A stretch of 64,000 nt of DNA from an uncultured bacterium (GTDB lineage: Bacteria > Patescibacteriota > Saccharimonadia > Saccharimonadales > Saccharimonadaceae), in contig CALMFC010000006.1 of NCBI GenBank assembly GCA_937863415.1, positions 62,001 through 126,000 on the forward strand, in the 5' to 3' direction. The notes under the pieces were generated by a model. That model did not search any database. It worked only from the letters and a program-made list of their open reading frames with translations, and was not told the DNA's origin. Of the stretch, positions 1 through 64,000 are shown in pieces; within the stretch, counting starts at the first letter, position 1, and every line of letters begins with the position of its first letter. The position numbers were made by a program, and so were the translations under genes.

Positions 1-730
1 TCAAATAGCAGCCGAAAAAGGGTCAAGCAGTTTAGTTGCACCCGAGATAAAACCGTTCAACTTTACTGTAGTGGGCGTGTATGAACAATCTGCATTGGCA
101 GTATCTGGCTCGGATAGTTTACGTCTATCTAAAGACGATACAAAAGCGTTGTATGACTTTACAACGGAGGGCACTGCTCAGCATGGAACGTATGTCGGAG
201 CAACAGTTATTGCAAAAGACGTGGCAGACGTTAACGATATCAAGGCTGATATAGGCAAAGCTGGCTACGAAGCTCAGACTGCCGAAGACCTAATGAGTTT
301 TATATTCCAATTCATTAATGTCTTGCAGGGAATATTAATTGGATTTGGCGCCCTAGCAGTGTTGACGTCGGTGTTTGGAATAATTAACACCCAGTACATA
401 AGTGTTTTAGAGCGTACACAACAGATTGGGTTAATGAAGGCGTTAGGTATGAGCAGGCGGGATGTTGGGCGACTATTCAAGTTAGAGGCGGCCTGGATTG
501 GGTTCCTAGGTGGCGCACTTGGGGCTGGCGCAGCAATTTTGGTGGGTGTAATTGGGAATCCAATTATCGCCAAAGCTTTGAAACTAGGCGATATTAACCT
601 GCTAATATTTGAACCCTTGACTGTTATTGGTGTAATTGTTGGTTTGGTTTTGGTGGCGGTCGCTGCTGGTATTCTACCTGCCAGAAAAGCCGCTAAACTA
701 GATCCAATCGAAGCTTTGCGAACCGAATAA
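1..730 (+). CDS. ABC transporter permease, MacB/FtsX family, 3' part
   Basis: Open from the window edge (reading frame begins at base 2), so the N-terminus is missing. The visible part has the end of an extracytoplasmic MacB-type domain, then three hydrophobic segments in the layout of the FtsX-like permease domain: one around the phenylalanine-rich LIGFGALAVLTSVFGII stretch, one around IGFLGGALGAGAAILVGVI and one near the C-terminus (VIGVIVGLVLVAVAAGI). The ending LPARKAAKLDPIEALRTE is the classic tail of MacB-like permeases (RxAAxLDPxEALR). The family pairs with a cytosolic ATPase, probably encoded just upstream. Substrate cannot be told. There is no sign of a frameshift. Confidence 0.9.
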   Translation, partial: QIAAEKGSSSLVAPEIKPFNFTVVGVYEQSALAVSGSDSLRLSKDDTKALYDFTTEGTAQHGTYVGATVIAKDVADVNDIKADIGKAGYEAQTAEDLMSFIFQFINVLQGILIGFGALAVLTSVFGIINTQYISVLERTQQIGLMKALGMSRRDVGRLFKLEAAWIGFLGGALGAGAAILVGVIGNPIIAKALKLGDINLLIFEPLTVIGVIVGLVLVAVAAGILPARKAAKLDPIEALRTE

Positions 731-812
731 CAATTCAACCTATAATTCACATTTTTCTAATCTGTTACAGGTCTGGCCCGTAACAGATGGGGGGAATGTG
801 ATTATAAATTGG
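731..812 (-). other. Imperfect two-tier hairpin between permease gene and serS
   Basis: The gap after the permease gene folds as a hairpin. The inner stem pairs 760-768 with 780-788 (9 bp). The outer stem pairs 741-753 with 795-806 (one bulged T) and 731-735 with 807-811. The A769/C779 mismatch becomes a G-U pair if read on the minus strand and would extend the inner stem, so the minus strand may be the RNA strand. There is no T-run, so it is not an ordinary terminator. Function unknown. Confidence 0.45.
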
Positions 813-817
813 ATTTA

Positions 818-836
818 GTTTGTTACAATAGGGGTA
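818..836 (+). promoter_or_regulatory. serS extended -10 promoter, leaderless
   Basis: TGTTACAAT (extended -10, TACAAT at 824-829) lies exactly 7 nt before the serS ATG, which places the transcription start on or next to the start codon. No Shine-Dalgarno sequence can fit between them. Confidence 0.6.
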
Positions 837-2084
837 ATGTTAGACATACGATATATTCGCGACAACGCCGAAGCGGTCGCTAAAAACGCCAAGGACAAAG
901 GCTATGAAGTTGATATTTCTAAGCTATTAGAGTTGGACGCCAAACGCAGGGGGTTACTAGCGCAGGCCGATGAGCTGAGGGAAAAGCGTAATGCCATTAA
1001 CGAACAGTTAAAGGGCGGCGGTAGACCAAGTGCTGAAGTTATTGAGCAAGGCAAGGTCTTAAAAGATCAGATAAGCGAACTAGAACAACAGCTTAAGCCG
1101 ATTGATGAATCACTCGGCGAACTTACCGCACAAGTTCCAAATATGATGCAAGCTGACGTTCCGATTGGGGCAGAAGAAGATAGTGTTGAGATTAAAAAAT
1201 GGGGTGAACAAAAAACTGGCGCAGTCGATCATTTGGATTTTGCGGTTAAGCGCGATTGGGTGGATTTTGAACGAGGCGCCAAGGTTGCTGGGGCGAAATT
1301 CTACTTTTTGAAAGGTGATTTAGCGCTACTAGAAAACGCAATTACGCAGTTTGCGCTAGATTTTGTCATTAAAAAAGGCTTTACGTTTATGACGGTGCCT
1401 CATATGGTTAACAGTCGAACAGCACAAGGCGCTGGTTTTTCGCCGCGCAGTAGTGCCGAAAGTAACGAGTACTTCATCGAGGGCGAAGACTTGTCGTTAA
1501 TCGGTACAGCCGAAGCGCCACTGACTGGATATCATGCTGACGAAATTATTAACGAATCTGATTTACCGTTGATGTATGTTGGTTACAGCCCGTCGTATCG
1601 CAAAGAAGCGGGTACATATGGCAAGCATTCACGCGGTTTATTTAGAGTTCATCAGTTCAATAAGCTTGAAATGTATTTGTTCACCACACCTGAACAAAGC
1701 GTTGAGATGCACGAAAAAATCCTAGCGATCGAGGAAGAGATTTGGCAAGCAATTGGCATTCCGTATCATATTATTAATATCGCTAGCGGCGATTTAGGCG
1801 CACCTGCCAGCAAGAAGTATGATATTGAGTACTGGTCGCCAGTCGATGGAATTTACCGGGAACTAACTAGCGCTTCAAACTGTACAGATTTCCAAGCTCG
1901 TAATTTAAACATACGCGTCCGTCGAAGCGACGGTAAAGTTGAAACTTTACATACGCTTAATGGCACGGCCGTTTCGCTTGCGCGTTCGCTAGTTGCAATC
2001 ATTGAACACTACCAACATCCTGACGGCACCCTAACTGTCCCAGAGGTTTTGCGACCATATATTGGTTCTCGCGCAACATTATAA
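837..2084 (+). CDS. serS: Serine--tRNA ligase
   Basis: Charges tRNA-Ser with serine in the cytoplasm. At 415 aa it is the normal length. Order seen: an N-terminal two-helix coiled-coil arm (about residues 25-105, rich in E/K/Q, which grips the tRNA long arm) followed by a class II catalytic core. Class II motif 2 is visible in YRKEAGTYGKHSRGLFRVHQF and motif 3 in NGTAVSLARSLVAIIE near the end. The serine-site segment ELTSASNCTDFQARR-like (here ISREL-type YRELTSASNCTDFQARN) is intact. The start is fixed by a -10 box 7 nt upstream. It is transcribed alone; a structured element follows it. Confidence 0.97.
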   Translation: MLDIRYIRDNAEAVAKNAKDKGYEVDISKLLELDAKRRGLLAQADELREKRNAINEQLKGGGRPSAEVIEQGKVLKDQISELEQQLKPIDESLGELTAQVPNMMQADVPIGAEEDSVEIKKWGEQKTGAVDHLDFAVKRDWVDFERGAKVAGAKFYFLKGDLALLENAITQFALDFVIKKGFTFMTVPHMVNSRTAQGAGFSPRSSAESNEYFIEGEDLSLIGTAEAPLTGYHADEIINESDLPLMYVGYSPSYRKEAGTYGKHSRGLFRVHQFNKLEMYLFTTPEQSVEMHEKILAIEEEIWQAIGIPYHIINIASGDLGAPASKKYDIEYWSPVDGIYRELTSASNCTDFQARNLNIRVRRSDGKVETLHTLNGTAVSLARSLVAIIEHYQHPDGTLTVPEVLRPYIGSRATL

Positions 2085-2099
2085 GCTCCGGTTTGGTGC

Positions 2100-2201
2100 C
2101 TTATCACTGCGGGTGACGTTCGATGGGGCCACCCCAAAATTGTTTTTGGTAATCCAAAAAAATTTTAGGGGTAAATCGGACGGCAGGACCCGAAGGATAA
2201 G
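2100..2201 (+). ncRNA. Candidate structured RNA downstream of serS
   Basis: A nested fold fills the serS-raiA gap. CTTATC (2100-2105) pairs with GATAAG (2196-2201), CGGGT (2110-2114) with ACCCG (2188-2192) and CGAT (2121-2124) with ATCG (2175-2178). At the centre is an 18-bp hairpin (2131-2149 with 2154-2172, loop TAAT) with only single bulged bases. There is no T-run. The raiA promoter lies downstream of it, so it is a serS 3' UTR or a separate RNA rather than a raiA leader. The strand is assumed from serS. Confidence 0.45.
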
Positions 2202-2243
2202 TTGATTAATTTGATATTTCGGCTAAGCACAACCGCTATGCAA

Positions 2244-2280
2244 GTGGTATAATATATGTACCGACCAACAAAAAAGGAGG
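2244..2280 (+). promoter_or_regulatory. raiA promoter and strong ribosome binding site
   Basis: Extended -10 TGGTATAAT with TATAAT at 2248-2253, then a roughly 25-nt leader ending in AAGGAGG (about 2274-2280), 4-5 nt before the ATG. This contrasts with the leaderless serS start just upstream. Confidence 0.6.
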
Positions 2281-2284
2281 TAGT

Positions 2285-2656
2285 ATGCTTACGTCAACTA
2301 AAGTAACAGGAATTGGATATCAACTAGATGGTAAAACCAATAAATACGTTATAAACAAGATAGGCAAGCTAGATAGATTCCTCCCGCGGCATGCACGCCG
2401 GACAGCTTCGGCTGAAGTTCGTATTAAACAGCGCGATGGTAGTAGTGGTGTTAAATATGAAATTGAAGCACAAATTGACGTACCGGAAAAAATGATTCTC
2501 GCTAAATCCAGTGGGCTTCATGTCTTTACTGCGATTGACGAGGTTGAGTCAAAATTAGCGGCACAATTACGTAAATATAAACAATCTCAAGTTGCTCATA
2601 TTGGGCGTCGTCGCATTCTGAGTCGATTCAAGCGAAGCTATGCTCGAGAGCAATAG
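2285..2656 (+). CDS. raiA: Ribosome hibernation-promoting factor (HPF/YfiA/RaiA family)
   Basis: A 123-aa protein with the beta-alpha-beta-beta-beta-alpha pattern of the S30AE family, which binds the decoding site of idle 30S subunits and protects ribosomes. Supporting segments are the start VTGIGYQLDGKTNKYVINKIGKLDRFLPRH, the basic centre, and the helix SSGLHVFTAIDEVESKLAAQLRKYK typical of the family. The C-terminus is a short basic tail; the long dimerisation domain of HPF-long is absent, so this is the short type. It has its own promoter and a near-perfect ribosome binding site. The family is well recognised, though which short subtype it is cannot be told. Confidence 0.85.
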   Translation: MLTSTKVTGIGYQLDGKTNKYVINKIGKLDRFLPRHARRTASAEVRIKQRDGSSGVKYEIEAQIDVPEKMILAKSSGLHVFTAIDEVESKLAAQLRKYKQSQVAHIGRRRILSRFKRSYAREQ

Positions 2657-2678
2657 GTAATTTTCTTTACAATCAAGC

Positions 2679-2707
2679 TTTGTTGCTCATCTTGTCGGTG
2701 TTATAAT
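2679..2707 (+). promoter_or_regulatory. secA promoter
   Basis: TTGTTG (2680-2685), a 16-bp spacer and an extended -10 TGTTATAAT (TATAAT 2702-2707). A leader of about 40 nt follows with AGGAG and CAGGG upstream of the start. Confidence 0.55.
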
Positions 2708-2755
2708 AGACACAGTATTTGACTGAATTTCTAATTAGGAGCAGGGTTTTTGATT

Positions 2756-5374
2756 ATGGTAAGTAGACAAAAAGCATTAACTAAAATATTTGGCGATCCG
2801 CAAGCGAAGATTTTGAAGCGACTACAAAAAAAGGTAGCCGCAATCAATGACTTGGCAGATAAATATAAGAAAATGTCTAAGTCTGACCTCAGGAAACAGA
2901 CTGATGTATTAAAAAAGCAGTTATCAAAAAAGGGTGTAACACTCGATTCAATTTTACCTGACGCATTTGCCTTAGTTAGAGAAGCGAGTGATCGAATTTT
3001 GGGTATGCGACCGTTCGATGTCCAGTTAATTGGTGGCATGGCCTTGCACCAAGGTAACGTTGCCGAGATGAAGACCGGTGAGGGTAAAACTTTGGTGGCA
3101 ACACTACCGGTATATTTGAATGCACTAGAAGAAAAAGGTGTTCACGTAGTCACCGTTAATGATTATTTGGCACAACGTGACGCCAGCTGGATGGGTGAAT
3201 TGTATCATTTCTTGGGTATTTCGACCGGTGTTATTATTAACGAAGCGTCATTCATTTACGACCCTACATTTAGCAATGAAAAGCATGATGATGAGCGCAT
3301 GAAGCGGCTCCGTCCAGTTACGCGTAAAGAAGCATACGCAGCCGACGTAACATATGGCACCAACAACGAATTTGGTTTTGATTACCTGCGCGACAACATG
3401 GTTAATGAAGTGGATTTACTACGTCAGCGCGAACTAAACTTTGCAATCGTAGATGAGGTGGACAGCATTTTAATTGATGAGGCCAGGACACCGTTAATTA
3501 TTAGTGCGCCCGCCGCAGAAAACCCAGATAGTTACTATCAATTTGCTAAAATTGCTGCCAAATTAGTGCCAGAAGATTATGTTTTGGATGAAAAACATCG
3601 AACCGTGGCATTATCAGACGTAGGTGTCGAAAAAGTTCAAAAAATGCTAGGCATCAAGAACTTATACAGCCCTGATTATGTTCGGTCAGTTTATCACATG
3701 GATCAAGCGCTTCGCGCGCAGACAGTTTTTCGTCGCGACAAGGACTACGTTGTTACAAATGACGGTGAAGTTGTGATTGTCGATGAGTTTACTGGGCGTT
3801 TAATGCAGGGTAGGCGATATAACGAGGGCCTACATCAGGCAATTGAGGCTAAAGAGGGCGTCGACGTGTTGCAGGAGAGTATGACCTTAGCAACCGTATC
3901 GTTCCAGAATTATTTTAGGCTTTATAAAAAGCTATCTGGTATGACAGGTACGGCTTTTACCGAAGCCGAAGAATTTCAACAGATTTATAGTTTGGATGTT
4001 ATTCAGATTCCACCAAATCGCCCAATCATTCGTAATGATAAGCAAGATTTGATTTTCAAGACAGAAAAAGCAAAGTTAAAAGCCGTTGCTATGGCAATCG
4101 CCGAGTATCACAAACAAGGTCGTCCAGTATTGATTGGCTCGGCTTCGATCGCCAAGAACGAGTTAATTGCATCATACCTAGACAAAGAGGGTATTCCCTA
4201 TGAATTACTTAACGCCAAAAACAACGAACGTGAAGCCGCAATTGTTGAAAAAGCTGGCGAAAAGGGTGCGATTACACTGGCAACCAACATTGCCGGCCGC
4301 GGTACCGATATTAAGTTAGGTAAAGGCGTCAAAGAGCTTGGCGGACTGGTCGTAATTGGGTCCGAACGTCATGAATCTCGCCGAATTGATAATCAGCTGC
4401 GTGGACGCGGTGGTCGCCAGGGTGACCCGGGCGAAACTCAGTTTTATGTCTCGACCGAAGACGACTTGATGCGTATTTTCCAGGGCGAGCGTATCGCTAG
4501 TTTGATGGATCGCTTGGGTGTAGACGAAGACATGGCAATTCAAAATAAGGCTGTTTCAAAAACTTTGGAAGCTGCGCAAAAACGAGTTGAAGGATTTAAC
4601 TTTGATACCCGTAAAAACGTTGTTCAATACGATAACGTTATTAACCGACATCGTCGTGTAGTTTACACAATTCGACGCAAGATTTTAGAGGGTGGCGACA
4701 TTAAACCCGAAATTGTTAGTTTGTTGGAGCAAAAAGTACTTGAGCTAACTGCACTTCCAGCAAAAAACAATAAGAATTTCGCCGAAGATTTTACGGCTGT
4801 CTTTCCACTGGCTGACAAAAAAATCAAGGCGATTGGTGATGAGAAAAGTGATAAACTGCGCTACAACCTTGCCCTAAAAGAAGTTAATAAACTGTATTCA
4901 TCCAAAGAAACAGAGCTTGAGCCTGATGTGTTGCGCAAGGTTGAGCGTGAAGTTTACCTGCAGGTGCTTGATACTTTATGGATGCAGCATCTAGAGAATA
5001 TGCAGCACTTACGTGAGGGAATTCATTGGCGCAGTGTTGGTCAGCGCGATCCACTGGTGGAATATCGTAGTGAATCGCAAAAACTATTCGATAGTCTACA
5101 GGCGACGCTTCGCGATGAGGTGCTTCGAGCTGTGATGAACGTTCATAAACACGATGTTATCGCCAAGACCGAAGAAGATTACGAAACAGAGCTGACGAGA
5201 CTAGCTGAAAATGCAGTCGAAAAGGGTGTTAATGAAGTAACTGGTGGTGAAGCTAGTCGCGATGGTGACTTCAAAGTTAAAAAGTCAGCTACAAATATAG
5301 CAAATCAAAAAAAGAATGCAGCGCGCAAGAAAAAGAAAACTCAGCGTCAGAACCGCAAGCATAGCCGAAAATAA
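2756..5374 (+). CDS. secA: Preprotein translocase subunit SecA
   Basis: The ATPase motor that drives unfolded secretory proteins through SecYEG. 872 aa from the chosen ATG; an in-frame TTG two codons earlier is possible. Walker A MKTGEGKT lies near residue 105 and the DEAD-like IVDEVDSILIDEARTPLI near 230. The preprotein cross-linking domain follows (YVLDEKHRTVALSDVG), then the second nucleotide-binding fold (GRGTDIKLG, ending RIDNQLRGRGGRQGDPG) and the helical scaffold/wing (QYDNVINRHRRVVY). The C-terminal zinc-binding cysteines of E. coli SecA are missing and replaced by a lysine/arginine-rich tail, as is common where SecB is absent. It has its own promoter and is followed 23 bp later by the M16 peptidase. 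Confidence 0.97.
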   Translation: MVSRQKALTKIFGDPQAKILKRLQKKVAAINDLADKYKKMSKSDLRKQTDVLKKQLSKKGVTLDSILPDAFALVREASDRILGMRPFDVQLIGGMALHQGNVAEMKTGEGKTLVATLPVYLNALEEKGVHVVTVNDYLAQRDASWMGELYHFLGISTGVIINEASFIYDPTFSNEKHDDERMKRLRPVTRKEAYAADVTYGTNNEFGFDYLRDNMVNEVDLLRQRELNFAIVDEVDSILIDEARTPLIISAPAAENPDSYYQFAKIAAKLVPEDYVLDEKHRTVALSDVGVEKVQKMLGIKNLYSPDYVRSVYHMDQALRAQTVFRRDKDYVVTNDGEVVIVDEFTGRLMQGRRYNEGLHQAIEAKEGVDVLQESMTLATVSFQNYFRLYKKLSGMTGTAFTEAEEFQQIYSLDVIQIPPNRPIIRNDKQDLIFKTEKAKLKAVAMAIAEYHKQGRPVLIGSASIAKNELIASYLDKEGIPYELLNAKNNEREAAIVEKAGEKGAITLATNIAGRGTDIKLGKGVKELGGLVVIGSERHESRRIDNQLRGRGGRQGDPGETQFYVSTEDDLMRIFQGERIASLMDRLGVDEDMAIQNKAVSKTLEAAQKRVEGFNFDTRKNVVQYDNVINRHRRVVYTIRRKILEGGDIKPEIVSLLEQKVLELTALPAKNNKNFAEDFTAVFPLADKKIKAIGDEKSDKLRYNLALKEVNKLYSSKETELEPDVLRKVEREVYLQVLDTLWMQHLENMQHLREGIHWRSVGQRDPLVEYRSESQKLFDSLQATLRDEVLRAVMNVHKHDVIAKTEEDYETELTRLAENAVEKGVNEVTGGEASRDGDFKVKKSATNIANQKKNAARKKKKTQRQNRKHSRK

Positions 5375-5397
5375 CGGGTGGCAGAAAGTAAAATACA

Positions 5398-6684
5398 ATG
5401 AATCATAACGTCGAGGAAGTACGATTAAAAAACGGAGCTAGAGGCCTATTAATAGATGTCCCTGGGGCGACGGTTATGAGTATGCAGTTTCAGTTTAGGG
5501 CTGGTAATCGATACGCTAAATCCAAAGACATCGAACAGGTCGCTCATATTATGGAACATATGGCGTTTGGGGCTAATGCCAGATTTAAAAGCGAACATGA
5601 GTTCGAGTTTGAATTTACAAAAAATGGGGCGTACCATAATGCCTATACCAGCGACACGTCGATGGTTTATGAAGCAGATTGTGCTGACTTTGAGTGGGAT
5701 AGAATCTTAGAGTTACAAAAATTAGCGATTTGTACCCCTAAATTTAATGAAACAGAACTAAATGCCGAAAAGGGCAACGTTCGTGGTGAACTAACTAATT
5801 ATTTAAATGATCATCACCGAATACTTTTCCCAAGGGTTTCCCAGATGCTTGGAGAAGATACTTTGACCTATCGACAGTCGCTTGCGACCATTGCCAACGT
5901 TAGTCTTGCTGATGTTCGCGAGCACCATCGCCGAACACACACGACCCGTAATATGCGGTTTGTCATCGCAGGTCAGTTAACTGGACGCAAAGCTGAAATT
6001 AAACGCCAAATCGAAGATTTTAATTTAAACGAGGGTGAACGATTTGAGGTGCCTAGAGACGAACTTACAAAGGCGGGACCCGGGTTAATTAGACGTAAAG
6101 ACGCGACTAATCTAACATTTGGTCTGTTTATGGCCATTCCGCGCGAGTTATCTGATGAAGAGCTGGACGCGATGTTATATCTAAACCATATTTTAACAGG
6201 TACGATGCACTCACGTATCTTTGGTGCAGCCCGACAGAAAGGTCTAGCTTATAATGTAAGTGCTTTCACTGCCACCAGTAAATACGACAGCGGTTGGGAT
6301 ATAACCGGTCAGGTGAATCATGAGACCGCCAGTGATTTATTCGACATAATCAAACGTGAAATAAACTGTGTGCTTGAGGGTTCGATCAAAGAGAGTGAAC
6401 TAGAAGCTGCAAAATCATACGCGCTAGGCCGCTACCAGATGGGAGCACAGACTGTTGCTCAAATTAGTGGATTTTATACAGGCCGTTATTTTAGTGACGA
6501 TTTCATCAAAGATTACGATAAAATTCCGGACATGATCAAAAACGTTACTCTAAATCGCATGATAGATACCGCGCGCGGGTTTATTAATGGTGATATTTGG
6601 GTTCTAGCAGCGGTCAGTAGTGGCGAAAAGCAAGAAATAATAGATTTAAACGAAAAAGTAGCTACTTTATTTGAACCACGTTAG
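5398..6684 (+). CDS. M16 family zinc metallopeptidase (pitrilysin-like)
   Basis: 428 aa, the length of a single M16 half-pair protein. The inverted zinc motif HxxEH is visible in HIMEHMAFG near residue 51. The third ligand glutamate fits ELNAEKGNVRGEL about 75 residues later. The C-terminal M16 domain follows, with the conserved ...TGTMHSRIFGAARQKGLAYNVSA-type segment. These enzymes degrade peptides or process precursors. No signal peptide is seen, so it is probably cytosolic. It sits between secA and murD, 9 bp before murD, and is likely co-transcribed with murD. The substrate is unknown; a role in clearing signal or processing peptides is only a guess from its neighbour secA. Confidence 0.9.
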   Translation: MNHNVEEVRLKNGARGLLIDVPGATVMSMQFQFRAGNRYAKSKDIEQVAHIMEHMAFGANARFKSEHEFEFEFTKNGAYHNAYTSDTSMVYEADCADFEWDRILELQKLAICTPKFNETELNAEKGNVRGELTNYLNDHHRILFPRVSQMLGEDTLTYRQSLATIANVSLADVREHHRRTHTTRNMRFVIAGQLTGRKAEIKRQIEDFNLNEGERFEVPRDELTKAGPGLIRRKDATNLTFGLFMAIPRELSDEELDAMLYLNHILTGTMHSRIFGAARQKGLAYNVSAFTATSKYDSGWDITGQVNHETASDLFDIIKREINCVLEGSIKESELEAAKSYALGRYQMGAQTVAQISGFYTGRYFSDDFIKDYDKIPDMIKNVTLNRMIDTARGFINGDIWVLAAVSSGEKQEIIDLNEKVATLFEPR

Positions 6685-6693
6685 AATATCATT

Positions 6694-7983
6694 ATGAAGA
6701 TTGCAATTGCAGGATACGGTCTAGAGGGTAAATCAAATTACCAGTATTATTCGAAGGACTCAAACAACAAGATTACGATCGTTGATGAAAAACAGCCCGA
6801 GGGAACGCTGCCAAGCGGGGTCGAAGTGAAGGTTGGTGCAGGTGTGCTAAATGAATTGCAGGATTTCGATCTAGTTATTAGAACGGCAGGTTTAGATCCT
6901 AAAAAAATCAAAACGAATGGTAAAATATGGTCGTCTACTAATGAGTTCTTCGAAAATTGTCCAGCACCGATAATTGGTGTAACTGGTAGTAAGGGTAAGG
7001 GCACAACAGCAAGTTTAATTGCTAGTATTTTGCGCGAATCTGGACGAAATGTCCATCTCGTTGGCAATATAGGTGTTCCAGCGCTAGACGCTCTAACAGA
7101 CATCTTGGATAGTGATATTGTAGTTTACGAACTAAGTAGCTTTCAGTTATGGGACGCTGTGCGCTCACCTCATATAGCTGTGGTTTTATATATTGAACCC
7201 GAACACCTTGATGTTCACAGTAACATGGATGAGTACTTAGGTGCCAAGTCAAATATTGTAAAGTTTCAAACTAGTGAAGATATCGTAATATACAATCAAG
7301 CTAATCGATATTCGAGCGACATTGCAGATATAAGCTTAGGGATAAGAGTGCCTTATCAAGACGAAGTCTACGCACATGTGGCGAATGGCTACTTCTATTA
7401 CGGTGAACAAAAATTGTGTTCAATCGATGATTTAACACTTCCCGGAGTTCATAATTTAGACAATGCATGCGCTGCTATTAGTGCTGTCTACCCATATGTG
7501 CAAGACGGAGAGGTTATCGGGAGGGGTATTAGCAAATTCAAGGGCTTAGAACATCGTTTGAAGCTGGTAAACCATATAAATGGAGTCGACTATTACGATG
7601 ATAGCATTGCGACGACACCAGGTAGTGCGATTGCTGCGATAGCGTCATTTGATCAGCCGAAAATTTTAATACTTGGTGGATCATCAAAGGGTGCAGACTT
7701 TAGTGAACTAGCTATGAAGGTTGTTGAATCAAATGTTCGGTCAGTTGTACTAATTGGCGATGAGGCGCCAGTAATCGAAGACTCCTTAATTAAGGTTGGG
7801 TATAGAGCGATAGATAATTTAGGCAAAGATATCAATATGGATACGGTGGTAAAGACTGCTCAAGCCAACGCCGAACAGGGCGACGTGGTTATTTTGTCCC
7901 CGGCTTGTGCTAGTTTTGGAATGTTTAAAAACTACGAAGATCGCGGCAGACAGTTTATAGCTGCCGTTAAGCAACTAGGGTAG
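6694..7983 (+). CDS. murD: UDP-N-acetylmuramoylalanine--D-glutamate ligase
   Basis: Adds D-glutamate to UDP-MurNAc-L-Ala in peptidoglycan precursor synthesis. 429 aa, normal for Mur ligases. Domain 1 starts with a Rossmann-like AIAGYGLEGKSNYQY. The central ATPase has the P-loop GVTGSKGKGTTASLI (about residues 91-105) and YELSSFQLWD. The C-terminal domain shows YYDDSIATTPGSAIAA, ILILGGSSKGADF and the ending LSPACASFGMFKNYEDRGRQF, the MurD signature that distinguishes it from MurC/E/F. It lies outside the dcw cluster at 36-44 kb. Its 3' end overlaps murI, on the other strand, by 9 bp; MurI makes the D-glutamate that MurD uses, so the pairing is functional. Confidence 0.96.
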   Translation: MKIAIAGYGLEGKSNYQYYSKDSNNKITIVDEKQPEGTLPSGVEVKVGAGVLNELQDFDLVIRTAGLDPKKIKTNGKIWSSTNEFFENCPAPIIGVTGSKGKGTTASLIASILRESGRNVHLVGNIGVPALDALTDILDSDIVVYELSSFQLWDAVRSPHIAVVLYIEPEHLDVHSNMDEYLGAKSNIVKFQTSEDIVIYNQANRYSSDIADISLGIRVPYQDEVYAHVANGYFYYGEQKLCSIDDLTLPGVHNLDNACAAISAVYPYVQDGEVIGRGISKFKGLEHRLKLVNHINGVDYYDDSIATTPGSAIAAIASFDQPKILILGGSSKGADFSELAMKVVESNVRSVVLIGDEAPVIEDSLIKVGYRAIDNLGKDINMDTVVKTAQANAEQGDVVILSPACASFGMFKNYEDRGRQFIAAVKQLG

Positions 7984-8616
7984 TAAGCTTTTAATACGTT
8001 CAGCGATTGAGTCTGACGGTTCTAGGACACGGACGTCACTGCCTGCGATATTTATTACTCGATCTTTAAGCCAGTGATAGTGTGTGCACCCTAGGACAAT
8101 TACATCGACATTTGATTTTTTTAGCGACCTTACGACCGAATCTACGTCAATCTCTTCCGACCTTTGGGTCTCGATAAGCTCAGCCCAATTGCTGCAGTCG
8201 GGTTCGATGACGTTTAAGTCGGCCGCCCAATTTGTCTTGAGCTCCAGGTAACGCTTACTTTTTAACGTAGCAGGGGTAGCCAGGACTGCAATGTTGCCGG
8301 TTTTTGTTAAGTTTGAAGCCGGTTTTACCATTGGCTCGATTCCAATAAATGGGGTATCGGGGTGAATTTTTCTAAGCTCATCTATGGCTACGGCAGTTGC
8401 TGTATTACAGGCGAGTACAATTACGTCACAATTTGAATCAATCAGAGGTTTAATGGCGGATTTAGTCAGTTCAATCACCTCGGATGGAGGCTTAGTTCCA
8501 TAAGGCATATTTTTGTGATCATTGATAGATATAACTTCAGTATTTGGAATAAGTGCGCGCACTTTAACTGCAACTGCTTCGCCGCCTATACCTGAATCAA
8601 ATACGCCAATTCTCAT
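7975..8616 (-). CDS. murI: Glutamate racemase
   Basis: Converts L- to D-glutamate for peptidoglycan. 213 aa from the chosen start. The catalytic cysteine motifs are both present: VLACNTATAVAI (first Cys) and VIVLGCTHYHWL (second Cys). The N-terminus IGVFDSGIGG carries the substrate-binding Asp-Ser. The family is usually about 260 aa, so this is a shortened version. An earlier in-frame ATG would add MVYS, but that ATG overlaps the likely -10 box, so the second ATG is preferred. Convergent with and overlapping murD by 9 bp. Confidence 0.93.
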   Translation of the reverse strand: MRIGVFDSGIGGEAVAVKVRALIPNTEVISINDHKNMPYGTKPPSEVIELTKSAIKPLIDSNCDVIVLACNTATAVAIDELRKIHPDTPFIGIEPMVKPASNLTKTGNIAVLATPATLKSKRYLELKTNWAADLNVIEPDCSNWAELIETQRSEEIDVDSVVRSLKKSNVDVIVLGCTHYHWLKDRVINIAGSDVRVLEPSDSIAERIKSLLP

Positions 8617-8632
8617 ACTGTAAACCATTTTA
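8613..8632 (-). promoter_or_regulatory. murI -10 box and start region shared with pth
   Basis: TAAAAT (plus-strand 8627-8632 reversed), then 10 nt GGTTTACAGT, then the ATG. The 17 bp from AATGG to ATGA are identical to the start of pth at 53093-53109. Confidence 0.5.
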
Positions 8633-8693
8633 GCACCAATATGACCAGACTATTACGGTCAATTACTAAACAATCACTGTTACAATGGAATTA

Positions 8694-9767
8694 ATGCAAC
8701 CACTGTTAAAAAGAGTTAAAGCCTTATCGTCACAGATTGATAGTGCTTTTTCGCGACTTAAAATAAGCGAGAAAGTTATTGAGGCCTCAAAGTTAACAGA
8801 TGAGTTAGCTCAGCCAGAGGTTTGGAATAACCCAAATTATGCCCAGGATATTAGCAGGCAGCTTGCGGCCCTACAGGCAATAACTGAACCATGGCAGCTT
8901 TTGAAATCACAAACGGATGATATTCAAGAATTAATGGATTTGGGTGATGACAGTTTGGTAGGGGAGTTTGAGGTTCAGGTTGAGGCGCTAGAAACCGAGT
9001 TCAACAAAAGGCGTAAAGACCTGCTGTTTGACGGTAAATACGATGATCACAACGCAATATTACGACTAAGCGCTGGGGTTGGCGGTACAGATGCTCAGGA
9101 TTGGACTGAAATGTTAGAGAGAATGTATCTACGCTGGGCAGAGAAGTCAAACATGAAGACTTCAGTCGTTGATCGGTCAACTGGAGAAGAAGCGGGAATT
9201 AAATCTAGCGTAATTGAAATTAGCGGAGCGTTTGCATACGGCAAATTGAAGAGTGAACACGGAGTTCACAGACTGGTTAGACTGAGTCCATTTAATAGCG
9301 ATAATCTGCGTCAGACGTCATTTGCACTAATTGAAGTTTTGCCGCAGATCGATACACCAGAGGAGGTGCAGATTAACGACAAAGATATAAAAATTGATGT
9401 TTATCGAGCAGGTGGTCATGGTGGTCAATCGGTTAATACGACCGATAGCGCTGTTAGGATAACCCATATCCCGACTGGAATAGTGGTGGCGATTCAAAAC
9501 GAACGCTCGCAACTTCAAAACCGCGAGACCGCCATGAAAATTCTTAGATCTAAACTAGCGCAACTGTTAATGGAGCAACAAGCCGAAGATACGGCAAACC
9601 TAATGGCGGGGGAATCGGCCAATTGGGGATCGCAAATTAGAAACTATGTATTGCACCCATACACAATAGTCAAAGACACGCGGACTAAGTACGAAGAACA
9701 TGACGTTAGCGCGGTGCTTGATGGCAAAATCGATGGTTTTATAGAGGCGTATTTAGAGCGCGAATAA
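8694..9767 (+). CDS. prfB: Peptide chain release factor 2
   Basis: Recognises UGA and UAA stop codons and releases the finished peptide. 357 aa from the chosen ATG. The catalytic GGQ loop is in RAGGHGGQSVNTTDSAVR and the stop-codon (SPF) tripeptide in HRLVRLSPFNSDNLRQTSF, which marks RF2 rather than RF1. The E. coli-type programmed +1 frameshift is absent: the gene is one open frame. The earlier in-frame ATG at 8685 overlaps the -10 box TACAAT (8681-8686), so the ATG 9 bp later, exactly 7 nt after the -10, is taken; the mRNA would be leaderless. The presence of RF2 agrees with TGA being a stop codon in this genome. Confidence 0.95.
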   Translation: MQPLLKRVKALSSQIDSAFSRLKISEKVIEASKLTDELAQPEVWNNPNYAQDISRQLAALQAITEPWQLLKSQTDDIQELMDLGDDSLVGEFEVQVEALETEFNKRRKDLLFDGKYDDHNAILRLSAGVGGTDAQDWTEMLERMYLRWAEKSNMKTSVVDRSTGEEAGIKSSVIEISGAFAYGKLKSEHGVHRLVRLSPFNSDNLRQTSFALIEVLPQIDTPEEVQINDKDIKIDVYRAGGHGGQSVNTTDSAVRITHIPTGIVVAIQNERSQLQNRETAMKILRSKLAQLLMEQQAEDTANLMAGESANWGSQIRNYVLHPYTIVKDTRTKYEEHDVSAVLDGKIDGFIEAYLERE

Positions 9768-9802
9768 CCTGAAAAGCGTTTCATTTGCAGACTCGCTTAT
9801 GC

Positions 9803-9818
9803 TATAATTGACCGAGTA
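9803..9818 (+). promoter_or_regulatory. ftsEX promoter -10 region
   Basis: GCTTATGCTATAAT with TATAAT at 9803-9808, 10 nt before the ftsE ATG. The GCTTATGCTA word recurs at the promoters at 11.7 kb and 14.87 kb. Confidence 0.5.
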
Positions 9819-10502
9819 ATGATACTACTTGATAGGGTAACAAAATCATACGGCAAGGACATGAATCCTGCGCTGAGTCGCATGAGTTTATTTATTGAAC
9901 CACGCGAATTTGTTATTTTGGTTGGAACTAGTGGCGCTGGTAAGTCCACGCTACTTAAGCTCTTAACTCGTGAAGAAAAACCAACCAGCGGCAAAATTGT
10001 AGTTGGTGGAATTGACTACGACACCCTAAAAGACAGCCACATTCCAATGCTACGGCGCAAAATTGGCGTAGTTTTCCAGGATTTCAAACTGTTGCCACAA
10101 CGAACGGTGTTTGAAAACGTGGCCTTCGCGCTTGAAATTGCAGGCATGACCAACCGTGAAATTAAAAGCACAGTGCCGAAGGTTATCGAACTTGTCGGTC
10201 TAACTGGCAAAGAAAAGCAGTTTCCACATCAGTTGTCTGGAGGTGAACGACAACGTGTGGCGATTGCGCGGGCGGTCGTTCGTCAACCGAAAATCTTGAT
10301 TGCCGATGAGCCAACCGGCAACCTTGACCCCAAACACAGCTGGGATATTGTACGCCTACTCGAGAAAATTAATAAATACGGCACAACGGTTTTACTGACC
10401 ACTCATAACGCTGATATTGTTAATAAACTAAAACGACGCGTAATTACTCTAGATCACGGCAAGATAACGGGTGATCAAGCCGAGGGAAGCTATAGGCAAT
10501 AA
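9819..10502 (+). CDS. ftsE: Cell division ATP-binding protein FtsE
   Basis: Cytosolic ABC ATPase that, with FtsX, switches on peptidoglycan hydrolases at the septum. 227 aa, the normal size. Walker A GTSGAGKSTLLKLL (about residues 34-47), Q-loop VVFQDFKLLPQRTVFENVAF, ABC signature LSGGERQRVAIARA, Walker B ILIADEPTGNLDP and the H-loop TTHN are all intact. The FKLLPxRTVxENVA phrase is characteristic of FtsE. ftsX starts 1 nt after its stop codon, so they form one operon; the CHAP hydrolase they probably control is the next plus-strand gene. Confidence 0.96.
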   Translation: MILLDRVTKSYGKDMNPALSRMSLFIEPREFVILVGTSGAGKSTLLKLLTREEKPTSGKIVVGGIDYDTLKDSHIPMLRRKIGVVFQDFKLLPQRTVFENVAFALEIAGMTNREIKSTVPKVIELVGLTGKEKQFPHQLSGGERQRVAIARAVVRQPKILIADEPTGNLDPKHSWDIVRLLEKINKYGTTVLLTTHNADIVNKLKRRVITLDHGKITGDQAEGSYRQ

Positions 10503-10503
10503 T

Positions 10504-11490
10504 ATGGCTAGAGCTAAACGTAAATTAGATTCAAAAGCTTTTGCTCAACAAAAACGCAATCGGCGTAAGATGTTAACGTTTTATCGCATGTTTAGGTATG
10601 GGGTTAATAATTTCTCTCGAAATGCCTGGCTGACAATTGCAGCCACCGCAGTTATGACTATTACCTTACTAATCATTTTTACGACGGTTGTCGCCAAGGC
10701 GGTTTTGTCAGACACGGTTGGGCAACTACGCGATGAGGTTGCGATGTCGATTTATCTCAAGACCGATACAACTGATGACGTTGGTAAAAAATTAATTAAT
10801 CAAGTCGAAGCACTGCCGTCGGTCAGGTCAGCTACTTTTATTAGTTCTGAAGAGGCAAGAGACAAAATTGCCCAAGAAAACAAAGACAATCAAAATGTTC
10901 TGAACGCCATCAAAGAGGCTACAAATTTGACTCCGGCAACCCTGCAGGTAACCGTACAGGATATTAATAACACTAACGAACTGCAATCTTTCGTCGATAA
11001 TAATAAACTAGTAAAACAATACATTAATCCAGATCACAAACCGTCGTTTGCTGGAGAGCGGCGGGCAGCTATTCAATCAATCGGAAGGGCGGTTAATTTT
11101 GCGCAGCAAGTTGGAATAATAGCTGGTTCGGTTTTTGTGGTGATTTCATCACTAATTATCTTTAACACGATTCGCATGGCTATATTTAATCGCAAAGAAG
11201 AAATACACATGATGCAATTAATTGGAGCAGACAAAAGCTTTATTCGCGGACCGTTTTTGATTGAGGCACTGATGTATGGTTTTATTGCCGCCATTATTGC
11301 TACTGGACTAGGAATACTAGCGCTATATGGTGCAGCCGATACGTTGTCTAGTTATAAAATTGCAGTTGGGCCAACGATTGATTTGATTACTACTTACTTC
11401 CCATTTGTACTGCTGGCGATGATCGTCGCTGGGTCGGTTATCGGCGTTATCTCATCGTTACTGGCCACATATCGTTATTTGAAGTTATAA
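10504..11490 (+). CDS. ftsX: Cell division protein FtsX
   Basis: Membrane partner of FtsE. 328 aa from the ATG directly after ftsE. A basic cytosolic N-terminus is followed by TM1 (AWLTIAATAVMTITLLIIFTTVV), a large outside domain (about residues 75-200, where FtsX contacts its hydrolase), then three TMs: QVGIIAGSVFVVISSLIIF, LIEALMYGFIAAIIATGLGILAL and YFPFVLLAMIVAGSVIGVISSL. This 1+3 TM topology and the segment RKEEIHMMQLIGADKSFIRGPFLIEA are diagnostic. Its outside domain presumably docks the coiled coil of the PcsB-like protein encoded next. Confidence 0.95.
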   Translation: MARAKRKLDSKAFAQQKRNRRKMLTFYRMFRYGVNNFSRNAWLTIAATAVMTITLLIIFTTVVAKAVLSDTVGQLRDEVAMSIYLKTDTTDDVGKKLINQVEALPSVRSATFISSEEARDKIAQENKDNQNVLNAIKEATNLTPATLQVTVQDINNTNELQSFVDNNKLVKQYINPDHKPSFAGERRAAIQSIGRAVNFAQQVGIIAGSVFVVISSLIIFNTIRMAIFNRKEEIHMMQLIGADKSFIRGPFLIEALMYGFIAAIIATGLGILALYGAADTLSSYKIAVGPTIDLITTYFPFVLLAMIVAGSVIGVISSLLATYRYLKL

Positions 11491-11509
11491 GGTTATCACT
11501 GTTCGCTAG

Positions 11510-11648
11510 CCCAAGAATCCTATTATTTCTAAGCCAGAGACTGTGAAATCGGTTGTAATAACCGATTTCAGCCGAACGCTTTAATTTAGCTCCATACGGA
11601 GCTAAATTAAAAAAGTGTGCTCTGGCGTGAAATAGTAGGATGCTTGGG
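11510..11648 (+). ncRNA. Three-way-junction structured element, copy 1
   Basis: A branched fold. The outer helix pairs 11510-11529 with 11629-11648 (one A/G mismatch, one U-G wobble). The junction helix P1 pairs GCCAGAG 11533-11539 with CTCTGGC 11620-11626. Hairpin P2 is 11544-11554 with 11560-11570 (11 bp). Linker GCCGAACGC is at 11571-11579. Hairpin P3 is 11580-11593 with 11598-11611 (14 bp), followed by GTGTG. A copy with different stems but the same linkers lies at 14693-14833 on the other strand. The U-G pair at 11523/11635 supports the plus strand as the RNA strand. It sits between the ftsX stop and the next promoter. No known family recognised. Confidence 0.7.
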
Positions 11649-11670
11649 GTTCGCCGCTGCTTGAAGCTCA

Positions 11671-11700
11671 TTGACAAATACATGTCGCTTATGCTAGGAT
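11671..11700 (+). promoter_or_regulatory. Promoter of the PcsB-like gene
   Basis: TTGACA (11671-11676), an 18-bp spacer containing GCTTATGC, TAGGAT (11695-11700), then 10 nt to the ATG. Confidence 0.6.
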
Positions 11701-11710
11701 TAACAGTAGT

Positions 11711-12892
11711 ATGAAACTGCGTACCACCACACCAGCTTCGGCCTCTTTACACACTAGGGTAGTGCTGTTCGTTGTGGCAATTTTCTTAGCTGTTTTACTA
11801 CCAATTCAAATGGTAACTCGTCCAGTCGCAGCTGACCAGTATGACGAAAGAATCTCGACACTGCAAAAAGAAATTGAGGCTTACAAAGCAGAAGCTGATC
11901 GACTAAATAGTCAGGCTTCGACTTTGCAGTCTGCTTTGGCGCAGTTAGCGACTCAAAAGAGCACGATTCAGGCTCAAATTGATATTAATCAGGCCAAACA
12001 TGATCAATTAGTAGTTCAAATTGCCGATACCGAAAAACAAATCAAAGACAATCGAGATGCGCTCGGCGTTACCATCGCGGATTTATATGTTGATGATCAA
12101 ATTTCACCACTTGAAATGCTAGCTAGTAGCACCAGTGTAAGTGACTATCTGGATAAACAAGAATATCGCAGTTCAGTTCGTGACCAACTTAGTTCAACAA
12201 TTACTAAAATTAAAGAGTTAAAGGCGCAGTTGGATCAACAAAAAGCCGATGTTGATAAAGTGTTAGCAGATCAAAAAGATCAAAAGGCAATCCTAGTTGC
12301 CAAAGAAGCTGAGCAGCAAAACCTACTGGCAAGCACTCAGGGTCAAGAAGCTAACTATCAAAAAATGATTAGTAGCAACGAGGCAAAGATAATTGAAGCC
12401 AAGGCAACTCAGGCGATTATTAATAGTAGGATTAACGGAACTGGTGGCTACACATTAGTTGATTCGGGTTCGCTTGGAGATTATCCATGGAACGCCAGCA
12501 ACTGTCCAATGTGGGGCTATCTATCAACTGGTGGCTCTAACGGCAATGGTGGGGATGGTCGTGGGTACGGCTGTCGTCAGTGCGCAAGTTATGTCGCTTG
12601 GAGGTTTGCGAAAGAAACAGGAATTTACCCAAGTTGGGGAAATGCAGTTGATTTTACGAGCAACGCTAAATCACTAGGTTACGTAGAGGGTGGCCCTCAG
12701 GCAGGTTCGATTGCCGTAATGGATCCAGCTTCTGCTGGACAAAGCTATGGACACGTAGCTTGGGTAGAGGCAGTTAACGGCGGCCAGGTTCTAGTAAGTC
12801 AGTATAACTACAATTACGGCGCAGGCTACGGTATGTATAGCATGATGTGGCTTTCGGCTGGTGCTTTCGATCATTACATTCATATTTTGTAA
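11711..12892 (+). CDS. PcsB-like CHAP-domain peptidoglycan hydrolase
   Basis: 393 aa. Residues 15-42 form a hydrophobic signal/anchor (VVLFVVAIFLAVLLPIQMVT) with a likely cleavage site after VAA. A long coiled coil (about residues 45-240, rich in K/Q/A/D heptads) is followed by a C-terminal CHAP domain. Its cysteine nucleophile is in GCRQCASYVAWRF (about C291) and its histidine in YGHVAWVE (about H348). This is the architecture of PcsB/CwlO-type hydrolases, which cut peptidoglycan cross-links when activated by FtsEX; the gene directly follows ftsEX. It has its own promoter. That FtsEX controls it is inferred from gene order and family knowledge. Confidence 0.88.
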   Translation: MKLRTTTPASASLHTRVVLFVVAIFLAVLLPIQMVTRPVAADQYDERISTLQKEIEAYKAEADRLNSQASTLQSALAQLATQKSTIQAQIDINQAKHDQLVVQIADTEKQIKDNRDALGVTIADLYVDDQISPLEMLASSTSVSDYLDKQEYRSSVRDQLSSTITKIKELKAQLDQQKADVDKVLADQKDQKAILVAKEAEQQNLLASTQGQEANYQKMISSNEAKIIEAKATQAIINSRINGTGGYTLVDSGSLGDYPWNASNCPMWGYLSTGGSNGNGGDGRGYGCRQCASYVAWRFAKETGIYPSWGNAVDFTSNAKSLGYVEGGPQAGSIAVMDPASAGQSYGHVAWVEAVNGGQVLVSQYNYNYGAGYGMYSMMWLSAGAFDHYIHIL

Positions 12893-12909
12893 CTAATAAA
12901 CCATAACTT

Positions 12910-12941
12910 TTATAGCGCACATTCAACAGGGTGCGCTATAA
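12910..12941. terminator. Hairpin after the CHAP gene
   Basis: An 11-bp perfect stem, TTATAGCGCAC (12910-12920) with GTGCGCTATAA (12931-12941), loop 9 nt, followed by an AT-rich run (TTATATTAAG). Likely an intrinsic terminator, with an imperfect T-run. Confidence 0.5.
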
Positions 12942-12986
12942 TTATATTAAGTTAAGCCACACATAAATATCGCAAGAGGGGAATTG

Positions 12987-14222
12987 ATGTCTGAAACTAA
13001 ACAAGAGTCTGAGTTGACTGTAAAGAGGCGTAGGCGTGTCGGTACAAAGAAGCCAACTTCGCCAATAGTAATATTCATTATTGTTGCTTTGGTTGCTGCT
13101 GGTGGCTATGTTGCTGGTACGTTTAATCAACAAATACTGAGTGCGCTAGGTCCGATATTTGGCTATCATGTACACTCAGGTTCGATTGACCTTAGTTCTG
13201 TCCAAGACACTTACCGAGAACTAGCGGCTAATTTTGATGGGACGCTAGACACAAAGGCTTTGATTGAGGGTGCGAATCGTGGCTTAGTTGCTGCAGCCGG
13301 TGATCGATTCACGATGTATATGAGTCCATCCGAAGCGACTGCATTTGACGATAGTTTATCCGGTAATATCGGTGGCGGGATTGGTGCTGAAATCGGACTT
13401 CGTAATGACAGGGTGACGATAGTTAGAATTTTGCCTGGAAACCCGGCCGAGAAAGTCGGCTTGATGGCGGGAGATGTTATCGTGAAGATTAATGATGAAT
13501 CCACTAGTGGCTGGACTGTCGAAAAGGCAGTTGGACTTATTCGAGGCGACAAAGGTACGACTGTTAAGTTGACGGTTGAGCGTGCCGGAGAGACAAAGAA
13601 CTTCACTGTCACTAGGGATACAATTGTTAATCCTAGTGTTACAAGCAAGGCCGAGGGTCAGGTCGGGATTATAACTATCTCTAGATTTGACAACGAAACA
13701 GGGGTGCTAGCTCGATCTGCAGCCCAGAGCCTACTTGATAAAGGTGTCAAAGGCATCGTACTAGATTTACGCGGTAATGGCGGCGGTTATTTGGTGGCAG
13801 CTCGAGATGTTGCTGGGTTGTGGCTGGATAACCAAGTCGTCGTGACTGAACAAACAGACGGTAAGGTCGTCGATACTGTCAAATCTGGTAGTAATGCGAT
13901 TTTGGCTGGACTTCCGACAGTAGTAGTTGTGAATGGCAGTACAGCCAGTGCTAGTGAAATTTTGGCGGGAGCCCTAAAAGACCACAAGGCAGCCAAGTTG
14001 GTGGGCGAGAAAACATACGGTAAGGGAAGCGTTCAAAAACCGATTGATTTACCTGGCGGCGCACTACTCAAGGTCACTGTAGCGCGCTGGTACACGCCTG
14101 ATGGCGTCAGTGTTACCAAGAATGGAATCATGCCTGACTTTGCGGTTAATCTAACCCAAGCCGACGTAAATGCTGGTAAGGACCCTCAGCTAGACAAGGC
14201 GATTAGTATACTAGGGTTATAG
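12987..14222 (+). CDS. ctpA: C-terminal processing peptidase, S41 family (CtpA-like)
   Basis: 411 aa from the ATG following AGAGGGG. A basic N-terminus with one TM (SPIVIFIIVALVAAGGYVAGTF) anchors it to the membrane with the body outside. A PDZ domain (about residues 110-195, IVRILPGNPAEKVGLMAGDVIVKIND) is followed by the tail-specific protease core. The catalytic serine is in VNGSTASASEILAGALKDH and the lysine in GEKTYGKGSVQ. The GNGGGYLVAA oxyanion region is intact. Such proteases process or clear envelope proteins, including peptidoglycan hydrolases. Its position right after a CHAP hydrolase suggests, but does not prove, that the hydrolase is a substrate. Confidence 0.94.
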   Translation: MSETKQESELTVKRRRRVGTKKPTSPIVIFIIVALVAAGGYVAGTFNQQILSALGPIFGYHVHSGSIDLSSVQDTYRELAANFDGTLDTKALIEGANRGLVAAAGDRFTMYMSPSEATAFDDSLSGNIGGGIGAEIGLRNDRVTIVRILPGNPAEKVGLMAGDVIVKINDESTSGWTVEKAVGLIRGDKGTTVKLTVERAGETKNFTVTRDTIVNPSVTSKAEGQVGIITISRFDNETGVLARSAAQSLLDKGVKGIVLDLRGNGGGYLVAARDVAGLWLDNQVVVTEQTDGKVVDTVKSGSNAILAGLPTVVVVNGSTASASEILAGALKDHKAAKLVGEKTYGKGSVQKPIDLPGGALLKVTVARWYTPDGVSVTKNGIMPDFAVNLTQADVNAGKDPQLDKAISILGL

Positions 14223-14226
14223 TGCT

Positions 14227-14255
14227 TGTGTTTTAGCTTACGAGTGTAGTAACAT
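14227..14255 (+). promoter_or_regulatory. Promoter of the solo receiver gene
   Basis: TTGTGT, a 17-bp spacer and TAACAT (14250-14255), then 9 nt to the ATG at 14265. Confidence 0.45.
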
Positions 14256-14264
14256 AGAGGTAAT

Positions 14265-14678
14265 ATGGATACAAAGAAAAAGATTTTACTAGTAGAAGAC
14301 GACGTTGCCCTTTCGGGAGTGTATAAATCAAGGCTCGATATTGAAGGCTTTGAGACCAAGGAAGTTAATAATGGCGAAGATGCACTGTCGGCTGCAATTG
14401 ATTTTAAACCAGATTTGATACTACTTGACGCTATGATGCCAAAAATTAGCGGTTTTGACGTTCTAGACATTCTTCGTAACACCCCAGAAACTGCCAACAT
14501 CCGTATTATTATGCTAACCGCTCTTAGCCAGCCCAAAGACAAAGAACGCGCTGAGTCGTTAGGCGTTGATGATTACCTAGTTAAGTCTCAGGTTGTTATT
14601 GGTGACGTCGTAGAGCGCGTTAAGCACCATCTAGGACTAAACGAACATAATCACACTTCTCCTACTGAACAAGAATAG
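14265..14678 (+). CDS. Single-domain response regulator (CheY-like receiver)
   Basis: 137 aa consisting only of a receiver domain plus a short tail. Acidic pair at EDD (residues 10-12), phospho-acceptor aspartate in LILLDAMMP (about D55), conserved Thr in IIMLTAL and Lys in YLVKSQ. There is no DNA-binding or enzymatic output domain. It is strikingly similar to the receiver of the 56.5-kb regulator (both have MMPKISGFD.LDILR.TPET and YLVKSQV), so the two are paralogues. No kinase gene is adjacent. It may be phosphorylated by the kinase at 57.5 kb; this is only inferred from the paralogy. Confidence 0.93.
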   Translation: MDTKKKILLVEDDVALSGVYKSRLDIEGFETKEVNNGEDALSAAIDFKPDLILLDAMMPKISGFDVLDILRNTPETANIRIIMLTALSQPKDKERAESLGVDDYLVKSQVVIGDVVERVKHHLGLNEHNHTSPTEQE

Positions 14679-14692
14679 GGTAGTGGTCATTA

Positions 14693-14833
14693 AAACTAGT
14701 AGCATCGTGCTCGACTTCAGTGAGCACACTCTTTAAATGAAGCTCCACTGGAGCTTCATTTAAGCGTTCGGCTGAAATCCTCAATTCTTCGGATTCCACA
14801 GTCTCACTGAATGAAACATGGAATCGTTAGTTT
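14693..14833 (-). ncRNA. Three-way-junction structured element, copy 2
   Basis: Read on the minus strand it matches copy 1 at 11.5 kb. P1 pairs 14716-14724 with 14803-14811 (9 bp, different bases from copy 1). P2 pairs 14773-14780 with 14791-14798. The same GCCGAACGC linker (reverse complement of 14764-14772) is followed by P3, 14733-14745 with 14751-14763 (13 bp), and the ACTGTG and AGTGTG strands at the junction are identical. An 18-nt block from GATTTC through the linker to CGCTT is unchanged while stems vary by compensating changes. The single A/C mismatch in P2 becomes G-U on the minus strand. A weak outer helix involves 14693-14698 and 14828-14833. Confidence 0.7.
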
Positions 14834-14848
14834 CAGGGTGCCATAGGC

Positions 14849-14877
14849 TTGCTTTTTTATCAAGCTTATGCTATAGT
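14849..14877 (+). promoter_or_regulatory. Promoter for the 14.9-kb unknown gene pair
   Basis: TTGCTT (14849-14854), a 17-bp spacer ending GCTTATGC, TATAGT (14872-14877). A leader of about 30 nt follows with AAAAGGAAA before the ATG. Confidence 0.6.
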
Positions 14878-14915
14878 GGTAACTATAAATAAAGCAAACA
14901 AAAAGGAAAATTAAA

Positions 14916-15284
14916 ATGTCACCTGAAATAAACACACAATCTAATCCAGCAGAAGTCCCAGTAACACAACCTAGCACTGTCGAATTGAGTCCAGAAGGTG
15001 CCGAACAGACACCCGAAAACCAAATGGGAAGTAATCCTTCTACTAATGTGCACGAAAGTGTTAACGGCAACCCATTCTTGATGACTAAAGCAGAACAGCA
15101 AGCAGTCGTTCGTAAGCGCGAAGATGAAGGCGGCAATTGGGATGTTGACACAAGTCCGATTCCAACAGTTACCGCTGAGACTACTCCACGTATTGGCGAC
15201 CCAAACAGTGTAGGTGCTCAGGCACTAGAAGCCGCATCAAGGGAGCTACTTGAAGCTAAAAACCCTACTGAATCGAATAAATAA
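14916..15284 (+). CDS. Unknown acidic, probably disordered protein
   Basis: 122 aa, rich in P, T, S, E, N and Q, with no membrane segment and no recognisable domain. The middle has a charged KAEQQAVVRKREDEGG segment that could be a short helix. It has a good promoter and an AAAAGGAAA ribosome binding site, so it is probably real. It begins MSPE like the next gene, and both carry a dispersed acidic, low-complexity composition; they may be distant relatives or form one complex. Function not recognised. Confidence 0.7.
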   Translation: MSPEINTQSNPAEVPVTQPSTVELSPEGAEQTPENQMGSNPSTNVHESVNGNPFLMTKAEQQAVVRKREDEGGNWDVDTSPIPTVTAETTPRIGDPNSVGAQALEAASRELLEAKNPTESNK

Positions 15285-15311
15285 TTTTTGAATATAAGTT
15301 GAATAAAATAA

Positions 15312-16058
15312 ATGTCCCCAGAACACAAAACATCAAGTGATAACTCACAGGCCGAGGGTGTTAGCCCTTGGTCTGAAAAGGCACAGAATGATAGGCTGGA
15401 AGCTAATCATCCTACTGTTGAAGATCCAGTATTGTTTGATTTTGATCATGCTACAGAGATGGTTGGATTCTCTCAAGTTCCCGGAGAGAACCTTCGGGGT
15501 ATTAAAATAGGATACTTTTATGACAAAGAAGGTAACAGAGTAAATATTATCGAATTGACAGCCAAGAGCCGAGATATATCAGGTTGGGATAAAGACGTGA
15601 TGATGGTTCCTGAAAGCGCTATTAATAAACCAGACGATAACGCCGAAAGGTTTACTTCAGTTTCTGTCAAAGAGGACTTAGGTGATACAGTACTTAGTTC
15701 GGTTGACGTGCAACGGCCAATCGAAGATTCCAATCAGAGTGGTGTTAACGAAAGTCTTCAACGATTTACTCAAGACGAAATGCGAGAGTTGCGAAGAAAA
15801 GCTAGAGAAGCGACTGAGTCTGATGACACTCATTCAAGTGACACAGGCTTTATGCCTACAGTTGAATCAGAAAACAATAAATCCATCTACAGGGATTTGT
15901 TACAAGATCCTAACTATAAAGCACCAGGTGTTGAGGCTGCTGCAGTCCGGCCGAAAGAGAGCGAAGATGACCGTTTAACGCGTGAACGACGTAAGACTGA
16001 CTTAGATGCCTTAGCGAACGATGCGTATCTGATGGCAAAAAGCATGAAACAGCAATAA
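15312..16058 (+). CDS. Unknown acidic soluble protein
   Basis: 248 aa, hydrophilic, rich in D/E/S/K. The N-terminal third contains a small ordered-looking beta stretch (RGIKIGYFYDKEGNRVNIIELTAKSRDISGWDKDVMMVPE), and the C-terminal half is charged and helical (RFTQDEMRELRRKAREATES, then RLTRERRKTDLDALANDAYLMAKSMKQQ). No catalytic motif recognised. It lies 27 bp after the preceding gene, likely the same transcript, and its stop codon is inside a terminator hairpin shared with rpmA. Confidence 0.75.
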   Translation: MSPEHKTSSDNSQAEGVSPWSEKAQNDRLEANHPTVEDPVLFDFDHATEMVGFSQVPGENLRGIKIGYFYDKEGNRVNIIELTAKSRDISGWDKDVMMVPESAINKPDDNAERFTSVSVKEDLGDTVLSSVDVQRPIEDSNQSGVNESLQRFTQDEMRELRRKAREATESDDTHSSDTGFMPTVESENNKSIYRDLLQDPNYKAPGVEAAAVRPKESEDDRLTRERRKTDLDALANDAYLMAKSMKQQ

Positions 16059-16092
16059 TAAAACTGTTCCATCCGGAGCAGTTTTATTATTG
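16053..16092. terminator. Bidirectional terminator between the 15.3-kb gene and rpmA
   Basis: A stem of about 18 bp: CAATAATAAAACTG (16053-16066) with CAGTTTTATTATTG (16079-16092), plus U-G and TCC/GGA, loop ATCC. It overlaps both stop codons of two convergent genes; A- and T-rich flanks give U-runs in both directions. Confidence 0.75.
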
Positions 16093-16359
16093 TACTGAAA
16101 CTTGAGTTCGAGGAACTGTTTTACCTGTAAAGTGGCCTTTTCGGACTTTGCTGAACTGTACGACGCCATCAACTGCGGCGTGAATAGTGTAATCACGGCT
16201 GATGAATGTACCAGGTCCGGCAATTTTGCTTGAACCAGTTTGGCGAACCAAGACTTCACCAGTGCGAACCGACTGGCCACCAAAACGCTTAACACCAAGT
16301 CGACGACCGGCATTATTATGAATGTTTTTGGATGAACCACCTGCTTTGACGTGTGACAT
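16087..16359 (-). CDS. rpmA: 50S ribosomal protein L27
   Basis: 90 aa, a typical L27 length. Its N-terminal tail reaches the peptidyl transferase centre. Diagnostic segments: KAGGSSKNIHNNAGRRLGVKRFGGQ, VLVRQTGSSKIAGPGT and DYTIHAAVDGVVQFSK. It starts MSHVKAGGS, so no N-terminal cleavage extension of the Firmicutes type is present. rplU (L21), the usual neighbour, is not next to it; the gene stands alone. Confidence 0.96.
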   Translation of the reverse strand: MSHVKAGGSSKNIHNNAGRRLGVKRFGGQSVRTGEVLVRQTGSSKIAGPGTFISRDYTIHAAVDGVVQFSKVRKGHFTGKTVPRTQVSVQ

Positions 16360-16440
16360 TAGTCTTGCTCCTTAAGTTTGTAATCAATCTGTTCAATTGT
16401 ACTCTAAAGCGGCGTTTTGGTCAAGGGGCTAAGCGCTACT

Positions 16441-17673
16441 TTATGTTTTTATCAGGACAAGAAGTTCGCGGGCGACAACTTGGCTTTCGCGGTAATATAA
16501 TAGTTCGTTTTGAGAAACGTTTTTGAATTCATGACGTTTGTAGCCAAGTTTACCGATTGTTTCAATTAACGGCAGGTGAATGAAGTCGCCATTTTTGTCG
16601 CGCCACGCGGGCACAGCGATGCAAAGTGGGGTATTTGGCTTTATTTGAGACCCGATATTTTTTAGGAACGAAGTGATGATTAGGTCGCAGATCTTTTGAA
16701 CTTCAGCTAGTTTAGCGGGTGAAGGCGGGGCGCTAAATGGTTGACCGAGGTAAGTTTCGGTCGCAACTGCGTCGATAGGGGGCTGCCATTTGTGCTTCAT
16801 AGCATCGCCAACTTGCAATTCACTATCAATCGAGACGTGGTGGCTGTCGGCAAGCCATTTAAGGTTTTCGCGGCTATAACTAATCATTTTCTTGGCCAGA
16901 TCAGTGCCGTAGACTGCGTGCCCCATCAGTGCGGCTTCTTGCAACATTACGCCTGTGCCACAGAACGGATCTAACACCCGGAGGGTGTGGCTATTGGAAT
17001 TTGGAATTTGGCTATTAGCAGTTTTATTGCCATATTCCACCTTCCATATTCCACCTTCCATCCCGGCGGCTAGATTTATCATAATCTGAGCGAGTTTCGG
17101 AGGTAACATGCCGACGAATGCATCACGTTTAGGGCGCATTTGATCACGCAGGGCGTAGGCGGTGATGTTTTGGGCACCGGTGCTCATGGCGACGATGGTT
17201 TGATTGTTGTTGGACCGCACTATTAGTAGTTCGACTTTATTGTCTGACAGGCCAAGTTTATTGTGATGGCTCGTAGCGGTAGAGAGAGCGATATCGGTGT
17301 TGGGAATTAGTCGCAGGCTAACACCACTTTTCTTGAGCCGTTGCTTCAGTGTGATGCCAAGTTTTTGAACTTCGCGTGGATTCAGATTGTATCCGTAAAC
17401 ACTAATTCCAAGTGTTATTTTGCCTGAGTGTGATGACCACTTATCAAAATAATTTTGAATAATTTTTTGACTCACGTTTCGCCAGTCATGACCATTTATA
17501 ATGTCGGTTATCACCCCTGCCTTTAGGGTGCCACCAAGATCCCTGACGTCCAGGGAGTCAGTTTCAATTTGGGCAATCTGACTCGACAGTAGTTTGACGG
17601 AGTTTTGTCCGTAAATTCGTTCAAGCTCTGCTGTGCCTAGGGCTGGTTGTCGTCCCAAAATCGCTATATGCAT
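16441..17673 (-). CDS. TRM11/THUMP-type RNA or DNA methyltransferase
   Basis: 410 aa. The N-terminal half looks like a THUMP-like RNA-binding region (LGISVYGYNLNPREVQKLGITLKQRLKK). The C-terminal half is a Rossmann SAM-dependent methylase with motif I in RVLDPFCGTGVMLQEAALMG. The TETYLGQPFSAPPSP segment sits at the usual NPPY/DPPY position and is an unusual variant. The closest known layout is the Trm11/TrmG10 family, which makes N2-methylguanosine 10 in tRNA. An in-frame low-complexity insertion precedes motif I (see the repeat at 16985-17068). The ATG lies 6 nt after TATAAT, so the mRNA is probably leaderless. The exact substrate is uncertain. Confidence 0.85.
   Translation of the reverse strand: MHIAILGRQPALGTAELERIYGQNSVKLLSSQIAQIETDSLDVRDLGGTLKAGVITDIINGHDWRNVSQKIIQNYFDKWSSHSGKITLGISVYGYNLNPREVQKLGITLKQRLKKSGVSLRLIPNTDIALSTATSHHNKLGLSDNKVELLIVRSNNNQTIVAMSTGAQNITAYALRDQMRPKRDAFVGMLPPKLAQIMINLAAGMEGGIWKVEYGNKTANSQIPNSNSHTLRVLDPFCGTGVMLQEAALMGHAVYGTDLAKKMISYSRENLKWLADSHHVSIDSELQVGDAMKHKWQPPIDAVATETYLGQPFSAPPSPAKLAEVQKICDLIITSFLKNIGSQIKPNTPLCIAVPAWRDKNGDFIHLPLIETIGKLGYKRHEFKNVSQNELLYYRESQVVARELLVLIKT
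16985..17068 (-). repeat. Simple-sequence insertion inside the TRM11-like gene
   Basis: On the minus strand GGAAGGTGGAATAT is repeated in tandem (about 15-bp period), followed about 30 bp later by a doubled CCAAATT. It codes an extra GGIWKVEYGNKTANSQIPNSN-like loop and keeps the frame. The flanking words resemble the TTGGAA/CTGAAAA repeats at 30.9, 51.2 and 56.4 kb. Confidence 0.55.
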
Positions 17674-17724
17674 ACGTTCATTATACGTTGTCTAGGTCTA
17701 AAAGTGATATAATTACCCCTAAGT

Positions 17725-18783
17725 ATGTCATTTAGGTTGTCATTTAGAACTTGGGTTACCATTATCACCACGGCGCTACTAGTACTAGTGATTGTCTTTG
17801 CTTGGCCCGAAATACACAAAGCCTATAATTTACTAGGTAGTGTAAATTTATGGATTTTGTCACTTTTGATACCAGTGCAACTAATTAGTTATTTCGCGAC
17901 TGGCGGAATGATATTTTCGTATTTGCGCTCCAAAGGCAATCTTCGCGACACAACTAGGTGGCAAATGACTCGGATGGCGCTAGAACTTAATTTCGTAAAT
18001 CACATAATTCCGAGCGGTGGTGCGGCCGGGTTCTCGTATCTTGGTTGGGTGCTTGGAAGGCATGGTGTTAGTCCGGGTAGGGCAACGATGTCACAAATCG
18101 TGCGGTTTGTGTTGACGTTTATTTCGTTTATTTTGATTATGTTGATTGCTTTTGCAGCACTTACGTTAGACCACAAAGTAGATAGGCCGATTGTTTTAAT
18201 ATGTAGTGCGTTGGTACTGATGATGGTAGTAGCGATGTTCTTATTTGTGTTTTTGGCTGGCAACAGAGCAAGACTAGTTAGGTTTTCGGCTTGGTTCACA
18301 AAAACTTCTAATAAGTTCATAACTAAAATAACTCGAGGCAAGAAAACAAACGTCGTTAAACTAGCGGCTATTGAAAACTTTTTCCTAGAAATGCACGAGG
18401 ATTATATTGAGATTCGCAAGGACAGCAAGATACTCAGGATGCCGTTTGTGTGGTCAATAATGAATATTGTGATGGACGTTTTATTGGTGTGGTTGGCGTT
18501 TTGGTCGCTTGGCTACATGGTCAACCCGGCCATTATATTTATTGCATACGGTGTGTCATCAGTGGCAAGCGTTCTTTCGGTTATGCCCGGGGGCGCTGGA
18601 GTATACGAGGCGATTATGATCGCGTTTCTAGCTTCGGCTGGAGTTCCACCAGGTATGGCGATTGCAGGAACGTTGCTTGCTAGGGTTGTTTTGGTGTTAG
18701 GTACGATTTTGTTTGGATATGTATTTTATCAATTAACGATAATGAAGTATGGAAAAGCCCCAGTCTCTAAATCCGATATTTAG
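17725..18783 (+). CDS. UPF0104/AglD-like integral membrane protein
   Basis: 352 aa with about 7-8 hydrophobic segments, starting with VTIITTALLVLVIVFAWPEI. The phrases HIIPSGGAAGFSYLGWVLGRHGVSPGRA and VMPGGAGVYEAIMIAFLASAGVP are the hallmark of the lysylphosphatidylglycerol synthase TM region/UPF0104 family, whose members move or modify lipids and glycolipids. No soluble synthetase domain is attached, so aminoacyl-lipid synthesis is unlikely; lipid transport is a better guess. TATAAT lies 11 nt before the ATG in a 16-bp block also found at der. Its 3' end overlaps xseA by 35 bp. Confidence 0.85.
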   Translation: MSFRLSFRTWVTIITTALLVLVIVFAWPEIHKAYNLLGSVNLWILSLLIPVQLISYFATGGMIFSYLRSKGNLRDTTRWQMTRMALELNFVNHIIPSGGAAGFSYLGWVLGRHGVSPGRATMSQIVRFVLTFISFILIMLIAFAALTLDHKVDRPIVLICSALVLMMVVAMFLFVFLAGNRARLVRFSAWFTKTSNKFITKITRGKKTNVVKLAAIENFFLEMHEDYIEIRKDSKILRMPFVWSIMNIVMDVLLVWLAFWSLGYMVNPAIIFIAYGVSSVASVLSVMPGGAGVYEAIMIAFLASAGVPPGMAIAGTLLARVVLVLGTILFGYVFYQLTIMKYGKAPVSKSDI

Positions 18784-19855
18784 CGTTAGTGATTTTATCG
18801 CTGTCGTTAATCAGACCCTCGACTTTGCGTATCCTAATGTTGAAATTGAAGGTGAAGTATCGTCATTTAAAGTGAATCAAGGTAAGTTTGTGTTTTTTGA
18901 TTTAAAAGATGCCGGTGGTAGCGTTGGTTGTTTTATGATGGTGTTTCAGCTGCGGGTTCCAATCGAAGACGGTATGAAGGTTGTTGTGTCGGCAGTACCT
19001 AAACTAACTCAGTGGGGCAAGTTTAGCCTGACAGTAAAGGCAATTCGTCCAAGTGGCGAAGGTTCGCTCAAAAAAAGTTTTGAGCTTTTACGGGCTAAAT
19101 TGGACAAAGAGGGTTTGTTTGCGCCAGAGCGTAAACGGCTGTTGCCGCGTATTCCTAGCCACGTTGCAGTTATTAGTAGCACGCAAGCTGCGGGTTATGC
19201 TGACTTTATCAAGATACTTGGTGACAGGTGGGGCGGGGTTAAGGTAGATGTGGCTCACGTTCAAGTTCAGGGCGACAGTGCGCCTGATCAAATAATCAAA
19301 GCCATAAATTATTTTAATACTCAGCAAGACCTACCCGAAGTTCTAGTGATAATTCGGGGTGGTGGTAGTGCTGATGATTTGGCGACATTTAATGATGAGC
19401 CGTTAGTGCGTGCGATTGCTGCTAGTCGTATTCCGACATTAGTGGGTGTTGGTCACGAAGTTGACGAAAGTCTGGCAGACATGGTGGCTGACGTTCGGGC
19501 GGCTACGCCTAGTAACGCTGCACAGATTTTGGTACCGGATAAACATGAAATTATTAGGTCGGTCGGCGCACAACTTCAGTCTTTGATTCCACGAATGATG
19601 CGCACAATCGAATCGTACGAAGTCGATATACGAACGAAGCTGAACCGTGCCCTAGAGTTGGCGGTAGCGGCTGTTGATAATAGGTCCGCACAGGTCGAAT
19701 CATTAAAAAGTATTCTTAGCCAACTAGATCCACGTACCGTACTGGCTAGGGGATATGCGCTACTAAGAGGCGAGGCAGTCGTTGGTAACAAGGTTGAGAT
19801 TGAAACGAATAAAGCTATACTAAGAGCAGAGGTATTAGATGTCAAAAACAAGTAA
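18749..19855 (+). CDS. xseA: Exodeoxyribonuclease VII large subunit
   Basis: Large subunit of the single-strand-specific exonuclease that cleans up DNA after repair. 368 aa, slightly shorter than E. coli (456). N-terminal OB fold (VEIEGEVSSFKVNQGKFVFFDLKDAGG), then the catalytic core with VAVISSTQAAGYADFIKIL, VLVIIRGGGSADDLATFNDEPLVRAIAAS and PTLVGVGHEVDESLADMVADVRAATPSNAAQI. The C-terminal coiled coil that holds XseB is shortened. The start lies inside the preceding gene, and xseB overlaps its end by 17 bp, so expression is coupled. Confidence 0.95.
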   Translation: MEKPQSLNPIFSVSDFIAVVNQTLDFAYPNVEIEGEVSSFKVNQGKFVFFDLKDAGGSVGCFMMVFQLRVPIEDGMKVVVSAVPKLTQWGKFSLTVKAIRPSGEGSLKKSFELLRAKLDKEGLFAPERKRLLPRIPSHVAVISSTQAAGYADFIKILGDRWGGVKVDVAHVQVQGDSAPDQIIKAINYFNTQQDLPEVLVIIRGGGSADDLATFNDEPLVRAIAASRIPTLVGVGHEVDESLADMVADVRAATPSNAAQILVPDKHEIIRSVGAQLQSLIPRMMRTIESYEVDIRTKLNRALELAVAAVDNRSAQVESLKSILSQLDPRTVLARGYALLRGEAVVGNKVEIETNKAILRAEVLDVKNK

Positions 19856-20045
19856 GACAATTCAAGAAAAAACAACTGAACTAACCGATTTAGTGGCGTG
19901 GTTTGATAGCGACGAATTTTCCCTAGAAGAAGCCTTAGATAAATTCAAACTTGCAGAAACCTTGGCTAGCGACATTGAAAAAGATTTACTAGCACTCAAA
20001 AACGACATCCAAGTCGTTAAACAAAAATTTGATAGCGTAGATTAA
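19839..20045 (+). CDS. xseB: Exodeoxyribonuclease VII small subunit
   Basis: 68 aa helical protein with the XseB pattern, LTDLVAWFDSDEFSLEEALDKFKLAETLASDIEKDLLALKNDI; the FSLEEALDKFKxxxxLA phrase is diagnostic. Several copies wrap around XseA to make active exonuclease VII. It overlaps xseA by 17 bp, which helps fix the stoichiometry by coupled translation. The next gene starts immediately after its stop. Confidence 0.92.
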   Translation: MSKTSKTIQEKTTELTDLVAWFDSDEFSLEEALDKFKLAETLASDIEKDLLALKNDIQVVKQKFDSVD

Positions 20046-20570
20046 ATGATTTGGTTATGGGCGTTAGGTGGGCTGGTAGTAATATTTGGCATAGTTGTAT
20101 TTAGAGGCGCGCCGTATGTACCTAGCCAAAAGCGCTATATTAATCAAGCTTTTCAGGATTTGTATCCGCTAAGCCCCGATGATTTATTGATCGATATCGG
20201 TAGCGGCGACGGAATCGTGCTTCGACAAGCTGCAAAATTTGGCTCTAGAGCGATCGGATATGAAATTAATCCAATTCTAGTTGCTTTGTCTAAACTTTTG
20301 TCGCGGCGTCAGCCGCTAGTGTCGACTAGGTTATCTGATTATTGGCGTGTGTCGTTTCCTGATGACACAACTGTAGTGTATGTTTTTGCGGTAAAGCGAG
20401 ACACTAAAAGAGTGGTTCGAAAAATTCAGAATGAGGCAAACAGAATGAACCACAACCTACATGTAATTAGCTACGGCAATAAACTACCTGGCTGGGAACC
20501 GAAAGTTTCACTAGCCGCCTATGACCTTTATGAGGTGCTTCCTTTACAGAGCGACAAAGCACAAGTATAA
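20046..20570 (+). CDS. Membrane-anchored class I methyltransferase-like protein
   Basis: 174 aa. One N-terminal TM (IWLWALGGLVVIFGIVVF), then a Rossmann fold with SAM motif I in LLIDIGSGDGIVLRQAAKFG and the acidic strand-2 end in AIGYEINPILVALSKLL. The fold is short and the substrate pocket region (DTTVVYVFAVKRDTKRVVRKIQ) has no NPPY-type motif. Similar TM-anchored small methylases (class I, lysine methyltransferase-like) are common in CPR genomes; the substrate is unknown. It follows xseB with no gap, so it is probably in the same operon. Confidence 0.8.
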   Translation: MIWLWALGGLVVIFGIVVFRGAPYVPSQKRYINQAFQDLYPLSPDDLLIDIGSGDGIVLRQAAKFGSRAIGYEINPILVALSKLLSRRQPLVSTRLSDYWRVSFPDDTTVVYVFAVKRDTKRVVRKIQNEANRMNHNLHVISYGNKLPGWEPKVSLAAYDLYEVLPLQSDKAQV

Positions 20571-20577
20571 TGACGCT

Positions 20578-21237
20578 ATGAATATGAGGTTAAATAAATC
20601 ACAATCAGGCTTCGCAGATAAACGCATGGTTGTAACGGTAAGTTTATCAATTACTTCAGCTGTTTTTCTGGGGCTATTTATTTGGGCGCTAATCAGTTAT
20701 TTGGGTCAAAAATCTGATGTTGATACTAGAATTGCCAATGCTGTTTCAGTTGCAGAGAAAAACCAGGCAGATGCTGATGAGATTAAATTTGCCAAAATCG
20801 AAAAAGAACCAAACCGTGAATTTGTTGGTCCTGATGATTATGGTCGGGTTACGTTCAAGTACCCAAAAACTTGGAGTGTGTATATCGACAAGGACGTCAC
20901 AAATGGTGGAACCTTTTCGGCATATCTAAACCCCGTAACTGTACCGCCGGTTAGTAATTCGCAACAGTTCGCGTTGAGGGTTACTATCGAAGAAAAAGAT
21001 TACGACAAGGTTATTGCCAGTTATGATTCGGCTGTCAAAAAAGGTGATTTAAGGTCAAGTAGTGTTACGGCGAATGGCGTGAACGGCACACGTTTAGACG
21101 GGTCGTTTAGTAAAGATATTCGTGGATCAGCTGCGATATTCAAGATTCGTGATAAAACTTTGACTATTCGATCGGACGCTGACACGTTCAAGCCTGATTT
21201 CGACAAACTTGTCGCGACCGTTAAGTTTAACCAATAG
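20578..21237 (+). CDS. Single-pass membrane protein with PsbP/Mog1-like outer domain
   Basis: 219 aa from the ATG at 20578, 6 nt after TATAAT (20566-20571), which itself overlaps the previous stop codon. One TM (VVTVSLSITSAVFLGLFIWALISYLG, about residues 18-43), a short linker and an extracytoplasmic beta-rich domain (FKYPKTWSVYID...LRVTIEEKDYDKVIASY...DTFKPDFDKLVATVKF). The YPKTWSVY start and final FDKLVATVKF resemble the PsbP/LpqN/Mog1 fold, seen in many small exported proteins. The role is unknown. Confidence 0.72.
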   Translation: MNMRLNKSQSGFADKRMVVTVSLSITSAVFLGLFIWALISYLGQKSDVDTRIANAVSVAEKNQADADEIKFAKIEKEPNREFVGPDDYGRVTFKYPKTWSVYIDKDVTNGGTFSAYLNPVTVPPVSNSQQFALRVTIEEKDYDKVIASYDSAVKKGDLRSSSVTANGVNGTRLDGSFSKDIRGSAAIFKIRDKTLTIRSDADTFKPDFDKLVATVKFNQ

Positions 21238-21339
21238 AATTTGGGGGTTCGGGGCCGGGAAATGGGAAATGGGGATTTAGAAATAATACTTAATTATTAA
21301 GCTAAGTCCTCACTAGCACATGGTATACTTAGGGTTAGT

Positions 21340-22080
21340 ATGGGCGTGAATAACAGGGAGCATGAGCGGTTTGAGGGTAGCCAAATTGATATTGGTTTGT
21401 CGCCAATAATTGCCGCTGCGCATGAGCTAAAATCGCCACTTGCACTAGTGCGCCAGCTGTCACTGATGTTAGAGTCTGGACAAGCAAACGACATCGAAAG
21501 CAAGCGAATGTTACGCCAGATTAGTTTAACAAGCGAGCGGGCGCTTAGATTAACTAGCGATTTGACCCGAGCGGCTAATTTGACTGACGCAATGTTTAAA
21601 CTAGAGCCAATTAATCCGCAACAACTTTGTGAGGATATTGTCCATGAACTGACGCCGCTATTTAGTGCACACGGACGTAGTGTTAGGTTGGTGACGCGCA
21701 AACACCCTCTGTTACTAGTTGCCAATCGTGATTTGCTGCGCCGAATAATTATGAATTTTAGCGACAACGCCCTGCATTATGCGGGCGCCGACAGTTCGGT
21801 CGAGATTCAGATTCGGACTCTTAATAATGGTAAAACCATTCGTTTAGGAGTTCGAGATTTTGGTCCATCGCTTTCGAGTGACGTGTGGAGGTCTTTGCGT
21901 AGCAAATTAGCCACCGCTCCACAGGCTGTGAACGCTAGACCGCTAAGTAGCGGATTAGGACTATATATCGCTGGTCAATTTGCCGATGCGATGAGCGGGC
22001 GAATAGGCGTTACTAAACATCGGGACGGAGCGACATTTTATGTTGATTTATTTGCGTCGCACCAGCTGAGTTTATTATGA
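21340..22080 (+). CDS. Soluble sensor-less histidine kinase
   Basis: 246 aa with no TM and almost no sensor region. HisKA phospho-acceptor in AAAHELKSPLALVRQL (about H28), then a HATPase_c fold with the N-box MNFSDNALHYAG and a G2-like RPLSSGLGLYIAGQFADAMSG. The G1 box is degenerate (LGVRDFGPSLSSD), so ATP binding may be weak, but the core is intact. It overlaps the next gene (a receiver) by 4 bp, forming a kinase-receiver pair. The input is unknown; it may read another protein's state. TATACT lies 10 nt before the ATG. Confidence 0.88.
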   Translation: MGVNNREHERFEGSQIDIGLSPIIAAAHELKSPLALVRQLSLMLESGQANDIESKRMLRQISLTSERALRLTSDLTRAANLTDAMFKLEPINPQQLCEDIVHELTPLFSAHGRSVRLVTRKHPLLLVANRDLLRRIIMNFSDNALHYAGADSSVEIQIRTLNNGKTIRLGVRDFGPSLSSDVWRSLRSKLATAPQAVNARPLSSGLGLYIAGQFADAMSGRIGVTKHRDGATFYVDLFASHQLSLL

Positions 22081-22448
22081 GCGCTGCGCACGTGTTGATC
22101 GTAGAGGACGATGGGTGGCTTGCAGAACAGTACCAGAGAGTGCTTGAAAAAGCTGGGTACGAAACCGTTGTTGCGTTAAATGCACTCGCAGCAATTGATG
22201 CTGCCGATGACCAAAAACCAGATGTGATTTTATTGGACGTTTTGTTAACTGGCAGCACTGCCTTTGCTTTAATGAACGAGTTACAATCGTATACCGACAC
22301 AGGTGATATCCCGATTATTTTATGCACTAACTTGGCGGCGGATTTATCGATCGATAAATTAAAGCCATATGGCGTTAAAAAGATTTTGGATAAAGCAACT
22401 ATGTCTGTTGACGACATAGTGGCGGCTGTTCGGAGCGTTACGTTATGA
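22077..22448 (+). CDS. Single-domain response regulator
   Basis: 123 aa, receiver domain only: VEDDGW acidic pair, aspartate in VILLDVLLT (about D54) and lysine in VKKILDKA. The Thr position reads ILCTNLA. There is no output domain. It overlaps the upstream kinase by 4 bp (ATGA) and the downstream recO by 4 bp, so the three genes are translationally coupled. A functional link between this pair and RecO is suggested only by the overlap. Confidence 0.92.
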   Translation: MSAAHVLIVEDDGWLAEQYQRVLEKAGYETVVALNALAAIDAADDQKPDVILLDVLLTGSTAFALMNELQSYTDTGDIPIILCTNLAADLSIDKLKPYGVKKILDKATMSVDDIVAAVRSVTL

Positions 22449-23119
22449 GAACAAACAGGACACGTGCTATTGTGCTGCGTAGGACAAACTATGGTGAAGC
22501 GGATCGAATTTTACAGTTACTTACACCCGATGGTAAACGAAGTGTAATGGCGCGTGGTGTGCGACGTGAGAAAAGTAAATTAGCTGGCGGAATTGAACTT
22601 TTTGCAGTTTCAGATGTTGTAATAGGCGAGGGTAAGGGTGAACTGGGAGTGTTGACATCATCGCGTTTGGTTCAGTTTTACGGAAACATATTGAAGGATT
22701 TTGACCGCATGCAGTTTGGGTATAGCGTAATAAAATTGGTTACGCGAGCTAGTGAAATGATGGACGAACCGGATTGGTATGATGTGCTGAGTGAGGTGTT
22801 GATGGGGTTAGACGCGCTCACTATAGATTTAGAACTAGTACAGGCGTGGTTTTATTTACGATATGCGTCGCTGATGGGGCATGAGCTAAGTTTAGAACGT
22901 GACATTGACGGTAATAAATTATCGTCAGATTTGAAATATCGATACGACGAGAGCGAGCAGGGTTTACGTGAGGTTAAAAATGGAGGGATAAATTCGGATC
23001 ACATAAAGTTATTACGATTAATTGCGACTAAGCCAATACGAGCGTTAGCGCAAGTCGGTGGTGTTAGTGAGACATTGCCACTTTGTGCACTTGTAGCGCG
23101 CGAACACGCCGCGGTCTAA
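22445..23119 (+). CDS. recO: DNA repair protein RecO
   Basis: Recombination mediator that loads RecA and anneals strands with RecR. 224 aa. N-terminal OB fold: TRAIVLRRTNYGEADRILQLLTPDGKRSVMARGVRREKSKLAGGIELFAVSDVVI. Then a helical C-terminal region with FDRMQFGYSVIKLVTRASE. The C-terminal zinc-finger cysteines of some RecO proteins are not present. It is the last gene of a unit starting with the kinase/receiver pair, and is followed 9 bp later by a strong hairpin. Confidence 0.9.
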   Translation: MRTNRTRAIVLRRTNYGEADRILQLLTPDGKRSVMARGVRREKSKLAGGIELFAVSDVVIGEGKGELGVLTSSRLVQFYGNILKDFDRMQFGYSVIKLVTRASEMMDEPDWYDVLSEVLMGLDALTIDLELVQAWFYLRYASLMGHELSLERDIDGNKLSSDLKYRYDESEQGLREVKNGGINSDHIKLLRLIATKPIRALAQVGGVSETLPLCALVAREHAAV

Positions 23120-23127
23120 AGTTAAAT

Positions 23128-23150
23128 CCCCGCCACTGGCTGTGGCGGGG
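23128..23150. terminator. GC-rich hairpin terminator after recO
   Basis: CCCCGCCAC (23128-23136), loop TGGCT, GTGGCGGGG (23142-23150). The same stem and loop recur at 63358-63378. It lies between convergent genes; its flanks are only moderately T-rich. Confidence 0.65.
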
Positions 23151-23162
23151 TTGGGTTGGGGG

Positions 23163-23837
23163 TTATCCGAGAAACTTGGCAAGCTTGTCATAGATGACAT
23201 TGCCAAATCTTCCGAGTCGGAATGCCAGCCAGGCTCCGATGTGATGATTACGACTTTCGTCGTAACGTAGAACTTGGTTGTAAAGCTGTTGTTGAAATGT
23301 GTGGTCAAACCTTCTGCTAACTACGATTGCTCGCAGTTGGTGGAAGGTGTTGTTCTTCACCCACTGCTCATCAGCCAGTTCTCCGATTTTGTGCCAGGCA
23401 AATGCGGCTCGTCCGTGAAGTGTTGCCGCCAGATAGTAGTCGCGCTTGGAGTAGGCGATACGTCCTTCTACCATTGTTATGGCAGCCATCCGGTTCACAT
23501 TGTCTTCATGGATTGCACGAGCCTTACCTAGTGCCGATTCGGCTTGATCGATGTTGCCCGCTCTTATTGCAGCAAGCGCGAGATCGCGGTAGAGATCTCC
23601 TTCCATCTCCCGAGTGTAGTCTCGGCACGTCTTGGATGATTCCCAAAGCTCGTCAGCGAGCCCCTGTTTGTCACCAGTCAACCTTTCAGCAAGAATCACT
23701 TGGAATAAAAACACCGCACTGTCTTTAAGACTACGGTTTTCTTCCAGCAGTTTTTTGCTGAGTTTCTTGGCCATTTGGAATTTACCCTTGTTAATCAGCG
23801 CACCAACCTGGACGGCGGCGCTACTTGATTCACTCAT
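23163..23837 (-). CDS. Tetratricopeptide-like helical repeat protein
   Basis: 224 aa from the ATG preceded by GGAGGTGA (an ideal ribosome binding site); upstream in-frame ATGs are ignored for this reason. Helix-turn-helix repeats of TPR type are visible: NKGKFQMAKKLSKKLLEENR, IRAGNIDQAESALGKARAIH, YSKRDYYLAATLHGRAAFAWHKIGEL. Such repeats bind partner proteins. Base composition and codon use are visibly more GC-rich than in the neighbours, and the ribosome binding site is much stronger. It may be related to the next minus-strand gene, which has a similar repeat. No specific function recognised. Confidence 0.8.
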   Translation of the reverse strand: MSESSSAAVQVGALINKGKFQMAKKLSKKLLEENRSLKDSAVFLFQVILAERLTGDKQGLADELWESSKTCRDYTREMEGDLYRDLALAAIRAGNIDQAESALGKARAIHEDNVNRMAAITMVEGRIAYSKRDYYLAATLHGRAAFAWHKIGELADEQWVKNNTFHQLRAIVVSRRFDHTFQQQLYNQVLRYDESRNHHIGAWLAFRLGRFGNVIYDKLAKFLG

Positions 23838-23927
23838 TACGTCACCTCCCAGTGATTTGAGATAGCAATATAATAACATAATTTATGACATAAGTCTATA
23901 AAGAAACTATAAGTATTAGATAGGGGA

Positions 23928-23953
23928 AAGCCCCGTCATTTACGACGGGGCTT
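23928..23953. terminator. Terminator between the two TPR-like genes
   Basis: AAGCCCCGTC (23928-23937) with GACGGGGCTT (23944-23953), loop ATTTAC. A 10-bp perfect stem just inside the 3' end of the upstream minus-strand gene. Confidence 0.65.
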
Positions 23954-24344
23954 AGCGCTTTGCCTTTTGGGTTAACAAGTCACGTTGGTATTCAGCGAGT
24001 AGCTTATGTGTCATTTCCTTGTGGTTGTCAGGAAACATTTGCTGCGCCAGTCTCAACATTTTTATTGCCGCTTTCAAGTTGCCTTTGTGTTTGGCAATAC
24101 CTTGGCATGTGTACCAGAAGTTGCCTTCAAGACTGGTTGTGTGATTTGAGTCGCGTCTGGCGAATTTCCGACACAAATACACTGGCGTTGCTGTTCGTCT
24201 GGTGATTCCAGGCTTTGCCATTATGTAGGCGAAAGCGTAGTTCAACCAGAACAACATGTGTCCAGCGAATCGAGGATCGATTCGCCATTTGTTACCCAAA
24301 GCAAGCGCTTTTGCATATTTGTCGTCAACGATGTGATTGTACAT
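23952..24344 (-). CDS. Small TPR-like protein, possibly truncated
   Basis: 130 aa. One clear TPR-like helix pair near the C-terminus (AKHKGNLKAAIKMLRLAQQMFPDN) and a hydrophobic helix WLNYAFAYIMAKPGI. The ATG at 24344 has no convincing ribosome binding site, and an in-frame stop lies only six codons upstream, so the N-terminus may have been lost relative to a longer ancestor such as the neighbouring TPR gene. GC-richer than its surroundings. Function unknown. Confidence 0.6.
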   Translation of the reverse strand: MYNHIVDDKYAKALALGNKWRIDPRFAGHMLFWLNYAFAYIMAKPGITRRTATPVYLCRKFARRDSNHTTSLEGNFWYTCQGIAKHKGNLKAAIKMLRLAQQMFPDNHKEMTHKLLAEYQRDLLTQKAKR

Positions 24345-24480
24345 GTCGTCGGCGACTTTTTACGGGTTAGTCTTCAATCGACCACCGCCTTTCTTGGTAG
24401 AGTTTAGGTGGGAGAAAACCAAATATCCACTGTACTGTCTGTTATGAAATAAAGCAACAACTGTTATACTAAATGTTATT

Positions 24481-25842
24481 ATGAGCGACAAAAACATCAA
24501 GAACGAAAAAATGGAAGCAATTGTTAGCCTAGCAAAGCGCAGAGGGTTTATTTATCAGGGTAGTGAAGTTTATGGAGGTCTGAGTGGGACTTGGGATTAC
24601 GGACCCTTAGGTGTAACGCTAAAGCGAAATATCATTGATTTGTGGTGGAAGATGTTTGTCGACAATCGAGACGACATGTACGGTGTTGATGCGGCGATTT
24701 TGATGAATCAAAACGTTTGGAAAGCGAGCGGTCATGTCGACACATTTACGGATCCGCTAGTTGAAGATGTTGAGACTAAGCAGCGATTCAGAGCCGACCA
24801 TTTACTTAAAGACGCTGGCGTTGACGTCAACGGTTTGTCGCTAGAGGATATGACGAATATTATTCACGATAAAGGTATCAAAAGTCCGAATGGCAACGAG
24901 TTATCTGATGTTCGTACGTTTAATATGATGTTTAAAACAAATGTCGGTCCTGTCGAGGATGAATCAAGTGTTAGTTATCTACGGCCAGAGACTGCTCAGG
25001 GTATATTTACCAATTACAAGAATATTTTAGATAGCTTTTATCCTGATTTGCCATTTGGAATCGCACAGATTGGTAAAGCTTTTCGAAATGAAATTAGTCC
25101 ACGTGATTTTATTTTTCGAGCACGCGAGTTTGAACAAATGGAAATTGAATACTTTATTGATCCAGCAAATTGGGAAGCTGAATTTGAGAAGTGGGTTAGG
25201 TTGGTGCGTGACTGGACAGACTTATTGGGGCTGCCGGCTGATAACGTACACGAGCTGGTCGTACCAGATGAAGATAGGGCACATTACAGCAAGCGAACGA
25301 TCGATTTCGAATTCGATTTCCCGATTGGACGCGAGGAGTTGCTGGGCCTAGCTTATCGCGGTAGCTTTGACTTAGATAACATTGAGCGCGCAGCTGGCAA
25401 GAACATGAAATACACCGTCAAAGGTACTAATAATGCATTTGTTCCGCACGTTATTGAACCTTCGTTTGGTGTTGAACGGACAATTATGGCTGTTTTATCG
25501 GCCGCATACACCGAAGACGAAGTTAATGGTGAAAAGAGAGTGTTCTTGAAGCTTCCAGAGCACTTGGCACCAGTTAGATACGCAGTCTCACCACTTGTTC
25601 GCAACAAGCCCGAGCTGGTCCTGAGAGCCCGTGAGGTATACGAAATGCTGAAAGAAAAACACGGTAATGTCATGTGGGATGATAACGGTAACATCGGTAA
25701 ACGCTATCGTCGTCAAGACGAAATCGGTACACCTCATTGCATAGTTGTAGACTTCGAAACATTAGAAGATAGCACCGTAACGATACGTGACCGTGATACG
25801 ACTGAACAAAAACGAGTCAGTATTGACGAGGTAACGAGGTAA
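24481..25842 (+). CDS. glyS: Glycine--tRNA ligase, single-chain (alpha2) type
   Basis: 453 aa class IIa enzyme charging tRNA-Gly. It starts with AKRRGFIYQGSEVYGGLSGTWDYGPLG, the diagnostic N-terminus of the dimeric eukaryote/Bacillota-type glycyl-tRNA synthetase. Motif 2 is in GKAFRNEISPRDFIFRAREFEQMEIEYF and motif 3 in PSFGVERTIMAVLSAAY. The C-terminal anticodon-binding domain begins LAPVRYAVSPLVRNKPELV. TATACT lies 10 nt upstream of the ATG. The next small gene follows after 5 bp. Confidence 0.96.
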   Translation: MSDKNIKNEKMEAIVSLAKRRGFIYQGSEVYGGLSGTWDYGPLGVTLKRNIIDLWWKMFVDNRDDMYGVDAAILMNQNVWKASGHVDTFTDPLVEDVETKQRFRADHLLKDAGVDVNGLSLEDMTNIIHDKGIKSPNGNELSDVRTFNMMFKTNVGPVEDESSVSYLRPETAQGIFTNYKNILDSFYPDLPFGIAQIGKAFRNEISPRDFIFRAREFEQMEIEYFIDPANWEAEFEKWVRLVRDWTDLLGLPADNVHELVVPDEDRAHYSKRTIDFEFDFPIGREELLGLAYRGSFDLDNIERAAGKNMKYTVKGTNNAFVPHVIEPSFGVERTIMAVLSAAYTEDEVNGEKRVFLKLPEHLAPVRYAVSPLVRNKPELVLRAREVYEMLKEKHGNVMWDDNGNIGKRYRRQDEIGTPHCIVVDFETLEDSTVTIRDRDTTEQKRVSIDEVTR

Positions 25843-25847
25843 CTGCG

Positions 25848-26282
25848 ATGGATCGGCTACCCGAGGGCGACTTTTCATCAGAAGCGGCACATGATGCGAT
25901 GGAAAAACTGCGAGCGGTGGGGGATAACGTTAATAAAGACTGGTCTAGGGTTTGTGGGGCGCTACGAGCCGCCGCCTCAGAGTTAATCGAAATCGATGAT
26001 TCAATAAACAAGAGGCTTGAAAGCAATTTTTGGTCAACGTTTAACGACTTGATTGAACATGAAAAAGTATACAACCCAACAGTAATGAACGATGTAATGG
26101 CGCGTTTCGAGGAAATAATGGAAACAGAGCGTCAAGCAGAGATGACATATTTTGAGACTAAAGTTTTACCAAAATTGAATCGCAGAGCATTTTGGCATGG
26201 TCTGCTAGGTATACCATATGACAACATAGCTGAGTACGAAGCTATGATGAGTGAGCGCCCAACGGATATCGGTATTGTATAG
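25848..26282 (+). CDS. Unknown helical protein after glyS
   Basis: 144 aa, charged and predicted mostly helical, no TM. There is no recognisable motif; the middle (ELIEIDDSINKRLESNFWSTFNDLIEHEKVY) looks amphipathic. The start overlaps glyS context by only 5 bp of spacing and ATGG follows GTAACTGCG, so translation is probably coupled to glyS. Its role is unknown; it could be a Saccharibacteria-specific accessory protein. Confidence 0.68.
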   Translation: MDRLPEGDFSSEAAHDAMEKLRAVGDNVNKDWSRVCGALRAAASELIEIDDSINKRLESNFWSTFNDLIEHEKVYNPTVMNDVMARFEEIMETERQAEMTYFETKVLPKLNRRAFWHGLLGIPYDNIAEYEAMMSERPTDIGIV

Positions 26283-26359
26283 TAGGTGTATGAAGATTTC
26301 GATTGATAGATTACGTGATGTGATTCAAGAGTTTGCATGAAGGGGTATATAAAAAAATA

Positions 26360-26965
26360 ATGCAGTCCGAAATCGAGGCAAAGTTTATTCATGTAAACCA
26401 TGATGATATGCGAGTGAAGTTAAAATCGATTGGTGCTATATGTGAGCAACCGATGCGATTAATGCGACGTGTCGTGGTTCATAATCAGGCGATGACAGCC
26501 AAGAATGCTTTTTTGCGTGTTCGCGACGAAGGTCAACGTGTTACTATGACCTATAAACAATTTGACGATGATTCGATTGATGGCGCCAAGGAACTTGAGG
26601 TGATAGTGAGTGACTTTGATACGGTGGTGGCTACGCTTGATGAGGCTGGTTTGGCTCATGACACATACCAAGAATCAAAGCGAGAAAATTGGCGGGTTGG
26701 AGACGTTGAAATTATGCTTGATGAGTGGCCGTGGTTAGATACATATATGGAAATTGAAGGTCCGAGTGAAATCTTGGTCAAACAAACTGCAGAATTATTA
26801 GGATTATCCTGGGATGACGCTGTTTTCGGTGGTGTGGCAAATGTTTACCTAAAACAGTATCCGCATATCGGTGATAAAGGCAGGCAAATGATAAACGATA
26901 GTTGGCCAGTCATAAAGTTTAATGACCCGATGCCAGAACTACTAAGTAAAAAGGAAGGGAAGTGA
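26360..26965 (+). CDS. CYTH domain protein
   Basis: 201 aa from the ATG at 26360. The N-terminal signature ExExK is present as EIEAKF, followed by RVRDEGQRVTMTYKQF and MLDEWPWLDTYMEIEGPSE, which is the CYTH tunnel fold. The family covers class IV adenylate cyclases, thiamine triphosphatases and tripolyphosphatases that act on triphosphate substrates with two metal ions. Which activity applies cannot be told. The DUF427 gene begins 1 nt after its stop, so they are co-transcribed. Confidence 0.88.
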   Translation: MQSEIEAKFIHVNHDDMRVKLKSIGAICEQPMRLMRRVVVHNQAMTAKNAFLRVRDEGQRVTMTYKQFDDDSIDGAKELEVIVSDFDTVVATLDEAGLAHDTYQESKRENWRVGDVEIMLDEWPWLDTYMEIEGPSEILVKQTAELLGLSWDDAVFGGVANVYLKQYPHIGDKGRQMINDSWPVIKFNDPMPELLSKKEGK

Positions 26966-26966
26966 C

Positions 26967-27269
26967 ATGAAAGCAGTTTGGAATAACACAACAATCGCTG
27001 AGGCTCCGAAAGAAGATTTAATTCGAATTGAAGGTAACTGGTACTTTCCACCGAAAACATTGGAGTGGCAGTTTTTTGAAGAGAGTGATCACCATACAAC
27101 ATGTCATTGGAAGGGTGAAGCAAGCTACTACGACGTAGTTATTAATGGCGAACGCAATGAATTCGGTGCTTGGTATTATCCTGAACCAAAAAGTGGTTCG
27201 ATAGAAAAAGTTAAAAAAGACTTCTCGAATTACGTGGCATTTTGGAACGGCATAGAGGTTATCGAATAA
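26967..27269 (+). CDS. DUF427 family protein
   Basis: 100 aa. It matches the DUF427 pattern from end to end: MKAVWNNTTIAEAP, IEGNWYFPP, CHWKGEASYYDVVINGERNEFGAWYYPEP, and the final YVAFW.GIEV. The family is widespread, small and of unknown biochemical role; conserved W, C and Y residues suggest a ligand pocket. It is translated directly after the CYTH gene and is followed by a perfect 22-bp palindrome. Confidence 0.92.
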   Translation: MKAVWNNTTIAEAPKEDLIRIEGNWYFPPKTLEWQFFEESDHHTTCHWKGEASYYDVVINGERNEFGAWYYPEPKSGSIEKVKKDFSNYVAFWNGIEVIE

Positions 27270-27273
27270 AACG

Positions 27274-27323
27274 GACACGCTATATATAGCGTGTCAATTG
27301 TATAAATACGCTAGATATAGCGT
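27274..27323. terminator. Paired palindromic hairpins between DUF427 and a small gene
   Basis: The perfect palindrome GACACGCTATATATAGCGTGTC (27274-27295, described here as an 11-bp arm pair) and a second stem ACGCTA/TAGCGT (27308-27323) using the same word. They close the plus-strand CYTH/DUF427 unit and the minus-strand 21-aa gene. Confidence 0.65.
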
Positions 27324-27389
27324 TTACTCAGCAATTTTTGCTTTTTTAGGCTTTTTGACTTCTTTGCGTTTGTTTTGACCTTTGGCCAT
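27324..27389 (-). CDS. 21-aa lysine-rich small protein
   Basis: Encodes MAKGQNKRKEVKKPKKAKIA plus E. It has an AAGGAG ribosome binding site 5-6 nt before the ATG, a terminator hairpin directly after the stop, and no overlap with other genes, which together make it a likely real gene. About half its residues are Lys/Arg, so it probably binds nucleic acid or the ribosome; that is inferred from composition only. Similar tiny MAKGQ...K-rich proteins are believed to occur in other bacteria, but this cannot be checked here. Confidence 0.65.
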   Translation of the reverse strand: MAKGQNKRKEVKKPKKAKIAE

Positions 27390-27481
27390 ATTTACTCCTT
27401 ACAACTTTATAACTCTATTATGCGCTAACGCCTTACAATATCAAGCCTCAACATGCGATGAGGTGTAGTAGAATAGAAAAG

Positions 27482-27907
27482 ATGATTATTTACTATACCG
27501 ACGGCAGTTGCAGTCCAAATCCTGGTCCTGGCGGGTTTGCTGTGATAAAAGATATGAAACCAGCGATTGTTGGTCATGAAATGGATTCAACGAATATTCG
27601 TATGGAAGGCAAAGCGCTCATTGCTGCACTAAAAGACGCAGGCGAGGAACATGCCGAGATTTTTACCGACAGTGAATTTTGGATTAACGTCATAACCAAA
27701 TGGGCACCTGGTTGGGAAGCGAAAGGCTGGAAGAAAAAGGGTGGTGAAATTAAGAATTTAGATATCGTTCAAGAGGTATATCCGCTGTATCAAAATTCAA
27801 ATGCAAAACTAACATGGGTGCGTGGTCACGAAGGTGATATCGGCAACGAATTAGCCGATGTATGGGCGAATCGCGCGCGTGAAAAAAGACTTAGTGGTCA
27901 AGTTTAG
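27482..27907 (+). CDS. rnhA: Ribonuclease HI
   Basis: Degrades the RNA strand of RNA-DNA hybrids. 141 aa from the ATG at 27482. Catalytic residues in order: Asp in YYTDGSCSPNPGPGGFAV, Glu in NIRMEGKALIAAL, Asp in IFTDSEFWINVI and Asp in GNELADVWANRAR. Substrate-handling KGWKKKGGEIKNLD is also present. The upstream in-frame ATG at 27458 is rejected because TAGAAT (27469-27474) lies exactly 7 nt before 27482, giving a leaderless mRNA. Confidence 0.93.
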   Translation: MIIYYTDGSCSPNPGPGGFAVIKDMKPAIVGHEMDSTNIRMEGKALIAALKDAGEEHAEIFTDSEFWINVITKWAPGWEAKGWKKKGGEIKNLDIVQEVYPLYQNSNAKLTWVRGHEGDIGNELADVWANRAREKRLSGQV

Positions 27908-27929
27908 TTTTGCGCATCAATTATTACAT

Positions 27930-27950
27930 GTTACAATCAAACAGTTAACA
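27930..27950 (+). promoter_or_regulatory. Probable promoter of the riboswitch-metK transcript
   Basis: ATGTTACAAT with TACAAT at about 27930-27940, upstream of the first riboswitch helix. The word TGTTACAAT is the same extended -10 used at serS and prfB. The -35 is not clear. Confidence 0.4.
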
Positions 27951-27954
27951 AACT

Positions 27955-28060
27955 AATATCAAGAGCGCGACGAGGGACACTGGACCTATGACTCGCCAGC
28001 AACCTATTCTTTGAACAGAACAAGGTGCTACTTCCAGCCTGAATGATTCGGGAAGATATA
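27955..28060 (+). ncRNA. S-box (SAM-I/SAM-IV clan) riboswitch
   Basis: The leader of metK carries the S-box order of conserved segments: P1 5' strand ATATC followed by AAGAG, then GAGGGAC, a CTGG...CCAG helix containing ATGA, GCAACC, AAGGTGCTA and TTCC, a hairpin CCTGAA/TTCGGG, and GGGAAGATAT, whose GATAT closes P1 (27956-27960 with 28055-28059). These are the SAM-contacting parts of the S-box. It binds S-adenosylmethionine and should switch off metK when SAM is plentiful. Confidence 0.85.
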
Positions 28061-28083
28061 TGTAAATCTTGTAGATAAATATT

Positions 28084-28119
28084 ATCCTTTCTTGGTTGTT
28101 CGGGACAGATAGAAAGGAT
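28084..28119 (+). promoter_or_regulatory. Ribosome-binding-site sequestering hairpin of the metK riboswitch
   Basis: ATCCTTTCT (28084-28092) pairs perfectly with AGAAAGGAT (28111-28119), which contains the metK ribosome binding site, 4 nt before the ATG at 28124. No T-run follows, so control is probably at translation, unlike the terminator-type S-boxes of Bacillota. Confidence 0.7.
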
Positions 28120-28123
28120 TAAT

Positions 28124-29101
28124 ATGTCTGTCACAAAAACTAATCAATATAAAACTGCCGAGAGTGTGTCACCGGGGCATCCTGATAAAATTGCTGATCA
28201 GATTTCTGATGCAATTTTGGATGCACACCTAGTGCAGGATCCGTTTGCTAGAGTCGCAGTTGATGTCGCTGGTGGGCACGGAAAAATATTTGTGACCGGT
28301 GAAGTAACGTCAAAAGCGGTTGGCGTAGATATCAAAGCTATTGTAAGACGCCTGGCGGGTGATATCGAGCTAATCGAGAACATAGCACGCCAAAGTCCCG
28401 AGATAGCTCAGGGGGTCGATACGGGAGGCGCGGGCGACCAAGGAATTATGATTGGATATGCAACCAGTGAAACGCCAGAATTTCTGCCACTTGAAGTTGT
28501 GTTGTCACGTAAATTAAATCAATATTTATATAAAATTTGGCCATTTGATGGGAAAACTCAAATAACGACCAAGGACTCTTTGATTACACACGTAGTAGCA
28601 AGTTTTCAGCACGCCAAAAGCGAGGAACTAAAAAAGGAAGTAAATAAGTGGTTGTTAGATTTTGATTCAACAGGCGACGTAGAATTATTTGTTAACCCAG
28701 CGGGTGATTGGGATATTGGCGGGTTTGATGCTGACGCGGGTCTGACTGGACGTAAATTAGCAGTTGATAACTACGGCCCTGGGGTCCCAGTTGGTGGCGG
28801 TGCATTTAGTGGCAAAGACCCGAGCAAGGTCGATCGCAGTGCCGCGTACATGGCGCGGAAGGTAGCAATCGAATATTTAAAAAAACGCCAAGCAAACGAA
28901 GTATTTGTAAGGCTAGCTTATGCGATTGGTGTAATCGAACCACTAGAGGCAACGGTAATAATTGATGGAATCGGCGAATCTATAACTGGATACGATTTAA
29001 CTCCTAAGGAAATAATATCAAGTCTAAACCTTAGGCGACCCATATACGAAAAGACCGCATCGTATGGTCATTTCGGTCACGAATTTGATTGGGAAAAATA
29101 G
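28124..29101 (+). CDS. metK: S-adenosylmethionine synthetase, short form
   Basis: Makes SAM from methionine and ATP. 325 aa, against the usual 380-400. The ATP/methionine motifs are present: SVSPGHPDKIADQISDAILD, GQGA-type GGAGDQGIMIGYAT, DGKTQIT, GGGAFSGKDPSKVDRSAAYMARK, and the final ASYGHFG. The shortening is mainly in the central domain after DGKTQIT and in loops. Similar short MetK proteins are seen in reduced genomes. It is controlled by the S-box riboswitch directly upstream. Confidence 0.95.
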   Translation: MSVTKTNQYKTAESVSPGHPDKIADQISDAILDAHLVQDPFARVAVDVAGGHGKIFVTGEVTSKAVGVDIKAIVRRLAGDIELIENIARQSPEIAQGVDTGGAGDQGIMIGYATSETPEFLPLEVVLSRKLNQYLYKIWPFDGKTQITTKDSLITHVVASFQHAKSEELKKEVNKWLLDFDSTGDVELFVNPAGDWDIGGFDADAGLTGRKLAVDNYGPGVPVGGGAFSGKDPSKVDRSAAYMARKVAIEYLKKRQANEVFVRLAYAIGVIEPLEATVIIDGIGESITGYDLTPKEIISSLNLRRPIYEKTASYGHFGHEFDWEK

Positions 29102-29159
29102 TTAAGCTCTGTGCTTATGCTTGTTATTTAATATAAACAATATATATTCATATTAAACA

Positions 29160-29696
29160 ATGACAGCTGAACGACAACTCGATCCTCTGCCCGCATTAAA
29201 TAAGCAGGCTGGTATAAAAAATCAAATTAAAACCGCAATAAACTTGATTGATCACGGTTTAAGTTACGCTGAATGTACTAGTCTTAGTGGAGGAAGCCTC
29301 GTTAGAATAAATGCGAGAGACCAATATATTACTGGGCAAGTTGGTGGAGCCGATATAGAGAAGTTTAAAACTTATGGTTCATACGAATCAATAAGCGAGC
29401 TTAGTCGAAAGGTTTCGCAGGGCATGGCAAAAGTAGCCAAGAAAAGTATGATTAGGCCTATTGAATGGGATAAAGAGTGGAGCTATCCAGTTTTTATAGG
29501 TTCGTCTGACTCGGTCGGTACTGTTTTTATGCTTTTTAGAGATCCGAATATCAAGGCGTCGATAGTTAGTGCTAGAACTGGTGCCGATAAAGAAATTCTA
29601 ACCCTAGAGTCGACAAACATTAAAGAACGAAGCGAACTTAAAGTCCTGCTTGGTGGATTGGCTTCGTTTTTGTCGGCTATAGAAGCTAGTAATTAG
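29160..29696 (+). CDS. Unknown soluble protein
   Basis: 178 aa, no TM or signal. A helical N-terminus (LNKQAGIKNQIKTAINLIDHGLSYAECTSL) is followed by a beta-rich part (WSYPVFIGSSDSVGTVFMLFRDPNIKASIVSARTG) and an amphipathic C-terminal helix. No family recognised. TATATT lies about 11 nt before the ATG and no ribosome binding site is obvious. It is followed by the DUF4868 gene with 77 bp between; the partner membrane protein expected for a Kiwa system is not this one, because it lacks TM segments. Confidence 0.65.
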   Translation: MTAERQLDPLPALNKQAGIKNQIKTAINLIDHGLSYAECTSLSGGSLVRINARDQYITGQVGGADIEKFKTYGSYESISELSRKVSQGMAKVAKKSMIRPIEWDKEWSYPVFIGSSDSVGTVFMLFRDPNIKASIVSARTGADKEILTLESTNIKERSELKVLLGGLASFLSAIEASN

Positions 29697-29773
29697 TTGA
29701 TAGTTAAGCTTTGTTTCAAAATTTACTAGTAATGTTACAATTAATAACTGTTGTAATCTAAATAAGGGTAAAA

Positions 29774-30754
29774 ATGACTGAAAAAACACACGAAACGACT
29801 GACATATTTTTATGGGCTAATAATATTGATGGAGTCAAAAAGGACCTAGATGTTGAGTTCTTTTTGTTTAATAAAAATTACACTCCATATACCACTAAAT
29901 TTGGTAGCGACCTTAGTTCGCAGATTAAACCATTATTTTTGTACGATGTTATTAACTTTGTTAATTTGGGCGCTGGAACTGGGCTTAGTGTGCGAGATTT
30001 TGAATCATCTGACAAAGAAGACAACGTATTGCTTCGAACTGATTTAGAGAAGGTGGGCCGAGCTGAAACGTTAATTCATTTGATCGAACATCAACGTAGT
30101 GACATAGTTGAATTTAGCGAAACCGAACACGAATTCAAGCGGATTAAAGGAATAGTAGCGAAGTTTACCAGTAAGGATGATACCAAGAAACCCTTTTACG
30201 TAGTCAAACAGATTTCGCAGGGTAATGTACTGCAGGGTGCGACCGCCTGGGAGTTTAGAGACGGGAAATTTGGAGCATTTCAGGCGGACGTAGGGCTCAA
30301 GGTCTCTGGCGATAATCAGGTGTTAATTGTCGATAAAGACATCTTTGTATTTAACGAGAGTAAATTTGAACGTTTATTTAATTATGATTACAAAAAGCAG
30401 GCACTGGCTGATCAAAAAGTTGCCCAGATTGAAAAGCAATTTAAACTAAGTTTTCCCGACGGAATGGATTTACAAACACTCGTCAAAGACCGCAGGAAAA
30501 CTGTTAACAAATTACAAAAAATTGAAGTCGGAGATATTACACAGGAACAAGTTGTCGATTACGCCGACCAGATGCAGCTAGAGATTATGACTGATGATGC
30601 TGGTGCAATTATAATTCTGGACGGAAATGACCTAGATACGTTCGTTAATTTAATTAACGAAGATTATATTACTAGTGAGATCACAGGCAGGCGATACGAA
30701 GTAAAAAGTAAACGCCTGTTGGACGATCCCGAGGGCGAACCGCCACGAGGCTAA
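29774..30754 (+). CDS. DUF4868 (KwaB-like) protein
   Basis: 326 aa. The C-terminal two thirds match the DUF4868 style: a beta-rich region FYVVKQISQGNVLQGATAWEFRDGKFGAFQADVGLKVSGDNQVLIVDKDIFVFNESKFERLFNYD with the typical nuclear-like DKDIFVFNxxKFExLFxYD phrase, then helical KKQALADQKVAQIEKQF. DUF4868 is the domain of KwaB, the DNA-binding subunit of the Kiwa anti-phage system. No kwaA-like membrane gene is next to it, so it is either a solo relative or serves another role. AAGGGTAAAA precedes the ATG. The assignment rests on memory of the family pattern. Confidence 0.6.
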   Translation: MTEKTHETTDIFLWANNIDGVKKDLDVEFFLFNKNYTPYTTKFGSDLSSQIKPLFLYDVINFVNLGAGTGLSVRDFESSDKEDNVLLRTDLEKVGRAETLIHLIEHQRSDIVEFSETEHEFKRIKGIVAKFTSKDDTKKPFYVVKQISQGNVLQGATAWEFRDGKFGAFQADVGLKVSGDNQVLIVDKDIFVFNESKFERLFNYDYKKQALADQKVAQIEKQFKLSFPDGMDLQTLVKDRRKTVNKLQKIEVGDITQEQVVDYADQMQLEIMTDDAGAIIILDGNDLDTFVNLINEDYITSEITGRRYEVKSKRLLDDPEGEPPRG

Positions 30755-30771
30755 GTTTTATACCGTTTTCC

Positions 30772-30883
30772 AGCGCCAGGCTAGGTGATTTTCATATCCT
30801 TCTTCGCTCCGGGTCCGCTAAGGGCCCCGGCGCCTTATCGAACTCGGGTTCCAGGGGATACGAAAACCACCTAGTCTAGCGCT
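30772..30883 (-). ncRNA. Branched structured element between DUF4868 and helicase genes
   Basis: A long closing helix pairs 30772-30799 with 30856-30883. Its segments are AGCGC/GCGCT, CTAGGTG/CACCTAG, TTTTC/GAAAA and TATCC/GGATA, separated by single A-C mismatches that all become G-U on the minus strand. Inside, on the minus strand, are a GAAC-CCGA-GTTC hairpin and a GC-rich CGCCGGG...CCCGG hairpin, making a three-way junction. It does not share the linker words of the 11.5/14.7-kb family. Confidence 0.6.
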
Positions 30884-30916
30884 TTCGGTTATGCGTTGAT
30901 GTGACGCTCGGGTTTT

Positions 30917-30985
30917 CTAATTTAAAAATTGAGACCTGAAAATTAATTTGTGAACTGAAAACTGAAAACTGAAAATTGATGTAGT
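30917..30985. repeat. CTGAAAA/TTGAAAA word repeat
   Basis: Tandem and near-tandem GAAAACT and GAAAATT words before the helicase promoter (for example ACTGAAAACTGAAAACTGAA). Related stretches are at 51222-51357 and 56350-56461. Confidence 0.5.
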
Positions 30986-30987
30986 GT

Positions 30988-31000
30988 TATACTAGTAGCA
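30988..31000 (+). promoter_or_regulatory. Leaderless promoter of the PIF1-like helicase
   Basis: Extended -10 TGTTATACT with TATACT at 30988-30993 and exactly 7 nt to the ATG at 31001. No ribosome binding site. Confidence 0.6.
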
Positions 31001-32524
31001 ATGAATCAGGGGATTGCACTAGAGGTAATGCTAGCAGGCGAAAGTGTGCTATTGACCGGTCCGGCAGGGGCCGGCAAGACTTTTGTTTTGAATCAATTTA
31101 TTCGGATTGCCAAAAACGAAGGCAAGCATGTGTCAGTGACCGCTACGACTGGTCTGGCTGCAACACACTTAGGCGGTACAACGATTCACAGCTGGGCGGG
31201 GATTGGTGTATCCGATGAAATAACGGATGGGTTTCTTGATCGAATGGCCAAAGGACGACGCGAAATAATCGAAAAAACCGACGTTTTGATTATTGATGAA
31301 ATCAGTATGATGCACGATTTTCGCCTAGATATGGTTGACGAGGTGTGTCGTTTGGTGCGCCGAAAAGACGAACCATTTGGCGGAATTCAATTAATTATGA
31401 GTGGTGATTTCTTTCAGCTACCACCGATAAATCGTGGTGACAGCAGGGCTGGTGGCTTTGTGGTTAATAGTAATGTTTGGCGTGAGCTAGACCCAGCAGT
31501 TTGTTATCTGTCCGAACAGCACCGCCAAGACGACGAAGAGCTACTTGATATATTGAACTCGCTGAGGGCCGGGGAGCTTCGTCGTGGGCACGCCGAAGCA
31601 TTACTAGCGAGGGTTGAGGTTCAACCTGACGATGGTGAGATTTTAACTGAACTTCACACTGTTAACGTAGATGTCGACAAAATAAACAATGCCATGCTAG
31701 AGCAACTAGACGGTGACGAGCTATTCTATACTCAGACGACAACAGGAAGCGCTAACTATGTAGAGAATCTGCAGCGATCTGTGCTTGCTCCTGCCACTTT
31801 GCGGTTAAAAAAGGGTGCGTTAGTTATGGCTGTCAAAAACAGTTTGGACCGTAAATATGTAAACGGCAGTTTAGGTGTAGTAATTGATTTTGAACCGGCG
31901 ACAGAATATCCAGTTGTTGAATTTAAAAACGGTAAAGTTGTAACAATGACTCCGGATACGTGGGAACTTCGTGATGGTGAGAAAAAGCGAGCTAGTATTA
32001 CTCAAATACCACTGCGTTTAGCCTGGGCAATTACTGTACACAAATCTCAGGGTATGACGCTGGACGCAGCGCGAATTGATTTACGAAAAGCGTTTGTTGA
32101 GGGCATGGGATACGTGGCACTTAGCCGAGTAAAAAATTTGCGCAACTTGTATTTAACAGGGATAAATCGAATGGCTTTGCAGGTAAGTCCAAATGCACAG
32201 GAGATCGATATAAATTTACGCGATAGGGCATCCAGGGACAATAAACGCTTCGCTCATCTGGAGGCTCAAGTCAAAAAGCGGGAATCTAATCCAGTGATTT
32301 CTTCCAAAAAAACCAAATCCAGTAGTTGGAGTGACAAGATTGCTAAGATGCGCGAGACTTATCCAAATGCATATCGTCCATGGGAATCAATGCAGGATTC
32401 AGAATTAAAGGAAAAGTTTCAAAACGGGGTAACTATTAAGCAACTATCTAAGTTGCTGGGTCGTCATGAAAATTCGATCAAAATGCGCTTGCAAAAACAC
32501 TTTGGAGAAGATGTAGTTCAATAG
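31001..32524 (+). CDS. PIF1/RecD-like DNA helicase with C-terminal HTH
   Basis: 507 aa superfamily 1 helicase. Walker A LLTGPAGAGKTFVLNQF (about residues 18-34), motif Ia SVTATTGLAATHLGGTTIHSWAG, Walker B VLIIDEISMMHDFRLDMV, motif III MSGDFFQLPP, and the SF1B C-terminal AWAITVHKSQGMTLDAARIDL...YVALSRVKNLRNLYL. After the helicase core (about residue 430) a linker leads to a final HTH-like segment (ELKEKFQNGVTIKQLSKLLGRHENSIKMRLQKHFG) that may recognise DNA. These helicases unwind forks, R-loops and G-quadruplexes; the host partner is unknown. It is probably on a leaderless mRNA. Confidence 0.93.
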   Translation: MNQGIALEVMLAGESVLLTGPAGAGKTFVLNQFIRIAKNEGKHVSVTATTGLAATHLGGTTIHSWAGIGVSDEITDGFLDRMAKGRREIIEKTDVLIIDEISMMHDFRLDMVDEVCRLVRRKDEPFGGIQLIMSGDFFQLPPINRGDSRAGGFVVNSNVWRELDPAVCYLSEQHRQDDEELLDILNSLRAGELRRGHAEALLARVEVQPDDGEILTELHTVNVDVDKINNAMLEQLDGDELFYTQTTTGSANYVENLQRSVLAPATLRLKKGALVMAVKNSLDRKYVNGSLGVVIDFEPATEYPVVEFKNGKVVTMTPDTWELRDGEKKRASITQIPLRLAWAITVHKSQGMTLDAARIDLRKAFVEGMGYVALSRVKNLRNLYLTGINRMALQVSPNAQEIDINLRDRASRDNKRFAHLEAQVKKRESNPVISSKKTKSSSWSDKIAKMRETYPNAYRPWESMQDSELKEKFQNGVTIKQLSKLLGRHENSIKMRLQKHFGEDVVQ

Positions 32525-32565
32525 TCTACCAACTCTATTGACTAGTGTTATAATAGAGTAAGTAT

Positions 32566-33828
32566 ATGGCTGAAGTGGATTCAAAAAGCAAATTTCCTAA
32601 ACGCTTTCTTTGGGGTGCGGCAACTGCCGCGCATCAGGTTGAAGGTGGCAATCATAACCAGTGGACTGTGTGGGAATTAGAAAATGCTAAGTCGCTTGCG
32701 GCGCAGTCTGAATACCAGATAGGTGACTATGGCAGCTGGGATAGGATTAAGGCTAGCGCCAAGACTCCTGGCAATTATGTGTCTGATAAGTTAGCTGATC
32801 ACTACAATCGATATAACGAAGACTTCGATATGTTGCAAAAGATGAACATGAATGCCTTTAGGTTTAGCATTGAATGGTCTAGAGTTGAACCGAGTGAGGG
32901 CGTGTGGAGTGTTGAAGCAATTTCACACTACAAAGACTACTTAACAGAGCTCAAAAAACGTGGAATCGAACCTATTGTGACATTATTTCACTTCACCTTA
33001 CCAACGTGGTTTAGTGATAAAGGTGGGTTTGAAAAACGATCGAATGTTAAATATTTTACGAAATACGTAGACAAAATCGTAAATGAACTTGGCGCTAGCG
33101 TCCGATTCATCATAACTATTAATGAACCCGAGGTATATGCATTCGAAAGTTATTATTTGGGCAATTGGCCACCGATGGGATCAAACCTATACAAATTTTG
33201 GCGGGTTAATTGTAATATGGCGTTAGCGCATAGACGTTCAGCCAAAATAATCCATGGTATTAGTCGCCGGTACAAAGTTTCGATATCAAAGAATTCAAAT
33301 TATTTTTATGCAGGCGACAATAGCTGGCTAAGTAATTGGTCGGCGAGCATAATGCAATACTGCCAAGACGACTATTTTATAAAGAAATATATTAAACACT
33401 GTGACTACCTAGGTGTTAATTATTATCAATCGCAGCGGGTATATGGTTATCGCATCCACAATCCGATTGATAAAAATAATGACGTTGAGTGGGCGATGTC
33501 GCCAGGTGACATAGAATATGTGCTCGAACGGTTGTGGGAGAAATACAAAAAACCAATCTTGATAACCGAGAATGGTCTAGCCGATAACAGAGATGAGTGG
33601 CGCAAATGGTGGCTAACTGAAACACTACTTGGTATGAAACGCGCCATAAAAAATGGAGTTCAGCTAGATGGATATCTACACTGGAGTTTAATGGATAACT
33701 TTGAGTGGGCGTATGGAAAGTGGCCGAGGTTTGGGTTAGTTGCAATCGATTATTCAACCGGTAAGCGAAGTTTGCGTCCAAGCGCCAGGTGGTTCGGCAC
33801 AGTCATCAAGAAAGTAAGGGGAGTTTAG
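32566..33828 (+). CDS. Glycoside hydrolase family 1 (beta-glucosidase-like)
   Basis: 420 aa, TIM-barrel GH1. It starts FPKRFLWGAATAAHQVEGG. The acid/base Glu is in IITINEPEVYAFESY and the nucleophile Glu in ILITENGLADNRDEWR. The final LHWSLMDNFEWAYGKWPRFGLVAIDY is diagnostic. No signal peptide is seen, so it acts in the cytoplasm on imported or recycled glycosides; the substrate cannot be told. Extended -10 TGTTATAAT lies 11 nt before the ATG. yvcK follows 5 bp later, suggesting co-transcription with a carbon-metabolism link, which is inference. Confidence 0.93.
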   Translation: MAEVDSKSKFPKRFLWGAATAAHQVEGGNHNQWTVWELENAKSLAAQSEYQIGDYGSWDRIKASAKTPGNYVSDKLADHYNRYNEDFDMLQKMNMNAFRFSIEWSRVEPSEGVWSVEAISHYKDYLTELKKRGIEPIVTLFHFTLPTWFSDKGGFEKRSNVKYFTKYVDKIVNELGASVRFIITINEPEVYAFESYYLGNWPPMGSNLYKFWRVNCNMALAHRRSAKIIHGISRRYKVSISKNSNYFYAGDNSWLSNWSASIMQYCQDDYFIKKYIKHCDYLGVNYYQSQRVYGYRIHNPIDKNNDVEWAMSPGDIEYVLERLWEKYKKPILITENGLADNRDEWRKWWLTETLLGMKRAIKNGVQLDGYLHWSLMDNFEWAYGKWPRFGLVAIDYSTGKRSLRPSARWFGTVIKKVRGV

Positions 33829-33833
33829 TTTAT

Positions 33834-34856
33834 ATGCAAGAGCCATTTTCAAGGAATGAAGTCAAAGTTGCTGTAATCGGTGGAGGGACCGGTAGTTTTA
33901 CGATGTTATCTGCATTAAAAAATCACACAACCCAACTCGCAGCGTTAGTAAATATGGCTGATGATGGCAGTAGCACTGGGGTGCTGCGTGATGAATTGGG
34001 TGCTTTACCTCCGGGGGACGTCAGGCAGTGTTTAGTGGCGCTTAGTGACTCGCCGAAGGTTCGAGATTTGTTCGACTATAGATTTGAAGAAGGAACATTT
34101 AAGGGTCATTCATTTGGTAATTTGCTATTAACCGCCCTTGAAAAGGTAACTGGAAACTTTGCCGAGGCGGTTGAGACGGCATCGGAAATTCTTAGAATAA
34201 ACGGGATGGTAATTCCCGTGACGCTTGATGACGTAAGGCTCAAGATGGAGTGGCCAGAGGTGAGTACGATTTTGCATGGAGAGAGGGTGATAGATGACGA
34301 ATACTTTAAATACGATCCTAGGAGAGCAACCCTGTCGCTAGTGCCTGAGGCGTCAGCTAATCCGACTGCAGTGATGGCGATTGAGCGAGCCGATATCGTA
34401 GTTGTTTCGCCTGGCGATCTATACACTTCGCTTGGTCCAGTACTAGTGATCAAAGGTATAGCTGATGCGCTCAAGAAAACTAAAGCCAAGATTGTTTACG
34501 TTGCAAACTTAGTAACCAAAGATGGTCAGACTGAGGGCTTTACAGTGAGTGAGCATGCTGATGAGATAGAGAGGTTTGCTGGCGGACCGTTTCTTGACTA
34601 TGTTTTATATAACGAACAGGAACCTTCTTTGGAAGTAGAAGAGCGCTACCACGCAGAAAATGCTTATCTGGTGGAGGTCGATAAAAAGGCTCTAAATAAA
34701 GCTCCATACACAGCGATAGGCGGAAAGTTCCTTGGTCAAATGGCCGTGTCAAAGAAATCAGATTCATTAATCTCACCCCGTTCTTTAATTAGGCATGATG
34801 CCGATGCGGTTGCCGAGACCATTATCAAACTTTATATGAGATCAATCGGAGAATGA
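33834..34856 (+). CDS. yvcK: YvcK/CofD-like gluconeogenesis factor
   Basis: 340 aa from the ATG preceded by AAGGGGAG; an earlier in-frame ATG inside the glycosidase gene is ignored. Hallmarks: VAVIGGGTGSFTMLSALK, VNMADDGSSTGVLRDELGALPPGDVRQCLVALS, GHSFGNLLLTALEKVTG and VVVSPGDLYTSLGPVLVIKGIADALK. YvcK proteins bind UDP-sugars and set peptidoglycan precursor flux and cell shape under gluconeogenic growth. They are related to CofD but do not make F420. It overlaps the next gene by 4 bp and precedes the dcw cluster, which fits a cell-wall role. Confidence 0.93.
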   Translation: MQEPFSRNEVKVAVIGGGTGSFTMLSALKNHTTQLAALVNMADDGSSTGVLRDELGALPPGDVRQCLVALSDSPKVRDLFDYRFEEGTFKGHSFGNLLLTALEKVTGNFAEAVETASEILRINGMVIPVTLDDVRLKMEWPEVSTILHGERVIDDEYFKYDPRRATLSLVPEASANPTAVMAIERADIVVVSPGDLYTSLGPVLVIKGIADALKKTKAKIVYVANLVTKDGQTEGFTVSEHADEIERFAGGPFLDYVLYNEQEPSLEVEERYHAENAYLVEVDKKALNKAPYTAIGGKFLGQMAVSKKSDSLISPRSLIRHDADAVAETIIKLYMRSIGE

Positions 34857-35545
34857 TAGATAAGTTTTTTGTTGTTGATTTTGACAGGTGTCTAGGTAGT
34901 GTCGATAGTAGTTTTAATTTGATGATTGATATTGTGACAGACCTAAGAATTGTTGATAGTAAAGAGTTATTGGAAGCACGCCATGAGGCAGAGTCGAAAA
35001 GAATATCATTCAGTGTATTTAGCTACATCAAAAACGTAAAAACTAATGTGGACTTTGGTGTTATAGAAGCCGAGTATATAAAGCGAGCCAAAAAGAACCC
35101 CATGTCACTTCAGGAGCCCGGGGCAGGTAAATTCATAAATTACTTGATAAGCCATGGTGAATATTTCTGTATTATGAGCTACGGCGACCCCCATTGGCAG
35201 GCAGTAAAAATATCCGCGGCTGGGTTCTCAGACATACCTCTGTCTTTGGTTGATACGAAATATAAAACCAATCACATTTTAAAGTGGTATGACGATAATT
35301 CTGAGGTTTTTACAGTTCCAGCAGACAATTTTGTAGATAAAACCACACGTTCCACAAGAGAAATTATCCTAATTGACGATAAACAGTCTGCCTTCAAGGA
35401 TTTACCAAAAGGCGTTAGGGGTTATTGGGTGCAAAACCACAGTGGTCCAACTGCGTTTTGGAGTGGCGAAAAACATGAACTGATACAAACCGTGTCTAGT
35501 ATAGATGAAATTATCGACCTGGAATCTAGTTACTCTCATAGCTAA
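34853..35545 (+). CDS. HAD-like hydrolase
   Basis: 230 aa. The catalytic DxD motif is FFVVDFDRCLGS (residues 5-16), motif II/III elements are CIMSYGDPHW and DTKYKTNHI, and the acidic motif IV is EIILIDDKQSAFKDL. The layout is a HAD phosphatase with a small helical cap. The substrate is unknown. Translation is coupled to yvcK by a 4-bp overlap (ATGA), so the two probably act in one process. Confidence 0.75.
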   Translation: MIDKFFVVDFDRCLGSVDSSFNLMIDIVTDLRIVDSKELLEARHEAESKRISFSVFSYIKNVKTNVDFGVIEAEYIKRAKKNPMSLQEPGAGKFINYLISHGEYFCIMSYGDPHWQAVKISAAGFSDIPLSLVDTKYKTNHILKWYDDNSEVFTVPADNFVDKTTRSTREIILIDDKQSAFKDLPKGVRGYWVQNHSGPTAFWSGEKHELIQTVSSIDEIIDLESSYSHS

Positions 35546-35600
35546 AAACACTACAACTGTATTTTAAGCATAAATTTGTTACCCCTGTAAACATAAGCAG

Positions 35601-35622
35601 TTATCCACAAAACTGTGAATAA
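35601..35622. promoter_or_regulatory. Inverted pair of DnaA boxes upstream of mraZ
   Basis: TTATCCACA (35601-35609) and TGTGAATAA (35614-35622), both perfect 9-mer matches to TTATNCACA, facing each other with a 4-nt gap. They lie about 40 bp upstream of the mraZ -35 box. Confidence 0.5.
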
Positions 35623-35659
35623 CTATCACTTTTTATTAGTCTATTGTCAAACTTGGGGG

Positions 35660-35709
35660 TTGAAGTGGGTAATAGTGGGTAGTATAGTGAGTCCAGTGGC
35701 AAAAGTGGC
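35660..35709 (+). promoter_or_regulatory. mraZ promoter with candidate MraZ operator boxes
   Basis: Promoter TTGAAG (35660-35665), 17 bp, TATAGT (35683-35688). Five AGTGRS words lie across it at 35664, 35674, 35686, 35695 and 35704, spaced 9-12 bp. MraZ is known to bind direct repeats containing GTGG/TGGG with about 10-bp spacing upstream of its own gene, so this fits autorepression of the dcw cluster. Confidence 0.65.
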
Positions 35710-35779
35710 TAGCACCACCTAAAAACAAACAACCACTAAATTAAAAAATAACCTAAGCGGGGCCGAGAAAGTACAAGAT

Positions 35780-36151
35780 ATGGCAAGCGTAGATTATTTC
35801 GAACGAAAGCTTGATGACAAGCGACGGTTAACCATACCGTCAGAACTTCGAAATGAATTTGCTAGCGGTGTCGTACTAACTCGCGGTTTTGGCCAATACC
35901 TTCATCTATATCCACAACATGTGTGGGATAGGGAAGTAGAACCAGCACTGGGCGGCAATATTCTCGATGAGAAGACAGCTGACCTGAACGTACGGTTCCG
36001 ACGTGGCAAGACCGATGCCGAACTCGACCAAAAACAAGGTCGAGTGACTATAGAACAGCATTTGCTGGACTACGCTAGGATAGACCGATCAGTTATTGCG
36101 GTAAGAGCAGGTGCCTATTGGCGCTTGATTCCGGCAGAAGCCGATGCATAA
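35780..36151 (+). CDS. mraZ: Transcriptional regulator MraZ
   Basis: 123 aa, two tandem SpoVT/AbrB-like domains. The first contains YFERKLDDKRRLTIPSELRNEF (the DxxRxxIP signature) and the second QGRVTIEQHLLDYARIDRSVIAVRAG. MraZ forms rings that bind repeated boxes upstream of itself and repress the division/cell-wall cluster. It is the first gene of the dcw cluster. A 350-bp gap with hairpins separates it from rsmH, which is unusual because the two normally sit close together. Confidence 0.94.
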   Translation: MASVDYFERKLDDKRRLTIPSELRNEFASGVVLTRGFGQYLHLYPQHVWDREVEPALGGNILDEKTADLNVRFRRGKTDAELDQKQGRVTIEQHLLDYARIDRSVIAVRAGAYWRLIPAEADA

Positions 36152-36505
36152 GCTGATTTTTTGGCACTTTAACAATTTAGCGATTAGAAAACTCTCGAGA
36201 TCAACTATCTGGTAGTTAGGCAGTGGGCTACGGAACCACATTAAAAAATCCGCGCACCTTCTTTAAAACACACCTCCCAAAAAACTCCACCTCACACGGG
36301 GCCCCCACAAAAACTTGTTTTTATGGGGTAGTCTCACACATAAGTCTCTCAACCGAATAATCCTGCGGACCATGATTTGCCTTTGGCATTCACCGCATAC
36401 GATTGTTCGGACACTTATATAAAACAAACACACAAAAAAACAAAAAGCTTAGCTATCAGTTAGGTGATCTCGAGTAACCTGTCCATGTTATATTGGAGAG
36501 GTTAT
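36152..36505. other. Non-coding gap between mraZ and rsmH, with two hairpins
   Basis: No open frame of note. Two folds are seen. The first is a CCCC-A-AAAAA stem with TTTTT-T-GGGG (36303-36328); its single C/A mismatch becomes U-G on the minus strand. The second is a nested hairpin: CCGAATAATC 36353-36362 with GATTGTTCGG 36401-36410, then TGCGG/CCGCA, then TGCC/GGCA. The rest is C- and A-rich (many CACAC/AAAAC words). A ribosome binding site GGAGAGG precedes the rsmH ATG. The second fold may be an rsmH leader structure. Confidence 0.5.
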
Positions 36506-37441
36506 ATGAGTATAAAAGAACATCCACCACAACCAGAAACTTCGACCGATGAAAATTCGATAGATATTTCTGTTTTACATGTTCCGGTTTTACTAGATGA
36601 CACTTACAGATTACTAAATCCAAAGAAAGGCGAGAGCTATCTCGACCTGACAGCGGGTTACGGTGGTCACGCAAGTTTAATTTTAGAAAAAACCACGAAT
36701 TATGCCGAATCTGTTTTGGTTGATCGTGATGATTACGCCATCAAGCGTTTGAAGTCACTTTCGGACAGGGGAGTTAGGCTACTGCACACTGATTTTGTAA
36801 GCGCTGCAAAGCAATTACAGGGTGAGGGTCAGTCGTTCGACATGGTACTAGTTGATTTGGGGGTGTCATCACCACAACTCGATCAGAGTGAGCGAGGGTT
36901 TTCATTTTCACGGACAGGTCCGCTAGATATGCGGATGGACCGACGTCAGGCGATGAGCGCAGAAACGCTGGTTAACACCGCCTCGGCGGAGGAACTGACG
37001 CGTATTATCACTCAGTACGGTGAAGAGCCACTGAGTGTAGCACGACGAATTGTTACGGCAATAGTCGAAAACAGGCCAATAAGTGAAACTGAACAGCTCG
37101 CCAGTCTAATCAAACAAACATATCGTGGTAAATGGAAAAAAACACATCCTGCCACACGCACCTTTCAAGCACTCCGGATTGCGGTCAACGATGAGCTAAA
37201 GCAAGTCGAGGACCTGATGCCATTACTCCCTCGCCTGTTAAAACCAGGCGGGAGAGTCGGTATCATAAGCTTTCACAGCCTAGAAGATCGAATAGTTAAA
37301 CGATTCATGAAAAGTCAATTTGAATCGGGATACGAAGCGGAACTAGAGCCACTAACCAAAAAGCCAATCGCAGGAGATATTAACGACGTTCACAATCCGC
37401 GTGCCCGTAGCAGCAAGCTACGTGTCGCAGTGAAAAAATAA
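36506..37441 (+). CDS. rsmH: 16S rRNA (cytosine-1402-N4)-methyltransferase
   Basis: 311 aa from the ATG after GGAGAGG. Formerly MraW; it methylates C1402 in the 16S P site. SAM motif: YLDLTAGYGGHASLILEKT. Diagnostic segments: LVDLGVSSPQLDQSERGFSFSRTGPLDMRMD, THPATRTFQALRIAVNDEL and VGIISFHSLEDRIVKRFM. Second gene of the dcw cluster. An upstream in-frame ATG at 36464 lies before the ribosome binding site and is not used. Confidence 0.96.
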   Translation: MSIKEHPPQPETSTDENSIDISVLHVPVLLDDTYRLLNPKKGESYLDLTAGYGGHASLILEKTTNYAESVLVDRDDYAIKRLKSLSDRGVRLLHTDFVSAAKQLQGEGQSFDMVLVDLGVSSPQLDQSERGFSFSRTGPLDMRMDRRQAMSAETLVNTASAEELTRIITQYGEEPLSVARRIVTAIVENRPISETEQLASLIKQTYRGKWKKTHPATRTFQALRIAVNDELKQVEDLMPLLPRLLKPGGRVGIISFHSLEDRIVKRFMKSQFESGYEAELEPLTKKPIAGDINDVHNPRARSSKLRVAVKK

Positions 37442-37464
37442 ACAAAAGGAAAGGGCAAAACACC

Positions 37465-37530
37465 ATGCCAATCCACATTCCGGTACAATACGCCGATGTC
37501 ACACAAATTGTGACAGTTCGCGTAAAGTAA
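37465..37530 (+). CDS. Possible 21-aa peptide between rsmH and ftsL
   Basis: MPIHIPVQYADVTQIVTVRVK. AAAGGAAAGGG lies 10-12 nt before the ATG, a weak spacing. It is followed by two hairpins (GTCACA/TGTGAC overlapping its end; TGTCGCCGG/CCGGCGGCA at about 37551-37572, with a G-U pair). It may be a leader peptide or nothing. Confidence 0.3.
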   Translation: MPIHIPVQYADVTQIVTVRVK

Positions 37531-37600
37531 CAACAAACAATCTTGTCGCCGGTTCGCCGGCGGCAGGAGCCAAAATAAACATAAATAGAAAAACCACCAC

Positions 37601-37951
37601 ATGTCTTATCAAAGAACTCAATATTTTAATAGTCGTCGCTCGTCAAGTTGGTCTCGTAACCAAAACACAGTAGCATTTGTTTCTCAAGTTAAATTAGGTC
37701 CTGTTGCACATACTATTATGGTTGCATTATTAATAACGGTTTTGGGACTGATTTATTTAACTCAAGCAACTCGCGCTACAGGATATGACTACGCTGCCCA
37801 GAAAGTCGATAGCCAAATTGCAGAACTAAACACTCAAAAAAGTGATTTGGATATCGAAAACGCCAGGCTAACCGCGCTTGAAACAATCAAAAGTAGCGCC
37901 GTTGCCTCTACTATGACAACACCAGAGCACACTAGTTACGTATCGCAGTAG
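37601..37951 (+). CDS. ftsL: FtsL-like septal protein
   Basis: 116 aa with the right place (between rsmH and ftsI) and shape: a basic Ser/Arg-rich cytosolic N-terminus, one TM (HTIMVALLITVLGLIYLTQ, about residues 37-57) and an outside coiled coil (AAQKVDSQIAELNTQKSDLDIENARLTALETIKS). FtsL works with FtsB/FtsQ to activate the FtsW-FtsI synthase. Sequence conservation is low in this family, so the name rests on position and topology. ftsI starts 4 nt after its stop. Confidence 0.75.
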   Translation: MSYQRTQYFNSRRSSSWSRNQNTVAFVSQVKLGPVAHTIMVALLITVLGLIYLTQATRATGYDYAAQKVDSQIAELNTQKSDLDIENARLTALETIKSSAVASTMTTPEHTSYVSQ

Positions 37952-37955
37952 GCTT

Positions 37956-39692
37956 ATGAAGTTAGAGTTACAAAAAGGTAGCCGGTCGCGAATCTTAGCA
38001 GCCATCGTTCTAATCGCTATGGCTGTGTTTGTTGTTAGGTTATTTTATTTGCAAATTATTCAACATAGCCATTATGTAGAAGTCGCCAACAGCGAACAGA
38101 TTAAACGACTAACAATACCTGCCAAGCGAGGGGTTATTTATGCCCTTGATGGCAATACACCTGTGCCACTAGCAATGAATCAAACGATTTATACTGTTTT
38201 TGCTGATCCGCAAACCGTAGAGAATGACGATAAGATAATCGACGTTCTCAAGCGGGTTGCTGGTGGTAATTTGCGACCAGATCTAAAAACTCTGTTAAAT
38301 AAAGTTGATAGCAGATACCAAATACTTGCAACTAGGATTACCAGAACTCAGGCTGATAAAATTAAGGCTGAGAACCTAGCTGGTATTGGTTTTCAGGAAG
38401 GTTCCCAGCGTGTTTATCCTGAGGGTGGGTTAGCTGCACAAACGTTAGGATTCGTAGATTATAGCGGTATTGGCCGTTACGGCGTTGAGGGTGCCCAGAA
38501 CGACAAACTAACTGGTACTGACGGATTGCTGCAGTCTGTGACTGACATCCGAGATGTGCCACTGACGATCGGTAACAAAAATATTAATCAGCCAGCCGTT
38601 AACGGCAAGAACATTGTTTTGACAATTGATAGTAATGTTCAGTCTTATGCTGAGCAGGCATTGGCGGAGGGACTAAAACGGACTGGAGCTACCAGGGGTA
38701 GCGTACTAGTTATGAACCCACAAACTGGCCAGGTAATGGCGATGGCGAACCTGCCGTCGTATAAGCCTGCAACATTTAATACCGTTTCAGATCCCGAGGT
38801 GTTCAATAATCCGATTGTTTCAGAGCCGTACGAACCCGGTTCGGTAATTAAAACTTTGACTATGACAGCCGGAATCGAGAAAAACGCTGTTTCGCCGACC
38901 GCTACCTATGTAAACACTGACCACATAAGAGTTGAGGATAGTGTGATTTCGAATGCAACGCTAGGCCAAACTGGAACGATTACTTTTCAGCACGCTCTTA
39001 ACTGGTCGTTAAACACTGGATTTGTGACAGTATTAGAGCGGTTAGGGGACGGGTCGCATGTGACACGCCAGGCACGTGATACTTTGTACTCATATTTCCA
39101 CGACAAATTCAGACTGGGTCAACTAACGGGTATCGAGGTTAGTGGCGAGTCGCCTGGTATTATAATTCCACCGACCGACGTACAGGGTGGTGCGGTTAGG
39201 TATGCTACTATGGCGTTTGGTCAGGGCATGAACACAACTATGATTCAGGTTGCGTCTGCATTTAGTGCCATTGTAAGCGGTGGCGTATATCATTCTCCGA
39301 CAGTTCTGGCGGGTGAAGTTAAACCAGATGGCACGTACGTTCCAGATAAAATTGAGGACGGTATGCAAATCGTAAGTAAATCAGCGGCCGATCAGGTGCG
39401 AGAAATGACCGTTAAGGGTCGATCAGACTTTTTTGGTTATACCGACAAGCAAGGCTATATGATTGGTGGCAAAACCGGAACTTCACAGGTGCCAAAAGAC
39501 GGTGGTTATAGTAAAACCGAGAGCATTGGGTCATATGTCGGATTCGGTGGCGATACCACCGCTAAATATGTCATAATGGTACAGGTGTCAGGCAAAGACA
39601 GGGCACTGCAGGGTGCCAGAGATGCCCAGCCTATATTTACTGATATTTCTAACTGGATGATAGATTACTTAAAGCTCCAACCGAGAGGATAA
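37956..39692 (+). CDS. ftsI: Class B penicillin-binding protein (FtsI/PBP3-like transpeptidase)
   Basis: Cross-links septal peptidoglycan. 578 aa. TM near the N-terminus (ILAAIVLIAMAVFVVRLFYLQII), the pedestal domain with RGVIYALDG, then the transpeptidase core: SxxK in GSVIKTLTM (about S296), SxN in WSLNTGF (about S351) and KTG in GGKTGTSQVP (about K506). A C-terminal PASTA domain is absent. It follows ftsL and lies 2 nt before mraY. Beta-lactams should target it. Confidence 0.95.
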   Translation: MKLELQKGSRSRILAAIVLIAMAVFVVRLFYLQIIQHSHYVEVANSEQIKRLTIPAKRGVIYALDGNTPVPLAMNQTIYTVFADPQTVENDDKIIDVLKRVAGGNLRPDLKTLLNKVDSRYQILATRITRTQADKIKAENLAGIGFQEGSQRVYPEGGLAAQTLGFVDYSGIGRYGVEGAQNDKLTGTDGLLQSVTDIRDVPLTIGNKNINQPAVNGKNIVLTIDSNVQSYAEQALAEGLKRTGATRGSVLVMNPQTGQVMAMANLPSYKPATFNTVSDPEVFNNPIVSEPYEPGSVIKTLTMTAGIEKNAVSPTATYVNTDHIRVEDSVISNATLGQTGTITFQHALNWSLNTGFVTVLERLGDGSHVTRQARDTLYSYFHDKFRLGQLTGIEVSGESPGIIIPPTDVQGGAVRYATMAFGQGMNTTMIQVASAFSAIVSGGVYHSPTVLAGEVKPDGTYVPDKIEDGMQIVSKSAADQVREMTVKGRSDFFGYTDKQGYMIGGKTGTSQVPKDGGYSKTESIGSYVGFGGDTTAKYVIMVQVSGKDRALQGARDAQPIFTDISNWMIDYLKLQPRG

Positions 39693-39694
39693 CT

Positions 39695-40732
39695 ATGACT
39701 ACTACAGCACTAACCGATTTAACTGGTGAACTAAACTCGACATTCCTGCTGAGTGTGGGAGCGTTTTTGCTGGCAATGATTTTGACGCCTCTTTATACTT
39801 TTTTGGCATATAAATATAAGTTTTGGAAAAAACAACGTACCACTACCACAACGGGCGAAAAACTAGAGGTCTTTAATAAATTGCACGCCGGTAAATTCAA
39901 ACGCAATATTCCGACTATGGCAGGAGTTATTTTTGTAACTGCTATTACTGTTGTAACCTTAGTATTTAACCTAGATAGGGGAGAGACTTGGTTACCGCTC
40001 GCAGCGTTAGTTGGCGGCGCATTAGTTGGGTTGATCGATGACGTGATTAATGTAAGAGGGCACGGCGACGGCGTAGCGGGACTTAGGTCGAGTTTTAAGT
40101 TTACGATGATTACGGCAATTGGAATCGGACTTGGTTGGTTTTTCTTCGTAAAACTTGGTATTAGCGCGGTTCATATCCCGTTCTTGGGTGATGTGGCTCT
40201 GGGTTGGTTAATGATTCCGATTTTTGCATTCGTTGTTGTTGCCACTGGCAATGCGGTTAATATTAGCGATGGAATGGATGGATTAGCTGGGGGACTGACG
40301 GCAATTAGTTTTGGTGCCTTTGGAGTTATCGCACTTTTCCAAGGTCATTTGATACTAGCTGGATTTTGCTTTACGGTCGTGGGGGCGCTGCTTAGTTATC
40401 TGTGGTTTAATATTTATCCGGCTAGGTTCTTTATGGGAGACATCGGTAGCTTCGCCCTCGGAACTTCGCTTGGCGTGGTTGCTATGATGACTAATGCAAT
40501 ATTTTTACTGCCAATAATTGGTATTGTTTTTGTCATCGAAGCGGGGTCAAGTTTGATTCAAATTACTAGTAAACGTTTGTTTAAAAAGAAGGTATTTATT
40601 TCGGCTCCAATTCATCAACATTTTGAAGCAAGCGGTTGGCCTGAAACCAAAGTAACAATGCGGTTTTGGGTAATTGGCACAGTCGCAGCGTTCATCGGCG
40701 TGCTGTTGGCTCTGGCAGGGGGTCATATTTAG
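39695..40732 (+). CDS. mraY: Phospho-N-acetylmuramoyl-pentapeptide-transferase
   Basis: Makes lipid I by moving phospho-MurNAc-pentapeptide to undecaprenyl phosphate in the membrane. 345 aa, about 10 TM segments. Signature stretches: KRNIPTMAGVIF, GLIDDVINVR (the first Asp pair), GNAVNISDGMDGLAGGLTAISF, FNIYPARFFMGDIGSFALGTSLG and APIHQHFEASGWPETKVTMRFW. All catalytic aspartates are visible. It precedes ftsW with a 1-nt gap. Confidence 0.97.
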   Translation: MTTTALTDLTGELNSTFLLSVGAFLLAMILTPLYTFLAYKYKFWKKQRTTTTTGEKLEVFNKLHAGKFKRNIPTMAGVIFVTAITVVTLVFNLDRGETWLPLAALVGGALVGLIDDVINVRGHGDGVAGLRSSFKFTMITAIGIGLGWFFFVKLGISAVHIPFLGDVALGWLMIPIFAFVVVATGNAVNISDGMDGLAGGLTAISFGAFGVIALFQGHLILAGFCFTVVGALLSYLWFNIYPARFFMGDIGSFALGTSLGVVAMMTNAIFLLPIIGIVFVIEAGSSLIQITSKRLFKKKVFISAPIHQHFEASGWPETKVTMRFWVIGTVAAFIGVLLALAGGHI

Positions 40733-40733
40733 C

Positions 40734-42050
40734 ATGAGCTTGGGTGGGCGCATTAAACAGGCTAGTGCTCAGTTAGCTAAACCCCTAAACAGCACCGAGT
40801 CAGTTGTTGTTAGAAGGCATCGGCCAGATTATTTGATTGTTCTATACATGGGGCTTTTGATGCTACTGGGCTTAATCATTATGTATGCAATTGGACCGCA
40901 GCGCGCAAATGTACTTAATAATGCGTATGGCAGTGACTATAGTGATTCATATTTTTTCATTAAACAAACGATTAGTTTGGTGCTAGCGCTAGCTGCATTT
41001 TGGGCAATGGCATATTTTCCGTACAAGTGGGTATTAAAGTACGCTGGTAAAATTTTGATCATTGCACTACTGGCTTGCGTTCTGCTGGCGATAGCTGGTT
41101 GGCTGGATTTAGGTATAGCTCAAAAATCATTAGGTGCCACCAGGTGGTTTAACTTGGGGCCACTTGGTAGTTTGCAGCCAGCGGAGTTTTTGAAGTTTGG
41201 AATTTTGGTATTTCTTGCTGGATTCTTTGGCATGAAGGCACGCCAGGGCAAGATTAACGACGTACAGGCAACTTTGATACCACTGGCTGTTTTAACGGCT
41301 ATTTCAATGTTATTTATTATCATAATTCAAAAAGACATGGGAACCGGAATAGCGATTGCTGGAACTATTATTACAATGTTATTTGTTGCTGGCATTAATA
41401 ATCGCATGCTAATAATTGTTGCACTGGCGCTACTGGGTGTCGGAATTATATTTATTTTGATGGCGCCGCACCGCATCGACCGAATAGTCACTTACTTAAA
41501 GGGCGATTCAACTTCGGTAGATGATGCGGGGGCATATCACATTGAGCATGCCAAAATTGCTATCGGAACAGGCGGGTTATTTGGTGTTGGTATTGGTAAT
41601 AGTGTTCAAGCGACTGGATATTTACCAGAGGCGATAAATGACTCGGTGTTTGCGATCATGGGCGAGACCTTTGGATTTGTTGGTCTAGTCACTATTTTGG
41701 TACTATTTGTGGCGCTTATGATGAGACTACTCAAGCTAATGGACCACTTGGTTGAAATGAGACTAAAACTACTGGTGGCTGGGGTCTTTGGGTGGTTCGG
41801 GTCTCATGTTATTCTTAATGTAGCGGCGATGTTAGGGATATTTCCATTAACGGGTATCACTCTGCCGTTACTTAGTTTTGGCGGCACAAGTATGATATTT
41901 ATTGCAGCTGCTCTTGGACTGGTATTTCAGCTTTCGAGGTTCACGGTGCATACATCAAGATTAAAGGAGGCGCATAATGAGAATTCTAGCAGTCGGCGGG
42001 GGGTCGGGCGGACACGTTACTCCGGTAGTCGCAGTTCTTCGAGAGCTTAG
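40734..42050 (+). CDS. ftsW: SEDS peptidoglycan polymerase FtsW
   Basis: Septal glycan polymerase acting with FtsI. 438 aa from the ATG at 40734; the longer frame overlapping mraY is rejected. About 10 TM segments. SEDS hallmarks: QKSLGATRWFNLGPLGSLQPAEFLKFG, IQKDMGTGIAI, GTGGLFGVGIGNSVQATGYLPEAINDSVFAIMGETFGF and LPLLSFGGTSMIF. The C-terminal cytosolic tail is Ser/Arg-rich and overlaps murG by 74 bp. Confidence 0.95.
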   Translation: MSLGGRIKQASAQLAKPLNSTESVVVRRHRPDYLIVLYMGLLMLLGLIIMYAIGPQRANVLNNAYGSDYSDSYFFIKQTISLVLALAAFWAMAYFPYKWVLKYAGKILIIALLACVLLAIAGWLDLGIAQKSLGATRWFNLGPLGSLQPAEFLKFGILVFLAGFFGMKARQGKINDVQATLIPLAVLTAISMLFIIIIQKDMGTGIAIAGTIITMLFVAGINNRMLIIVALALLGVGIIFILMAPHRIDRIVTYLKGDSTSVDDAGAYHIEHAKIAIGTGGLFGVGIGNSVQATGYLPEAINDSVFAIMGETFGFVGLVTILVLFVALMMRLLKLMDHLVEMRLKLLVAGVFGWFGSHVILNVAAMLGIFPLTGITLPLLSFGGTSMIFIAAALGLVFQLSRFTVHTSRLKEAHNENSSSRRGVGRTRYSGSRSSSRA

Positions 42051-43128
42051 ACGAGCTCATCCTGATGCCGAGATTAGGTTCTGGTGTGACCGTAAATTCA
42101 CGCCGCAAGCTAAATCGATTATGTCGCCTCTTGACGACAATGTGCCAGTTCAGACTATATTCGCAGGTAAATTGAGACGATACCATCACCTGAGTGTGAT
42201 GCGCCAGCTTCTTTGGCCATCGTTAGTTGCGTCTAATATTCGCGATAGCTTTTTAGTTATCCTGGGAGCGATTCAGAGTATCTTTAAACTTATTATTTGG
42301 CGACCAGATGTCGTCTTTACTAAGGGTGGCTATGTTTGTTTACCGGTTGGATGGGCAGCCCATGTACTTAGGATTCCGCTAGCGATTCACGATTCTGATG
42401 CTCATCCTGGTCTAACAAATCGTATCTTGAGCCGTTGGGCCTCAGCAATTGCTACCGGATCACCACTCAAATTTTATCCGTATCCAGCTGCGATTTCTAA
42501 ATATGTCGGTATACCAATCTCGTCTGAATACCAAGAATTTAGCGCTAAGGAGAGGCTACAGGCTAAAAAACAGTGGTCGGTTGCTACCGACAAACCATTA
42601 ATTGTAATTACTGGCGGAGGTTTGGGTGCCAAGCGAATTAACGACACGGTTGCTCTTTTATTAAAGGATTTACAAAAACTTGGGTCAGTTGTTTTGGTTG
42701 CGGGTGCGGCTCAGTACGATGAACTACGTGCTATTACACCCGAAAATAGTGAGGATTTTCAACTACATGCTTTTATATCCAGTGGCATGTCATCGCTCTT
42801 GGGGGCGGCAGACGTCGTAGTTACAAGGGCTGGGGCTACTACAATTTTGGAACTAGCGGCGCTTAAAAAACCGACAATCTTGATACCAAACGCTAAACTT
42901 ACTGGTGGCCATCAGGTAAAAAATGCTGATGTATATAGCGAAAGCGGTGCAGTTGTGGTGGTTAACGAAGAAGAAATGATAGATAACCCTACGATTTTAA
43001 TCGATGCTATCAGTAGTGTTTTAAACGATAAATCAAAGGCAGATAAAATGAGCCAAGCTTTGGCAGAATTCGCTAGACCAAATGCAGCCAAAGACGTCGC
43101 TAGGATGATACTTGGGTTGGTAAAATAA
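41977..43128 (+). CDS. murG: UDP-N-acetylglucosamine--N-acetylmuramyl-(pentapeptide) transferase
   Basis: Adds GlcNAc to lipid I to make lipid II. 383 aa, GT-B fold. The N-terminal glycine-rich loop is VGGGSGGHVTPVVAVLRELR; the donor-site region is ITGGGLGAKRIND and VVTRAGATTILELAALKKPTILIPNAKLTGGHQVKNA. An ideal ribosome binding site (AAAGGAGG) sits before the ATG, inside the ftsW tail. ftsQ follows 4 nt later. Confidence 0.95.
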   Translation: MRILAVGGGSGGHVTPVVAVLRELRRAHPDAEIRFWCDRKFTPQAKSIMSPLDDNVPVQTIFAGKLRRYHHLSVMRQLLWPSLVASNIRDSFLVILGAIQSIFKLIIWRPDVVFTKGGYVCLPVGWAAHVLRIPLAIHDSDAHPGLTNRILSRWASAIATGSPLKFYPYPAAISKYVGIPISSEYQEFSAKERLQAKKQWSVATDKPLIVITGGGLGAKRINDTVALLLKDLQKLGSVVLVAGAAQYDELRAITPENSEDFQLHAFISSGMSSLLGAADVVVTRAGATTILELAALKKPTILIPNAKLTGGHQVKNADVYSESGAVVVVNEEEMIDNPTILIDAISSVLNDKSKADKMSQALAEFARPNAAKDVARMILGLVK

Positions 43129-43132
43129 CGAC

Positions 43133-44074
43133 ATGAAGTTGTTTCAGCGTAAAAAACAGTCTGAACTGCCACGTCGTAGGCGTACATCTGGTGATCGAAT
43201 TGCGTCCGATGAATCACAGGTTAGTAGCGATATCTTTCGGAGGAATCGCACACTAACAGGCACTACATCGAATCGACTTCATAGCAGTGGTTCTAGTTCT
43301 GACCTACGCTCTCCTAGGGTTAAAGCGCATAACTTAGCTTCTATGCGTCGCAAGGTGTTTGGAGTACTAGTTATTGTTATTCTGAGCGCCGGGCTGTTGT
43401 GGTGGCTAATAAACCAGTTTACAGCTATTCCAACGGTTATAGTGACAGATACTACCATTACAAAATCGATTAATACTGATAAATACGCTAAATCGATTCA
43501 AAACTATCTAGAAAGCAACCCACTTGGCCGCTTGCAGTTCTTACTGGATGATAAGTCGTTGTCGAATTTCGTATCAGCTGATCTTAGTGAGGTAGCAGGT
43601 GTCGAACAAAGAGGGGCATCGGGTATTGGACAGACAGACTTTGCGGTTACAATGCGTAAACCAGTTGCCGGCTGGTCTATTGGCGACAAACAATACTACG
43701 TTGATGCTAGTGGCGTGCCGTTTGAAATTAATTACTACGATAAGCCGAAGGTTCAAATTATTGATGAGAGTGGAATTGCACTTAATGAAGGTGTTGCTAT
43801 TGCCAGCAATAGGTTCCTTAGTTTTGTCGGTAGGGTAGTTGCCTTGTCGAGTAGTAGTGGCTACACTGTAACCGAGGCAATACTACCAGCGGGCACAACT
43901 AGGCAGCTAGAGGTCAGACTTCAAGGTGTTGGACCTCTGGTAAAATTATCGATTGACAGGCCAGTTGCGGAGCAGGTAGAGGATATGAGTAGGGCAGTGC
44001 AGTACTTCAAAGACCACGGGCAATCGCCACAGTATATTGATGTTCGAGTTAGTGGCAAAGCATTTTACCGATAA
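43133..44074 (+). CDS. ftsQ: FtsQ/DivIB-like division protein
   Basis: 313 aa with the FtsQ/DivIB topology: a long basic Arg/Ser-rich N-terminus (about residues 1-70), one TM (VFGVLVIVILSAGLLWWLINQF), then an outside POTRA-like domain (FTAIPTVIVTDTTITKSI...LGRLQFL) and a beta domain (GVEQRGASGIGQTDFAVTMRKPVAGW). It links the cytosolic ring to FtsW-FtsI through FtsL/B. It is the last recognisable dcw gene here; ftsA, ftsZ and murC are not adjacent. The name rests on position and topology. Confidence 0.78.
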   Translation: MKLFQRKKQSELPRRRRTSGDRIASDESQVSSDIFRRNRTLTGTTSNRLHSSGSSSDLRSPRVKAHNLASMRRKVFGVLVIVILSAGLLWWLINQFTAIPTVIVTDTTITKSINTDKYAKSIQNYLESNPLGRLQFLLDDKSLSNFVSADLSEVAGVEQRGASGIGQTDFAVTMRKPVAGWSIGDKQYYVDASGVPFEINYYDKPKVQIIDESGIALNEGVAIASNRFLSFVGRVVALSSSSGYTVTEAILPAGTTRQLEVRLQGVGPLVKLSIDRPVAEQVEDMSRAVQYFKDHGQSPQYIDVRVSGKAFYR

Positions 44075-44763
44075 TAAAATTAATCACCGCCGTAAACCGT
44101 TGCGAGAGTAGTACATCTCTGCTCTGTTCTATATTTGTTCTATTTCTTGATCAATATAAATATAGAAAAAAACTATATTAAAATATTATTTCAAGAAAAA
44201 GCAAATAGGGCGTACTAGAACAAGAGTAGTAGTGCGTGAAAACAAATCCTGGATTTTGCAAATAGTAACAACAAAGATCACACGGGATTGTGGATAAACA
44301 GACGATGCACAATTAACAATGGTTAGTATTGATTTCATTAGTTAGCAAAGTTAGGTGTATAGCATTTATAAATAAAAATAAAAAGCGATACACACATGCG
44401 ACGAGGCTAATACTAGCACTACTACCCTTAGCAGAGTAAATAGTGGTTATTAATAGACGACCCAATAGTCATCTATTGTATATATAAACAATGTCGTAAA
44501 AGATATATTTGGCGACGTAAGATATAACTATGATTTCTATACTACAACTCATCCCCCGCGCATGTTATATTCTGGAATTTTGCTTTTATGTGTCTTGGTC
44601 CTAAATTAATTTTATTTACTGCACCCTATTTCATTTGTTTGTCCTGGTTTTTATATACGTTTGATTAGTACTTCGTGATTCATTGATCGTTATGCGAATC
44701 CGTACAATTTAAAACCGCATATTTCACATGTTCTATTTTTGTTCTACATTGTTTTGTATTCAC
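44075..44763. other. 690-bp AT-rich non-coding gap between convergent genes
   Basis: No open frame of note on either strand. Contents seen: a doubled word TGTTCTAT at 44125-44144 and again at 44729-44746 (same 12-bp period), with one inverted TAGAACAA at 44216-44223; a perfect DnaA box TGTGGATAA at 44289-44297; short AT palindromes (ATATAG...CTATAT at 44160-44180). There is no terminator-like hairpin with a T-run at either gene end. The base composition is clearly AT-richer than in the flanking genes. Purpose unknown. Confidence 0.5.
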
Positions 44764-47439
44764 TTAGTGCTTAACGGTTAATGTGCCGCTTGGCGAATCT
44801 TCTTTGTCGGTTTCCTTACTAGCATCAGGCGTGGCTGCTTTACGCTTGCGTGTTCGAGTTCGCTTACGTTTTGGCTTTGGTGTATCCTCGCTGTCAACAG
44901 AGGTGGTAACAGGGGTAGGGAGGTTACTACTCTGCCCTGCTGACTGAACTGCCGCGTCGCCGACTGGTTGAATGCCAACTGGCCACTGTTTGGCTTGGGC
45001 TTTTGATTGAGGGCGCTTTTGCAGGTGTTCAGGTGGCTTGATAGCGCTAGCGATCTCTTCTTCGATAGCAGCGCGGGTGCGGCTGTAGTTGCGCCTGGTG
45101 TTCTCGATGATTCTACCAGAGTTGTCTATCTGTGGAGGCGGTAACGTTAAAGTGGTGGCACTAAACGCCGGCGCCTTTTCACCGCCAATAACCATATTAA
45201 TGATGAAGTGGCGGTTATGCATTTGTAGCAGGTCGGTTGCTTCAAACTGTGGTTCAAACTGTTTGGCTAGAATTGGGGCGTCATCAGCCGAGACGCGGAA
45301 TGATATCATAGTGCCGACGTTGCCAAACACGGCATCTCGTACGGTGTCGGTCATTTGACTGATGTATTGGTTAGCCACCGTCAGATTCAAGCCGTATTTA
45401 CGGGCCTCAGATAGGATTGTTGCGAACGAATCAGTCGCAAAGTTTTGGAATTCATCAACGTATAAATAAAACGGACGCCTGTCTTCGATTCGCTCTATGT
45501 CGCTACGACTCATCGACGCTAGTTGGATTTTGGTCACCATAAAGGCACCTAGGATCGCGGCGTTATCCTCACCTATCAAGCCCTTAGACAGGTTAACTAT
45601 CAGGATTTTACCTTCGTCCATGATTTTACGAATATTAAATGTCGATTTTGGTTGGCCGACAATGTTACGAATGATTGGATTAGCTGTAAATGCACCAACT
45701 TTGTTTAGGACTGGTGCGATTGCTTCAGACACAAACTTGTCGTTCCAGCTAGCGAACTCGACCTTCCAAAAGTTTAATACCACCGTGTCTTGGCTGTAGT
45801 CTAGTGTTTCTTGACGGAATTTTTTGTCGGTTAGCATGCGTGTAATATCAAGCATTGTGGTTGACGGCCTATCGAGTAGTGCCAGAATTGTATAGCGCAA
45901 AATATATTCCAGCCTAGGGCCCCACGACTCTCCAAACATACGTTTCAAGACTCCAATAACCTCTGAGCTAATGTTGGTTTTTTGGCTGGGATCGGTAACT
46001 TCGAGGGGGTTAAATCCTAGCGGGAAGGCTGTGTCGGCAGGGTTAAAGTACACTACATCGTCTAGGCGACTACCTGGAATAAAGCGCATATTATTAACAG
46101 CAAAATCTCCGTGCGGGTCGATAATGGCATAGCCATGGCCGTGATAGATGTCGCTAAGCGCGAATAGCTCTAGCGTTCCAGACTTACCTGCTCCGGTTTG
46201 ACCGATTATATAAACATGGCGCGAGCGGTCTGAGCGTAACATTCCAAATTGATGATTAATACCGCGGAAATTAGTTAACCCAAAAGCGCTGATGTTTTCG
46301 TCAATCGCCATATCGCCAGTGATGATTGGTAGTTTAGCTGGTGGTTCGGCAGTTTTGCTGCTGGCCCAGACGATATTAGGGGTTTCGACATTGGTATGTG
46401 GCAAGTGAAATACGCTGGCAAGCTCTTCGATGTTTAGTATGTATCCCCCACTTTTAAACGAACGGTTGCGATAATTAGCCAAGTCTTCTTTTTTGAAGCT
46501 AGCTTTACTCATTTTGAATCCGTTTAGGTTGGTGCTATTGAATTGTTTGAATGTACCGACAATTGCCTGCATTTGTAACCTAGCATTAGAGGTACTTTCA
46601 CCGAGGTAAGCCAGGCGTATTTTAACCTGATAACCTAGTTTATTGGCTTTGGTAGCAGCTTCATTAATACGAGTCTTGTCACGATCAGAAATGTCCTTGA
46701 CGACAGTGGTGGTAGTTTTGCCATCTGCTGGCGGTTTCCATAGGGCTTCAAACAGCCCGCCCATCCACTCTAGTCCTGAATTGCTGACGCTTGTTGATTT
46801 ACCGCGCTTGACGCCGGCTGCCCATTTTTCGGACGATTTGTGCCAGTCGTCGGCGATTGGTTTAACTAAAATTTGCACCCACAACTCTTCGCCAGTTGAC
46901 TCAAGTTTAGCGAGTGTCCCGGTAATTCCAGCCAGGGGGTCAACCTCGAAGCTTTGAAAGGTCTTGATTGGCAACATTTCATTATCAGTAAGGGTTATTT
47001 CTGAGGTGTAGATGACGCTATGGTCGCGTTCGTGAGCAACATAATCCTCGTCAGCTTCGCGAATTTGAACAGATGGATACTGGGCGTAAATTTGCCCCTC
47101 GACGAAGCTACGTAGTGTTCTCGGTACCCAGACATAAAAACGGATCTGGCCATTAACAGATGCAATTTCAAAACTTAGGTGTTCTTGCCTGCCATCACTT
47201 AATTTAAGTTCGCTTTTGTTGCGGAGTATTCCGTGCAGGCTAGCAAAAAGCTGTTCGGCGGCTAGTTCTTTTTTGTCATTTGCGCGTGGAATTTCAAGTA
47301 TTAACAGATCACTTTCAGGTTCAAGGCTGTTATCTAGACGCTTATAATTGCGCCAGGTCAAGAATCCGAGGATTGCTACGACGGGCAACCAAACATACCA
47401 TTGCAATAGAAAGTTGAAAACTGATGATAAAATGCCCAT
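44764..47439 (-). CDS. Large membrane-anchored HerA/TraG-type ATPase (DUF87-like)
   Basis: 891 aa. One N-terminal TM (VFNFLLQWYVWLPVVAILGFLTW) is followed by a beta-rich region and an ATPase core. Walker A is IIGQTGAGKSGTLELFAL (about residue 413) and Walker B RPFYLYVDEFQNFATDSFATILSEARKYGLNLTVANQY (about residue 660). The C-terminus is a Pro-rich then Lys/Arg-rich tail (KPKRKRTRTRKRKAA). It resembles the coupling/type IV secretion DNA-pump ATPases (VirD4/TraG/HerA group) that move DNA or pili proteins. CPR genomes often carry such a protein without a full secretion locus; here too no other T4SS gene is adjacent. A role in DNA uptake or type IV pili is possible. Confidence 0.85.
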   Translation of the reverse strand: MGILSSVFNFLLQWYVWLPVVAILGFLTWRNYKRLDNSLEPESDLLILEIPRANDKKELAAEQLFASLHGILRNKSELKLSDGRQEHLSFEIASVNGQIRFYVWVPRTLRSFVEGQIYAQYPSVQIREADEDYVAHERDHSVIYTSEITLTDNEMLPIKTFQSFEVDPLAGITGTLAKLESTGEELWVQILVKPIADDWHKSSEKWAAGVKRGKSTSVSNSGLEWMGGLFEALWKPPADGKTTTTVVKDISDRDKTRINEAATKANKLGYQVKIRLAYLGESTSNARLQMQAIVGTFKQFNSTNLNGFKMSKASFKKEDLANYRNRSFKSGGYILNIEELASVFHLPHTNVETPNIVWASSKTAEPPAKLPIITGDMAIDENISAFGLTNFRGINHQFGMLRSDRSRHVYIIGQTGAGKSGTLELFALSDIYHGHGYAIIDPHGDFAVNNMRFIPGSRLDDVVYFNPADTAFPLGFNPLEVTDPSQKTNISSEVIGVLKRMFGESWGPRLEYILRYTILALLDRPSTTMLDITRMLTDKKFRQETLDYSQDTVVLNFWKVEFASWNDKFVSEAIAPVLNKVGAFTANPIIRNIVGQPKSTFNIRKIMDEGKILIVNLSKGLIGEDNAAILGAFMVTKIQLASMSRSDIERIEDRRPFYLYVDEFQNFATDSFATILSEARKYGLNLTVANQYISQMTDTVRDAVFGNVGTMISFRVSADDAPILAKQFEPQFEATDLLQMHNRHFIINMVIGGEKAPAFSATTLTLPPPQIDNSGRIIENTRRNYSRTRAAIEEEIASAIKPPEHLQKRPQSKAQAKQWPVGIQPVGDAAVQSAGQSSNLPTPVTTSVDSEDTPKPKRKRTRTRKRKAATPDASKETDKEDSPSGTLTVKH

Positions 47440-47481
47440 AATTACCTTTTTATTGTCTCATCCAAGAGACTACTTGGCAAC

Positions 47482-48540
47482 TTATGCCTTAACTTCTGGC
47501 GCCAGTGTATAGGTTGCTTTGGCAACACGTTTAAATTCTGATTTGCTTTGAAGGTTCAACAGAATAGTTGTTTCTTTAACGTGGCGGCTTTTTAGAACAC
47601 GTTTGACGATTTCGTCGCGGTGCAAGGGTTCAGCTGATTTGCGGAGTACGTCGGCGATAATATCAGCAACAGTACCCTTACTAAAGCCCCAGGTGTCTAG
47701 CGCATAGATGCCGCGACCAATTAATACGAAGCGCTTGTCTTTGATTAATTCGTTGTGGATTGCCTGGGTTGTGACGTCTTTACGCTTGAAGCTACTGTCT
47801 TTGATTGATTTAGCAATCGCAGAAAAGTGCATTGGTTTGCCGTTTTCTTCTAAAATGACGAAGATTTTGTCACGAATATTTTTGGGATTGACGGTTGGCC
47901 ATTTAACTAGGCCCCAGTTTTCTTTGAGGTGAGCAAGTAACTTAGAAACGGTAGCGAGGGCACGGACATAGTTAGGGTGCTCATAGTTTAGCTGTGTATG
48001 TAGCTCTTCGATGGTGATTGGTTGACCGTGTTTTTTGATGGCAGCGACAATTGCGTCAACTTCTTGGCGAATTTTCTTTTCGTCGCCATATTCACGGATA
48101 CCTACGCTGTGGTGGTAGTTATCGTTTTCGTTAATAACAGTAAGCCCCGGCGCCAGCTCTGAGATAAATGCAACATGAGATCGTTCGCGTTGGTCACTAG
48201 TTCGGCCTAGTAAGCTGTCGGTTAGGTCAGAGACGCGAGCGATGCGTCCCATCTCGGTTAGTTCACGAATAATAGATTTTTCGAGTGCCAGGACAGCATC
48301 AGCTTTGCCGTCTTGGGCGGCTGTACGAAGACGTGACAAAATAGCTTTTTCAAGCTGTCGTACACGTTCACGGGTAATACCAAGCAACTCCCCTATTTGT
48401 TCTAGGGTTTCACGGCGGTCGTATAGTCCGAAACGGCGTGTAATAATCTCGCGTTCGCGCTCTTGGTCAATCACAGCCAAAATGTCGTTTACGCCAGCTT
48501 TAAGGTCGATTTTTTGTTCTGATGCTACTGTCTCGCTCAT
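47482..48540 (-). CDS. Sigma-70 region 4 fused to HARE-HTH domain
   Basis: 352 aa from the ATG after AGAGAAAG. Residues 15-75 are a sigma-70 region 4 helix-turn-helix (DQEREREIITRRFGLYDRRETLEQIGELLGITRERVRQLEKAILSRLR), the part that recognises -35 boxes. There is no region 2 or 3, so it cannot be a full sigma factor. A middle helical section follows, then a HARE-HTH/RpoE-delta-like winged helix (residues about 255-325, PMHFSAIAKSIKDSSFKRKDVTTQAIHNELIKDKRFVLIGRGIYAL). It may be a transcription co-regulator that binds RNA polymerase. It has a perfect consensus promoter. Confidence 0.85.
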   Translation of the reverse strand: MSETVASEQKIDLKAGVNDILAVIDQEREREIITRRFGLYDRRETLEQIGELLGITRERVRQLEKAILSRLRTAAQDGKADAVLALEKSIIRELTEMGRIARVSDLTDSLLGRTSDQRERSHVAFISELAPGLTVINENDNYHHSVGIREYGDEKKIRQEVDAIVAAIKKHGQPITIEELHTQLNYEHPNYVRALATVSKLLAHLKENWGLVKWPTVNPKNIRDKIFVILEENGKPMHFSAIAKSIKDSSFKRKDVTTQAIHNELIKDKRFVLIGRGIYALDTWGFSKGTVADIIADVLRKSAEPLHRDEIVKRVLKSRHVKETTILLNLQSKSEFKRVAKATYTLAPEVKA

Positions 48541-48597
48541 TAATCTGTTCTTTCTCTCTGCCACCAAAGAGGAGTGTTTTTTATATATCTAACTTAG

Positions 48598-48626
48598 ATT
48601 ATAAAAGATTATTTTGTTAATGTCAA
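48598..48626 (-). promoter_or_regulatory. Consensus promoter of the sigma4-HARE gene
   Basis: On the minus strand TTGACA (48621-48626), a 17-bp spacer and TATAAT (48598-48603): both hexamers match the sigma-70 consensus exactly. A leader of about 50 nt follows. Confidence 0.85.
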
Positions 48627-48715
48627 ACACTTTGTGTACTGAACTCATTATACCATGAAGTAGACGCTCTATGTAAATAGTGTTATGAGTTTATTAGTAG
48701 CAATTTTAGGTTGTT

Positions 48716-51139
48716 TTATCGCTTTTTAGTCGGTTTTTTAGTGGTAGCTTTGCGCTTACCGCTCTTGAACGGACGCTTTTTAGATGCAGGAGCAGCTGCG
48801 ATTAATTCAATGGCTTGTTCGTGGGTCACGTCTTCGGGTTTGACGTCTTTGGGTATTTTGGCGTTTTTGGTTCCATCAGTAATATATGGACCATAACGAC
48901 CCCTTAGAACCTTGATGCCATCGCCAAAGTCGGCGATATTTTTCTCGGCTTCGGCTTGTAATTTAGCGGCATATAGTTCAAGTGCTTGTTCGATAGTTAT
49001 GTCATGGGGGTCGAGCGGCTTGATACTTACGAACAACTTGCCGATTTGGATGTATGGACCGAAACGGCCGATGTTGGCTTTGATGGTCTCACCTTCTGGT
49101 GTTTCGCCGACGATGCGCGGTAGTTTAAATGCATGTAAGGCTTCGTCTAAAGTGACAGTTTCAATTTTGACGCCTTTTGGCATTGGTGCAAACTGAGGTT
49201 TATTGTCTTTGTCTTCGGTACTGCCGAGCTGTAACATTGGTCCGAAGCGGCCAAATCGTGCCAAAATTGGCTTGCCTGATTTGGGATCGATGCCAACTTC
49301 TCGAGCCTGCGCCACCTTGCTGCGGTCGATATCACCTGACCCGGCAATTAGTTCATGGAATGGTTTGTAGAAATTATCTAGCATTGTGTTACGAGCCAGA
49401 GACCCGGCGGCGATTTGGTCAAACTGTTCTTCGACTGATGCCGTAAAGCCGTAATCTACAACTTGTTCGAAGTGATTGCTCAGGAAATCGCTAAGAATTT
49501 GGCCAGCCGCAGTCGGGACTAGCTTGCCCTTGTCTGAACCAGTTTTTTCTTGAACAATAACTTTATTCACGCTGTTATCTTGTAGTGATAGCTCGATAAT
49601 ATCTCTCGGGTTGCCTTCGTTTTCGCCCTTTTCGGCATAACCGCGGACTTGGACGGTATTAATTATTGTGGCGTAAGTTGAAGGTCGTCCAATGCCGAGA
49701 TCTTCGAGCTTTTTAACTAGCGCACCCTCGGTGTATCTAGCTGGTGGACGCGCAAATACTTGCCTGGCAACCACTGACGCTAGATCTAGTGTGTCACCAC
49801 TGTTGACGGCTGGCAAAATGTCAGCGTCTTTTTTGCTGCCACCGTAAACTTTGAGGAATCCGTCAAATATAATTACTTCACCTTTCGCTTCGAATACCAC
49901 GGGTTCTGTCGCCCGGTTTGCCCCTTCTTTTGAAATTCCTTCGGAATCTTCAAAAGCGGGCGCTGCCCCACCGGGCACCACCCGTACTGGCGACTCTGTG
50001 ATCGCAATAGTTACTGTAGTTTTCTCTAATTTTGCGGGGGCCATTTGGCTGGCAAGTGTGCGATTGCGGATTAAATTATATAGTTTTTGGTCGTATTCAT
50101 TACTGCTGGCGTGTTCAAGCGCCATGTTGGTTGGTCTGATTGCTTCGTGTGCCTCTTGAGCGCTAGCTGACTTGGTCTTGAAAGCCCGGACGAGAGAATA
50201 TTCTGGACCATACTTAGACTTGATGAATTCAGTTGCTGCGGCGATTGCTTGACCGCTAAGCGTCATAGAATCAGTACGCATGTAAGTGATTTTACCCTCT
50301 TGGTATAGCTTTTGCGCAGCTGACATGGTCGCTTTGGCGCTAAAGCCTAGTCGGCTGTTGGCGTCTTGCTGTAGGGTCGATGTAGTAAACGGAGCTGATG
50401 GATTACGGGTTGACGGGCTGGTTGATACGTCTGTAACTGTAAACTTGGCATCAATTAAGTTCTCTAGGAATTCTTTGGCTTCATCTTCGGTTTGGAATTT
50501 GTTTGGCAGTTCTGCTTTTAATACATCTCCGTCAGATGTAAATTCAGCCGTAACTTTGAATGTGAATGACCCTTTGAACGAATCAATCTCACGTTCACGT
50601 TCAACTAATAATCTAACGGCCGGCGACTGAACTCGTCCAGCCGATTTACCGCCGGGTACCTTTTGCCAGACAACTGGCGATAACTCGAATCCGACAATGC
50701 GGTCAAGGATTTGTCGGGCTTGCTGAGCGCGGACTAAGTCCATATCAATTGTGCGTGGGTTTTTGATCGCTTTTTCAATAGCGTCTTTTGTGATTTCGTG
50801 AAACACGATACGTTTGGTGGTTTTGGTATCAAGTTTCAGGACTTCGCAAAGATGCCAAGCAATCGCCTCTCCCTCGCGGTCTTCATCAGTTGCTAGCCAA
50901 ACGGTCTCGGCATCTTTGACGGCTCGACGTAGTTCAGCGACGGTCTTTTTCTTTTCAGAATCGATTTCATAAACAGTCTCAAAGCCATTTTTGACGTCGA
51001 TCGGTTCAGCGCCGCCCTTGGCCTTTTTGGCAATAGAACGAATATGACCGACGCTAGATAACACCTTAAAATCACTGCCGAGATATTTCTCGATAGTTTT
51101 GGCTTTGGCTGGTGATTCGACGATAACTAAATTTTTCAT
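48716..51139 (-). CDS. topA: DNA topoisomerase I
   Basis: Relaxes negative supercoils. 807 aa. TOPRIM domain at the start (LVIVESPAKAKTIEKYLG, WLATDEDREGEAIAWHL). The active-site tyrosine is in GKITYMRTDSMTLS (about Y286). The conserved RYTEGALVKKLEDLGIGRPSTYATII is present. The C-terminal part has three or more beta repeats of the topoisomerase C-terminal type (GRFGPMLQLGS, GRFGPYIQIGK, GRYGPYITDGT) without zinc cysteines, and a Lys-rich tail (KKRPFKSGKRKATTKK). A repeat-rich gap separates it from dprA upstream. Confidence 0.96.
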   Translation of the reverse strand: MKNLVIVESPAKAKTIEKYLGSDFKVLSSVGHIRSIAKKAKGGAEPIDVKNGFETVYEIDSEKKKTVAELRRAVKDAETVWLATDEDREGEAIAWHLCEVLKLDTKTTKRIVFHEITKDAIEKAIKNPRTIDMDLVRAQQARQILDRIVGFELSPVVWQKVPGGKSAGRVQSPAVRLLVEREREIDSFKGSFTFKVTAEFTSDGDVLKAELPNKFQTEDEAKEFLENLIDAKFTVTDVSTSPSTRNPSAPFTTSTLQQDANSRLGFSAKATMSAAQKLYQEGKITYMRTDSMTLSGQAIAAATEFIKSKYGPEYSLVRAFKTKSASAQEAHEAIRPTNMALEHASSNEYDQKLYNLIRNRTLASQMAPAKLEKTTVTIAITESPVRVVPGGAAPAFEDSEGISKEGANRATEPVVFEAKGEVIIFDGFLKVYGGSKKDADILPAVNSGDTLDLASVVARQVFARPPARYTEGALVKKLEDLGIGRPSTYATIINTVQVRGYAEKGENEGNPRDIIELSLQDNSVNKVIVQEKTGSDKGKLVPTAAGQILSDFLSNHFEQVVDYGFTASVEEQFDQIAAGSLARNTMLDNFYKPFHELIAGSGDIDRSKVAQAREVGIDPKSGKPILARFGRFGPMLQLGSTEDKDNKPQFAPMPKGVKIETVTLDEALHAFKLPRIVGETPEGETIKANIGRFGPYIQIGKLFVSIKPLDPHDITIEQALELYAAKLQAEAEKNIADFGDGIKVLRGRYGPYITDGTKNAKIPKDVKPEDVTHEQAIELIAAAPASKKRPFKSGKRKATTKKPTKKR

Positions 51140-51221
51140 ACAATACTTATGTTCGCTTGCTAGCTAAACACAAAGCTAAACTTTACACAATGTAATGTGT
51201 TTTGTAAACGCTGAAAAAAAT

Positions 51222-51357
51222 AATTCACAATTCACAATTCACGAATTCACAATTAATTCACAGTTTTCAGTTCACAAAGCTTTATTTAGTGCAGCTCATT
51301 GAAAATTGGAATCTGAAAACTAATTTGTAAATTGAAAACTGAAACCTGATAATTATA
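51222..51357. repeat. GAAAACTG/CAGTTTTC repeat region between dprA and topA
   Basis: Imperfect inverted repeat: CAGTTTTCAGTTCACAAA against TTTGTAAATTGAAAACTG (plus orientation). A tandem AATTCACAATTCACGAATTCACAATTAATTCAC stretch lies in front of it (given here in words: AATTCAC repeats). Same family of words as at 30.9 and 56.4 kb. Confidence 0.5.
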
Positions 51358-51358
51358 T

Positions 51359-52216
51359 TTACCTAAGTGTCCACTGGTTACCACCAAGGGCGCGAATGGT
51401 GCCGTCTATTTCCATCATTGTTAGGGTTTGAGAGAATTCACTAGCACTAGCGCCAGATTTTGCTTGTAGTATTTCGCCCGCTCGTATTCCGGATTGTAAT
51501 AAACCTATAACTTTAGACTCTAACAGATTATTACCTAGTGGCAGTATGGTTTGTGGATCAAGCAGCTTAGGCGCAATTATTTCTAACACGTCATCAGAAC
51601 TGGTAATTGGAATGGCGCCTTGCTTAATCAAACTGTTACACCCGGCCGACAATGGACTAGTGATGTTACCTGGCACTACGAACACCTCTCTACCCTGTTC
51701 TAGGGCGTGTGTGGCGGTCGATAATGTGCCACTTCGCGCGGCTGCCTCAGTAATAATAATGGCATCAGCTAGTCCGCTGACGATTCGGTTGCGCTCTAGG
51801 AATCTAAAGTCTCGGGCTGGTACGTCTGGCTCGTACTCGCTAATAATCGCGCCACCAGCATCTACAATATCCTTTGCAAGTTGCCGGTGTGAGGCTGGAT
51901 ATATATAGTCTAGTCCGTTTGCCAGGATAGCGAGTGTCGTGCCGCCCGCCTGCAAGCAGGCTCGGTGCGCAATACTGTCAACACCCAGTGCTAGGCCGCT
52001 AAGAATAACTACCCCTTTGGACGCTAACTCTCTGGCAAATCGTTCGGTTACTTCGCGGCCATAGGCAGTTGGTCGTCTAGTGCCAACGATCGCCACCGTA
52101 GGTGTCCGTTCAGGCGGAAGTTTACCCATAAAATACAATCTTTTTGGCGGAACGGCAATAGTACTAATAATCTGGGTAAAATTATTGTCCTGGGGTAAGA
52201 TTGTGTTGATTTTCAC
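51359..52216 (-). CDS. dprA: DNA-processing protein DprA
   Basis: Loads RecA on incoming single-stranded DNA during natural transformation. 285 aa from the GTG at 52216. A TTG at 52231 also opens the frame, but the GTG sits 6 nt after a likely -10 box. Rossmann core: VAIVGTRRPTAYGREVTERFARELA, VILSGLALGVDSIAHRACLQAGGTTLAILANGLDYIYP and EVFVVPGNITSPLSAGCNSLIKQGA. The C-terminal winged helix (LLQSGIRAGEILQAKSGASASEFSQTLTMMEIDGTI) is also present. The N-terminal SAM domain is missing, as in many shortened DprA proteins. Confidence 0.93.
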   Translation of the reverse strand: MKINTILPQDNNFTQIISTIAVPPKRLYFMGKLPPERTPTVAIVGTRRPTAYGREVTERFARELASKGVVILSGLALGVDSIAHRACLQAGGTTLAILANGLDYIYPASHRQLAKDIVDAGGAIISEYEPDVPARDFRFLERNRIVSGLADAIIITEAAARSGTLSTATHALEQGREVFVVPGNITSPLSAGCNSLIKQGAIPITSSDDVLEIIAPKLLDPQTILPLGNNLLESKVIGLLQSGIRAGEILQAKSGASASEFSQTLTMMEIDGTIRALGGNQWTLR

Positions 52217-52222
52217 GACTTT

Positions 52223-52251
52223 TATGTCCAAAAGTATTGACTATATGTCAA
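52223..52251 (-). promoter_or_regulatory. dprA promoter, overlapping the ncRNA promoter
   Basis: Minus strand TTGACA (52246-52251), 17 bp, GACATA (52223-52228), then 6 nt to the GTG start. Its -35 box faces the -35 box of the plus-strand promoter in the palindrome TTGACTATATGTCAA (52237-52251). Confidence 0.5.
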
Positions 52252-52265
52252 ATACGTGCTACTAT
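52237..52265 (+). promoter_or_regulatory. Strong promoter of the 52.3-kb RNA
   Basis: TTGACT (52237-52242), a 17-bp spacer, and TACTAT (52260-52265) with an extended TGC just before it. The discriminator GGGCAA is GC-rich, as in growth-regulated stable RNA promoters. Start expected at about 52271-52273. Confidence 0.75.
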
Positions 52266-52270
52266 GGGCA

Positions 52271-52526
52271 ACGATTGGTTACATTGCGAGATTAACCAAA
52301 CGTACCTTATACCCCCTATTCTAACTTATGTTAGATTACATGCAATGTGTTTTTAAGGTAACTACCCTCCACCTTTAAGACATTTTTAAACATTGCATGT
52401 ATACTAACCCCTTTAACCAGCGAACATCTGCGTATCTAATGAACGAGATCGTTACGCTTGCCCCCGCGGTGGGTTAAAGGGTAAAACGGCGCCAGGTGAT
52501 GCCCACCCTTACCTGGCGCTTTTTTA
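52271..52526 (+). ncRNA. Candidate stable non-coding RNA, about 255 nt
   Basis: No ORF of note. Predicted stems: 5' hairpin 52271-52281 with 52293-52303; TCTAAC/GTTAGA at 52320-52335; a 12-bp stem 52337-52348 with 52390-52401 that contains AAGGT/ACCTT inside; a 10-bp stem CCCTTTAACC 52409-52418 with GGTTAAAGGG 52472-52481 around GCGTA/TACGC; and a terminator at 52489-52525. It does not show the signature motifs of tmRNA, RNase P RNA or SRP RNA. 6S RNA is possible but the branched shape does not fit well. It runs antisense into nothing; pth ends at its 3' side. Confidence 0.7.
52489..52525. terminator. Terminator of the ncRNA, shared with pth
   Basis: GCGCCAGGT (52489-52497) with ACCTGGCGC (52511-52519), loop 13 nt, then TTTTTT. 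On the minus strand CCGTTTT follows, so it may also end pth, whose stop codon lies in the T-run. Confidence 0.85.
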
Positions 52527-53096
52527 TTTGTCCAAAATCTTATGGCTGGTGACGGTTAGACTACTAGACACAAACTGCTCGATTAGACCGATGCTGTATG
52601 GGATTATGTCGTCACGGAGTTTTTTGGCTTCGCTGCTCGAGAATTTAGACAGTACAAAGTCGGCGTCGTCCACCAAATCACGCTTTTCGCTCCATATCCC
52701 GATTCGCATACGGGTATAATCCGGTCCGATGTGTGAATTAAGACTTTTGATACCGTTATTACCAGCATCACTACCCTTTTTACGGACACGAACAGTACCA
52801 AACGGTAACGCCAGATCGTCATGTAGCACCATGAGGTCGTCCTTGGCGTCTAGTTTGTAGAAATCAACTACTGCACGGGCCGACATGCCGGAGTCGTTGT
52901 AGAACGTCGTGGGCTTGACCAGCAGGGTTTTGGTGCCGCTAATACTTACTTCGGCGATATGAGCTTGCAACTTAGTTTTAGTAACCCATTTTGCGTCAGA
53001 ATCTTTGGCTAAAGCGTTCAATACCATAAATCCCGTATTGTGACGGGTTTTTTCGTAATGTGGTTCGGGATTACCTTGGGCAAAGATTACTTTCAT
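52524..53096 (-). CDS. pth: Peptidyl-tRNA hydrolase
   Basis: Frees tRNA from stalled peptidyl-tRNA. 190 aa. Diagnostic start VIFAQGNPEPHYEKTRHNTGFMVLN with the catalytic His (RHNTGF). Then TLLVKPTTFYNDSGMSARAVVDFYK, VLHDDLALPFGTVRVRKKGSDAGNNGIKSLNSHIG with the conserved Asp and Asn. The ORF could start four codons earlier, but that ATG overlaps the -10 box TACAAT (53107-53112), so the second ATG, 10 nt after it, is chosen. Confidence 0.95.
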   Translation of the reverse strand: MKVIFAQGNPEPHYEKTRHNTGFMVLNALAKDSDAKWVTKTKLQAHIAEVSISGTKTLLVKPTTFYNDSGMSARAVVDFYKLDAKDDLMVLHDDLALPFGTVRVRKKGSDAGNNGIKSLNSHIGPDYTRMRIGIWSEKRDLVDDADFVLSKFSSSEAKKLRDDIIPYSIGLIEQFVSSSLTVTSHKILDK

Positions 53097-53112
53097 ACTG
53101 TAAACCATTGTA
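53093..53112 (-). promoter_or_regulatory. pth -10 box and start region shared with murI
   Basis: TACAAT (53107-53112), GGTTTACAGT, ATG. 17 bp are identical to the murI start at 8613-8629. Confidence 0.5.
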
Positions 53113-53117
53113 TCGCA

Positions 53118-53146
53118 TTGTAATACTATGATAAATATGCTATAAT
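53118..53146 (+). promoter_or_regulatory. Promoter of the 53.2-kb membrane protein gene
   Basis: TTGTAA (53118-53123), 17 bp, TATAAT (53141-53146), then a leader with GAAAGAGG before the ATG at 53188. Confidence 0.65.
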
Positions 53147-53187
53147 ATATACACTTTTCTTATTTATTGAATGAAAGAGGTCTGAAA

Positions 53188-53589
53188 ATGAGAAAGTTTA
53201 CATTGATTGGCGCAAGGTCTATGGTTTTTGTCTTCGTGACCATGTACCTTGTAGGGTTTTGGCTGGTTTGGAACTTTGTTCCCTGGGGTGAGTGGTGGCT
53301 TTTCGCTCTCGACCTGATTGGCATTTTTGTTGCGATCTATGTGTCGCACAGAATGGTCCAAGAGGGTTGGGTTAAGAGCAGTCGTCTGGCTCCCCCGGGT
53401 ACAGCCATCATTCTATCTATCGGAGTTGTGCTGGCCATGTTCCATGGGTTTGCCGCTCTAACCGGGTCAATGTCACGTTCGTTGTCATTGTCGCCAATCG
53501 TCGCCATCGTCGCCATCGCTATCGTTTACGTGTTGATGGAGTGGAAACAGCCGAAACATCAGGCCAAGCCACAACAATCTGAGAAATAA
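53188..53589 (+). CDS. Four-helix membrane protein of unknown function
   Basis: 133 aa from the ATG after AGAGG. Four hydrophobic segments: SMVFVFVTMYLVGFWLVW, EWWLFALDLIGIFVAIYVSH, GTAIILSIGVVLAMFHGFAAL and PIVAIVAIAIVYVLMEW. The C-terminus is short, basic and glutamine-rich. No known family recognised. It has its own promoter and terminator and runs opposite to its neighbours; codon use is more GC-rich than theirs. These features also mark the genes at 23.2, 55.2 and 63.4 kb. Confidence 0.8.
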   Translation: MRKFTLIGARSMVFVFVTMYLVGFWLVWNFVPWGEWWLFALDLIGIFVAIYVSHRMVQEGWVKSSRLAPPGTAIILSIGVVLAMFHGFAALTGSMSRSLSLSPIVAIVAIAIVYVLMEWKQPKHQAKPQQSEK

Positions 53590-53621
53590 AATTCTCAATC
53601 AAACTCCTGGAGATCCCAGGT

Positions 53622-53655
53622 CCCGTCGCTTACAAGCGACGGGTTATTTTTTTGA
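53622..53655 (+). terminator. Terminator of the 53.2-kb gene
   Basis: CCCGTCGC (53622-53629) with GCGACGGG (53636-53643), loop TTACAA, followed by TTATTTTTTT. The T-run overlaps the last codons of der on the other strand. Confidence 0.85.
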
Positions 53656-55056
53656 ATTATTATCTTTTTCGGCTTTTTCTAACTTGGACTTCTTGGTAAT
53701 TGGGTCCTTACCTGCGGCAACGCGTTCTTTGTTGGCTTTGATTTGTTTTTCGTCGCGGAAGCTGAATTTGATTGGGGTGCCAGCGAAGTTATAGGTTTCA
53801 CGTAGTTGTCGTTCTAGATAGCGCTTGTAACTCCAGTGTACGAATTTTAGGTGACTGCCGTAGATTACAAACCATGGTGGTGAATTGTCGGTTTGAACCA
53901 TATAACGAAGTTTTGGATGAGTGTTTTTGAGTCCGGCCGGTGGGTGCTTTTGAACACTTTTTTGCAACAGGTCGTTTAGGACGCGGGTTTTGGTTTGCTG
54001 TTTGCGTCGAGCGTCAATATCTAGCGCTAGATCAAATAATTTCGTGACGTTTTGACCAGTTACGCTACTGGTAAAGATTAGTGGTGCCCAAGGCGTAAAT
54101 TTAAAGGTTCGGACTATCCCGGGCACTAACGAGTCGTGGGTAAATGAATCTTTGTCTTCGACGCTGTCCCATTTGGTCACAACGATCACCATCCCCTTGC
54201 CTGCATCGTCAATGATGCCAGCTAGGCGCTGATCAAGTCCTGTGTTCAGTTCATTTACGTCCATTAATAGGAAGCATACGTCAGATTCTTCGATGGCCTG
54301 CAGGGTCCTCAGGACACTGAATTTCTCGATTCCTACCTCTTGTTTACCGGGTTTACGCATACCAGCAGTATCGAGGATTTCAATATTACGCGCACCGTAC
54401 CTGACTGAAACTCGGTTAACGTCGCGGGTTGTGCCGGCTAGATCTGCCACAATCGCCTGTTGTTTACCGGCTAGGGCGTTAAACAGGTTACTTTTGCCAA
54501 CATTTGGTCGTCCGATTAATGAAATACGCACTACATCATCGGCTTCGTCTTCGTGGGTAGCTGGAATTAGTCGGACGATATTATCAAGGACCTCTGTTAT
54601 GCCGACGTTGTGTTCAGCGCTGGTACGAATAATATCTTTGATGCCTAGGCGACGGAATTCATCGCTAGGTAGATTATCTGCTAAATCGACCTTGTTGGCC
54701 AGCAAGATAACTGGTTTTTTGCTACGAAGGGCTTTTTTGGCGACAGTTCGGTCTTGGTCGCTAACATATTGGGTGCTGTCGACAACGACCAAGATTACAT
54801 CAGCGACTTCAGCCGCCTCTGTTATTTGATCTTGAATTGAAGCTTCGAACTCGTCGTTTGGGTCTTTTAAACCAGCTGTATCGACTAGCCAAAAATTGTG
54901 GTATTTGTATTCGACTCGACCCAGTACGTTATCACGAGTGGTGCCGGCTTCACGGGCTACGATTGCCTGCTGTGAACGCACGAGACGATTAAAAAGCGAA
55001 CTCTTGCCGACGTTCGCTTGACCAATGATCGCAACCGTAGGTAGTTTCGATGCCAT
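53644..55056 (-). CDS. der: GTPase Der (EngA)
   Basis: Double-GTPase needed for 50S subunit assembly. 470 aa. First G domain: IIGQANVGKSSLFNRL, TRDNVLGRVEY, DTAGL and NKVD. Second G domain (from about residue 175): LIGRPNVGKSNLFNALAG, DTAGMRKPGKQEVGIEKFSVLRTLQAI and VTKWDSVEDK. A KH-like C-terminal domain follows, ending GTPIKFSFRDEKQIKANKERVAAGK and a Lys-rich tail. TATAAT lies 11 nt before the ATG in a 16-bp block (TATAATTACCCCTAA...) shared with the UPF0104 gene. Confidence 0.96.
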   Translation of the reverse strand: MASKLPTVAIIGQANVGKSSLFNRLVRSQQAIVAREAGTTRDNVLGRVEYKYHNFWLVDTAGLKDPNDEFEASIQDQITEAAEVADVILVVVDSTQYVSDQDRTVAKKALRSKKPVILLANKVDLADNLPSDEFRRLGIKDIIRTSAEHNVGITEVLDNIVRLIPATHEDEADDVVRISLIGRPNVGKSNLFNALAGKQQAIVADLAGTTRDVNRVSVRYGARNIEILDTAGMRKPGKQEVGIEKFSVLRTLQAIEESDVCFLLMDVNELNTGLDQRLAGIIDDAGKGMVIVVTKWDSVEDKDSFTHDSLVPGIVRTFKFTPWAPLIFTSSVTGQNVTKLFDLALDIDARRKQQTKTRVLNDLLQKSVQKHPPAGLKNTHPKLRYMVQTDNSPPWFVIYGSHLKFVHWSYKRYLERQLRETYNFAGTPIKFSFRDEKQIKANKERVAAGKDPITKKSKLEKAEKDNNSKK

Positions 55057-55108
55057 AATTAGGGGTAATTATAACAGGGATAAGGTCATTTTGCGAGCGT
55101 AAGCGGAA

Positions 55109-55135
55109 TATACTTGCAATTTCTGTAATAAATAG
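55109..55135 (+). promoter_or_regulatory. Promoter of the 55.2-kb gene
   Basis: TTGCAA, 16 bp, TATTAT (about 55109-55137), then an AAAGGAAG ribosome binding site 5 nt before the ATG at 55176. Confidence 0.45.
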
Positions 55136-55175
55136 TATTATGTTGTCTAGTTGTTCTACTATGAAAGGAAGCAAC

Positions 55176-55565
55176 ATGGGATCGTCGAAAGACGTGTCGA
55201 GTCAGACCGCAGAGTTGGATAGGGTTTCTACGAGAGATGTTCGCTCCGAAGGACCAAGCATAATCACGGAAATTACCGTAGCCAGCGACAAAGGAGTCGA
55301 ATACAGGTTCGAAATCAAGAAGAATTTCTTGGGCGAGAACGCCCCGGCGTTCGTCCTGAAGGAAATCAATCCAGTTCGAGACGCCGATGTCATCAACGAG
55401 ATGCAGTTCACGAAGTTCTGGGTGCTCGGCGGAGAATTGGCTGTTGGTGGGACGTTTGCTCTCAAACAGGCAGCGAATAGTCAATACGTCCTAAAAGAGC
55501 GCATCATCGTCACACGCATTATTGTGAGTCTTCAAGAACTCGCACCCCAAACCGCCCCTGCTTAG
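55176..55565 (+). CDS. Unknown small soluble protein
   Basis: 129 aa from the ATG after AAAGGAAG; the in-frame ATG 36 bp earlier lacks a ribosome binding site. A beta-strand-rich body (EITVASDKGVEYRFEIKKNFLGENAPAFVLKEINPVRDADVINEMQFTKFWVLGGELAVGGTFAL) and no TM. No family recognised. It has its own promoter and a strong terminator, runs against its neighbours and uses GC-richer codons (for example many GTC, GAG, AAG). Confidence 0.75.
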   Translation: MGSSKDVSSQTAELDRVSTRDVRSEGPSIITEITVASDKGVEYRFEIKKNFLGENAPAFVLKEINPVRDADVINEMQFTKFWVLGGELAVGGTFALKQAANSQYVLKERIIVTRIIVSLQELAPQTAPA

Positions 55566-55577
55566 GCGTTGAGTAAG

Positions 55578-55606
55578 ACTCCGCCCTTGCCGGGGCGGAG
55601 TTTTTC
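55578..55606 (+). terminator. Terminator of the 55.2-kb gene
   Basis: ACTCCGCCC (55578-55586) with GGGCGGAGT (55593-55601), then TTTTTC. Ends close to the rluB stop on the other strand. Confidence 0.85.
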
Positions 55607-55616
55607 TTTATACTCT

Positions 55617-56312
55617 TTATGATATATTGATGATTTCGAACTCGCCGGGCTTTATATCACCCAGCGCATAATTACCGAAATTTGTTCGATGCAGCTTAGT
55701 AACCGTGTAGCCTAGTGATCCGAAGGTTCGACGAATTTGCCGGTTTCTACCCTCGCGCATGGTGACAATCCAACTTTTGCGGTCAGTTTCGTTCATTCGT
55801 TCTAGCTGAAACTGACTGACGCCGTCTTCGAGTGTGACGCCGTAATCCGATATCATCTGTTGATGTAACGGCTCAAGGTTTCGGTCTAGACGTACGTTGT
55901 AAAGTTTGGTCTTGGCGAAACTAGGGTGCGTCATCTGGTATGCAAAGTCACCGTCGTTTGTTAATAGAATAATCCCACTACTACTAAGGTCTAGTCTACC
56001 TACTGGCTTGAGATTGTGGTATTTAGGCGGAATAATGTCATATATTGTTGGGTTTTCGCCTTGTTGACGGCGTGAACAAACATAGCCGACAGGTTTATGG
56101 AATGCCAAATAGACAAGCTCGGTCGTGGTCGAAACGTCCTTACCGCCTGCGATTACTTTGTCACCAGGGTTAAATCTTGATCCAAGTTGAGCTTTTTCGC
56201 CATTTACCGACACTTTGCCAGCAGCAATCATATTGTCAGCCTCACGACGCGAAACGCCCAGCTGTAAAGCTAGGTGTTTGTTGAGCCTAATCGAAGCCTC
56301 GTCGTTATTCAT
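55617..56312 (-). CDS. rluB: S4-domain pseudouridine synthase (RsuA/RluB family)
   Basis: 231 aa. An N-terminal S4 RNA-binding domain (IRLNKHLALQLGVSRREADNMIAAGKVSVNGEKAQLGSRF) is followed by the RsuA-type catalytic domain with the key aspartate in VGRLDLSSSGIILLTNDGDFAYQMTHPSF and the ending MREGRNRQIRRTFGSLGYTVTKLHR. It converts uridine to pseudouridine in rRNA; RluB/RluE/RsuA cannot be separated with confidence here. TATACT (56319-56324) sits 6 nt before the ATG, so the mRNA is probably leaderless. Confidence 0.92.
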   Translation of the reverse strand: MNNDEASIRLNKHLALQLGVSRREADNMIAAGKVSVNGEKAQLGSRFNPGDKVIAGGKDVSTTTELVYLAFHKPVGYVCSRRQQGENPTIYDIIPPKYHNLKPVGRLDLSSSGIILLTNDGDFAYQMTHPSFAKTKLYNVRLDRNLEPLHQQMISDYGVTLEDGVSQFQLERMNETDRKSWIVTMREGRNRQIRRTFGSLGYTVTKLHRTNFGNYALGDIKPGEFEIINIS

Positions 56313-56347
56313 TTCTCTAGTATAACAGATACGGGGAGGATATAATT

Positions 56348-56461
56348 GTCAGTTTTCAATTTGCAGTTTACGAAATAAGTACCAGTTTTCAATTCTCAAG
56401 TCCGAAAAATCCTTGAAAACTGTGAATTGAGAATTATTTGAAAATTGGAAACTGAAAATTT
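56348..56461. repeat. CAGTTTTCAATT repeat region upstream of rluB
   Basis: Words CAGTTTTCAATTT, CAGTTTTCAATTCTCAAG and the inverted GAAAACTGTGAATTGAGAATT and GAAAATTGGAAACTGAAAATTT. These can form a hairpin of AGTTTTCAATTCTCAA with its complement. Same repeat words as at 30.9 and 51.2 kb. Confidence 0.5.
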
Positions 56462-56465
56462 AACC

Positions 56466-57413
56466 CTAACTAGGGTTGTCGTTGCCAAGTTCTTGATTCA
56501 TAAGGGTTGCAATGTCTGGTTTTGGCGTTGAGTCAGCTGGAGAATCCGACAAAGGTTGCATTACTCGGTCCTCACCCATCGATCCAGTTGGTGATGATCC
56601 CGGGCGTGGCGACGAAAATGGTGCGGTTGGTTGTGGCATAGCTGATGGTGTAGGCGCAACAGGTGTTGGTGGAGCCACTGGTGTGGGTGGTGTTACCTGG
56701 GTTGGCGCAGGTGGCTCGACTGGTGGCTGAGGGGCTGGTTGCGGAGCTACAGTTGGTGCTGGTGATGGTGCTGTTGATTCCGGTGGCGTTGGGGCTATTG
56801 GGGCTGGTTGTAGGGCCGGTGTAGGTGTCGAAGGCATATTAATGACAGGTGGTTGTGCAGAAGGGGCTGGTCCTGGGGCTGGAGCTGCCGGTGTGGGTGC
56901 AGGCGTCTCGGCTATTGGTGCCTGTGGCGGAGTTGGAGTGGCAGGAGCTGGGTTGCTTGCTGGCATAGGCGCAGGACTATTAGGTGTAGCAGTCGATGAG
57001 GCAGGTCCGCCGAATTTTTGTTCTGCGGTTGCTGGTGCCTCTGGAACGTCTGCTAGCACATCGTGAATTGAACGAACAACGTCTTCGATACCTACCTGAG
57101 ATTTGACTAGATAACGGTTAGCACCTAGTGATTCGCCACGGGCGCGTTGGTCTTCGCTACTAAGGGCGGTCATCATGATAATCTTGACGTCTTTGGTCTC
57201 GGGGGTGCTACGCAGTATGTCTAGCATGTCAAAACCGCTAATTTTGGGCATCATAACATCGCTGACGATTAGGTCAGGCTTTTCTTTGATTGCTGTTGCT
57301 AGGGCCTCTTCCCCATCACCGGCTGATACAATTTCATAACCTTCGGCTAGTAAACGAACGCCATATATCTCGCGTAAACTCTTGTCATCTTCTACCAATA
57401 GTATTTTAGTCAT
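56466..57413 (-). CDS. Receiver protein with long Pro/Ala-rich tail
   Basis: 315 aa. Receiver domain to about residue 120: LVEDDKSLREIYG, phospho-Asp in LIVSDVMMPKISGFDML (about D54), IIMMTAL and YLVKSQV. From about residue 135 to 295 the chain is almost entirely P, A, T and S (for example APAPGPAPSAQPP), a flexible, disordered arm. No DNA-binding domain. It is 52 bp downstream of a membrane histidine kinase gene with a similar tail, so they are a cognate pair. It is paralogous to the receiver at 14.3 kb. Confidence 0.92.
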   Translation of the reverse strand: MTKILLVEDDKSLREIYGVRLLAEGYEIVSAGDGEEALATAIKEKPDLIVSDVMMPKISGFDMLDILRSTPETKDVKIIMMTALSSEDQRARGESLGANRYLVKSQVGIEDVVRSIHDVLADVPEAPATAEQKFGGPASSTATPNSPAPMPASNPAPATPTPPQAPIAETPAPTPAAPAPGPAPSAQPPVINMPSTPTPALQPAPIAPTPPESTAPSPAPTVAPQPAPQPPVEPPAPTQVTPPTPVAPPTPVAPTPSAMPQPTAPFSSPRPGSSPTGSMGEDRVMQPLSDSPADSTPKPDIATLMNQELGNDNPS

Positions 57414-57465
57414 AGTTACCCTTTATTGTACCTAACACGGTTTAAAATTGCTATACCACTCATGG

Positions 57466-59430
57466 TTATTGGCCTCCCTCGTTATTTCTTGTTGGAACCG
57501 AGATTGTATTTGGCCGCTCCGTAGCAGTCGGTTGAGGTGGACTAGCTGGTGCAGGTTCGGCTGGTTGCTCGGTCGGTACTGGTGCTGGCTGACCAGCGGA
57601 TTGTTGTTCGGCAATCAAAGCTTTTTGTTTGGCAACGTAGGCTTCGATTTGTTCGCGCGACAAACTTTCACCACGTGGTACGGATTGAGCTGGTTTAACA
57701 GGGGCGTTATCAGGTGATTCGGCTGCGGCTGGTTCTGGGACTACAGGTATAGCGCCGGAATCGTCGGTTGGTGCTACCGGTGGTGCAACGGCGGCTTGCA
57801 TACCGGCTTGCTCGACTATTTGGGTTGCTTCGCTGCTGCTAACTCTAGGTAGTTCAACAAAGAACGTGCTGCCCGATCCATAAACACTCTCGGCCCATAC
57901 TCGACCACCTAGTGTTTCGGCTAGACGGCGTACTAAATACAGTCCAAGTCCTGTGCCGCCGATTTCGCGCGTGTCTTTGTTGTCGACGCGGTAAAACTTT
58001 TGGAACAGATGCGGCATGTCTTCGGCTGGGATACCAATGCCACTGTCTTTGATGCTAATTGTTACATGAGCGTCATCGCCGGTAACATCGACAATTACTT
58101 CGCCTTTTGGCGTGTATTTAATAGCGTTTTCGACTAGGTTATTGACGATTTCACGGATATGGTCGTTATCTAGGTTGACGTTATAAACCGGAGCGATAGT
58201 TTTGCTGCCCCCCTCGGGCATAGGAACGTATGATAGGCGCAGGCCCTTGTCGGTTGCTTTTTGTTGCAAACCCTGGACAACGTCAAAGACGAATTTGGTG
58301 ACATCAACAACTTTGGGGATATTAGACAGCCTACCATCGGTGGCTTTGGATACATCAAGTAAATCTTGAAACAATCGCCCTAAGTGTTGAGCAGATTCGT
58401 GTGCTTTCATTATGTAATCGTGCGCTCGTTGATCAACTGTCGCGGTGGTTGGGTTCATCGCCAGTCCCAAGTAACCTTCAATTGATGCAACCGGTGTGCG
58501 CATTTCGTGACTGGCGGTACTGATAAACTCGGCTTGTTCGCGTTCTTCGGCCTTTTCTTTGGTAATGTCGCGGAAAACCACGATTACACCTGATCCGGCG
58601 TCGCCAACTGGTGAAACCACCAGTGATATCATCAGTTTTTTGGTGCTTTTGGTAATTAGCGTCAGGTCGTTGGTTCTGATTTGTTGATTAGTGTTTAGAA
58701 CTTGTTGTATCGGATCGCCGGCAGCGTCCAGCGGTTCGTTTTTGCCGTTAACCAGTTGCAGTACTGATTTGTAATTGAGTGCCAAGGCGTCTTGTTTACC
58801 CCATCCAATTATTCGTTGGGCAGCGGGGTTGATTAGCTGAATTATACCCTGGCTGTCGATTGCCATTACCCCGTCGCCAATGGCGTTAATTACCACCTCA
58901 GACTTACTAGCTACCTCTGTTAATTCGTTAGCTAGGTTGCGGTAGGCTTTGGAGTCGGGATTAGAGTCTTCTTTGGTTCCACCGACTTTGCTGTGCCAGA
59001 CAATAAAACTGGCTATTAACGGCAAAATACCGCTAAACCCGATAATAACAATTGAGTCTGTCGATAAATTGTTGGCAACGTATTCAAACCCAGCGAAGGT
59101 GCCGATGGCGGCCAGGATTGGAATTAACCCCCATAGTCCAAAGACGCCAGCGAAAACAACGATTAACATCCACAGTGCAATAAATGGCGAGCTGAGTCCC
59201 CCGGTGCCTATGATCAAGGCGGCGATTGTGGCAGCCAGTAACAAGTAGGCGGTCAAAGCGAACGGTATTATAAGGTTTTTGGGTGTCCAGATGTATGAAA
59301 CCAGGCTGACGACTGCGGTTGCACCGGCCAAAATAACGGCAGGTACACTAACCAGTAATGAGTCGCCAACGACGCTACTTTCGGTCAAAAATATCCATAT
59401 AAACAACCCAATAATTGCAGCCGCCACCAA
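57466..59430 (-). CDS. Membrane PAS histidine kinase
   Basis: 654 aa in the annotated frame. About six TM segments in residues 1-150 (AAAIIGLFIWIFL, LLVSVPAVILAGATAVVSLVSYIW, IIPFALTAYLLLAATIAALIIG, FIALWMLIVVFAGVFGLWG and others), a PAS domain (about 165-280, INAIGDGVMAIDSQGIIQLINPAAQRIIGWG), HisKA (FISTASHEMRTPVASIEGYLGLAM, His near 311) and HATPase_c (N-box VENAIKYTP, G1 DSGIGIP, G2 GGTGLGLYLVRRLAE). A Pro/Gln/Ala-rich tail (about 560-654) ends it. The start is uncertain: the TTG at 59430 is the only standard codon before the first TM; the frame stays open 90 bp further up. Confidence 0.9.
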   Translation of the reverse strand: MVAAAIIGLFIWIFLTESSVVGDSLLVSVPAVILAGATAVVSLVSYIWTPKNLIIPFALTAYLLLAATIAALIIGTGGLSSPFIALWMLIVVFAGVFGLWGLIPILAAIGTFAGFEYVANNLSTDSIVIIGFSGILPLIASFIVWHSKVGGTKEDSNPDSKAYRNLANELTEVASKSEVVINAIGDGVMAIDSQGIIQLINPAAQRIIGWGKQDALALNYKSVLQLVNGKNEPLDAAGDPIQQVLNTNQQIRTNDLTLITKSTKKLMISLVVSPVGDAGSGVIVVFRDITKEKAEEREQAEFISTASHEMRTPVASIEGYLGLAMNPTTATVDQRAHDYIMKAHESAQHLGRLFQDLLDVSKATDGRLSNIPKVVDVTKFVFDVVQGLQQKATDKGLRLSYVPMPEGGSKTIAPVYNVNLDNDHIREIVNNLVENAIKYTPKGEVIVDVTGDDAHVTISIKDSGIGIPAEDMPHLFQKFYRVDNKDTREIGGTGLGLYLVRRLAETLGGRVWAESVYGSGSTFFVELPRVSSSEATQIVEQAGMQAAVAPPVAPTDDSGAIPVVPEPAAAESPDNAPVKPAQSVPRGESLSREQIEAYVAKQKALIAEQQSAGQPAPVPTEQPAEPAPASPPQPTATERPNTISVPTRNNEGGQ

Positions 59431-59623
59431 AAATGCCGCTTCGCAAATGCGGCGATGCCAAAAACGAGTTAACGTGAGTGGTTGGATGTTGCCCCCTACT
59501 TTAGCTGTATCTGTCAGATATTATGACGATTATGGTTTGTTTTTACAAGCATACACCTACAGATTGGCTATTATTACACCTTTCAGGCATAATAGATACA
59601 TTGTTTAAAGAAGTGGATGCAAA

Positions 59624-59833
59624 ATGACCCTAGACGAAATTACCGAAAAACTAAAACAACTCGAAAAAGATCCAACCATGCACACCAAGGGAATGTACAG
59701 TCCGACAGCAGTTGATTACCCGGGCAATGTCTTGCCTTTTTCTGAGATACATTTGGCTTATTTACGCAAAAACAAACTGGCTGACCCAGTGCAATATATT
59801 GCTAATTTAGAACTCAAAATCAAGATACGCTAA
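59624..59833 (+). CDS. Small unknown protein
   Basis: 69 aa, MTLDEITEKLKQLEKDP..., with an N-terminal amphipathic helix and a conserved-looking PGNVLPFSEIHLAYLRKNKL centre. No TM and no family recognised. A weak ribosome binding site (AAAGAAGTGG) lies upstream. It faces the minus-strand 53-aa gene with 4 bp between stops. Confidence 0.6.
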   Translation: MTLDEITEKLKQLEKDPTMHTKGMYSPTAVDYPGNVLPFSEIHLAYLRKNKLADPVQYIANLELKIKIR

Positions 59834-59837
59834 ATTG

Positions 59838-59999
59838 TTATTGCCCGATGTCAGACATGTCGAATCCATAATCTTCGAGGGTAGATTTGACGAGCTCTTT
59901 GTCCCCAACTTTGTATTCGTGGGCTAATGCGTCCAAGAACTCGCCTGCTGTTTCGAACAATTCGCCGTTTAGTTCGTATACTGGTTCACCTTCGCTCAT
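59838..59999 (-). CDS. 53-aa acidic small protein
   Basis: Too short for usual gene calls. Reads MSEGEPVYELNGELFETAGEFL... and continues DALAHEYKVGDKELVKSTLEDYGFDMSDIGQ. A perfect AAAGGAGG ribosome binding site lies 6 nt before the ATG. About 25% Asp/Glu. The pattern (VYELNGELFETAGEFLDAL, then a helix) looks like a compact folded domain. It is on the same strand as the 60.0-kb gene and 22 bp downstream of it, so they may be one unit. Confidence 0.75.
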   Translation of the reverse strand: MSEGEPVYELNGELFETAGEFLDALAHEYKVGDKELVKSTLEDYGFDMSDIGQ

Positions 60000-60021
60000 A
60001 TCAAACCTCCTTTTGTAGGTA

Positions 60022-60729
60022 TTATACCATTACTAAGGTGGTATTACGCTGAGGTTGTTGCATCAAACGCATTGCTATATTGGCGGATCCAGCGACGGCA
60101 TATTTACCTAACATTGATCCAATATTAAACATGTCGTCAACAGTTTCGGGTTTATAAACCGTCAGGTCAACTGGTTGTAGTTCTATTGGTATGGCTTGCT
60201 TTGCTTTTTCTAATTGATTTGAAAACGACCCGAAACGCTGAAGCAGTTTTCTATCAATCTGTTTTTCAGTCAAATTCCGTGATCTCAGGATATGTTTACT
60301 GACCTTGACCGATTGAAATAGCGAGGTAACAACTCTTTGCGCCTCAATTCGGTAATGCATTACTTCGGGTTCTGGCATCTCGGGGGGTTCAGTAAGCCAG
60401 TGAATGTAGTTATGTAAAACTCGCGGTAGAACCCACTTGCTGATAGCAAGTTCGCGAAATTCACTAGGAGTATGGTTGTCGCTTTCTTCATCTCCATACC
60501 ATCTGCTTGGCCACTGCAAGTGATGTACGTCGTTAAACGGTGAAGCCCATTTATAGCTAGGGTCGACCGTTTTTGCCATTTCGATTAATAAGCCTTTGGT
60601 GTCGACAAGTCCTCTGCCATCGACTGGTGTCGGTATGAGATTATGTGGGTCGCGTTTAATAAGTAGGACTTCAGGTGGCGGTAAATGATAGACCGGCTGT
60701 GCATCATAATGAGCACGCCGGTTAGTCAT
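60022..60729 (-). CDS. Unknown conserved-looking protein
   Basis: 235 aa, no TM or signal peptide. Pro- and Trp/His-rich N-terminal half (VYHLPPPEVLLIKRDPHNLIP, SPFNDVHHLQWPSRWYGDEE) and a helical C-terminal half (VMHYRIEAQRVVTSLFQSVKVSKHILRSRN...). The DVHHLQWP motif could hold a metal, but no known family is recognised. Function unknown. Confidence 0.72.
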   Translation of the reverse strand: MTNRRAHYDAQPVYHLPPPEVLLIKRDPHNLIPTPVDGRGLVDTKGLLIEMAKTVDPSYKWASPFNDVHHLQWPSRWYGDEESDNHTPSEFRELAISKWVLPRVLHNYIHWLTEPPEMPEPEVMHYRIEAQRVVTSLFQSVKVSKHILRSRNLTEKQIDRKLLQRFGSFSNQLEKAKQAIPIELQPVDLTVYKPETVDDMFNIGSMLGKYAVAGSANIAMRLMQQPQRNTTLVMV

Positions 60730-60822
60730 TTAGTTGGTGTCCTCTGTGTTTATTTTTATGCACATATTGCTTATATTTATAAACCACTAACGATTAAATC
60801 GCAAGCAGTAATATTCGAATGT

Positions 60823-60834
60823 TATTATATAAAT
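60823..60834 (+). promoter_or_regulatory. Leaderless promoter of the 60.8-kb gene
   Basis: TATTAT (60823-60828) with TG-T in front and 6 nt before the ATG at 60835. Confidence 0.45.
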
Positions 60835-61218
60835 ATGAATAGCGCCATTACGGTCCAAAAAGTCTATCGGGGTATCACTGATCAGAACTGTTTGCTGTGG
60901 TGTCACGGTACCGAGGGTGTGGCGCATCGCAAAGTACGTAAGTTCCGCTATCCACTGTGGAAGTACGTTCATGTCAGTCACCGCATCGTGACCTGCGTTT
61001 GTCTGGATTGCAACATGCAATTTTATGGCGAGCTTGCCGACAACGTGCCGCTTAACATTCCTGTGGTTAGACTGGATAGTTATTTTAGCGATTATGTTGC
61101 TGTTAACGTCAACGGGCGCTCTACTGCCCTACGAGGCGAAATCGTTCGTCCGTTTAGGCGGGTTACGCAGAGCATGCTAACTGATGAAACGCGGGCGTTC
61201 ATCGAGCTAGTACAGTAG
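60835..61218 (+). CDS. Unknown small protein with possible metal-binding residues
   Basis: 127 aa from the ATG at 60835; the longer frame runs back over the promoter. Contains NCLLWCHGTEGVAHRKVRKFRYPLWKYVHVSHRIVTCVCLDCNMQFYG: CHG and CVCLDC supply four or five cysteines and histidines in a zinc-ribbon-like spacing. The second half is beta-rich. No family recognised. Confidence 0.68.
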   Translation: MNSAITVQKVYRGITDQNCLLWCHGTEGVAHRKVRKFRYPLWKYVHVSHRIVTCVCLDCNMQFYGELADNVPLNIPVVRLDSYFSDYVAVNVNGRSTALRGEIVRPFRRVTQSMLTDETRAFIELVQ

Positions 61219-61222
61219 GTGT

Positions 61223-61235
61223 TACAATATTATTT
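61223..61235 (+). promoter_or_regulatory. Leaderless promoter of the DUF4396 gene
   Basis: TGTTACAAT with TACAAT at 61223-61228, exactly 7 nt before the ATG at 61236. Confidence 0.6.
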
Positions 61236-61700
61236 ATGGACCAAATGACTAAAAATGCGATTAGTGCGACATTGCACTGCCTGACAGGCTGTGCGATTGG
61301 TGAAATATTAGGCATGATGATCGGTACGCATTACCAGTTAGGTAATACTGTAACGGTTATTTTGTCGATTACGCTTGCCTTTTTGTTTGGCTATACACTG
61401 ACGTTTATTCCGATAAAACGAAGTGGTATGTCGACCAGGGCCGCAATTCGAACTACGCTGGCGGCTGATACTATTTCGATTACATCAATGGAAATTATTG
61501 ATAACTTGATTATGATTGTTATCCCAGGTGCTATGATGGCGGGATTAAATAGTGGACTGTTTTGGGGTAGTCTGGCGACGTCATTAGTCCTCGCTTTTAT
61601 AGTGACAGTCCCAGTAAACCGTTGGTTGATTGCACGCGGCAAAGGTCACGCCGTTGTTCACGCTATGCACGGACATAACCACGAACACATGGACCACTAA
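61236..61700 (+). CDS. DUF4396 membrane protein with His-rich tail
   Basis: 154 aa, four TM segments. The phrase TLHCLTGCAIGEILGMMIGTHYQLGN with its Cys-Cys pair is the DUF4396 signature (a distant relative of copper/heavy-metal handling proteins). The C-terminus AMHGHNHEHMDH is a typical metal-binding His/Asp tail. It probably binds or moves a transition metal such as copper, but this is inferred. TACAAT 7 nt before the ATG implies a leaderless mRNA. Confidence 0.8.
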   Translation: MDQMTKNAISATLHCLTGCAIGEILGMMIGTHYQLGNTVTVILSITLAFLFGYTLTFIPIKRSGMSTRAAIRTTLAADTISITSMEIIDNLIMIVIPGAMMAGLNSGLFWGSLATSLVLAFIVTVPVNRWLIARGKGHAVVHAMHGHNHEHMDH

Positions 61701-61729
61701 GACTTATATCAATCTGGTATTATATAACC

Positions 61730-62317
61730 ATGTCCGCTATATCTAAACGACGCGTTTTGGTCAATGTTATTGGGGCGGTTTTCTATTTGGTTTGTATGTT
61801 TCAGTGGTTGTGGTCGCTGATGCCGTATTTGCCACACGTCATCAAATTTATTAATGTTCCAAAACCGTCAAAACCGGTGACAATCATACCGGTTAATGAC
61901 CTGGTCGTAGTCGGTCCGCCCTCGCCTTCGATGGTTATATTCGCCGCCGCTATCACAGTTTTGTTTATCGGTATTAGTATATATGTATTTTTGAAACTGC
62001 CATCGGTTGCCGGTAAATTGGGACAAAAGGTCACTAAATCAGCTGCTGTACGCATCACACCGATTGTGTCTGGTCGTGCCAAAATGTCAGCCAAGAAAAA
62101 GCGCATCTTGAACCAGCGGATTGTTAACTACATCAAATTTACGATTTGCCTGTTGCCGGTTATTGTCGTGGCGTTTAGTTATCAAATTGAATCGCAAATT
62201 ACCTATTCGCTAACAATGTTAGTGGCTGGTTTCTTGGCATTAATTGCGATTTTTGTCTTGGTTTTACAGTTGTTGGTCGCTCGTTGGCTACGCGTTAATT
62301 TGGACAAGGTTTATTAA
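61730..62317 (+). CDS. Unknown multi-pass membrane protein
   Basis: 195 aa. Four hydrophobic segments: VLVNVIGAVFYLVCMFQWLWSLM, MVIFAAAITVLFIGISIYVFL, FTICLLPVIVVAFSYQI and TMLVAGFLALIAIFVLVLQLLVA. A cytosolic, Lys-rich loop (residues about 105-140) lies between the second and third. No family recognised. TATTAT 6 nt before the ATG. The next gene starts 3 nt after its stop, so these membrane genes form an operon. Confidence 0.75.
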   Translation: MSAISKRRVLVNVIGAVFYLVCMFQWLWSLMPYLPHVIKFINVPKPSKPVTIIPVNDLVVVGPPSPSMVIFAAAITVLFIGISIYVFLKLPSVAGKLGQKVTKSAAVRITPIVSGRAKMSAKKKRILNQRIVNYIKFTICLLPVIVVAFSYQIESQITYSLTMLVAGFLALIAIFVLVLQLLVARWLRVNLDKVY

Positions 62318-62320
62318 CTT

Positions 62321-62782
62321 ATGAAGAACCGAAATGTATCAATTTTTATCGGATTCGGGTCGCTAGCGATTGTAGCTGGCGGAATATTATCGGCGATCGC
62401 GGCTGGTAGTCCCAGTTATGTATTGTCATGGGTGGTAGCCTATTTGGTTCTAGTCGTCGGAGTGGTCCAAATATTGCTGGGATTAGGCGTTTACAGGCTG
62501 GCTAGGGTCAAAGTTTCGACGCGTGACATGATTATAGCTTTTACGTTATTCAACGCCGGTAGCGCCGCAGTGATTGCCGGAACGGTAATTAAATATACTC
62601 TGGGTACTACTAACTATTTGGTTGGAATCGGCGGGCTGCTAGTTTCGGTTGCCATGATAGTGTTTCTGCGCATGGTACGTGGCGCTGATAAGACCAAATG
62701 GCTGTTAGGATATTATTTCTTGGTCGACATTGTGCTGATCAGCATGGTGATTGGCGTGATACTATCTGCCGGGGCTGTCTAG
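62321..62782 (+). CDS. Unknown four-TM membrane protein
   Basis: 153 aa, four or five TM segments, glycine- and valine-rich (SIFIGFGSLAIVAGGILSAIA, YVLSWVVAYLVLVVGVVQILLG, AGSAAVIAGTVIKYTLG, LVGIGGLLVSVAMIVFLR, YYFLVDIVLISMVIGVIL). No catalytic or known family motif. Probably co-transcribed with the preceding membrane protein and the following zinc-ribbon-like gene. Confidence 0.75.
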   Translation: MKNRNVSIFIGFGSLAIVAGGILSAIAAGSPSYVLSWVVAYLVLVVGVVQILLGLGVYRLARVKVSTRDMIIAFTLFNAGSAAVIAGTVIKYTLGTTNYLVGIGGLLVSVAMIVFLRMVRGADKTKWLLGYYFLVDIVLISMVIGVILSAGAV

Positions 62783-62790
62783 GTTAACCC

Positions 62791-62994
62791 ATGAAACACC
62801 CCAAACGCGGTCCGACTAATCCCCTGTTGCCGAACGACAGTGAATATTGCACGGTTGGTGACAAGAAAAAACGCCGCTACAAAACCAAGCTAGACGCTGA
62901 GTTATCCGCGCCGACTCACGAGCTACAACAATATATTTGCCCGTACTGCGGGACTTGGCACAACGGCTCAGTTAATACGGCAAAAAATAACTAA
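62791..62994 (+). CDS. Small zinc-ribbon-like protein
   Basis: 67 aa. One CxxC knuckle is visible in YICPYCGTWHNG, with another Cys at YCTVGDKKKRRYKTKLDAE, and a basic N-terminal half. This C...CPYCG.WH pattern recalls small zinc-binding proteins seen in several CPR and actinobacterial genomes. It is 8 bp after the membrane protein gene. Likely nucleic-acid or protein binding; unproven. Confidence 0.68.
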   Translation: MKHPKRGPTNPLLPNDSEYCTVGDKKKRRYKTKLDAELSAPTHELQQYICPYCGTWHNGSVNTAKNN

Positions 62995-63006
62995 AATTAT
63001 AATTAT

Positions 63007-63327
63007 TTATTGTTTTTCGGCGTAAAGCGTAAAATAACCCGTAATATTATCAACGGTGGATTTTGGAGTTGTAGTTATTTGAACGCTTATCTCATCACCA
63101 CAACGAACGACTTCGTGCGTTAAGTCGTCATTTAGGTATTCACTACCAGGAAAATCTTCATATATCAGTACGTACTCTCGTCCATTTTGATCATCAAAAT
63201 AGTGGCCCCATGCATCAAGGCCAACTCTTCCATGGTCTTTCCAGGTTATTTTGGAAAATGTGACTGCGTCACCGTAGAGTGGTAAAATCACTGTTTCGTA
63301 ATATTTTTCGATAAATTTGTCGTCCAT
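63007..63327 (-). CDS. Unknown small soluble protein
   Basis: 106 aa, no TM, acidic, rich in beta strands (VTFSKITWKDHGRVGLDAWGHYFDDQNGREYVLIYEDFPG, then EVVRCGDEISVQITTTP). No known family. It ends 12 bp past the zinc-ribbon gene, which is on the other strand. Confidence 0.6.
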   Translation of the reverse strand: MDDKFIEKYYETVILPLYGDAVTFSKITWKDHGRVGLDAWGHYFDDQNGREYVLIYEDFPGSEYLNDDLTHEVVRCGDEISVQITTTPKSTVDNITGYFTLYAEKQ

Positions 63328-63357
63328 TGCAGGTTTATTATACCTGAAATGAAGAAT

Positions 63358-63378
63358 CCCGCCACTGGCTGTGGCGGG
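63358..63378. terminator. GC-rich hairpin, same as at 23.1 kb
   Basis: CCCGCCAC (63358-63365), loop TGGCT, GTGGCGGG (63371-63378). Stem and loop are identical to the hairpin at 23128-23150. Confidence 0.6.
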
Positions 63379-63397
63379 GTATCTTCGCTCGGCTTAC

Positions 63398-63712
63398 CTA
63401 GCGTAACTCGTCCGACACAAAGTCAAACGGAGATTCGCGGTAAGCGACAGCATGGTGATGTCCAGGCCCGAACGGACCATTGGGTCCGTAGTAGATGTCG
63501 ATTTTTGCACGCCCTCCTCGGTTCGTGTTTGACTCTACATAAGCGTCGTAGCCTCGAAAACGGCAACGGAATCCAAACTCACCGGACATACTCTCACGGT
63601 TAATACGTTGTGGGTAGTCGTCTTGCGCATCGGTGAAGTTTTGCCCACCGTGCGGGTCGAACGGGTCACGTTTGTATGTAACCTTGCCATTCCTATCACC
63701 TAATTCTGTCAA
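63398..63712 (-). CDS. Unknown small protein, TTG start
   Basis: 104 aa, MTELGDRNGKVTYKRDPFDPHGGQNFTDAQDDYPQRINRESMSGEFGFRCRFRG... It is rich in Asp, Gly and aromatic residues and looks folded. The only start in frame is TTG (63712); an in-frame stop lies 12 nt upstream, so a longer N-terminus is excluded. GC-rich codon use like the genes at 23.2, 53.2 and 55.2 kb. Function unknown. Confidence 0.5.
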   Translation of the reverse strand: MTELGDRNGKVTYKRDPFDPHGGQNFTDAQDDYPQRINRESMSGEFGFRCRFRGYDAYVESNTNRGGRAKIDIYYGPNGPFGPGHHHAVAYRESPFDFVSDELR

Positions 63713-63844
63713 GGAGCGAAGTCATACCTATCGGTATGTTAGGTGTATTTAAATATACAAACTAAATAAATGCAAGCATGAGTTTATTGACTAAAAGTCA
63801 ATGATATGATATTATATACTTATAAGCTTTGAGAGGTTGATGTT

Positions 63845-64000
63845 ATGGAATTTTTGACTTTTGTATTTATATTAGTGGCTATAGCGGCGATCTCTTCGTT
63901 AGTTGCTAATAGTCTATTTGGATCTCGTACACAAGATTATTCAGGTCTTGATAGCACCGAACGACTTGTGGCACATAGTCTTGCACAACTTGACCCCGAT
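63845..64000 (+). CDS. Membrane protein fragment, cut by window edge
   Basis: Reads MEFLTFVFILVAIAAISSL then VANSLFGSRTQDYSGLDSTERLVAHSLAQLDPD..., still open at base 64000. One N-terminal TM (residues 2-22) is followed by a soluble, acidic start. GAGAGG lies 9 nt before the ATG. The family cannot be told from 52 residues. Confidence 0.6.
   Translation, partial: MEFLTFVFILVAIAAISSLVANSLFGSRTQDYSGLDSTERLVAHSLAQLDPD

Follow-up and report, generated by a model that had tools for sequence, protein, structure and literature searches.

A dispersed, strand-specific palindromic element of Saccharibacteria, located between genes and in frame inside conserved genes

The stretch of DNA analysed here, which we call the window, is 64,000 nucleotides long and carries at 30772-30883 a structured element in the spacer between two plus-strand genes. 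The upstream neighbour (29774-30754) is a KwaB-like gene (DUF4868/PF16162), whose stop lies 18 nt before the start of the element, and the downstream neighbour, a PIF1-family helicase gene (31001-32524), follows after ~120 nt. The KwaB-like gene is present in 18 of the 22 same-genus genomes searched, at about 79-85% identity, and is therefore a core gene of the genus and not a component of a mobile Kiwa defence system. Elsewhere in the window we observe a SAM riboswitch at 27953-28062, directly 5' of the S-adenosylmethionine synthetase gene (28124-29101), and short repeats of the GAACTGAAAACTGAAAACTGAAAA type, some of them inverted, which recur in spacers (30930-30985, 51261-51341 and 56344-56428).

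On the minus strand the element folds, at minimum free energy (MFE), into one unbranched 112-nt hairpin with internal loops (-62.6 kcal/mol, z = -7.1, none of 200 shuffles as good), compared with -57.9 kcal/mol and z = -6.2 for the plus strand. This hairpin is real and far beyond chance, and the minus strand folds better than the plus strand, in keeping with the minus-strand element that an earlier reading of the sequence only had proposed. The same sequence-only reading described a 28-bp closing helix, which we recover at exactly 30772-30799 and 30856-30883. Read 5' to 3' on the minus strand, the element (30883 to 30772) begins with an outer arm whose sequence is specific to this copy (AGCGCTAGACTAGGTGGTTTTCGTATCC, 30856-30883) and ends with the 3' outer arm (GGATATGAAAATCACCTAGCCTGGCGCT, 30772-30799) as its partner, the two being joined by 24 Watson-Crick pairs, three G.U pairs and one A.C apposition. 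The statement that all A-C mismatches of the plus strand turn into G-U pairs on the minus strand holds for three of the four mismatches and fails for the remaining A.C. Between the arms lies the conserved core (CCTGGAACCCGAGTTCGATAAGGCGCCGGGGCCCTTAGCGGACCCGGAGCGAAGAA, 30800-30855, minus strand), which consists of an internal loop, CTGGA / GCGAAG, and an inner hairpin (30809-30848, minus strand) with a GC-rich cap around CGGG. The interior had been drawn as a three-way junction with two hairpins, and this part of the model has to be given up, as the MFE structure, the consensus that RNAalifold derives from seven copies and the covariation in 59 copies all give a single unbranched hairpin with internal loops.

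The sequence-only reading overlooked that the element is repeated within the genome. A search at the DNA level of the genome that the window comes from (847 kb in 14 contigs) finds seven complete copies, of which the window copy scores 101.7 bits with a covariance model, and two fragments broken off at contig ends (G000:C5:1-44 and C13:16108-16143), so that the copy number is a lower bound. The covariance model, which was built from the seven copies of this genome and used to search relatives, detects the family in 19 of 28 same-genus genomes, its own included, and in one of the eight further genera searched within the same family. The carriers have between 1 and about 7 copies, and the model finds none in 24 genomes from other families of the order. 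The matches from a pattern scan of named genomes belong mostly to Candidatus Saccharibacteria / Saccharimonas or to uncultured-bacterium MAGs. The phage and plasmid collections searched contain no similar DNA, and a phage or plasmid origin was rejected on these grounds; the sole viral pattern match (L135) lies in a phage gene region and appears to be fortuitous. For 22 of 59 copies the nearest neighbour is a copy from the same genome, compared with 3.2 by permutation, and these are mostly intergenic copies, while gene-borne copies are often closest to the copy in the same gene of another genome. This pattern of sequence similarity suggests that intergenic amplification is recent and that the gene insertions are older and inherited across species. 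Three head-to-head pairs occur with the members ~25-50 nt apart (L022, L038 and L071), two of them inside single reading frames (a methyltransferase and mnmA).

Across 59 aligned copies the core is kept as CTGsArCCCrAGT...GCGCCGGGGC...ACCCGGmGyGAAGC, with nearly invariant internal-loop residues; the outer arms and the inner helix vary, and the inner helix covaries (helix 3, 92% of cells paired, two-sided changes in 14 of 16 pairs). When the 59 copies are placed on the consensus structure, 88.7% of the cells are paired and 23 of the 25 pairs show two-sided changes, with 326 two-sided cells observed and 105 in shuffled alignments. The covariation score is 0.565 versus 0.199 when shuffled (0 of 500 shuffles as good), and sliding the partner columns by one to three positions as a control brings it to <=0.121. 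The sequence-only reading had asked for a covariance search in related genomes and had named a lack of conservation of the helix pairs as a result that would speak against it; in the search that we ran, the pairs covary.

The outer arms are wholly different between copies, yet they are still paired. For copies at the same gene in different species, the arms fold with their own partner at a mean of -29.8 kcal/mol and with the partner from the other species at -16.3 kcal/mol, compared with -12.8 kcal/mol for unrelated loci (two mnmA copies were skipped in this chimeric-arm comparison). We considered and rejected the idea that the outer arms are pre-existing target palindromes, in the style of terminator- or REP-targeting elements, as the arms within a genome are related and co-diverge. 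Many of the gene-borne copies look shared by descent between species, with the pairing still kept. A purely selfish sequence should decay in such shared copies, and this implies selection on the resident copies, or repeated insertion, or gene conversion.

The core alone sets the strand of the element, with zero ambiguity in 71 copies, so that a count of wobble and mismatched appositions on that strand is not circular. In the outer arms of 64 copies we count 148 G.U versus 29 A.C appositions on the element strand (P = 2 × 10-20), and 53 of 57 informative copies lean towards G.U. The 3:1 signature of a single copy is weak evidence when taken alone, and it is the excess over the 64 copies that makes the case. 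The G.U/A.C counts are 96/18 for intergenic copies, 24/7 for copies on the same strand as the gene that contains them and 28/4 for those on the opposite strand, and this shared bias in genes of both orientations indicates that the constraint follows the element's own strand and not the mRNA. It is compatible with RNA or single-stranded DNA alike and cannot separate the two. A purely mutational origin of the covariation was also considered, in which no selection acts and template switching during replication repairs imperfect palindromes; long hairpins are established substrates for such correction and the arms of orthologous copies do co-diverge. We regard this as very improbable, since the asymmetry of the mismatches goes with the element strand whichever way the site is transcribed, since copies on the positive-skew strand (e.g. 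L011, L012 and L051) are also G.U-rich although replication-driven correction should follow the replication strand, and since the conserved internal-loop residues need selection.

The window also contains a repeat family at 11.5 and 14.7 kb with which the element was said to share no words. We find this to be correct, the latter being a separate repeat family and itself the branched one, and a strand-specific structured element distinct from it is strongly supported. This second, unrelated family occurs in about 14 places in this genome (11505-11655 and 14715-14800 in the window; loci L235-L244) and forms a true three-way junction with two inner hairpins. Its linkers are conserved (GAGACTGTGAAATC, CAGCCGAACGCTT and AAAAAGTGyGCTC) and its long outer arms are copy-specific but paired, a design of conserved core and free arms common to both families. 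One of its copies lies ~45 nt from a copy of the 30772-30883 family (C14:28.75-29.01 kb).

In the relatives, 24 copies lie in frame and without stops inside 22 long conserved open reading frames, a set that is not unbiased, as inclusion was partly by open frame. NCBIfam matches, several of which fall into two parts on either side of the insert, identify the host genes as mnmA (six genomes), dnaX (five), topA (four), alaS (two), a TIGR01177-like methyltransferase (two), and leuS, dus and an rnhB-yraN fusion (once each). Relative to the gene, 13 copies have the same and 11 the opposite orientation, and the inserted peptides predicted from the open frames differ accordingly (HLQPEFDKAPGPL... versus ERLrAGfDKGPGALSnSGCRCSE). 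Uninserted MnmA alleles read ATGHYARV-EGGVLKQAVD, and the inserted ones have ~45 additional residues at that loop. One could suppose that such inserts are never translated, being spliced or bypassed by the ribosome like the byps of mitochondria, and that their in-frame reading is accidental; very stable hairpins inside coding regions would suit this, whereas each of the 24 copies in genes keeps the frame and has no stop (with the inclusion bias just mentioned), and none of the MnmA matches in 35 relatives has an internal stop, where bypass or splicing would tolerate frameshifts and stops. We give this explanation almost no credence. Intergenic copies have 1.69 open frames in six-frame translation compared with 1.42 in shuffles, and in view of this slight excess we do not claim six-frame openness as a special adaptation.

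The loop after ATGHYARV also carries other, unrelated in-frame inserts in several species (L085-L090 and L092); among them, the MnmA of the window's own genome (L089, G000:C14:20028-21128) has the unrelated insert EGGRWKVEGGDTEIANSQIPNSNSHS at this position. From these sequences, the MnmA loop is a hotspot at which repeats of more than one type have inserted. Saccharibacteria have tiny genomes, and the inserts sit in core translation and replication genes; the roughly 70 copies are a warning that MnmA, TopA and DnaX of this group can contain 45-residue loops that stem from a mobile hairpin.

The sequence-only reading took the element for a branched RNA antisense to the DUF4868/KwaB-like transcript. 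This does not agree with an element that is found in both orientations, at intergenic sites unrelated to one another and also, in frame, within many genes, nor with the syntenic kwaB-PIF1 spacer of a relative (G001), which measures ~55 nt and is empty. In another relative (G012) the same spacer holds a different copy of the element in the same orientation, and most other relatives lack the kwaB-PIF1 gene order. The empty sites (the mnmA alleles and the kwaB-PIF1 spacer) are too diverged to define a target-site duplication. The element is not a single antisense RNA, and the window copy probably does not serve the KwaB-like gene in any dedicated way.

A broader form of the RNA interpretation is that the family is a multi-copy functional RNA read from the element strand, such as a small RNA, an mRNA stability element or a terminator-like hairpin, with the copies being RNA genes or 3'-end elements. 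G.U pairs tolerated on one strand, together with strong covariation, are the classic marks of an RNA. The gene-borne copies keep their pairing, and of the 33 intergenic copies that have a called gene on either side, 13 lie between two convergent genes, at the 3' end of both. The remaining intergenic copies are found in all neighbour orientations, however, and 24 copies are within reading frames, where 11 run antisense to the gene. Moreover, nine of the 28 same-genus genomes have no detected copy, Rfam covariance models at relaxed thresholds return chance matches only, below the gathering score, and the orientation of the copies tracks GC skew and not coding direction. On this evidence a functional RNA is an unlikely explanation of the family.

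The orientation data point towards replication. In flanks of 10-19 kb, the GC skew taken in element orientation is negative for 47 of 59 copies (P = 5 × 10-6, the copies being not fully independent of each other), and the net coding direction around the copies is unbiased (34 of 59). The 16S rRNA gene of this genome is on the G-rich strand, which together with the negative skew indicates that the element strand tends to carry the sequence of the nascent lagging strand. Within the window itself (1-64000), the GC skew stays positive though the genes at 44-60 kb are on the minus strand, and the AT skew flips with gene direction. A correlation with GC skew and not with coding direction, and a structure kept whatever the direction of transcription, would also be expected of a DNA hairpin at which a host protein acts on one of the strands in replication, repair or chromosome handling. 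We think such a site improbable, as the copy number is low and patchy, with some near-complete relatives having none, as it is difficult to see how an immobile site would come to be inserted in frame into genes, and as the favoured strand is opposite to the lagging-strand template that would be exposed as single-stranded DNA. As for mobilisers, no Y1 transposase is present in this genome (G000) or in eight other carriers, and no RVT_1 reverse transcriptase in this genome; both were rejected as candidates, being absent from this genome.

Taken together, the sequence comparisons make it probable that the copy at 30772-30883 is an intergenic member of a new family of mobile elements in Saccharibacteria, palindromic, non-autonomous and ~100-150 bp long, with selection acting on the folded single strand. 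The moving unit would be the folded element strand as a single strand, either single-stranded DNA or RNA, recognised by its structure and its conserved core loops and mobilised in trans by a putative enzyme. Capture at replication forks would bring the element strand preferentially to the C-rich strand, where the nascent lagging strand would take it up, and the gene insertions that we see would be the ones that leave the frame intact and give the protein a surface loop of ~45 residues that it can tolerate. A more specific version, in which an RNA or single-stranded DNA intermediate is taken into the nascent lagging strand at forks, along an undescribed route that is transposase-free or cryptic, and selection afterwards keeps the hairpin in place, even in essential genes and in either orientation, is offered as a tentative idea that we hold to be rather doubtful. 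If true, this lagging-strand-entry route would establish a new class of mobile elements, defined by structure and with sequence-free arms, by which protein loops of Saccharibacteria are edited.

Several known systems share features with the mobile element family proposed here. REP/RAYT and IS200/IS605 elements have folded single-strand DNA as their substrate and a replication-linked orientation. The Saccharibacteria carriers (this genome and eight others) differ from both in having no Y1 transposase, and the element lacks the short REP hairpin with the GTAG tag. Its strand bias is opposite to what would generally be expected of the active strand of IS200/IS605 and of reverse-splicing introns, and would fit single-strand capture into lagging-strand synthesis. 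Integron attC sites, in which structure is conserved over sequence and which are strand-specific, are similar in these two respects; unlike them, the Saccharibacteria element has no cassette arrays, has its conserved residues in the middle and not at the ends, and inserts inside genes. By eye, attC-like R boxes (GTTRRRY) are seen in one subgroup of copies and are not general.

Bacterial MITEs (ERIC, Correia/NEMIS and RUP) are non-autonomous repeats of ~100-150 bp with stable stem-loop transcripts (PMC2229807), and the element resembles them in size, in its stem-loop and in being non-autonomous. In MITEs the terminal inverted repeats are conserved, and there are usually TA target duplications; the terminal arms of the Saccharibacteria element are paired and are its least conserved part in sequence, and no target duplication could be made out at its diverged empty sites.

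The closest likeness is to the Rickettsia palindromic elements (RPE), which measure 105-150 bp, form a stem-loop and occur as intergenic copies as well as in frame within conserved genes (PMC2229807, PMC10969869). Like RPE and the protein-coding palindromes of Wolbachia, the Saccharibacteria element combines this size with a long stem-loop, intergenic and in-frame copies, multiple host genes and no identified mobiliser (PMC2229807, PMC10969869). Being a near-palindrome of 100-150 bp with a long stem-loop, dispersed in intergenic copies and in frame inside conserved genes, it appears from this comparison to be a good match to RPE as a kind, in an unrelated phylum. No RPE model is among the NCBIfam 20.0 matches listed for ten host proteins (up to 25 matches for some of them), in a release that may or may not hold such models. 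The Saccharibacteria element has freely varying, covarying arms, one-strand wobble, both gene orientations and a link to GC skew, traits that RPE may or may not share. A search of the literature outside subscription journals found no report of such elements in Saccharibacteria, and the sequence, the host phylum and the strand-specific covarying arms are new. In-frame protein-coding palindromes have been described from Rickettsia and Wolbachia, and with an unrelated family in Saccharibacteria the phenomenon is seen to extend beyond a single lineage; its roughly 70 copies and their strand-specific covariation provide a direct statistical handle on how such elements move, a question that goes back to 2000.
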